A stretch of 22,172 bases of DNA from positions 1-22,172 of the IMG/VR virus record IMGVR_UViG_3300037245_001388. The stretch is one strand, 5' to 3'. Each line of letters begins with the position of its first letter. Within the stretch, counting starts at the first letter, position 1. Below the pieces are notes generated by a model. That model was not told the DNA's origin and did no database searches. It was given only the letters and a program-made list of their open reading frames with translations. Of the stretch, positions 1-22,172 are shown piece by piece. The stretch is from a virus. Position numbers and translations under genes: made by a program.

Positions 1-207
1 TGGCCCCATGATACAGTCGTCCTCTAAGGGATAGCCAGCATCTATAAGCCCCTGCTGAACCTCGCACTGGGTCGGGATAGTAAAAGAGGCATCCTTGCCT
101 ATCCCGAGTTCCTTCTCACCATCCCTGATACCTTGGCCTTCATAGCACATAAGTATAACGAATACGAAGAAGAATATGATGGCTATTGTGATTATCTGGT
201 ATTTCAT
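1..207 (-). CDS. Membrane-anchored protein, possible peptidoglycan-binding domain (partial)
   Basis: Incomplete gene running off the left edge; 69 codons are visible. Residues about 4-20 are almost wholly hydrophobic (ITIAIIFFFVFVILM), a signal anchor or uncleaved signal peptide, followed by a Cys. Residues about 46-69 (start CEVQQGLIDAGY, end DDCIMGP) resemble the first half of a PG_binding_1 repeat, whose usual pattern is a Q-x-x-L-x-x-x-G-Y helix followed by D-G-I-x-G-P. If so, the protein sits in the inner membrane and binds cell-wall glycan, as in some phage lysis or entry-exclusion proteins. Only half the motif is present, so the domain call is tentative. The start has an AAGGAG site 8 bases upstream and overlaps the previous stop as ATGA. 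It is the last visible gene of the leftward operon. Confidence 0.6.
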   Translation of the reverse strand, partial: MKYQIITIAIIFFFVFVILMCYEGQGIRDGEKELGIGKDASFTIPTQCEVQQGLIDAGYPLEDDCIMGP

Positions 208-554
208 TTGGTTATCTCCTTACGGGCTTCAATCAATGCCTCAAATGCTGCCGTTATGCTTTCGCAGTCCTCCTTGTACCGAGGCACTTCATCAGCAAGC
301 GCCATATCCATCTTTTTGTGGCCCTCGTAAAAGTCTTTTATGTGGGGTTCTTTGAACATCGCATCAATCGCCCCCACCAACTCATCTACAAGGGGGTTTG
401 TGCAGTCAGCCTGTAGTCTATGCTGTTCAAGTTCTTCGCCTATACAAGCAAAGCACAGAACAGGTCTTTCGCAGTTAGAACGAAGCTCTATCGCAGCATT
501 GTATTCTTCCATACTGATAAAATTATTACACTTAGAACAATTCCCAAAACTCAT
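204..554 (-). CDS. Small zinc-knuckle phage protein, unknown function
   Basis: A 116-residue protein with an N-terminal CSKC pair (residues 6-9) and a second CFAC pair (residues 34-37), spaced like a four-Cys zinc knuckle. The remaining 75 residues look helical and acidic and end in a Lys/Glu-rich helix. It is preceded by an AAAGGAG site and overlaps both neighbours by ATGA junctions, so it is translated in a chain with the genes at 1-207 and 551-808. I do not recognise the family. The Cys pairs suggest a nucleic-acid or protein adaptor, but no specific role can be given. Confidence 0.8.
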   Translation of the reverse strand: MSFGNCSKCNNFISMEEYNAAIELRSNCERPVLCFACIGEELEQHRLQADCTNPLVDELVGAIDAMFKEPHIKDFYEGHKKMDMALADEVPRYKEDCESITAAFEALIEARKEITK

Positions 555-808
555 CTCTCAACTCCTTTCAGCTTACATATGTCGTCAATTAAGTCATTCA
601 CTCCAACCATTACAAACTCCTCTAGGGTCTGGTTAGTGTCTTCGTCTAGCGAGTCATTACAAGATTGATACACCGGAAACCCAAGAAATAATACACTATA
701 GTCACTCCCTACTGATTCTATAGTTGCAGGGTAGAATTCCTCATTGCCTGTTCGTTCATAGAAATCTTCATTAAGTCTAGATACAATTCGTTCTTCTAAT
801 TCACTCAT
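551..808 (-). CDS. Small acidic hypothetical phage protein
   Basis: An 85-residue acidic protein beginning MSELEERIVSR. The longer reading frame starts at a TTG (821-823), but that codon lies inside the AAAGGGA ribosome binding site, so the ATG at 806-808, 6 bases downstream of that site, is the real start. Its middle has a short hydrophobic strand-like stretch (YSVLFLGFPVY) and its C-terminus a helix with several Asp/Glu. It overlaps the next gene by ATGA. No family recognised. The 151 bases upstream carry a strong GC-rich hairpin at 853-892. Confidence 0.75.
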   Translation of the reverse strand: MSELEERIVSRLNEDFYERTGNEEFYPATIESVGSDYSVLFLGFPVYQSCNDSLDEDTNQTLEEFVMVGVNDLIDDICKLKGVER

Positions 809-852
809 ATCATTCCCTTTCAACTGTCAAATATTACTTGTCGGTTCAATAT

Positions 853-892
853 AGCCCCGGCGGCATGTCATCGCGTCACGACCGCCGAGGCT
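853..892 (-). other. GC-rich intergenic hairpin
   Basis: Bases 853-863 and 882-892 are complementary over 11 positions; on the transcribed minus strand the single non-Watson-Crick position is a U-G wobble. The loop is 18 bases. It lies between the genes at 960-1511 and 551-808, about 45 bases before the latter's start, with no T-tract after it, so it looks like an RNA-stabilising or processing hairpin more than an intrinsic terminator. The 3' arm carries the GCCGAGG motif that recurs in other gaps of this window. The rest of the 809-959 gap shows nothing else I can support. Confidence 0.5.
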
Positions 893-959
893 GGGCCATT
901 CTTATCCCTCCCAGCCGGAGCCGCCCATGCGACCCCGACCTTCGGAGGATGGGAGTGTC

Positions 960-1511
960 TTATTTTGCCTTGTCTTTCTGATAGTCGAAGTAGCGGGTGA
1001 ACTTATCGGGTTTGACCATAGTTTTTCGCAATTCCTTTTCGGTAATACGGATAGTATCGCGCACGGTAACGGCTTCGAGGTTCCTATTTCCATCACCTAA
1101 ACCAATTAGCATTACTTTTTTATTAGCCACCCGAGATAACAAGAACTTACTCCCGTCTTCAAACTGAAACCGATCAGCCACCGAATAAACCACCTCACAC
1201 TCGGCGATCTGCTGCTTGAGGTCGGCTATTGTGGCGTCAAATACATTGTTGCTCTTGTCCTGGTCTTTGACTGCCTGTGCTAATGCTGATTTCTTATCTT
1301 CTAAACTCATACTGTCTTCCTTTCTTATGTAAATTGTATCGTTAGGCTGGCATTGCTCTGGCTCCCAGTCTGTTCCGTCAGCCCAACAGCATCTTTCGTT
1401 TCTTACTATTTTCTTTAAATGAGGCTTATGTACACCATTGTCGGCATAAAAACCAAGCCAAAACCCCACCCCTTCCGGCAAATCTTTGAATTTAATCTTT
1501 GTGTATTCCAT
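960..1511 (-). CDS. Two-part hypothetical phage protein with an internal ribosome binding site
   Basis: A 183-residue protein. Residues 1-66 are a compact aromatic and Cys-containing segment (start MEYTKIKFKDLPEG). From Met68 (MSLEDKKSALAQ) a second segment begins with a Lys/Gln-rich helix and continues into a strand-rich C-terminal half. The Met68 codon at 1308-1310 is preceded by AAAGGA with proper spacing, so a 116-residue product could start there. This looks like two adjacent small genes joined in frame, or one gene with a nested start. The main start has an AGGAG site 7-8 bases upstream. It follows the SSB-like gene after a 95-base gap. No family recognised for either half. Confidence 0.75.
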   Translation of the reverse strand: MEYTKIKFKDLPEGVGFWLGFYADNGVHKPHLKKIVRNERCCWADGTDWEPEQCQPNDTIYIRKEDSMSLEDKKSALAQAVKDQDKSNNVFDATIADLKQQIAECEVVYSVADRFQFEDGSKFLLSRVANKKVMLIGLGDGNRNLEAVTVRDTIRITEKELRKTMVKPDKFTRYFDYQKDKAK

Positions 1512-1530
1512 GTTATGCTCCTGTTAAAAT

Positions 1531-1600
1531 ATACCCAGCTACCGCAACCTTTTCCTCTGAGCAAACTGCTAGGGCGCCAGCTAACCCGTTCACTGGGTAT
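1531..1600 (-). other. 70-base intergenic element closed by an 8-bp stem
   Basis: Bases 1531-1538 and 1593-1600 pair perfectly (ATACCCAG with CTGGGTAT) and enclose 54 bases holding smaller hairpins, including GCA-GTT-TGC flanked by CCT/AGG on the minus strand. It fills most of the gap between the SSB-like gene and the gene at 960-1511. The size recalls a tRNA, but there is no T-arm consensus and no CCA end, so it is not a tRNA. It may stabilise or regulate the message. Confidence 0.35.
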
Positions 1601-1606
1601 TGTTGG

Positions 1607-1939
1607 TTAGAAGGGTACGTCTCCGTCTGGGTCGCCCTCAGAGAAGTCTCTGGTGTCCTGTGGCGGAGGCTCGCTACCCCAATCGTCACCACCAGACTCC
1701 TTCTTCGCTTCCGGCTTCCATGTATTAAGTTGCGGGTAAACCTTCGTCTCGTCCTTAGAGAGTAGTATATCGAAATTTACCCATCCATCATTGTGATTCT
1801 TTCGTAGGAACTCTACTAGCTTTGAGCAGTTTATTGATGCCCTGCTTAAAACAAACTTGGGCGTTCCATCGGGTTTCTCGCCGTATGGCCCTACGAACTT
1901 GAAAAACATTCCATCTACAAATACCTTATCTTCTGCCAT
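1607..1939 (-). CDS. SSB-like protein with acidic C-terminal tail
   Basis: A 110-residue protein (start MAEDKVFVDGMFFK). The last 25 residues are acidic and disordered and end in EGDPDGDVPF, close to the DDDIPF tip by which bacterial and phage single-stranded-DNA-binding proteins recruit partners. The body (about 1-75) has the strand-rich, aromatic pattern expected of a small OB-type or annealing-accessory fold, but I see no decisive SSB signature. The frame is open further upstream, but ATG 1937-1939 has an AGGGAG site 9 bases away and begins just after the stop of the annealing-protein gene (1941-1943). That pairing strongly suggests a recombination/replication accessory role. Shorter than a typical SSB. 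Confidence 0.7.
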   Translation of the reverse strand: MAEDKVFVDGMFFKFVGPYGEKPDGTPKFVLSRASINCSKLVEFLRKNHNDGWVNFDILLSKDETKVYPQLNTWKPEAKKESGGDDWGSEPPPQDTRDFSEGDPDGDVPF

Positions 1940-1940
1940 T

Positions 1941-2405
1941 TTACCATACTCCCTGTTCTTGATTATCATTCATTGAGTTCTTACTGTCGTTGCATTTACC
2001 AGCATACACGTCCGCTGCAACACCTATCATCTTCAATGCCGTACCTGTGGCATCGGTTATCGCCATCTTGTAGCACTCATCGCTGGCATAAGGCCCTTTC
2101 TTTTCCAGCTTAACCAGGAAAGACCCACCAACGCCATGAACCGGTTGCGACCATTCATCGCCGTTTTTATAGGTAACTGATACATGAGCGAATACTAATA
2201 CCTGCCCGCCGAAACCCTGCTCTGTCCAGAGCCTCTCAATATTAACTGACCAGCCTATACCGCAAGGCCCGAATACATCTGTCATTATCTCGTACCGCCA
2301 CTGAGGGCTAATATCAGACATCCCCTTGAGCCGACCGGCCTTTATTGTTCTCAGGGCATCTTGGGGAGGGGTTTTAAGTTTATCCCATATTTCTTTGTTT
2401 TGCAT
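1941..2405 (-). CDS. Probable Rad52-superfamily single-strand annealing protein
   Basis: A 154-residue protein. Its pattern is that of a large phage family distantly related to Rad52: an N-terminal WDKLKTPPQDALRTI helix, then residues 36-60 with a QWRYEIMTDVFGPCGIGW core, strands around 66-80, a GGSF turn, and a conserved C-terminal helix (about 109-135) containing DECYKMAITDATGTALK and GVAADVYAG. Members anneal complementary single strands during phage recombination and replication fork repair. The next gene downstream is SSB-like, the usual partner. No recombination exonuclease is visible here; it may lie outside. An AAAGGA site precedes the ATG by 7 bases. The exact subfamily is uncertain. 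Confidence 0.7.
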   Translation of the reverse strand: MQNKEIWDKLKTPPQDALRTIKAGRLKGMSDISPQWRYEIMTDVFGPCGIGWSVNIERLWTEQGFGGQVLVFAHVSVTYKNGDEWSQPVHGVGGSFLVKLEKKGPYASDECYKMAITDATGTALKMIGVAADVYAGKCNDSKNSMNDNQEQGVW

Positions 2406-2440
2406 CTTACTATCCTTTCAAAGTTATTGTTAACTGTTAT

Positions 2441-2548
2441 TCATTCTTCTTCGCCTTTACAGTCCATGCACATATCTCGCTCAAAGTCGTAGTCGTGGTA
2501 GTCAGTGTCAATGTAGGCTTCGCATTTAGAACAGGTCATAACGCTCAT
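2441..2548 (-). CDS. 35-residue zinc-ribbon microprotein
   Basis: A short gene whose ATG overlaps the stop of the upstream gene as ATGA (2545-2548). It encodes 35 residues with two CxxC pairs, CSKC at 6-9 and CMDC at 27-30, separated by an Asp/Tyr-rich loop, and ends in GEEE. Two CxxC pairs in so short a product imply a single bound zinc. A GGGAG site lies about 5 bases upstream. The coupling, RBS and Cys pattern make it a real gene despite its size. Function unknown. Confidence 0.7.
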   Translation of the reverse strand: MSVMTCSKCEAYIDTDYHDYDFERDMCMDCKGEEE

Positions 2549-2910
2549 TCTTCTTCTCCCGCTAATACATCTTCGCTAAATTTAAAGTTCTCGCATTGGT
2601 CGTGGTCCCTACGGCAATACTCGTACTTGTCTTGTTCATTTTCCTCTTCATAACCCCTGTATAATCGTGCTTTACGCGAGAAGAATGTGGTTAAATCTTT
2701 CTTGCACCTAGAGAACTCTCGGTCTAGAGAACCAGGAACAAAGCACCACTCGCAATCCTCGCAGTAATGCTTACCCGTCAAACACCCCTCACACACCCCG
2801 TCAGTCATGCCCCTGGTCGGTTGCTCTACCCTGCACTTACGGCACTTGGCGTAGGCTTCGGGGATAGCGTCCAGCTTGGCGTCGTACTCTCTTTGTTCTT
2901 TGTCTGCCAT
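2545..2910 (-). CDS. Cys-rich zinc-binding hypothetical protein
   Basis: A 121-residue protein with an N-terminal charged helix, then CRKC and CEGC pairs forming one zinc ribbon, then a second cluster CEDCEWC with later Cys residues around RCKKD, YCRRD and QCENF. Two metal sites are likely. Of two in-frame ATGs, the one at 2908-2910 is chosen: the AAGGAG site is 7 bases from it but only 1 base from the outer ATG at 2914-2916. It is coupled to the 35-residue gene downstream by ATGA. The upstream gap carries several hairpins (2929-2962, 3014-3085). Function unknown; probably an early host-takeover or nucleic-acid-binding protein. Confidence 0.75.
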   Translation of the reverse strand: MADKEQREYDAKLDAIPEAYAKCRKCRVEQPTRGMTDGVCEGCLTGKHYCEDCEWCFVPGSLDREFSRCKKDLTTFFSRKARLYRGYEEENEQDKYEYCRRDHDQCENFKFSEDVLAGEEE

Positions 2911-2928
2911 TGTCATACTCCTTAATAG

Positions 2929-2962
2929 TAGCCCCGACCCGTAGGAGGTCAGGCCGAGGCTA
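2929..2962 (-). other. Hairpin in leader of the 2545-2910 gene
   Basis: Bases 2929-2936 pair with 2955-2962 over 8 positions with one G-U wobble on the transcribed strand, and GACC/GGTC form a competing inner helix. Its 3' end lies about 12 bases before the ribosome binding site of the gene at 2545-2910. Like the hairpin at 853-892, it contains the AGCCTCG / CGGGGCT arms (minus strand). A role in mRNA stability or translation control is possible. Confidence 0.4.
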
Positions 2963-3013
2963 TGTTTCTACTCACCAAAGGTACGCCGAGGCGTGGCGAG
3001 CGTGTTAATTAGC

Positions 3014-3085
3014 GGGGTAGACCGGATAGCCTTGTTACTGCCTAGGTAAGCACGTCCGATTCGCCAGACCTAAAGCTACTACCCC
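3014..3085 (-). other. 72-base three-way-junction RNA candidate
   Basis: Bases 3014-3020 (GGGGTAG) pair with 3079-3085 (CTACCCC), continued by 3027-3033 with 3072-3078 (7 bp, one wobble) after a 6-base bulge. Inside on the minus strand are two hairpins: GTCTG/CGGAC with a 6-base loop and TTAC/GTAA with a 7-base loop. The result is a tRNA-sized three-way junction. It lacks a T-arm consensus and CCA, so I do not call it a tRNA. It sits in the 221-base gap between the genes at 3132-3497 and 2545-2910, where no ORF is supported. Confidence 0.45.
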
Positions 3086-3131
3086 ATATTCGGTTTTAAA
3101 GAGCTATTCTGCTTTAGAGAAGTTAAGCAGC

Positions 3132-3497
3132 TTAATCCAAAACTTTCCCCGTATCAGGGCATATCAAAGCCATCTCCTTGTCAACACGGGTACGCTTGCC
3201 GGTGGTGGCGTTGTAGAGCCATGCTGTGCCTGCTGGGGGAGTGAATCCTAACTCTTTTAGATCAACTCTCTCTTCTTTGCAAGTACCACAATTACAACGC
3301 CCAACCAAATCTATACAGCCAAGTCGCCCTATTGATTGCTTATCCCGCAATACACAGCGAATACCAACGGCCCTAGCTGAATAAAACTCGACACAGCCTA
3401 CAAACTTAGCGATACCAATGTTCGGGTTCCAGATTTCTATTCTATCTGAATCACTGTCTCTCGTTATGTAAACTTCTTTGTAATTTCCTGTGTTCAT
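3132..3497 (-). CDS. Hypothetical phage protein with CNCGTC motif
   Basis: A 121-residue protein beginning MNTGNYKEVYITRDSDSD. The first 60 residues look like a small beta-rich domain (WNPNIGIAKFVGCVEFY). The centre holds a GRCNCGTCKEE motif that may bind metal with Cys49/Cys60-type partners. The C-terminal half has a PPAGTAWLYNATTGKRTRVD stretch resembling a small beta-hairpin unit. An AGGAG site lies 9 bases upstream. It follows the two-helix membrane protein within the leftward operon. Family not recognised. Confidence 0.75.
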   Translation of the reverse strand: MNTGNYKEVYITRDSDSDRIEIWNPNIGIAKFVGCVEFYSARAVGIRCVLRDKQSIGRLGCIDLVGRCNCGTCKEERVDLKELGFTPPAGTAWLYNATTGKRTRVDKEMALICPDTGKVLD

Positions 3498-3520
3498 CTT
3501 TCATTACTCCTAAAGGGGGG

Positions 3521-3676
3521 TTAGAGAATCCACTGGCAAGCAATGAATCCGGTGAGGGCAAAGGCTAAGGCCATGAATTGCGATGCCGATATAGATTTGC
3601 CATTAGCTGTCTTGCAAGCAATGGATATACCGAACATCAACGATAAAAACAAACATACTAGCTTAATAATAATCAT
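3521..3676 (-). CDS. 51-residue two-helix membrane protein
   Basis: A 51-residue protein with two hydrophobic segments: residues 2-20 (MIIIKLVCLFLSLMFGISIA) and about 33-50 (FMALAFALTGFIACQWIL), separated by a short polar hinge (CKTANGKSISAS). This is a helical hairpin in the inner membrane. The ATG at 3674-3676 has an AGGAG site 9 bases upstream; an ATG nearer the site hits a stop at once. Size and topology fit small phage membrane effectors such as holin-like or superinfection-exclusion proteins, but its early-operon position gives no specific role. Confidence 0.65.
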   Translation of the reverse strand: MIIIKLVCLFLSLMFGISIACKTANGKSISASQFMALAFALTGFIACQWIL

Positions 3677-3701
3677 AATCTCATGCTCCTAAAAAGGTTA
3701 G

Positions 3702-3899
3702 TTAGCCTGCTGCGTTCTGTTCAAGCCGGTCGAGAGCCTGCTCAACGGCGTATATCTTAGCATCACCAGCATCAACGTTGCCATCAGCATAGTGCTTGTA
3801 GCCTTGATAGCCTGATTCTTGGACAATGTCAAAGACACTGAATCCGCCTGCGGCTTGGCGATCTACTATTTTTGTTCTTCGGTCTTCTGGTGATGTCAT
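3702..3899 (-). CDS. First gene of leftward operon, small hypothetical protein
   Basis: A 65-residue soluble protein (start MTSPEDRRTKIVDRQAAGGF). The AAAGGGA site lies 6 bases before the ATG. It is the first gene after the leftward promoter at 3939-3967, with a leader of about 35 bases, so it should be among the earliest leftward products. The C-terminal helix (DAKIYAVEQALDRLEQNAAG) is amphipathic. Family not recognised. Confidence 0.75.
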   Translation of the reverse strand: MTSPEDRRTKIVDRQAAGGFSVFDIVQESGYQGYKHYADGNVDAGDAKIYAVEQALDRLEQNAAG

Positions 3900-3938
3900 G
3901 GTAAATCCCTTTCAAATATTGTTGTCTTACTATTCCTA

Positions 3939-3967
3939 AGCTTACCCGATGAAATAACATTTGTCAA
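3939..3967 (-). promoter_or_regulatory. Leftward early promoter
   Basis: On the minus strand a perfect -35 hexamer TTGACA (3967-3962) is followed by a 17-base spacer and the -10 hexamer TAAGCT (3944-3939). Transcription would begin near 3932 and enter the gene at 3702-3899. It faces away from the rightward promoter at 4067-4095, making a divergent control region. Confidence 0.65.
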
Positions 3968-4037
3968 ACTTAATTTCGTAATATTATTCAAATAGATATT
4001 AAACAAGCCCCCACGCCCCAATAAAGCCGGTTTAGCA

Positions 4038-4047
4038 GAAATATTTA
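4038..4047 (+). promoter_or_regulatory. Shared upstream motif, copy 1
   Basis: GC-A-GAAATATTTA in a CCCxAATAAxxCC context, repeated at 4920-4929 in GC-G-GAAATATTTA with the same flanking pattern. AAATATTT is self-complementary, as expected of a dimeric regulator site. The distances to the following -35 boxes are 19 and 29 bases, about one helical turn apart. Confidence 0.4.
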
Positions 4048-4066
4048 TTATGGGCAGGGATTGGGC

Positions 4067-4095
4067 TTGACTTATCGCCGGTTATGTGTTATTGT
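4067..4095 (+). promoter_or_regulatory. Rightward early promoter 1
   Basis: TTGACT (4067-4072), a 17-base spacer and TATTGT (4090-4095). TATAAC at 4095-4100 is an alternative -10 at non-ideal spacing. An AT-rich palindrome-centred motif, GAAATATTTA (4038-4047), lies 19 bases upstream. The same motif precedes promoter 2 at 4920-4929, which suggests a shared operator or UP-type element. Confidence 0.5.
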
Positions 4096-4148
4096 ATAAC
4101 TTTAAGGAACACTGTATTTAGATGATTTCATTTAAGGAGGTGTGCCAT

Positions 4149-4208
4149 GTGACGGGACTAAACCCCCAAGAAAGTGAAGAATATGGAAGATCGCCGAATA
4201 CAATCTAA
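4149..4208 (+). CDS. 19-codon leader ORF behind a perfect Shine-Dalgarno
   Basis: The 10-base sequence TAAGGAGGTG (4133-4142) matches the full anti-Shine-Dalgarno and is the strongest site in the window. The best-placed ATG (4147-4149) is followed at once by TGA, a start-stop pair. The overlapping GTG at 4149-4151 opens a 19-residue frame (start MTGLNPQES, end RSPNTI) that ends at 4208, 6 bases before the arm of the terminator hairpin at 4215-4267. A ribosome on this ORF would cover that arm. This is most likely a leader peptide for attenuation. The last residues, GRSPNTI, also recall a helix-turn-helix recognition helix cut short, so a decayed DNA-binding gene is an alternative. Confidence 0.5.
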   Translation: MTGLNPQESEEYGRSPNTI

Positions 4209-4214
4209 AGAAAC

Positions 4215-4267
4215 AAATAGCTCAATGCAGTTGTTCTGGCGAACTTCCCCTGTGTTGAGCTATTTTT
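4215..4267 (+). terminator. Intrinsic-terminator hairpin in leader 1
   Basis: Bases 4215-4230 pair with 4250-4265 over 16 positions (two G-U wobbles), with GTTC/GAAC closing a small inner loop, and the 3' arm runs into a T-tract ending at 4267. It ends 13 bases before the ATG of the gene at 4281, so if it always worked it would silence the whole operon. This placement implies conditional termination. Confidence 0.6.
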
Positions 4268-4280
4268 ATGGAGTAAAATA

Positions 4281-4601
4281 ATGGATTACTGGAAAGAATG
4301 TATATCAGAGGCACTGGACGAGGCTAAGGTAGAAGCCACGGCCGACCAGATAACCTCTATTGCCAGTGCAGTTGAGGGCGCACATGATAATCATGGCCTT
4401 TATACTGGCGATGACGTTGCGGACGCTAACTATAATTCATCTAAAGATGATGAGGTTAAGAATCTTAAAGATCAGCTTGAGAAAGAACAAGGTAAGCGAG
4501 GTTGTCCCATTTGTAACGGTAGGGGTTATTCTGTTATTTCCGTTGGCTCTCATTCTTCTGAGCATACATGCCCTAACTGTAACGGCGATGGTAAATTGTA
4601 A
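4281..4601 (+). CDS. Conserved phage protein with DnaJ-like CxxCxGxG zinc ribbon
   Basis: A 106-residue protein. The N-terminal part (MDYWKECISEALDEAKVEAT...EGAHDNHGLYTGDDVA) is a helical segment typical of a widespread phage hypothetical family. A Lys/Glu-rich coiled-coil-like linker (about 55-72) follows. The C-terminus holds two DnaJ-type repeats, CPICNGRGY and CPNCNGDGK, which together bind one zinc. The family is often encoded early in tailed phages; its function is not established, to my knowledge. GGAG lies 7 bases before the ATG. It is the first gene after the leader-1 terminator. Confidence 0.85.
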   Translation: MDYWKECISEALDEAKVEATADQITSIASAVEGAHDNHGLYTGDDVADANYNSSKDDEVKNLKDQLEKEQGKRGCPICNGRGYSVISVGSHSSEHTCPNCNGDGKL

Positions 4602-4610
4602 CTAACCCCT

Positions 4611-4665
4611 ATGCCGAGTGGCCCAGAGCCAGCGGTAGCCCGTGCTGCGGGAGTAGCCTCGGCAT
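4611..4665 (+). other. Intergenic hairpin element upstream of 4686 gene
   Basis: ATGCCGAG (4611-4618) pairs perfectly with CTCGGCAT (4658-4665). Inside, CCCG/CGGG (4639-4642 with 4648-4651) forms a second stem. The element ends about 10 bases before the AAAGGA site of the next gene. It carries the recurrent GCCGAG/CTCGGC motif on both arms. No T-tract follows, so it is unlikely to be a terminator. Confidence 0.45.
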
Positions 4666-4685
4666 AATTGAAAGGACATAGAAAG

Positions 4686-4907
4686 ATGAGCTTACCTTAC
4701 TGCAATAAATGTGGTACTTGGCACAAAAAAGGGTTTAAATGCACCCCTGTCTCAGAAACTTGTGACAATTGCCTGTGCGACCCCGGCTGTAAGCTGGCAA
4801 AAATTAAAGGCCGTCTGGGCTGTGACAGCTTTAGTATTAAGCACTCCGTAAGGTCGAAAAGCACAAGAGCGTACCTTGAACACTTAGACCTCCCCCGCCC
4901 TAAATAA
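4686..4907 (+). CDS. Small Cys-rich protein
   Basis: A 73-residue protein with nine Cys: CNKC at 6-9, one in KGFKC, the cluster CDNCLCDPGC, and one in LGC. This pattern suggests two zinc sites. The longer frame starts with a TTG inside the ribosome binding region; ATG 4686-4688 has AAAGGA 9 bases upstream and is preferred. The C-terminal 25 residues are basic (KHSVRSKSTRAY). Family not recognised. Its downstream gap contains promoter 2 and leader 2. Confidence 0.75.
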   Translation: MSLPYCNKCGTWHKKGFKCTPVSETCDNCLCDPGCKLAKIKGRLGCDSFSIKHSVRSKSTRAYLEHLDLPRPK

Positions 4908-4919
4908 CCCCCTGCGGCG

Positions 4920-4929
4920 GAAATATTTA
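4920..4929 (+). promoter_or_regulatory. Shared upstream motif, copy 2
   Basis: Second copy of the GAAATATTTA element described at 4038-4047, here 29 bases before the -35 box of promoter 2 and just past the end of the Cys-rich gene. Confidence 0.4.
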
Positions 4930-4958
4930 AAGTATTTTCGGGAAATTGGAAGATTTTG

Positions 4959-4988
4959 TTGGACTTTGGGGCGGGAGCAGTGTATATT
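4959..4988 (+). promoter_or_regulatory. Rightward early promoter 2
   Basis: TTGGAC (4959-4964), an 18-base spacer and TATATT (4983-4988), with further AT-rich sequence (TATAAAT) after it. Transcription would start around 4995, so hairpin 1 of leader 2 (from 4999) would form at the very 5' end of the message. Confidence 0.5.
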
Positions 4989-4998
4989 ATAAATACGA

Positions 4999-5077
4999 TA
5001 CCCGTGGAAGTACAATGATAATCAACACCAAAGTTCACTAACCACGCTTTCACGGGTAAGGTAAGTGGACTTTTTTT
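4999..5077 (+). promoter_or_regulatory. Leader 2: pseudoknot-type attenuator
   Basis: Two interlocking helices are visible. Helix 1 pairs 4999-5010 with 5047-5058 (12 bp, one wobble). Helix 2 pairs 5030-5039, inside the loop of helix 1, with 5064-5073 (10 bp, one wobble), and is followed by T7 (5071-5077): an intrinsic terminator. The two helices can form a pseudoknot or compete. An 8-codon ORF (5015-5041, MIINTKVH, weak GGAAG site) covers the 5' arm of the terminator exactly, so a translating ribosome would block termination. The first gene starts 13 bases after the T-tract, as in leader 1. Whether it senses translation, a metabolite or a protein cannot be told. Confidence 0.55.
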
Positions 5078-5089
5078 ATGGAATAAGAC

Positions 5090-5305
5090 ATGAACCATTC
5101 AAGAACATTGTCAGGCTGGATAAACGAAGCTCATAAAGCAAAGACTCCGGAAGACCTTGCTATTGCAACGGCTATGGCAAACAAGGCTATCAACGACACC
5201 AAGGCTCTATATAAGGCCTATGGCATAGAACCTCCCAAGTCTGATCCTGAAGTCACTCTAAGGCACTTGCGGGGGCTAAGGGCGGCTCTTGAGGGAATGG
5301 TATAA
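5090..5305 (+). CDS. Small helical hypothetical protein
   Basis: A 71-residue helical protein (start MNHSRTLSGWINEAHKAK), rich in Ala and Lys, with a central AMANKAINDTKALYKAYG helix. It is the first gene after the leader-2 terminator. The ribosome binding site (GGAATAAG) is weak, consistent with controlled expression. Its stop TAA overlaps the next ATG as TAATG. Family not recognised. Confidence 0.7.
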   Translation: MNHSRTLSGWINEAHKAKTPEDLAIATAMANKAINDTKALYKAYGIEPPKSDPEVTLRHLRGLRAALEGMV

Positions 5306-5559
5306 TGGCACATATAAAAGAATGCGTTATTTGCGGAATGAATGTAATCAATGAAAGTATCTGCGAAGATTGCCTAAAGATTACGGTTAATAGTTGCAAG
5401 CAAGGCATACTTGATGAGGTTCTGCGTGGGCGACAAGAACTACGAGATGCTCATAATAAACTAATGCTCGCCGACGCCGCAAAGCTACATGGTCAACCTG
5501 GATGTCCAACTCATGGTAATTCGTGGTGTACATGTGGTAATAAGGGAGCCGCGATATGA
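5305..5559 (+). CDS. Zinc-binding hypothetical protein
   Basis: An 84-residue protein with CVIC (8-11) and CEDC (20-23) near the N-terminus, a helical middle (EVLRGRQELRDAHNKLMLADAAKLHG), and a C-terminal GCPTHGNSWCTCGN cluster of the CPxH...CxC type. Two small metal sites are likely. TAATG coupling upstream and ATGA coupling downstream (5556-5559). Similar short zinc ribbons are common phage early proteins; no function assigned. Confidence 0.75.
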   Translation: MAHIKECVICGMNVINESICEDCLKITVNSCKQGILDEVLRGRQELRDAHNKLMLADAAKLHGQPGCPTHGNSWCTCGNKGAAI

Positions 5560-5714
5560 AAAAACACCTCCGCAACATTAGGCGGGAGTTGGTTATTTTC
5601 CTCTTATTGATTGGATATAATGGTCATAGGGAGAGGCTTGAGACTGATACTGAAATCCTCGTGCGTAGATTACGTGAAATACTACCCGCGGAAGGGAAAT
5701 GGGAAAGAAGATGA
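5556..5714 (+). CDS. 52-residue basic protein with hydrophobic segment
   Basis: A short gene with ATGA coupling to the gene before and, again by ATGA (5711-5714), to the gene after. It encodes a Lys/Arg-rich N-terminus, one hydrophobic stretch (ELVIFLLLIGY, residues 11-21) and an amphipathic Arg/Glu helix. The hydrophobic stretch is short for a membrane span, so a peripheral or small single-pass protein is possible. Coupling on both sides argues that it is real. Function unknown. Confidence 0.6.
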   Translation: MKKHLRNIRRELVIFLLLIGYNGHRERLETDTEILVRRLREILPAEGKWERR

Positions 5715-5962
5715 TTAAATACATAACAAAAGAAGCTAAAGTAGAAGAACGTGAAGTGGCCTCGATTCAGTGTGATAGGTGCAAAAAGGATTACGACAAC
5801 ACTAAAGACTGGGACGAAACGCAAGAATTTCACCACATCTATTTCACGGGCGGCTATGGTTCGGTATTTGGTGATGGATGCAAAGTAGAATGTAATATAT
5901 GCCAGCATTGCCTTAAGAGGTTTATTGAAAAGCACTGCCGTATAACAGTGGGAATGATATAA
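5711..5962 (+). CDS. Conserved small zinc-binding protein (QEFHHIxFTGGYGSVFGDG family)
   Basis: An 83-residue protein with CDRC near the N-terminus, a QEFHHIYFTGGYGSVFGDG core and a C-terminal VECNICQHCLKRFIEKHC block. The core and CxxCxxC block match a family I know from phages, plasmids and proteobacteria whose function is unestablished. ATG 5711-5713 gives an ATGA junction with the previous stop and a GGGA site at 6 bases, so it is preferred to the ATG at 5699. It is followed by the methyltransferase with TAATG overlap. Confidence 0.8.
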   Translation: MIKYITKEAKVEEREVASIQCDRCKKDYDNTKDWDETQEFHHIYFTGGYGSVFGDGCKVECNICQHCLKRFIEKHCRITVGMI

Positions 5963-6726
5963 TGCTAATACACGGTGACTGCTTAGGCAAAATAAAAGAC
6001 ATACCGGACGGGTCGGTTGATTTAGTGTTAACCGACCCGCCTTACGGCACAACAGCCTGCAAATGGGATTCTATCATCCCCTTAGAACCGATGTGGGAGC
6101 AGTTAAAGCGGGTGATTAAGCCTAACGGGGCTATTGTTATGACAGCCTCGCAGCCGTTTACTACGACCTTGATAGCGTCTAATATGAAGATGTTTAAGTA
6201 TTGCTGGTATTGGAATAAGAATCGGCCTACGGGGTTCGCTAACGCCAAAAGGCAACCGCTCCGCAAGGTTGAAGATGTCGTAGTTTTTTATGATTCACCT
6301 CCATCGTACAATCCGCAGGGGCTTACGAGAATCAACAAGACTTGTAAGAACTCAAATACCTGCGGCGGAGATACAGTTCGTGGCGATACAGCAGAATCGT
6401 CAGGTAAGGGTTCAATGAGAACAGGCGGAAAAGAATATGTGCAGGAGTTTACGGGTTACCCATCGCAGGTACTTGAGATAAAAACGGACGAGGGCAAGAA
6501 GATCCACCCCACCCAAAAGCCAGTAGCCCTAATGGAGTACCTAATCAAGACATACACCAACGAGGGCGAGACTGTTTTGGACTTTACGATGGGGTCAGGA
6601 ACAACAGGAGTAGCCTGCGTAAATCAAAACCGCCAATTCATAGGCATAGAAAAAGACGATAAATACTACGAGATCGCAAAAAAGCGGATTAAAGAAGCAG
6701 AAAACGCTTGCGGTCTGTTTAAATAA
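5962..6726 (+). CDS. Beta-class DNA methyltransferase (N6-adenine or N4-cytosine)
   Basis: A 254-residue SAM-dependent DNA methyltransferase of the N6_N4_Mtase family. The catalytic DPPY motif is at residues 25-28, the HPTQKP motif at 182-187, and the SAM-binding DFTMGSGTTG at 207-216. Catalytic motif before SAM motif, with the target-recognition region between (about 115-165), defines the beta class. Length and motifs are complete, so it should be active. No cognate endonuclease is nearby, so it is an orphan that probably protects phage DNA from host restriction or marks it. It is the last gene of the coupled rightward chain. Target sequence and base (A or C) cannot be read from the sequence. 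Confidence 0.92.
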   Translation: MLIHGDCLGKIKDIPDGSVDLVLTDPPYGTTACKWDSIIPLEPMWEQLKRVIKPNGAIVMTASQPFTTTLIASNMKMFKYCWYWNKNRPTGFANAKRQPLRKVEDVVVFYDSPPSYNPQGLTRINKTCKNSNTCGGDTVRGDTAESSGKGSMRTGGKEYVQEFTGYPSQVLEIKTDEGKKIHPTQKPVALMEYLIKTYTNEGETVLDFTMGSGTTGVACVNQNRQFIGIEKDDKYYEIAKKRIKEAENACGLFK

Positions 6727-7013
6727 GCTGTTTTAAAACTAAATAGACTACATAAGACCTATACGCAGATTTAGGTGACAAAACTAACATCCCGAGGTGG
6801 CTAGTAAAGAAGTGGGATTCGCTAAGCCTGTTAGTGCCGAACTAAGATATAACGACGGCTAACTTAAAGATTGACGTAGAACGATATAGGGTTAGGATAA
6901 ACAAAGGTCTCTCCCGTAGTCTCAGCAATTAAGGGTTCAATGGGATTCTTAGTTAAAACTCGGTACGGAAACTTAGGCATAACTTAGATCAATACAAGAA
7001 AGGGAAGTGAAGT
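6727..7013 (+). other. 287-base gene-free, structure-rich gap
   Basis: No ORF with a ribosome binding site on either strand. Many short helices are possible: 6783-6788 with 6830-6835, 6789-6793 with 6814-6818, 6799-6804 with 6822-6828, and 6831-6835 with 6841-6845, which excludes the first. TTAGG/CTTAG words recur through it. A weak promoter-like TTGACG starts at about 6871. It could be a structured RNA, a regulatory region or a decayed gene; I cannot decide. Confidence 0.35.
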
Positions 7014-7217
7014 ATGAGTGACAAAAACAAAGGCACAAAACCAAGCGCATACACCGAAGCTACGTTTTTACTCACTGGCTACATAAAGAGGTGTAAGAAA
7101 TACCCAGACCCATGCAAAGCGTTGGCTATACATAGAATATACAACGCGATGGGCGACTTAAAAGAGGTTATTGGAGATATAGAGCTTAGCTTCAGGCGTG
7201 GCGAACATAAAGATTAA
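7014..7217 (+). CDS. Small basic hypothetical protein
   Basis: A 67-residue Lys-rich protein (start MSDKNKGTKPSAY) with a central helix containing GYIKRCKKYPDPCKALAIH and a C-terminal acidic-then-basic helix. A GGGAAG site lies 6 bases upstream. It is the last rightward gene before the convergent region. Family not recognised; two Cys only, so no zinc ribbon. Confidence 0.65.
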   Translation: MSDKNKGTKPSAYTEATFLLTGYIKRCKKYPDPCKALAIHRIYNAMGDLKEVIGDIELSFRRGEHKD

Positions 7218-7228
7218 CAAGACATCCT

Positions 7229-7328
7229 GACCCCCGTGGCTGCACCAGACGGCACAACCCAGAAAGGAATACGATTCTTCTCGCCGTCGGCAATGAAGCT
7301 ACCACCTTCTGCGGCTGCGGGGTCTTTT
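7229..7328. terminator. Multi-arm terminator region between convergent genes
   Basis: GACCCC (7229-7234) pairs with GGGGTC (7319-7324), followed by TTTT. Inside, GACGGC (7248-7253) pairs with GCCGTC (7283-7288), enclosing AGAA-GAAT / ATTC-TTCT (7261-7270 with 7274-7281, one bulge). On the + strand it ends the rightward early operon. The structure is also formed on the minus strand. Longer and more branched than an ordinary terminator. Confidence 0.5.
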
Positions 7329-7376
7329 AAACGAATAACCCCCACCCCACATCAAGCGGGGCAGGGGCGAGGAGGG

Positions 7377-7592
7377 TTAGTCGGTCTCGAAGAATTTAAT
7401 CTTAAGCCCTTTGTGTTTCCGCTTGCTGTTTTCGTACTCTAGCTTTTTAGTGGCTATAGAGATCATCTTCCCGACGCCATTAAACTGCTCTTTACCGTCA
7501 GCAGCCCTTACCATTCCGTTTTCCATGTTGACAAGCAGAGTTTCAGCGAAATCCCATAAGTCATCAACGTTCTCGATTTTTCTGTCCTTCAT
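7377..7592 (-). CDS. Conserved small phage protein
   Basis: A 71-residue helical protein (start MKDRKIENVDDLWDFAETLL). Its pattern, an acidic N-terminal helix followed by NGVGKMISIATKKLEYENSK, matches a small phage family I have seen without a known function. The AAGGAG site is 7 bases upstream. Its start lies inside the 3' end of the gene at 7564-8070 (29-base overlap), indicating coupling. Last gene of the leftward block. Confidence 0.75.
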   Translation of the reverse strand: MKDRKIENVDDLWDFAETLLVNMENGMVRAADGKEQFNGVGKMISIATKKLEYENSKRKHKGLKIKFFETD

Positions 7593-8070
7593 TTTCTTGC
7601 TCCTTAATTAAACGTATTCCTTTTAAATAAACCCTTTTAGCCTCAACGAGAGACTGGGGGATGCCTTTGTTCTTTAGTGAAGTTTTTTGTGTTATTAGAC
7701 TCTTAATATAAGTATCCGAAAGCTGCTCCCTTTGGCAAGCAAAGTATTTCATATTGGTTTTTACCATTTGCTGTTTATTGTTTTGCTTCCAAACTGCATT
7801 CATAGCATCAATTTTAAGCTTGTTCTTTTTGTAATAAATACGAGCGCACTCTTTAGCTTCTTTTTTATGCAAACCTCTCCATATGGCTTGTTTCTCGTAA
7901 TAATCTTTACTTCTATTACCATTTCTTGCTTTTTCATATTGCTTTATGGCTTCTTTATTCTCAAGCCTATAAAGCCTACATTGCTCTTTAACGGTATCTT
8001 TGTTTTTCATATACCGCTTATGTCTGAGAATACGCCTCCGCTCCTTCCTCTCTTCTTCTGTAAGTGCCAT
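7564..8070 (-). CDS. Lys/Arg-rich coiled-coil phage protein
   Basis: A 168-residue very basic protein. Residues 1-95 are Lys/Arg/Glu/Tyr-rich helix with repeated YKKNK / YRLENKE-type units, typical of phage proteins built of degenerate KxYxxNKE repeats. The C-terminal 40 residues (SDTYIKSLITQ...IPQSLVEAKRVYLKGIRLIKE) match a conserved phage C-terminal module. Probably binds nucleic acid; the function is not established. GAAAGGAG precedes the ATG. It lies 12 bases after the gene at 8083-8337. Confidence 0.75.
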   Translation of the reverse strand: MALTEEERKERRRILRHKRYMKNKDTVKEQCRLYRLENKEAIKQYEKARNGNRSKDYYEKQAIWRGLHKKEAKECARIYYKKNKLKIDAMNAVWKQNNKQQMVKTNMKYFACQREQLSDTYIKSLITQKTSLKNKGIPQSLVEAKRVYLKGIRLIKEQENEGQKNRER

Positions 8071-8082
8071 AACAACTCCTTT

Positions 8083-8337
8083 CTACAATTTACTATAAGC
8101 CGCATCAATCAAAGCCCTGTTCATAACTTCGGGACTAAACGATGTTTCATGTGCCGTGTTATAGGCCCGTGTGACAGCCTCTAGTCGCTTAACATGCACT
8201 GGGGTAACACTTATTACCCTTTTGGGCTTAGAGGCGGGCAGGGGCAGGGTCTGGTCAGTTTGGACTAGGGGGATGTAGTTAGGGCAGCCGTCGCAGGTCG
8301 GGGTGTTCTTAAATTCGCATTCTTCACAGTTATTCAT
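8083..8337 (-). CDS. Small zinc-knuckle phage protein
   Basis: An 84-residue protein with CEEC (4-7) and CDGC (15-18) pairs at the N-terminus, a Pro-rich linker, then a basic-helical C-terminal half (KPKRVISVTPVHVKRLEAVTRAYN) that could bind nucleic acid. The frame is open further upstream, but ATG 8335-8337 has GGAG 7 bases away and overlaps the previous gene's stop as ATGA, which settles the start. Confidence 0.75.
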   Translation of the reverse strand: MNNCEECEFKNTPTCDGCPNYIPLVQTDQTLPLPASKPKRVISVTPVHVKRLEAVTRAYNTAHETSFSPEVMNRALIDAAYSKL

Positions 8338-8498
8338 TTTGATTCTCCAAAAGTATGCTTGAATATCTCTACGCAAGCGGTTAGTTCTTCGTGGCTCATG
8401 CCAAGGCCGGATAGCTCCAGGCTGTGGCCGATGCGGTCGATAGGGGTTAGGGGGTTAGATTTCTTGATACGCTTGTTGCTGGCTTCTTCTCGGTTCAT
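8334..8498 (-). CDS. 54-residue hypothetical protein
   Basis: Short gene coding for 54 residues (start MNREEASNKRIKKSNPL), basic at the N-terminus with a C-terminal helix (MSHEELTACVEIFKHTFGESK). AAAGGAAATAGG lies upstream and its stop overlaps the next ATG as ATGA. The promoter at 8558-8585 would transcribe it first, with a leader of about 50 bases. Function unknown. Confidence 0.65.
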   Translation of the reverse strand: MNREEASNKRIKKSNPLTPIDRIGHSLELSGLGMSHEELTACVEIFKHTFGESK

Positions 8499-8533
8499 TT
8501 TATTACCTATTTCCTTTCTAAGTCATTATTTCC

Positions 8534-8562
8534 TTGACACTTGCGCGGTTTTGTGGTAGTAT
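8534..8562 (+). promoter_or_regulatory. Antisense promoter candidate sharing a -10 element
   Basis: Plus strand: TTGACA (8534-8539), 17-base spacer, TAGTAT (8557-8562). Its -10 overlaps that of the leftward promoter (8558-8563) almost base for base. No + strand gene lies downstream; transcripts would be antisense to 8571-8852. Confidence 0.4.
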
Positions 8563-8585
8563 AAATACGCTCATTTAAAAGTCAA
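8558..8585 (-). promoter_or_regulatory. Leftward internal promoter
   Basis: Minus strand: TTGACT (8585-8580), 16-base spacer, TATACT (8563-8558). The -35 lies in the 3' end of the gene at 8571-8852. It would boost the genes at 8334-8498, 8083-8337, 7564-8070 and 7377-7592. Confidence 0.55.
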
Positions 8586-8852
8586 TAGATTCGCCATAAG
8601 AGCAAGATTGATTTGCTTCATAATCTCTGCGTGCTTTAAGCAAACACTACCTACTACTATCTCAATATCTTCCCCAGCAACCTTCCCGCTGTCTAATTGG
8701 TCGATAAGGACGTCCAGAAGAGCATTGCCCGTTGCAACGAAGAAATCGCCTATTATGCCGGACTCTGAGGCAAGCACTACAGTCTTCGCAAAGTAATCCT
8801 CTTTCATTATTAAGGCTTTAATATCTGTTTTAAATGTTCCTGATGATTTCAT
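8571..8852 (-). CDS. Small hypothetical phage protein
   Basis: A 93-residue protein (start MKSSGTFKTDIKALIM) with a strongly alternating hydrophobic pattern and helical stretches (GNALLDVLIDQLDSG; AEIMKQINLALMANLL). Soluble, with no membrane segment long enough. The ribosome binding region (AGAAAGTGAG) is weak and lies in the end of the preceding gene, whose stop is only 2 bases from this ATG, so it may depend on coupling. Family not recognised. Confidence 0.7.
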   Translation of the reverse strand: MKSSGTFKTDIKALIMKEDYFAKTVVLASESGIIGDFFVATGNALLDVLIDQLDSGKVAGEDIEIVVGSVCLKHAEIMKQINLALMANLLTFK

Positions 8853-8854
8853 AA

Positions 8855-9028
8855 TTACTCACTTTCTAAAAGAAAAAACTCTCGATAATTAACATTAAAC
8901 CCTATTTCCCTACCCTCAGCGTCAAAGTGATGCCGAATAGTGTTACCGGCAAAGTCTGATTCTTCTTCTATTCTCACAAACCTATGATAGATCGCCAGTG
9001 AGTATTGTTTGCGGGTAACTCGGCTCAT
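8855..9028 (-). CDS. 57-residue hypothetical protein
   Basis: Short gene for 57 residues (start MSRVTRKQYSLAIYHRF) with AAGGAG 8 bases upstream and an ATGA overlap (9025-9028) with the stop of the gene at 9025-9408. It is basic at the N-terminus and aromatic and acidic at the C-terminus. Coupling and the RBS support it; function unknown. Confidence 0.7.
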   Translation of the reverse strand: MSRVTRKQYSLAIYHRFVRIEEESDFAGNTIRHHFDAEGREIGFNVNYREFFLLESE

Positions 9029-9408
9029 GGCTGTAGCTCCTTGGCTTTGTCGCGTGGATGCTTAAGTAGGAACTCAGACAGGCTACTTGTATGATACGCC
9101 AACATTGCCGCGTGACAAGTGACGTTGCTGGACAAAACAATCAGTTCGTCCAGCAACCCAGCCCGAGCCTTAAGGGAGTCATATTCATTGCAGGCGTTAG
9201 CGATAAAGGCGGCGTTGGCCGTCCCCAATTCTCCAGCGGCAACGATAACATCAGCAACAAAATGCTCGTGTTCTGGCGGCTCAGAGGATTCAATAAAGAA
9301 ACAGTGTTGCATTGTAGCTTCGTAGTCTTGACCAAACCTCTTATTCCTGTAGTGGATGTTGCGGGGTTCGTCTATAATCGTCCACGGTAACTTACTATGT
9401 TTATCCAT
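9025..9408 (-). CDS. Conserved phage protein (NAAFIxxACNxxDxL type)
   Basis: A 127-residue protein. It starts MDKHSKLPWTIID, has a short strand region with FFIESSEPPEHEHFVADV, and then the block GTANAAFIANACNEYDSLKARAGLLDEL. This block matches a widespread small phage/prophage family whose members typically have LPW near the N-terminus and NAxFIVxAxNxHxxL in the middle. The function is not established. GGAG lies 8 bases before the ATG. Confidence 0.75.
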   Translation of the reverse strand: MDKHSKLPWTIIDEPRNIHYRNKRFGQDYEATMQHCFFIESSEPPEHEHFVADVIVAAGELGTANAAFIANACNEYDSLKARAGLLDELIVLSSNVTCHAAMLAYHTSSLSEFLLKHPRDKAKELQP

Positions 9409-9486
9409 CTTAAATACTCCAATTTCTGCCCATAGGGGCGGTTAAAGTTCTTGAGACAGGCCAGGTCAAACCCAGCCCATCCCAAA

Positions 9487-9505
9487 GGCCACGCCCTACG
9501 CAGGG
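9487..9505 (-). other. GC hairpin downstream of the gamma methyltransferase gene
   Basis: CGCCCT and AGGGCG pair perfectly around an ACGC loop at about 9492-9507, with weaker extension outward. It lies just after the stop of the gene at 9520-10149 and has no T-tract, so a factor-independent stop is doubtful; it may protect the 3' end. The rest of the 9409-9519 gap shows nothing further. Confidence 0.35.
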
Positions 9506-9519
9506 CGGAGCCGGGGCGA

Positions 9520-10149
9520 TTAAATGTTTTTCTTCATAGTTAATATTACAATTTCTGCTCTAGCGCCTTCTTCCTTGAAGCTGCCAGCCGGTAAAACTTC
9601 CCAACTATCCGCAAGCGGTTTAAGTTTCTTATTCTGTTTAACGCCGTTATAACACAGCGAAACAAGCAAACCGCCAGGAGCAAGGCAATTGAAAGCGTGT
9701 AAAATATGCTTTATGTCCCGGCCCATTTTAAAAGGTGGGTTCATAATCACTGCGTCGGCTGTTATATTCATTTCCAGGAAGTCGCCTTGTTTAAGTGTTA
9801 CATTGTCGCCGTCTGTCAGGGTGTAAAGTTCGCGGCAGCAGTCCGGCGAGTTTTCAGCCAGCACAACAGGCCCAGCGTGTCCAGCACGCCGCAAAGCCGA
9901 ATAAATGCGACCGAGGCCCGCCGAAGGTTCCAAGACAGTACAGCCAGCCGACAGGGACGGCAAAAGTAAAGCCGCCATCCTATCCGCTATCGCCTCGGGT
10001 GTCTGGAATAAGTTAAACGCCGATATTGCGCGGGCCTTGCTGGTATTGTCGCGGAGGCTGTCAAACCTCGCGCGATCAAACACCATTTCTACGCCGTGGG
10101 CCTCTGTTTCGTCCCGTAGCTTTAACAGTCTATTTCTACCAGTGGTCAC
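9520..10149 (-). CDS. Gamma-type N6-adenine DNA methyltransferase
   Basis: A 209-residue class I SAM-dependent methyltransferase. SAM-binding motif LEPSAGLGR is at residues 73-81, the acidic LAEN of motif II at 97-100, QGDFLEM (motif III) at 121-127, and the catalytic NPPF at 137-140. SAM motif before catalytic motif gives the gamma or type I-M-like order, unlike the beta enzyme at 5962-6726. There is little room for a target-recognition domain, so specificity may come from a partner. It starts at GTG with a strong AGGAGGTG site and overlaps the DUF3560 stop (GTGA). Base composition is clearly GC-richer than the flanks. The pair with DUF3560 is a known plasmid/phage neighbourhood. Confidence 0.88.
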   Translation of the reverse strand: MTTGRNRLLKLRDETEAHGVEMVFDRARFDSLRDNTSKARAISAFNLFQTPEAIADRMAALLLPSLSAGCTVLEPSAGLGRIYSALRRAGHAGPVVLAENSPDCCRELYTLTDGDNVTLKQGDFLEMNITADAVIMNPPFKMGRDIKHILHAFNCLAPGGLLVSLCYNGVKQNKKLKPLADSWEVLPAGSFKEEGARAEIVILTMKKNI

Positions 10150-11750
10150 GCTGTCACCTCCTGAGCAACTTCCGACAATTCCCAGCTTGGCAGTGCTTTT
10201 TGTGGCTTGTCGGTGATAACGATCACGCGGTACGGGCTATTACCTTTGAAATATGTAGTCCTGAGCTTGCAGGCAACCGGAGGTTTGACGCCGTCCCAGT
10301 GAGAATACCAAGGGCCGAAACGCGGACCGTGCAAAAGCTCTTTAGTGCTTGCTGGGCCATTTGCTTTAGATTTGGCTGAGTATTCCGCTTGGGTCATTTC
10401 TTTAATCGGCGACGGTTCTATTTCGATATGATAACCCCGGCTTTTTTCGCGTCCGTCTGCGCTTTCTTGTGCTAGTCTATTTAATTCGTCTTGCAATCTC
10501 TGCGCGTCCTCGGTTGTTGGGTTTAATAGCTTAGGATTTCCGGCGTTGGCTTTCTTGTTTCTGGCCTGCATACCCTTTTTAATAGCCTTAAACGCTTCGA
10601 TTTCTTCGGGCGTTGGCTCTCTGTAAACTTCTTCGCCCGCTCGCTGGATATTTACTTTTTGCAGGTGTGGTTCAGTGTTGCGGCCTGCCTGCCATGAGTA
10701 TTCAAAGCGACCAGACGGAGCCAAAACAGACACAGACACAACTTGTTTTGTTACCGGTGACTTGTGAACCCGGTGAATTTGATACTTGCCCAGGAACCCG
10801 CCGGGGATCATATCAACAGCCGCCGCCTTGCCGCCTTCGCTTTCTAACATCTGATTTTCGTAAGCGATCCGCAAATTATATTGATTATGCCACCGATTAC
10901 TTGATGGGGCATGGTCGGCGGGTCTTTCTGGATGAACTGCCAACCAATTATTGGCAAAATCAACGGGCAATAGTTCGCCAGATTTTAAAGCCTTTTCGGT
11001 GTCGCTGTATGATTCACACAGAGCGAAAGCGACCGCAAGTCTTGCCTGTTCAATGGTATATTTACCCTCTGCGCCTGCTGGTTCGATTTCGTGGTACTGT
11101 AAGCCGGAAGACCAGTAAGGCGTTAATTTTAGCTTTCCATTGCCTGTAATTGCGTTGTATTGGTCGTGTTCGTGCTGCTGCTCTTTGGCGTGATCGGTCC
11201 AGCTTTTTAAGTGTTTCCGCTGCTCGGCTTCCAGCTTGAGAACACGACCGCGGCGAACACTTGCAGAGCTTTTATATAAAGCGTTTGAGATAACGCCAGC
11301 GGTGCGGGTCTGCCAGTATTCCGCCTTGCTCCACTGCGTCAAGGCATTATCCCGCGTTCGGTTGTGTCGCTTGGCGGCTCTGTCGGCTTTGCCTTGGTTC
11401 TGGAAGCCGTGAACAGTCGGCCCAGTGTCGAAAGTGTCGGCGTGGTCGTGCGCTTCGGCTGTGCGTTTTTCCCGGTACATGCTGAACCGTTCGGCGCGGT
11501 CTGCGGCTCGATCTTCTGGGCCTTGATCCTCGTCGCCGATATAACCGGCATAAGCTAGGGCGGTATCTTCGCGGCCAGGACGCCAGACGGCGACAAAATC
11601 GCAATCTTGCTTTGGTGTCGATGTCCAGCCCTCAGACCTTAAAGCCAGATATTCATCGCGAGGAACACGGCCAACATAAAGCCGAATTTTGTCATCTTCG
11701 GGGCAATATGTCGCCTCGTTTGATTCGTTGAATAAGTCGGGGGTTTTCAT
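10146..11750 (-). CDS. DUF3560 family protein
   Basis: A 534-residue protein. Residues about 80-180 carry the unmistakable DUF3560 core: DRAERF, TGPTVHGFQNQGKADRAA, then WSKAEYWQTRTAGVISNALYK and SASVRRGR. An N-terminal region (about 20-60, WTSTPKQDCDFVAVW) looks like a compact accessory fold. The C-terminal 350 residues contain a Lys/Arg-rich helical region (AIKKGMQARNKK) and a long hydrophilic tail. The function of the family is not established; it occurs on plasmids and phages beside methyltransferases, as here. AAGGAG lies 9 bases before the ATG. GC-richer than its neighbours, suggesting acquisition together with the downstream gene. Confidence 0.9.
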   Translation of the reverse strand: MKTPDLFNESNEATYCPEDDKIRLYVGRVPRDEYLALRSEGWTSTPKQDCDFVAVWRPGREDTALAYAGYIGDEDQGPEDRAADRAERFSMYREKRTAEAHDHADTFDTGPTVHGFQNQGKADRAAKRHNRTRDNALTQWSKAEYWQTRTAGVISNALYKSSASVRRGRVLKLEAEQRKHLKSWTDHAKEQQHEHDQYNAITGNGKLKLTPYWSSGLQYHEIEPAGAEGKYTIEQARLAVAFALCESYSDTEKALKSGELLPVDFANNWLAVHPERPADHAPSSNRWHNQYNLRIAYENQMLESEGGKAAAVDMIPGGFLGKYQIHRVHKSPVTKQVVSVSVLAPSGRFEYSWQAGRNTEPHLQKVNIQRAGEEVYREPTPEEIEAFKAIKKGMQARNKKANAGNPKLLNPTTEDAQRLQDELNRLAQESADGREKSRGYHIEIEPSPIKEMTQAEYSAKSKANGPASTKELLHGPRFGPWYSHWDGVKPPVACKLRTTYFKGNSPYRVIVITDKPQKALPSWELSEVAQEVTA

Positions 11751-11791
11751 TTCTCTTAACTCCTTACAATAAACAATAGATTAACAATTAA

Positions 11792-11828
11792 ACCCCGTGC
11801 CGGAATCGAACCGGCGAACCATGCGGGG
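11792..11828 (-). other. tRNA T-arm/acceptor-like minihelix
   Basis: On the minus strand, GCCGG-TTCGATT-CCGGC (11815-11799) is a textbook tRNA T-arm, followed by ACGGGGT, which reads like an acceptor 3' strand. CCCCG (11828-11824) pairs with CGGGG (11797-11793) around it. No matching D-arm, anticodon arm or 5' acceptor strand exists within 75 bases upstream and there is no CCA, so this is not a whole tRNA gene. It may be a tRNA remnant, an attachment-site-like fragment or a stable 3' hairpin. It lies between the genes at 11836-12135 and 10146-11750. Confidence 0.5.
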
Positions 11829-11835
11829 CGCGAGG

Positions 11836-12135
11836 CTAAGCCATTAAATCTAACATAGCTTGTAAGAACTTATCTTTGGTGATACGGTATAACTGGGATG
11901 TTTTGACGTTCCACTTTTTATCGAACTTACCAGCGATACAAACAGTTTGCCAAAGGATAGTTTGAGTCCGATCACCTAGGTATTTATGTTTATCAGTGGA
12001 ATAGACTTCGAGGTTACAGCACATAGAGCCGCTATAACCTTGCATACCTTCTGATAACGGGAAAACAAACCGCTCTCGGTGATCCATTGATTCTAATAAC
12101 GTGCGTAATTCTGTGATATTGGCTGGTTTTTTCAT
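11836..12135 (-). CDS. Hypothetical phage protein
   Basis: A 99-residue protein (start MKKPANITELRTLLESMDH). It contains a Cys pair (MCCNLEVYS), a strand-rich middle (QTILWQTVCIAGKF) and a C-terminal helix ending LDLMA. GGGAG lies 9 bases upstream in a leader (GAGTATTGAATA) nearly the same as those of the genes at 12500 and 12735. Family not recognised. Confidence 0.75.
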   Translation of the reverse strand: MKKPANITELRTLLESMDHRERFVFPLSEGMQGYSGSMCCNLEVYSTDKHKYLGDRTQTILWQTVCIAGKFDKKWNVKTSQLYRITKDKFLQAMLDLMA

Positions 12136-12181
12136 TATTCAATACTCCCATATAAAACAATATTATCATTCAACACTCAGG

Positions 12182-12219
12182 CAAAGGCTAAACAGGATTA
12201 GCCCTTGATTGATGGTTAA
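12182..12219 (-). repeat. Intergenic hairpin repeat, copy A
   Basis: A 38-base sequence repeated at 12701-12738 with one mismatch. It holds GGCTAA (12186-12191) and TTAGCC (12198-12203), a 6-bp stem that extends by 3 pairs on the minus strand, and includes the stop codon of the gene at 12216-12500. It looks like a 3'-end hairpin duplicated with its intergenic cassette. Confidence 0.8.
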
Positions 12220-12500
12220 CTGATAAGCTGCCTGATTTCCGTTATAAACCATGCAGGCAGAGTATATTCCCCGTTGCCTTCATTATGACACTGGTGCAGT
12301 ACCTCTTCTAATAGATGCCGTTCTTTGGTTACTGTCCCAATATAAACACAAGGCATTACAACAGAAGCTATTGACTCGCCTTCTTCTTTTGAGACTTTCA
12401 CTGATAAATGTGCGGCTTCTCCTTTGATTTCCTCCCAAGTTAAGTCAACCTCTTGTGTTGCTGGGTAATAACAAGCACTAATCTTATGAGTAGCTTCCAT
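12216..12500 (-). CDS. Hypothetical phage protein
   Basis: A 94-residue acidic protein (start MEATHKISACYYPATQEVDL). It has alternating strand-like segments (VASVVMPCVYIGTVTK) and a C-terminal helix containing LHQCHNEGNGEYTLPAWFITEIRQL. GAGGTG precedes the ATG, and its start overlaps the previous stop (TAATG at 12500). Family not recognised. Confidence 0.75.
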   Translation of the reverse strand: MEATHKISACYYPATQEVDLTWEEIKGEAAHLSVKVSKEEGESIASVVMPCVYIGTVTKERHLLEEVLHQCHNEGNGEYTLPAWFITEIRQLIS

Positions 12501-12661
12501 TAAATCACCTCAATTCGGGACTCTTTAGGGTTAAATCCTTGACGGACAAGAGCCTGCTTATGAGTTTCATTGGGTCTGATGTCAATGATGCGGTTTTCTT
12601 GTAATTCTCGACCCTTGCCAAACCCTTCTGCTTTCGTAAACACTTTTGCTGTTTGCCACAT
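12500..12661 (-). CDS. 53-residue hypothetical protein
   Basis: Short gene for 53 residues (start MWQTAKVFTKAEGFGKGREL), basic with a mixed strand/helix pattern and no Cys. AGGAG lies 8 bases before the ATG at 12659-12661, and the stop overlaps the next ATG by TAATG. The same GGAGTATGAATA leader precedes the gene at 12735. Function unknown. Confidence 0.7.
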   Translation of the reverse strand: MWQTAKVFTKAEGFGKGRELQENRIIDIRPNETHKQALVRQGFNPKESRIEVI

Positions 12662-12700
12662 TATTCATACTCCTATAATAAAAGTAATATAACAATTAAA

Positions 12701-12738
12701 CAAAGGCTAAACAAGATTAGCCCTTGATTGATGGTTAA
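12701..12738 (-). repeat. Intergenic hairpin repeat, copy B
   Basis: Second copy of the 38-base hairpin repeat at 12182-12219, again including the stop codon of the preceding gene (12735-13001). The bases between the repeat and the following RBS are also alignable to copy A with a few gaps, so the whole gap of about 80 bases was duplicated. Confidence 0.8.
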
Positions 12739-13001
12739 ATGGGGTGGCAGTAATCACATTCTGATTCTTCGCATTCAGTTATGCCCTCTTTGATGTCCTC
12801 TAGTAACGATTTCCAGACGGGTGTCTTAGAGTAAGGATTGTAAACCCAACTAATAACACAATGGCCTAAATTGGCATTCCATACCATCTTATCAGGGCTG
12901 TCAATAGTGACATGAAAAGCAGTCAATGATGGATTGTCCTCGATTGCTATAGATGCTTCTAGCTCAGAGATCAAGTTCAATACTTTCTGTTTGACGGTCA
13001 T
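12735..13001 (-). CDS. Hypothetical phage protein with C-terminal Cys/His
   Basis: An 88-residue protein (start MTVKQKVLNLISELEASIAIED). It shows a helix followed by strands (FHVTIDSP; CVISWVYNPY), ending in ECEESECDYCHPI, where Cys and His could bind a metal. AGGAG lies 8 bases upstream. Flanked by cassette-type gaps. Family not recognised. Confidence 0.75.
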   Translation of the reverse strand: MTVKQKVLNLISELEASIAIEDNPSLTAFHVTIDSPDKMVWNANLGHCVISWVYNPYSKTPVWKSLLEDIKEGITECEESECDYCHPI

Positions 13002-13047
13002 TATTCATACTCCTAATATAAAAGGTAAGCCGCATAAGGGGCGGCGG

Positions 13048-13224
13048 TTAGGTGGTTATTTCAGTTATAGCACAAGCAGGGCAGCCTTCAACTTCACAAA
13101 TAGCCTTAATAGCCTCTTCTTTGTTGCGGGCTTTAATATGGAAATTGATAATACCGTTATCGTGTTTGATTGTTGCGTAATAGCTGACTTTGGCTTGCGT
13201 TAATACTTTTGTGTCGATAATCAT
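13048..13224 (-). CDS. Small hypothetical protein
   Basis: A 58-residue protein (start MIIDTKVLTQAKVSYYATI) with a beta-beta-alpha-beta pattern: strand, strand, helix NKEEAIKAICEVEG, strand. The frame is open to a TTG upstream, but that codon is part of the TTGGAG site, so the ATG at 13222-13224 is chosen. Small phage proteins with an EEAI helix of this type are common; no function given. Confidence 0.7.
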   Translation of the reverse strand: MIIDTKVLTQAKVSYYATIKHDNGIINFHIKARNKEEAIKAICEVEGCPACAITEITT

Positions 13225-13250
13225 AATAAACTCCAATAGATAAAAGGTTA

Positions 13251-13292
13251 ACAGGTCAGGCAGTTTAGAGACTTGCCGAGGTCAGGGGGGGG
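13251..13292 (-). other. Hairpin and G10 run in gap
   Basis: GGCAGT and ACTTGCC (13258-13276) form a hairpin with a one-base bulge, followed by GCCGAGG and a run of ten G. Two copies of GGTCAGG flank the hairpin. It separates the genes at 13297-13644 and 13048-13224. Confidence 0.4.
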
Positions 13293-13296
13293 GGAG

Positions 13297-13644
13297 CTAG
13301 TTCCTACTAACTGAAAAAATCCCAGAATAACAAGCGTCAAAAAGCTCGTTGCAGTTACCTTTTTTCTTTGGTTGTTTTATTGCTGCTTTTTCATTTATCA
13401 ATCGCTCCATAGCAAGCCAAATTATACGATGTTTTTCGTTTAAAGCAACATCAGGTATTGGGAGGCCGCTAGTTTCAGCTTGCCGGCATTCATAGCATAA
13501 CATTAAATAACGATGAATCTCGTTATCTGTAATGCGAGCCGGTAGGTTAAGCTTAATTCTTTCTACTTTACTATATACCCTTGCCGGATTTGTGAAGTTT
13601 AGGTGTTTATAAAGCTCGTAATATTGACTGTGTGATTGTTCCAT
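13297..13644 (-). CDS. Hypothetical phage protein, first gene of leftward operon 2
   Basis: A 115-residue, mostly helical protein (start MEQSHSQYYELYKHLNF). It has a CYECRQAETSG segment and a Lys-rich stretch (AAIKQPKKKGNCNELF) near the C-terminus. GGGAG lies 8 bases upstream, about 40 bases after the promoter at 13690-13718, so it should be the first product of this operon. Family not recognised. Confidence 0.75.
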   Translation of the reverse strand: MEQSHSQYYELYKHLNFTNPARVYSKVERIKLNLPARITDNEIHRYLMLCYECRQAETSGLPIPDVALNEKHRIIWLAMERLINEKAAIKQPKKKGNCNELFDACYSGIFSVSRN

Positions 13645-13689
13645 AATAAACTCCCAATAAAATAAAATAACGATTAACTAACTATTACA

Positions 13690-13718
13690 ACTATACACTC
13701 TATCGGTTAACTTGTCAA
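13690..13718 (-). promoter_or_regulatory. Leftward promoter 2
   Basis: Minus strand: TTGACA (13718-13713), 17-base spacer, TATAGT (13695-13690; five of six consensus). Best promoter in the window. Back to back with the rightward promoter at 13789-13817, with about 70 bases between the -35 boxes. Confidence 0.75.
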
Positions 13719-13788
13719 CATTTAAACAGGAATAATGCAAAGATTTATTAAAATAAATAAAAATCACCACTTAAGCACTAAAAAAGGC

Positions 13789-13817
13789 TTGACACGGACA
13801 AACATTTCTGTTAAGGT
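13789..13817 (+). promoter_or_regulatory. Rightward late-module promoter
   Basis: TTGACA (13789-13794), 17-base spacer, TAAGGT (13812-13817). Its -10 resembles TAAGCT of the first leftward promoter. It would start transcription near 13824, 25 bases before the gene at 13849, and lead into the terminase genes. Confidence 0.55.
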
Positions 13818-13848
13818 GGGCGTAGATAATAATGTAATAGAGGCAAGA

Positions 13849-13986
13849 ATGAGCGAAGCAACAGCAACAGTTCAATATTTTACATGGCTTGAGCCGAGAT
13901 GGATTGATAATAAAGACAAGCCTCGGACGGCAACAGAGCTAAGATTGATAAGAAGCATACTTAAGTCAAAAGCAATGAAAGCATAA
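13849..13986 (+). CDS. 45-residue hypothetical protein
   Basis: The frame is open from 13735, but the promoter at 13789-13817 lies within that part. ATG 13849-13851 has a GAGG site 5 bases upstream, so a 45-residue product (start MSEATATVQYFTWLEP) is preferred over the 83-residue one. Basic helix at the C-terminus (ATELRLIRSILKSKAMKA). First gene of the late module. If the long form is real, it would begin with a Lys/Asn-rich stretch unlike its neighbours. Confidence 0.55.
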   Translation: MSEATATVQYFTWLEPRWIDNKDKPRTATELRLIRSILKSKAMKA

Positions 13987-13990
13987 AGCA

Positions 13991-14143
13991 ATGCCAACAA
14001 TAAGACTAACAAAAGAGAAAGCGGCGATAGTAGCGGCGCAACAGCAAGCTACAACTGATAAGCTAGTAGCAATGCTAAACCCAAACATATTATACATAGA
14101 GATAATTGAGCCAGAAGTGGACAGGTGTATATTAAATGACTGA
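13991..14143 (+). CDS. 50-residue hypothetical protein
   Basis: Short gene starting 4 bases after the previous stop and overlapping the terminase small subunit start by 8 bases. It encodes 50 residues (start MPTIRLTKEKAAIVAAQQQ) with an N-terminal Ala/Gln helix and a C-terminal acidic strand (ILYIEIIEPEVD). No strong ribosome binding site, so translation likely depends on coupling. Its place before terS is typical of small phage accessory genes. Confidence 0.6.
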   Translation: MPTIRLTKEKAAIVAAQQQATTDKLVAMLNPNILYIEIIEPEVDRCILND

Positions 14144-14603
14144 CCCAAAGACAAAGATAAGCGACAAAGCCCAGTTAGCTACAATGCACTACATAGCTAA
14201 CTTCATCACAAACCCCATTAAAGGTTATACATGGTCGGCAGCGATGAGAGATGCGGGGTTTGCCGAGACAACAATAGATAAGCACCCAAACTATGTTTCG
14301 GGTTTACTAGGGGTCCAAAGGCAGATTAGTGCCGCAATAGCTAAAATCAAGGCTAAAAGCGTCGCTACGAGACTACAAAGGCAAGAGTTCTGGACTGATG
14401 TTCAGTCAGGTAAGCTCATAAATGATGACGGAACCACTGTTAATGTTGACATCACTGCCCGACTCCGCGCCAGCGAGCTATTGGGCAGGTCTGAGGCTGA
14501 TTTCACTGATAACGTCAACGATAACCGTGAAGGCTTGACTATCTCGGTCACAGCTCCGCAGCAGCCCAAACTAAGCCCTAACAAGGCCGTAGAGGGGGCG
14601 TGA
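14136..14603 (+). CDS. terS: Terminase small subunit
   Basis: A 155-residue protein. Residues about 12-70 hold a helix-turn-helix-like region, with NPIKGYTWSAAMRDAGFAETTIDKHPNYV in the pattern common to terminase small subunits of this type. The middle is helical for oligomerisation. Near 108-118 it has RLRASELLGRSEADF, the conserved 'xLRASELLGxxxxxF' block that precedes the C-terminal tail. It binds the packaging site on concatemeric DNA and hands it to the large subunit. AGGTG lies 8 bases upstream. The large subunit follows about 900 bases later. Confidence 0.88.
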   Translation: MTDPKTKISDKAQLATMHYIANFITNPIKGYTWSAAMRDAGFAETTIDKHPNYVSGLLGVQRQISAAIAKIKAKSVATRLQRQEFWTDVQSGKLINDDGTTVNVDITARLRASELLGRSEADFTDNVNDNREGLTISVTAPQQPKLSPNKAVEGA

Positions 14604-15007
14604 GCGTATTAACTATGAAATATGATACTATGACACCAATTAGAGCTAAGATGGACTGGCGCGGCCTCTGGGGCTGTCTGAGGGCTAAAGCGGGCTTAAG
14701 ATACCAAAACCGACCCCCTACACCGCGCCGAGGGTACGTCATGCCAGTGGGAGCGGTGTATGCTGCCCCGCGCCAATTTTCTCCCCTCCCCAGAAACAAG
14801 ACCAATCTTATCCACGGCCTAATCCTATATTCCAACGTAAACAAAGGACTTACGGCTGTTTTTTCTGGTGCTAAAATCGTCATAAGTGCATTTTTGCATA
14901 GATTATATAGCCCCGTGATTTCCGATACTTTTCCTTATTTTTGGGCTAAAAACGGCGGTGTGGATTTTTCTAGAAATATGACTTACGTTAATTTTTCTGG
15001 GTTTTAA
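14600..15007 (+). CDS. Uncertain ORF after terS
   Basis: A 135-codon frame starting at GTG (GTGA overlap with the terS stop; GAGGGGG just before), open across a region that changes from GC-rich to AT-rich. Residues are basic and aromatic with no recognisable domain (start MSVLTMKYDTMTPIRAK, end MTYVNFSGF). The frame length is unusual for this composition, and the coupling fits local style. Against it: the GC-rich part carries inverted repeats and an opposite-strand ORF of 101 codons. Real gene or structured noncoding DNA; undecided. Confidence 0.35.
   Translation: MSVLTMKYDTMTPIRAKMDWRGLWGCLRAKAGLRYQNRPPTPRRGYVMPVGAVYAAPRQFSPLPRNKTNLIHGLILYSNVNKGLTAVFSGAKIVISAFLHRLYSPVISDTFPYFWAKNGGVDFSRNMTYVNFSGF
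14657..14775. other. GC-rich inverted-repeat island
   Basis: TGGCGCGG (14657-14664) pairs with CCGCGCCA (14768-14775), and inside it TACACCGC (14719-14726) pairs with GCGGTGTA (14753-14760), both perfect 8-bp stems. The interior carries GCCGAGG. It lies between the terminase genes in the first part of a 579-base stretch (14604-15182) with no certain gene; the remainder (14790-15040) is AT-rich with several T runs. It might be a structured RNA or a packaging-related site. Confidence 0.45.
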
Positions 15008-15043
15008 AAAAGTTATGAAATATGAGATATTATATATTCAGCC

Positions 15044-15169
15044 TTGGGACTACCATTGGTTATTTTGGTTTGGATTAAATTGATTAGCAATAAAGACATG
15101 TTGTTGTATGCGGTTGTTACTTTGGCTGAATGGGCTTGTGTGTTGAGCCTGATTTGGTTGATACTTTAA
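15044..15169 (+). CDS. Possible small two-helix membrane protein
   Basis: A frame ending at 15167-15169 encodes two hydrophobic segments (LGLPLVILVWIKLI and MLLYAVVTLAEWACVLSLIWLIL) if read from the TTG at 15044, or one 23-residue segment from the ATG at 15098. Neither start has a good ribosome binding site. Holin-like size and topology, but the start is unsolved and the call is weak. Confidence 0.3.
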   Translation: MGLPLVILVWIKLISNKDMLLYAVVTLAEWACVLSLIWLIL

Positions 15170-15182
15170 TAAGGAAAGAGAC

Positions 15183-15377
15183 ATGGATAGATTGAAAGAA
15201 GGTATTGTTCGCGGCAGTTTCGCTGGCAAGGAAGGCATGGCTGTTATGCGGGATAAGTTGAATGAGATTATTGATTGGGTAAATGAGTTCGAGAAGCCTG
15301 TTGTTGTTAAGCTAGGCGGAGTAACAGTTAAGACGGATAAATACGAGAAATGCAGTACAGAGAAGACCAAACTATAA
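15183..15377 (+). CDS. Small hypothetical protein before terL
   Basis: A 64-residue protein (start MDRLKEGIVRGSFAGKEGM) with an amphipathic helix (DKLNEIIDWVNEFEKP) and a C-terminal strand VVVKLGGVTVKTDKY. An AAGGA site lies 7 bases upstream. Overlaps the next small gene by 28 bases in another frame. Position between terS and terL suggests a late-module accessory; no family recognised. Confidence 0.75.
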   Translation: MDRLKEGIVRGSFAGKEGMAVMRDKLNEIIDWVNEFEKPVVVKLGGVTVKTDKYEKCSTEKTKL

Positions 15378-15511
15378 AGCGGCAGATGTTCAAGAAGAAC
15401 CAGCAGGTGCTGGAGTTCATCCGCATGCGTGACTTCGCCGCGGCCATTGACTATGTTAGTCAGTTGGACGAATTGGATAAGTTGGTAATGGTAAAGGATA
15501 TTGATGCGTAA
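15350..15511 (+). CDS. 53-residue helical protein before terL
   Basis: A short gene overlapping the previous one by 28 bases and the large terminase start by 8 bases. It encodes 53 residues (start MQYREDQTIKRQMFKKN) forming a charged amphipathic helix with a LDELDKLVMVKD end. Overlaps on both sides support translation. Function unknown. Confidence 0.65.
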   Translation: MQYREDQTIKRQMFKKNQQVLEFIRMRDFAAAIDYVSQLDELDKLVMVKDIDA

Positions 15512-16871
15512 AGCCCCAAAAAAATGGGATGTCACTCTGACTCAGTTCCAGAACGACTTCTTCACCTCCACGGCCAGGTTCCCGGCTATGGTGGCTGCTT
15601 GGGGTACTGGCAAGACCATGTGCCTGATTTTGAAGGCTATGGACCTTTCTATTCGTTATCCAAACAATCTTGGTCTTATTGTAAGAAAGAACTTCACCGA
15701 CCTTAAAGATAGTACTATGAAGGACTTCCATAGATATACAGGGATTAAGGTTCCTACTAGCAAGGATGTTGTATTGCCGAACGGATCAGAGATCATGTTC
15801 AGGCATATGGACGAGTTATCAGGTGTTGTCCAGAACGTTAACCTTGGCTTCTTTGCTATTGAGCAGATGGAAGAGTTTGATACTGCTGAAGAGTTTGACC
15901 TGCTTGACGGTCGCTTGCGTCGTGAGGGCTGTTTCAGGCAGGGGTTTGGAATTGCTAATACTAACGGCCATAATTGGGTGTGGCGCAAGTGGAAAAACGA
16001 AAGGGGACCTGACTATCTCTGTGACAAGATTTTACCCTGTGAGTTTGACGGTTTGGGATATAGTGGATTTGCTGAACTGATCGAAGCAAAGACTTTTGAT
16101 AATCCCTACCTGCCACCCGATTTTATCGGTTCATTAAAGATAAAGCAGGAAACCAACCCGTCGGCTTATAGGCGTTACGTAGAGAACTCATGGGAAGATA
16201 CAGATATGGATGATGTTTGTATCCCGTACTCTCACCTAATCAGGGCGATAAACTATGAAGTCTTTACTCTACACGAGAAGAGAAGGGTTGTTTGTTGTGA
16301 CCCAGCCGAGTTCGGTAATGACAAGACTATCATAATGGCTATGGAAGAGGGCAAGATCATAGATATTGAGTCTTTGAGGCAGAAAGAGCCGATGGAGACT
16401 GCTGGCAGGAATGTGGTTATGAGACGGAAGCATAATGCCCAGATAGTAGCGATAGACTCTATTGGCATTGGCTCTGGTATAAGAAGTAGGCTGGGCGAGC
16501 TTGGCGAGAATGTTATTGGCATAAATGTTGGTATGAAGTCAAGCGACCCAGAGAAGTTTGCCAACTTGAAGGCTGAGATATGGATGCATGCGCAGGATCA
16601 GTTCAGAGAGAATAAGATAAGCCTACCAGACAATGACGAACTATTAGAAGACCTCGCCGCGATGAAGTATTCAACTAACTCAAGAGGTCAGGTTGCTATT
16701 GAGAAGAAGGAAGACACGAAAAAGAGGCTTGGTAGAAGCCCTGATATGGGAGACTGCTTTGTACTTGGCCTCTGGGCATTGAAAGGGCTTGGTTTCGAGC
16801 CTGTAGTGGATTATGAGGACGAAGACAGCGACACAGTTAACAGTTATCATTCAAAGACGGTATTTACATGA
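15504..16871 (+). CDS. terL: Terminase large subunit
   Basis: A 455-residue packaging motor. The ATPase part has a Walker A-like WGTGKT at 33-38, preceded by hydrophobic VAA, and a Walker B-like LGFFAIEQ at 114-121 in which Glu replaces the usual Asp. The RNase H-type nuclease part has acidic residues in CCDPAEFGNDKT (Asp266), VAIDSIGIG (Asp318) and the SPDMGD region (Asp417). It cuts concatemeric DNA and drives it into the capsid through the portal. The upstream TTG at 15501 is rejected for ATG 15504, which has AAAGGA 5 bases away. Stop overlaps portal ATG by ATGA. Confidence 0.95.
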   Translation: MRKAPKKWDVTLTQFQNDFFTSTARFPAMVAAWGTGKTMCLILKAMDLSIRYPNNLGLIVRKNFTDLKDSTMKDFHRYTGIKVPTSKDVVLPNGSEIMFRHMDELSGVVQNVNLGFFAIEQMEEFDTAEEFDLLDGRLRREGCFRQGFGIANTNGHNWVWRKWKNERGPDYLCDKILPCEFDGLGYSGFAELIEAKTFDNPYLPPDFIGSLKIKQETNPSAYRRYVENSWEDTDMDDVCIPYSHLIRAINYEVFTLHEKRRVVCCDPAEFGNDKTIIMAMEEGKIIDIESLRQKEPMETAGRNVVMRRKHNAQIVAIDSIGIGSGIRSRLGELGENVIGINVGMKSSDPEKFANLKAEIWMHAQDQFRENKISLPDNDELLEDLAAMKYSTNSRGQVAIEKKEDTKKRLGRSPDMGDCFVLGLWALKGLGFEPVVDYEDEDSDTVNSYHSKTVFT

Positions 16872-18517
16872 GCGATAAAGACCAAAAAGAAATTACATAC
16901 ATTCTCAACCAGAAGCAACAGGCTTACGATGCTACTTTTGAGCGTAGAGAGGCCGCATATGAGCTTTGGCAGTTATACCAGAACCGTCAGGACTATTCCA
17001 ACAAGAAGGAGTGGCAGAGCAAGATATTCGTCCCGAAGATATTCATGGCTATTGAGCAAGCTACGTCGGTTGTTAAAAGGGCTATCTTAAGCCCAAGGCG
17101 ACTCTTTAAGATGGATGTGATTGACCCGAAGGACGAGGTTGCAAGAGAAATCATGCCATTAGTAGAAGAAAAGCTCAAAAGAAGGATAAAAGAGAGCAAT
17201 TTTGCAACATCTTATGCCGAAACCATAAAAGAAGGCTTCCTTACCGGGCTTGGTGTGCCTAAAGTATTATGGGAAAACGGACCTCTTTTTGTAAATGTAG
17301 CCGGTACGCAGACCTATATTGACCCTGATTACGAAGTTGGACCTGTAAACAGGCCGAAGTTCATTATCGAAGAGAAAGAAATGGACTTAGCAGAACTAAA
17401 GGATATGGCAAGTCGGATAAACAAAGAGGCAGGCCAAAATCTATTCAATATGCGTGAAATCAACGCGATCAAGACTGATGGAGAGGGATTCGAGCGAAAG
17501 GAACGTGAACAGCTAAGAAAAGGGCTACAGCACTTCGTAGAAAACGACAGGCGAGTGAATATCATAGAGTTTTGGGGTGATATAGTTGACAATGAGACTA
17601 ATAAAGTCAAAAAGAACCAGTACAGGATGGTTGCCAACAAAAAGAACATTGTAAGGAAGCAAGATAACCCATTCGACCACGGCCAACTCCCTTATGTCCC
17701 AACTACCCCTATACCATACCCCCACAGAGGGTCATGGGGTGTATCGTTAGTAGAGCCAGTGGTAAAGATGCAGTACGCCTACAATAACATCATAAATCTC
17801 TCAATAGATAACCTTAATTTCTCAGTGAACAAGGTGTATCAGTACCAGCCATCTAACCTAGTGAACCCAAGAAGTCTTACACGGCTATACCCAGGTAAGC
17901 TTGTGGCCACCCACAACGGCGCTGACGCCATCAAAGAGGTTAGGACGTCTAATATAGGTCAAGACTCGTTTGCGGCTATGGGGCTGTTACAGAGCGAGAT
18001 ACAGAAGGGCACTGCGGTAACAGAGTTCCTTCTTGGTACAGCAGGCGGGTCGAAGACTGCAACGGAAGCTAAGATCAAAACCGCACAAGCACAGGGAATC
18101 TTTGATACAATAGCAAGAAGCATAGAAATAAACTCTCTTGCACCTATTATCAAGATGGTATTCGATTTAATGGTGCAGTTTGGTGAAATACCAGCAGAAC
18201 TAAAGGATAGATATAAGTTTGAGGTTGGTGGCTTGTCGTTACTTCTTGTAAGGCAGGAGCAGACATCAAACGTACAGCAGGTCTTAGGTGCGGCATTACA
18301 GAACGAAACACTCGCAGATATGACTAATATAAGAGAGTTGTATTCTAAGTACCTTGAATTATTGAATCTTGAAGATGTTTTAGTAGACGAACAGCAAGGT
18401 CCGAACAAAGACCAAGAGCGACAAATAGACCAACAAACGCAAGAACAAGCACAGAAACAGGTAGCTGGTATGTCCGACGAGGAAATTCTCGCTGCCGCAG
18501 AAGAACTAGGAGTCTAG
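16868..18517 (+). CDS. Portal protein
   Basis: A 549-residue portal, the dodecameric ring at the capsid vertex for DNA entry and tail attachment. Signature stretches are KEWQSKIFVPKIFMAIEQATS (about 40-60), the stem/wing regions with many Lys/Glu helices, LSIDNLNFSVN in the middle, and a C-terminal Gln-rich tail (DQERQIDQQTQEQAQKQ). Length is normal for portals of phages with N4-gp56/P22-type capsids. ATGA-coupled to terL, and a small gene begins 1 base after its stop, so the head genes form one operon. Confidence 0.92.
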   Translation: MSDKDQKEITYILNQKQQAYDATFERREAAYELWQLYQNRQDYSNKKEWQSKIFVPKIFMAIEQATSVVKRAILSPRRLFKMDVIDPKDEVAREIMPLVEEKLKRRIKESNFATSYAETIKEGFLTGLGVPKVLWENGPLFVNVAGTQTYIDPDYEVGPVNRPKFIIEEKEMDLAELKDMASRINKEAGQNLFNMREINAIKTDGEGFERKEREQLRKGLQHFVENDRRVNIIEFWGDIVDNETNKVKKNQYRMVANKKNIVRKQDNPFDHGQLPYVPTTPIPYPHRGSWGVSLVEPVVKMQYAYNNIINLSIDNLNFSVNKVYQYQPSNLVNPRSLTRLYPGKLVATHNGADAIKEVRTSNIGQDSFAAMGLLQSEIQKGTAVTEFLLGTAGGSKTATEAKIKTAQAQGIFDTIARSIEINSLAPIIKMVFDLMVQFGEIPAELKDRYKFEVGGLSLLLVRQEQTSNVQQVLGAALQNETLADMTNIRELYSKYLELLNLEDVLVDEQQGPNKDQERQIDQQTQEQAQKQVAGMSDEEILAAAEELGV

Positions 18518-18518
18518 T

Positions 18519-18872
18519 ATGCCAAAAACGACAAGTAAAGACGGCGTAAAGCCAACAATCGGAATGGCCGAGGCTAACGTTCCTATCCATCAGGAAATGC
18601 CAATGGGATTCAAGGAAACCGGCCCAGGTATTACTACTCATGCGATAGGAACTGCGGAACCGTCCATTAAAACACCAACAGAGCGTATGGGTGCGGCTAA
18701 ACCGTGGATGCCTAAAGGTGGACACGCAGTAGCCGCGGCAAACGCACATGACCCGGCAAGCTCGAAACCAAGCATGAAGGTCGGCAAAACCCAAGGCCAG
18801 AGCCCAGCAGGTTACGCTGGTAACGACCAAGGCGGGTATGTTGACGCAGGTGCTGCTGGGGGTTACAGTTAA
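18519..18872 (+). CDS. Gly/Ala/Pro-rich small structural-module protein
   Basis: A 117-residue low-complexity protein (start MPKTTSKDGVKPTIG), rich in Gly, Ala, Pro, Ser, Lys, with no predicted fold and a C-terminus ending DAGAAGGYS. AGGAG lies 6 bases before the ATG. Placed between portal and scaffold, it could be a disordered capsid-interior or tail-connector protein. No family recognised. Confidence 0.75.
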   Translation: MPKTTSKDGVKPTIGMAEANVPIHQEMPMGFKETGPGITTHAIGTAEPSIKTPTERMGAAKPWMPKGGHAVAAANAHDPASSKPSMKVGKTQGQSPAGYAGNDQGGYVDAGAAGGYS

Positions 18873-19162
18873 TGGATGATGTAGGCAACGAAGAGAGAGA
18901 TGCAGTAGAGTCTATTGCTAGAGATGGGCAGGCTGTTCATACGATGGTTAACACTAACGGATGGAAAGAAGTTGTTCGTCCTGCACTAGATAGGCGTAAA
19001 GTTGCGTTAATGAGTGATTTTCAGAACGCAAAAGTATATGAAGAATTTGTTGCTGTTCAGCAGGCTGTAAATGCCATTGACAGCTTAATAAACTTTATTG
19101 AATCAACATTAATAGAGGGCAAAGAAGCCCTTATAGAATTGAGAGACGCAGAACACCCGTAA
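18872..19162 (+). CDS. Conserved small head-module protein
   Basis: A 96-residue helical protein (start MDDVGNEERDAVESIARDGQ). It has a long first helix, then WKEVVRPALDRRKV and a C-terminal pair of helices with EFVAVQQAVNAIDSLINFIESTLIEGKEAL. This layout matches a small family seen between portal and scaffold genes in tailed phages, whose function I do not know. TAATG coupling to the gene before. Its 3' end includes the first unit of the 30-base-period repeat. Confidence 0.8.
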   Translation: MDDVGNEERDAVESIARDGQAVHTMVNTNGWKEVVRPALDRRKVALMSDFQNAKVYEEFVAVQQAVNAIDSLINFIESTLIEGKEALIELRDAEHP

Positions 19163-19201
19163 GGACTCTGCAAGATGACCGAACACCCGCAAGGACTCGG
19201 C
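19149..19201 (+). repeat. 30-base-period direct repeat
   Basis: Bases 19149-19170 and 19179-19200 match at 19 of 22 positions (GAACACCCGnAAGGACTC...). The first unit contains the stop of the preceding gene and an AAGGA site; the second lies in front of the GAAAGG site of the scaffold gene. A 16-codon ORF (19173-19223, start MTEHPQGLG) fits behind the first site and overlaps the scaffold start. Confidence 0.75.
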
Positions 19202-19214
19202 GAAAGGTTTTACT

Positions 19215-19850
19215 ATGACAGATGATAAGAACACCCAAGACACGGACCCTGCAAAGGACACCCAAACCACGGACTCTTATGAAGAGCGGTACAAAGAATT
19301 GCAGTCTACTATGACCAAGACATCACAAGAGAACGCAACACTGAAGGCAGAGATCGAGAAAGACAAAAGTCTTATCAACGACCTCACGCCTTTTATTGAT
19401 TACGACAAGATGAATGGCAAGGTCGCTGACCCAGAAGATGGTGACGCATTAGTAGACAATAAAACCCTAACGAAAAAGATACAAGGGCTACAGGACGAGA
19501 TACTTAGAACAAAGTACACCTCTGACTTTAGATCGAAGTATCCAGACATGATCGAGCATGAAGACCTTGTTGGCTTGTATCTAAACAAGACTAATCCAAG
19601 GGATACTATTGAGAATAGAATGCTTAAGGCAGTCGAAAACACTAGGGCTTTATTGAAATCAGAGCAATCTAAGGGCCGCGAGAAGTACGAGCAAGAAGTA
19701 AAGACAAAAACCACTGAAGAAGCCAAAGTAGCAGGCTTTGCTGGTGGGTCAGAGCCTCATGAGGGCGACGGCGCCCACAAGGCAGAAACTTATGAAGAGT
19801 ATATACAGAGTAGAAAGAATGACTCTGCTAAGGCTCAAGGTTTAATATAG
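19215..19850 (+). CDS. Scaffold-like protein
   Basis: A 211-residue acidic/charged protein with a Thr/Asp-rich disordered start (MTDDKNTQDTDPAKDTQ), a coiled coil about 24-60 (YEERYKELQSTMTKTSQEN), a helical middle, a second Lys/Glu-rich helix (about 145-175) and a Gly-rich tail. Composition, length and place directly before the major capsid gene fit capsid scaffolds, which guide shell assembly and are then lost. GAAAGG lies 7 bases upstream. Sequence alone does not exclude another role. Confidence 0.75.
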   Translation: MTDDKNTQDTDPAKDTQTTDSYEERYKELQSTMTKTSQENATLKAEIEKDKSLINDLTPFIDYDKMNGKVADPEDGDALVDNKTLTKKIQGLQDEILRTKYTSDFRSKYPDMIEHEDLVGLYLNKTNPRDTIENRMLKAVENTRALLKSEQSKGREKYEQEVKTKTTEEAKVAGFAGGSEPHEGDGAHKAETYEEYIQSRKNDSAKAQGLI

Positions 19851-19860
19851 GAGTACTATA

Positions 19861-20832
19861 ATGGCAGGTTTACAATATTGGGCTGCGGATGCTCAAGGTG
19901 GCTTTTTCACCAATAACAGGTTGTCTCAACAGTTGCGTCATGCATTAGTTCCACTTATGAAGTTTAGGCAGTTTGTGGACATCAAAGAAGGCTGGGGCAA
20001 AGGCGTTGGCGACACATTGTTCTACAACAAAATTTCAAAGGTAGATACGGCTGGTGGCGCTTTGGTCGAAACTAACGTAATGCCTGAGAACCAATACTCA
20101 ATCGCAAGAGGAACTATCGTACTTACTGAGTATGGTAATTCAATTCCTTATACCGGAAAACTCGAAGCTTTGAGTGAGTTTAACGTTCAAGACCCAACCA
20201 TGAAAGTTCTTAGGAATGACATGGCTGAGACGCTTGATAAACTGGCTGGATTGCAGTGGAAACGTACCCAGAGAAAGTACACGCCACTTACCGCAACTAC
20301 GGGAACATTCTACAGTCGCGCAGAAGATACTGCATCTACATTTGGCTCTGTTCTAGCTAAGTCTAGTCCTACAGCGAAGCATTACAAGGACATAATTGAC
20401 GAACTCAAGAGACGTAATGTTCCGAAGTATGATGGCGAGAACTATGTATGTATTGCATCGGTAAACGCATTGAGAAGTCTCAAGGACTCTACAGAGTGGC
20501 TTGATGCCGCTAAGTATGGCGATCCCGAAAGACTATTCAATGGCGAAGCAGGTCGTTACTATGGTTGCAGATTTATCGAAGAGACTAACTATCTTGTTAA
20601 CACTCTCGGTAGCTCTGCTGGTACAAACGCACTTGGCGAGGCTGTTGTATTTGGTGCAGAAGCATGTATCGAAGGTATTGCGGTTCCAGAAGAAGTTCGT
20701 GCAAAGGTTCCTACCGATTACGGTCGTTCTAAGGGTCTTGCGTGGTACGCTATTCTTGGTTACAAGAAAATGTGGAAAGCTTCTGATTCCGGCCAAGACG
20801 ATCATATTATTCATATTACTTCAACTAAGTAA
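19861..20832 (+). CDS. Major capsid protein, N4-gp56/P22-like
   Basis: A 323-residue HK97-fold shell protein. It starts MAGLQYWAADAQGG, has GWGKGVGDTLFYNKISKVDTAGG early, a helix-loop GNSIPYTGKLEALSEFN, a central KDIIDELKRRNVPKYDGENYVCIAS, and the typical late block DYGRSKGLAWYAILGYKKMWKASDSG. These features place it in the N4-gp56 family. GGAG lies 7 bases before the ATG. Follows the scaffold by 10 bases. Full length, no damage seen. Confidence 0.93.
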   Translation: MAGLQYWAADAQGGFFTNNRLSQQLRHALVPLMKFRQFVDIKEGWGKGVGDTLFYNKISKVDTAGGALVETNVMPENQYSIARGTIVLTEYGNSIPYTGKLEALSEFNVQDPTMKVLRNDMAETLDKLAGLQWKRTQRKYTPLTATTGTFYSRAEDTASTFGSVLAKSSPTAKHYKDIIDELKRRNVPKYDGENYVCIASVNALRSLKDSTEWLDAAKYGDPERLFNGEAGRYYGCRFIEETNYLVNTLGSSAGTNALGEAVVFGAEACIEGIAVPEEVRAKVPTDYGRSKGLAWYAILGYKKMWKASDSGQDDHIIHITSTK

Positions 20833-20843
20833 GGAGAATTACT

Positions 20844-21290
20844 ATGAGTTATGATGAAGGTAGGTATCAAACAAGGCAAACATTATCACCTGTACTCGGT
20901 TCGTTTGCATCTGCGTTAGTAGTGCTTACTGCTAGTAATACTGAGAAGACTGGAACATCAGTGAATGTTACTGATAGAATCCAGTTCTTCAATAATGTAA
21001 AGATTACCGGCATGAAGGCTATAACTCGCAGCATGGAACTTCTCACCGGTGCAGTAAGTGATAATAACGTAAGAATTGCATTGACGCATGACGGGACCTC
21101 CATCGCGACAGCAGCACTTGGCACAGTAGCCGGTGCTGTTAATTCCGGTGGAGTAGTCGCGGCACTTGCGAATGTAGCAGCGGGAACTGGCCTAGACCTT
21201 GTATTTAAGGCAACAGGCGACGGGACCGCTGGAACATTCGGGCAGGTATCTGCGGATGTGTATATTGAATACCAAGAACGATTCAGTTAA
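20844..21290 (+). CDS. Probable capsid decoration or head-fibre protein
   Basis: A 148-residue protein with an Ala/Gly/Val/Thr-rich, beta-type composition (start MSYDEGRYQTRQTLSPVLG), containing NVTDRIQFFNNVKITGMKAI and GTGLDLVFKATGDGTAGTFG. Such small beta-rich proteins right after the major capsid gene usually decorate the shell. AAGGAG lies 7 bases before the ATG. No exact family recognised. Confidence 0.65.
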   Translation: MSYDEGRYQTRQTLSPVLGSFASALVVLTASNTEKTGTSVNVTDRIQFFNNVKITGMKAITRSMELLTGAVSDNNVRIALTHDGTSIATAALGTVAGAVNSGGVVAALANVAAGTGLDLVFKATGDGTAGTFGQVSADVYIEYQERFS

Positions 21291-21317
21291 CCTTAATTTA
21301 AAAGAAAAGAGATAATT

Positions 21318-22172
21318 ATGTGGTCAGCAACGTTACCAGAAGGATATGAGTCAAGGAAGTGCAGATACAGGGTTAATACCCTATGCAGAGGTACTGGACT
21401 TGACCTAAGTGCAAATGAAGAAAAAATCCAAGAAAATGCTATTGGTGTTGGGAAAAGCGGAAGGGCAGTCGATTTACAACTCGACCTGTCTGCCAACGAT
21501 TCCCTCGGCATTTTCTCGGATGGCTTCTTTGATTATGTTTATGACGCTCACCAGCTTGGCAATTTCCTCTGCACCGAAGCAACGCTTCAGGAGTGGTGGA
21601 GAGTTGTCAAGCCGGGTGGGTATCTTGTTCTTTACGAGCAGGATAAAGAGTATTATCCTCATGCGGGAACTCCAGGTGCAGATAAAGCAAGGCGTAAAGA
21701 TTTATTCTGGGAAGACGCTTGGGAGGTTGTTGAGTCGTTTGGTAATGCTGAAAAGGTATCCGCTTCAAGGCATAATGACTCAAATGAGTACTCGTGGCAG
21801 TTGGTTATCAGAAAGATGTCTCAAGTGACGACTAATCCAAAAGAAATCTTAGAAGACGACAAACTTGAAGGCCAAGTTGCGTTCCCAAGGGCTAAAAAGT
21901 CCGACAAGGAAGTATTGGTAATCAGGTATGGTGCGCTTGGAGATTCTTTATGGGTTACGCCTGTCCTGAAGAAGTTGAAGGAAGATGGGTATTATGTTGT
22001 AATGAACTGTACGATATACGGTGCGCAAGTTCTAAAACACAACCCGAATATAGATGAGTTCATTATACAAGAGAGTGGCACTTCGGCTCCGTATAGCGAA
22101 AAAGGGCAGTACTGGGAAGAAATTTCCAAGGGATTCGAGAAGGTCATAAACCTTACTCAATCAGTAGAAGGG
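21318..22172 (+). CDS. Methyltransferase-like / GT9 glycosyltransferase fusion (partial)
   Basis: Runs off the right edge; 285 codons visible. Residues 1-165 resemble a class I SAM methyltransferase (Methyltransf_11 type): LPEGYESRKCRYRVN, an altered motif I (CRGTGLDLSAN, lacking the usual DxGCG), LQLDLSAN, FDYVYDAHQL, and EWWRVVKPGGYLVLYEQD (92-109) with the post-motif III KPGG turn. A charged linker (168-197) follows. From 198, VLVIRYGALGDSLWVTPVLKKLKEDGY and HNPNIDEFI match the start of GT9 (ADP-heptose:LPS heptosyltransferase) GT-B enzymes. The AAGAGA site is weak. The SAM site looks degenerate, so the N-terminal part may no longer catalyse. Likely role: sugar modification of a phage or host structure. 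Confidence 0.8.
   Translation, partial: MWSATLPEGYESRKCRYRVNTLCRGTGLDLSANEEKIQENAIGVGKSGRAVDLQLDLSANDSLGIFSDGFFDYVYDAHQLGNFLCTEATLQEWWRVVKPGGYLVLYEQDKEYYPHAGTPGADKARRKDLFWEDAWEVVESFGNAEKVSASRHNDSNEYSWQLVIRKMSQVTTNPKEILEDDKLEGQVAFPRAKKSDKEVLVIRYGALGDSLWVTPVLKKLKEDGYYVVMNCTIYGAQVLKHNPNIDEFIIQESGTSAPYSEKGQYWEEISKGFEKVINLTQSVEG

Follow-up and report, generated by a model that had tools for sequence, protein, structure and literature searches.

What is a terminator-like hairpin doing between a promoter and the first gene behind it, and why would a phage build this arrangement twice in one operon? The window, by which we mean the whole stretch of DNA analysed, is a fragment, a virus record of 22,172 bases. 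Leftward genes occupy 1-3899, among them one for a Rad52-family annealing protein and one for what, by reading of its sequence, is a putative SSB-like protein; from 4281 small genes form a rightward operon, and right of 13,735 come the late genes (terminase, portal, capsid). The gene adjoining the capsid gene (21318-22172) appears by eye to join a part resembling a methyltransferase to one resembling a heptosyltransferase (VLVIRYGALGDSLW), and it is conserved in relatives (77% in L011). All features of the two units described below, and their genes, lie on the plus strand. Behind the first unit come a gene for a protein of 106 aa with CxxC...CxxC motifs (4281-4601), assigned to phrog_27975, a family annotated 'unknown function', and a second gene of 73 aa without a family (4686-4907), while the second unit precedes a gene of 71 aa (5090-5305) with no accepted family match and no relatives of its protein in viral contigs. 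A sequence-only reading had proposed that the two leaders share one architecture suited to conditional termination of early genes, and it is this proposal that we followed up.

The flanks of the two units do match, as had been claimed. There are exactly two copies of the motif GAAATATTTA, at 4038-4047 and 4920-4929, each at the end of a 38-nt direct repeat (4010-4047 and 4892-4929) with 71% identity between the units, an alignment score equalled in 1 of 500 dinucleotide shuffles. The 3' junctions of the units are also similar, with 2 of 500 shuffles as good. Because the similarity covers the upstream flanks beyond the motif as well as the 3' junctions, units 1 and 2 are probably paralogs. The sigma70-like promoters are present too, TTGACT-17-TATTGT with a TG before the -10 in unit 1 (4067-4095) and TGGACT-17-TATATT in unit 2 (4960-4988), but each is a 9/12 match, weak when taken alone, unremarkable by score and common by chance, with 39 such matches found in the window vs 32 expected. 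Both promoters are flanked by imperfect inverted repeats (4000-4070 and 4885-4984; CAAGCCC..GGGCTTG and CCCCGCCC..GGGGCGGG), which are possible operators. The strongest promoter match of the window, TTGACA-17-TATAGT on the minus strand at 13690-13718, leads the leftward operon, and the leader behind it is too short for such a unit.

Both units also carry the claimed hairpin and T-tract. In unit 1 the 5' arm of the terminator-like stem, called b (AAATAGCTCAA, 4215-4225, extendable to 4230), pairs with b' at 4255-4265, which runs into UUUUU at 4263-4267 (4255-4267 together); in unit 2, b (AAAGTTCACT, 5030-5039) pairs with b' at 5064-5073, and a U7 tract follows at 5071-5077 (5064-5077 together). 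By sequence form, then, an intrinsic terminator lies between the promoter and the first gene in both units, that of unit 1 having just five U's on an A-U-rich stem base. With loops of 24-29 nt, both hairpins escape a simple terminator scan, which allows loops of 8 or less. The ATG had been placed 13 bases after the T-tract, which is right for unit 1, but the distance in unit 2 is 12. The context at the ATG was not confirmed as distinctive: TTTATGGAnTAAnA has exactly two occurrences in the window, but TTTTTATGGARTAA..ATG is frequent in phage contigs, with at least 120 matches, many of them behind an ordinary compact terminator. The T-tract/TTTATGGAnTAA and TTTATGGA contexts are thus a common phage gene boundary, in which a terminator abuts the Shine-Dalgarno sequence (SD). 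This raises the question of whether the units are anything more than ordinary boundaries, where transcription from upstream ends at a terminator set against the next SD.

What distinguishes the units from such boundaries is a feature absent from the earlier reading and statistically the strongest of all: in each, the terminator loop holds an arm of 11-12 nt, a', complementary to a segment of the upstream leader, a, that ends 19 nt before the 5' arm of the terminator. In unit 1, arm a (GGAAGATCGCC, 4185-4195) lies 83 nt from the proposed start and forms 10 of 11 pairs with a' (GGCGAACTTCC, 4238-4248); in unit 2, arm a (TACCCGTGGAAG, 4999-5010) lies about 5 nt from where the RNA should begin and pairs with a' (CTTTCACGGGTA, 5047-5058) at 12 of 12 positions, including one G-U. 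As the order of the arms is a-b-a'-b', the two stems, S1 (a:a') and S2 (b:b'), interlock. When both strands of the window were scanned for long-loop terminators first and then for complements of their loops, units 1 and 2 ranked first and second. Block-wise dinucleotide shuffles (500) held a mean of 0.028 equally good sites per window, 14 of them containing one and none two, a figure to be taken as indicative rather than as a clean P-value, the threshold having been set after both units were seen. The four arms and their rarity by chance are direct results of computation, as are the near-equal energies and the recurrence described below, and we consider it very probable that the units are real structured RNA elements. 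An ordinary boundary with chance complementarity shares with them the U-tract fused to TATGGAGTAA and ATG, and it is favoured by how commonly TTTTTATGGARTAA..ATG follows a terminator across phage contigs. However, ordinary examples have short, GC-rich hairpins whose loops lack an upstream complement, 0.028 interlocked sites are expected against the two seen, and the plan recurs in two other phage contigs, L045 and L172; moreover, with its proposed promoter ahead of the terminator, a unit would stop its own transcript. We regard this explanation as the least probable of those considered.

Comparing the folds in which one stem or the other is forced suggests a switch. Unit 1 reaches -39.4 kcal/mol with S1 only and -42.2 kcal/mol with S2 only, favouring the terminator, vs -20.2 and -17.3 kcal/mol in unit 2, favouring S1; in each unit less than 3 kcal/mol separates the alternatives, but the stem preferred, and with it the predicted default state, is not the same in the two. 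Both units thus possess what an attenuator needs, a competing upstream pairing of similar stability, and in folds of growing prefixes S1 forms first in both. The geometry is alike in units 1 and 2, L045 and L172 (S1 of 11-12 nt; loops L1 17-23, L2 7-12 and L3 5-6 nt, with arm boundaries drawn by eye), and from these loops and an S1 of about one helical turn we estimate that a pseudoknot holding S1 and S2 together is sterically possible, the stems being not strictly exclusive. Across the same four leaders no arm pairs better with a foreign partner than with its own, S1 scores being 23-30 for matched and 6-13 for mismatched arms; trans pairing between units 1 and 2 was rejected, as their arms match their own partners only. 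The leaders have no ligand-like core in common, and no RNA core sequence is common to units 1 and 2. A sequence one mismatch away from arm a of unit 2 (TACCCGCGGAAG) is found at 5682-5693, in the downstream coding region.

We infer promoter use, termination and the direction of the switch along the following lines. RNA polymerase would start at the sigma70-like promoter and make a short leader, of about 165 nt in unit 1 and 84 nt in unit 2, laid out as arms a, b, a' and b', U-tract, SD and the ATG of the first gene. Together with the U-tract, the b:b' stem would act as an intrinsic terminator whose loop of 24-29 nt contains a', open to pairing with the upstream arm a. The a:a' stem would be complete before b' is made and may trap b, favouring read-through; alternatively, a:a' and b:b' may form a pseudoknot together and change the efficiency of termination. 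The timing of b:b' formation at the U-tract would decide between termination and read-through into the early genes. How much leader is terminated relative to the mRNA made by read-through would depend on a signal at arm a, which could be translation, a protein, a ligand or another RNA. That the units act as conditional terminators seems to us somewhat better than an even bet, and we would give about the same credence to the fuller description of both as pseudoknotted, bistable transcription attenuators.

A very short ORF had been listed among the components of the plan, a claim that found no support. Unit 1 has a possible 28-codon ORF (4122-4208), with an overlapping start-stop ATG-TGA (4147-4152) inside it behind AAGGAGG, and unit 2 a possible 8-codon ORF (5015-5041) that overlaps arm b. 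The two differ in their position with respect to the stems, 63% and 19% of shuffled leaders (units 1 and 2) contain an SD-led short ORF, and the leaders of L045 and L172 have none. Among these leaders we found no conserved leader ORF covering a competing arm, as ribosome-mediated attenuation would have it. In unit 2 the leader could be translated, but translation cannot account for both units, and leader-peptide attenuation was rejected as their common mechanism.

The sequence-only reading had called the device phage-specific. By terminase, portal or capsid the relatives of the window are L045, L034, L046, L011 and a 42-kb record, G001, although the window's own early operon was found in none of the contigs retrieved, and orthologs of its first gene (L040-L042) are sited without such a leader. 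One relative, L045 (terminase 77%, portal 68%), has the plan: its leader heads an early-type operon running away from the late genes. The promoter there is TTGATT-17-GATAAT, arm a lies about 5 nt from the point at which the RNA is expected to start, S1 has 12 pairs and S2 up to 17 positions, and U6, SD and ATG follow. The other example, L172, a phage in which just two other genes of the window could be recognised, shows TTGACT-17-TATATT, S1 of 11 pairs, U8, GGAGG and ATG. In all examples the stems are directly followed by U-tracts of 5-8 U. A clear unit is lacking in G001, a complete relative. In G001, beside the 3' end of the integrase gene (L043:7050-7140), there are long interlocked inverted repeats with unit-like spacing (S1 14 nt, S2 10 nt or more); these were not counted, having no good U-tract and no gene behind, and may represent an attachment site or else a structured RNA.

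A wider scan required a promoter within 45 nt upstream of arm a and covered 2,569 U-tract/SD/start sites in 2.8 Mb of loci, many of them picked by homology or by the TTTTTATGG pattern rather than as a random phage sample. It returned 6 sites at the stricter threshold, against 0.0 in shuffles, and 9 at the looser one, against 0.4; unit 1 lies outside this count, its promoter being farther from arm a. Not all of these matches are convincing (L203, for example, resembles coding sequence). Among the scan matches in other phages some are coding or of low complexity, and L044, L155, L183, L009, L001 and L041, which look like repeats, GC-rich or coding sequence, were not counted. Two contigs share a homologous leader (L147:2140-2268 and L119:8429-8549), about 91% identical over 123 nt, that precedes different replication-type genes in each, and between their S1 stems a G-C pair is exchanged for A-U, a compensatory change, with two more such changes in an internal hairpin. 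This leader is a candidate new RNA family; in 369 genomes of the Methylobacter class no leader homologous to that of L147 was found, only one 26-nt match. A csrA-like gene behind a terminator was also seen in a viral contig (L121:1005-1092), where the loop GTGTGACAG is complementary to an upstream CTGTCACA, and L173 has a CTGTCAC/GTGACAG pair similar to that of L121. The plan recurs, but the sequences do not, and to call it phage-specific was too narrow. The annotated phage collection held no sequence homologs of the window's leaders, and covariation for its units is limited to the two paralogs because no leader of homologous sequence was found. Rfam gave no match for the whole window at the gathering score, for 3980-5120 at E up to 5, or for L045, L172, L147 and L119. 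Taken together, the structure statistics, the near-equal alternative folds, the paralogous flanks and the recurrence in a relative and in other phages support the proposal of two leaders of the same architecture before early-type genes, built as if for conditional termination.

It had further been stated that no described phage system with exactly this layout was known, which is only half right. The order of promoter, structured RNA, intrinsic terminator and gene is in fact that of type III toxin-antitoxin and AbiF loci (PMC5086642, PMC12373285). In both the type III loci (ToxIN/AbiQ, TenpIN, CptIN), of which a pseudoknotted RNA is also a feature, and AbiF (RCd22-abiF), these elements stand as they do here, but the units have neither the RNA repeats nor a toxin or Abi protein, and there are two copies per operon with different arms. 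Membership of type III was rejected, as the leaders contain no tandem RNA repeats of about 34-50 nt and no ToxN/AbiQ/TenpN/CptN-like toxin lies downstream. The layout does lend some weight to a second reading, in which the short terminated RNA is itself the product that matters, binding a protein or another RNA, and in which the terminator merely holds the downstream gene at a low, fixed read-through, as in those loci: each unit has its own promoter, a structured RNA of about 80-170 nt, an intrinsic terminator, a short gap and a small gene. We consider this reading unlikely, though the next best after the attenuator, as there are no tandem repeats, no toxin or defence family match among the downstream proteins and no common core sequence in the two leaders; in addition, every case has a gene directly behind it with the SD beside the U-tract, which suggests control in cis.

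Attenuators of the trp and pT181 type resemble the units in their alternative hairpins, in a terminator with U-tract before the first gene and in an upstream arm able to interfere with it. In contrast to them, the units form their stems from four separate interlocking arms (a:a', b:b') with no shared arm, have no reliable leader peptide, and show no antisense promoter at 9/12 or better on the minus strand within either leader, a threshold that would miss weak promoters. The put RNAs of phage HK022 are elements of early transcripts, present in twin copies per genome and concerned with termination, and in these respects they are alike. They are antiterminators acting through RNA polymerase on distant terminators, whereas the units contain their own; no HK022 site is among the scan matches listed. 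A pseudoknot in the leader of T4 gene 32 nucleates the autoregulatory protein and lies, as the proposed one of the units would, at the 5' end of a phage mRNA upstream of an AU-rich SD region, but that leader has no terminator, and the genes behind the units are not known ssDNA-binding proteins. Akin to it is a third reading, ranked below the RNA module and rather improbable, that the pseudoknot and the U-rich stretch before the SD control translation or protect the 5' end of the mRNA, termination being negligible. The stem end lies just 5-7 nt upstream of the SD, in unit 2 and L045 arm a stands at the very 5' end, and a U-rich stretch in front of an SD can help ribosome binding. Yet in every example a strong stem runs straight into 5-8 U's, the signature of a terminator, and the SD takes no part in any fold up to the U-tract.

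With the attenuator as the preferred reading of the two units, a broader and more tentative proposal can be put forth, one that we hold to be possible but short of probable: the units may belong to an undescribed, sequence-divergent class of phage cis-regulatory RNA that recurs across unrelated phages, in which an upstream arm and an 11-12-nt segment of the terminator loop would make a pseudoknotted conditional terminator set against the SD of an early gene. Such a class would have been missed so far because its geometry is conserved rather than its sequence, and searches based on sequence would be blind to a switch of which only the interlocked geometry is kept. The plan itself supplies a rule for searching: an arm a complementary to a terminator loop, followed by a U-tract, an SD and an ATG. 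If the proposal is true, phages of several lineages gate their early or replication genes by a compact RNA switch.
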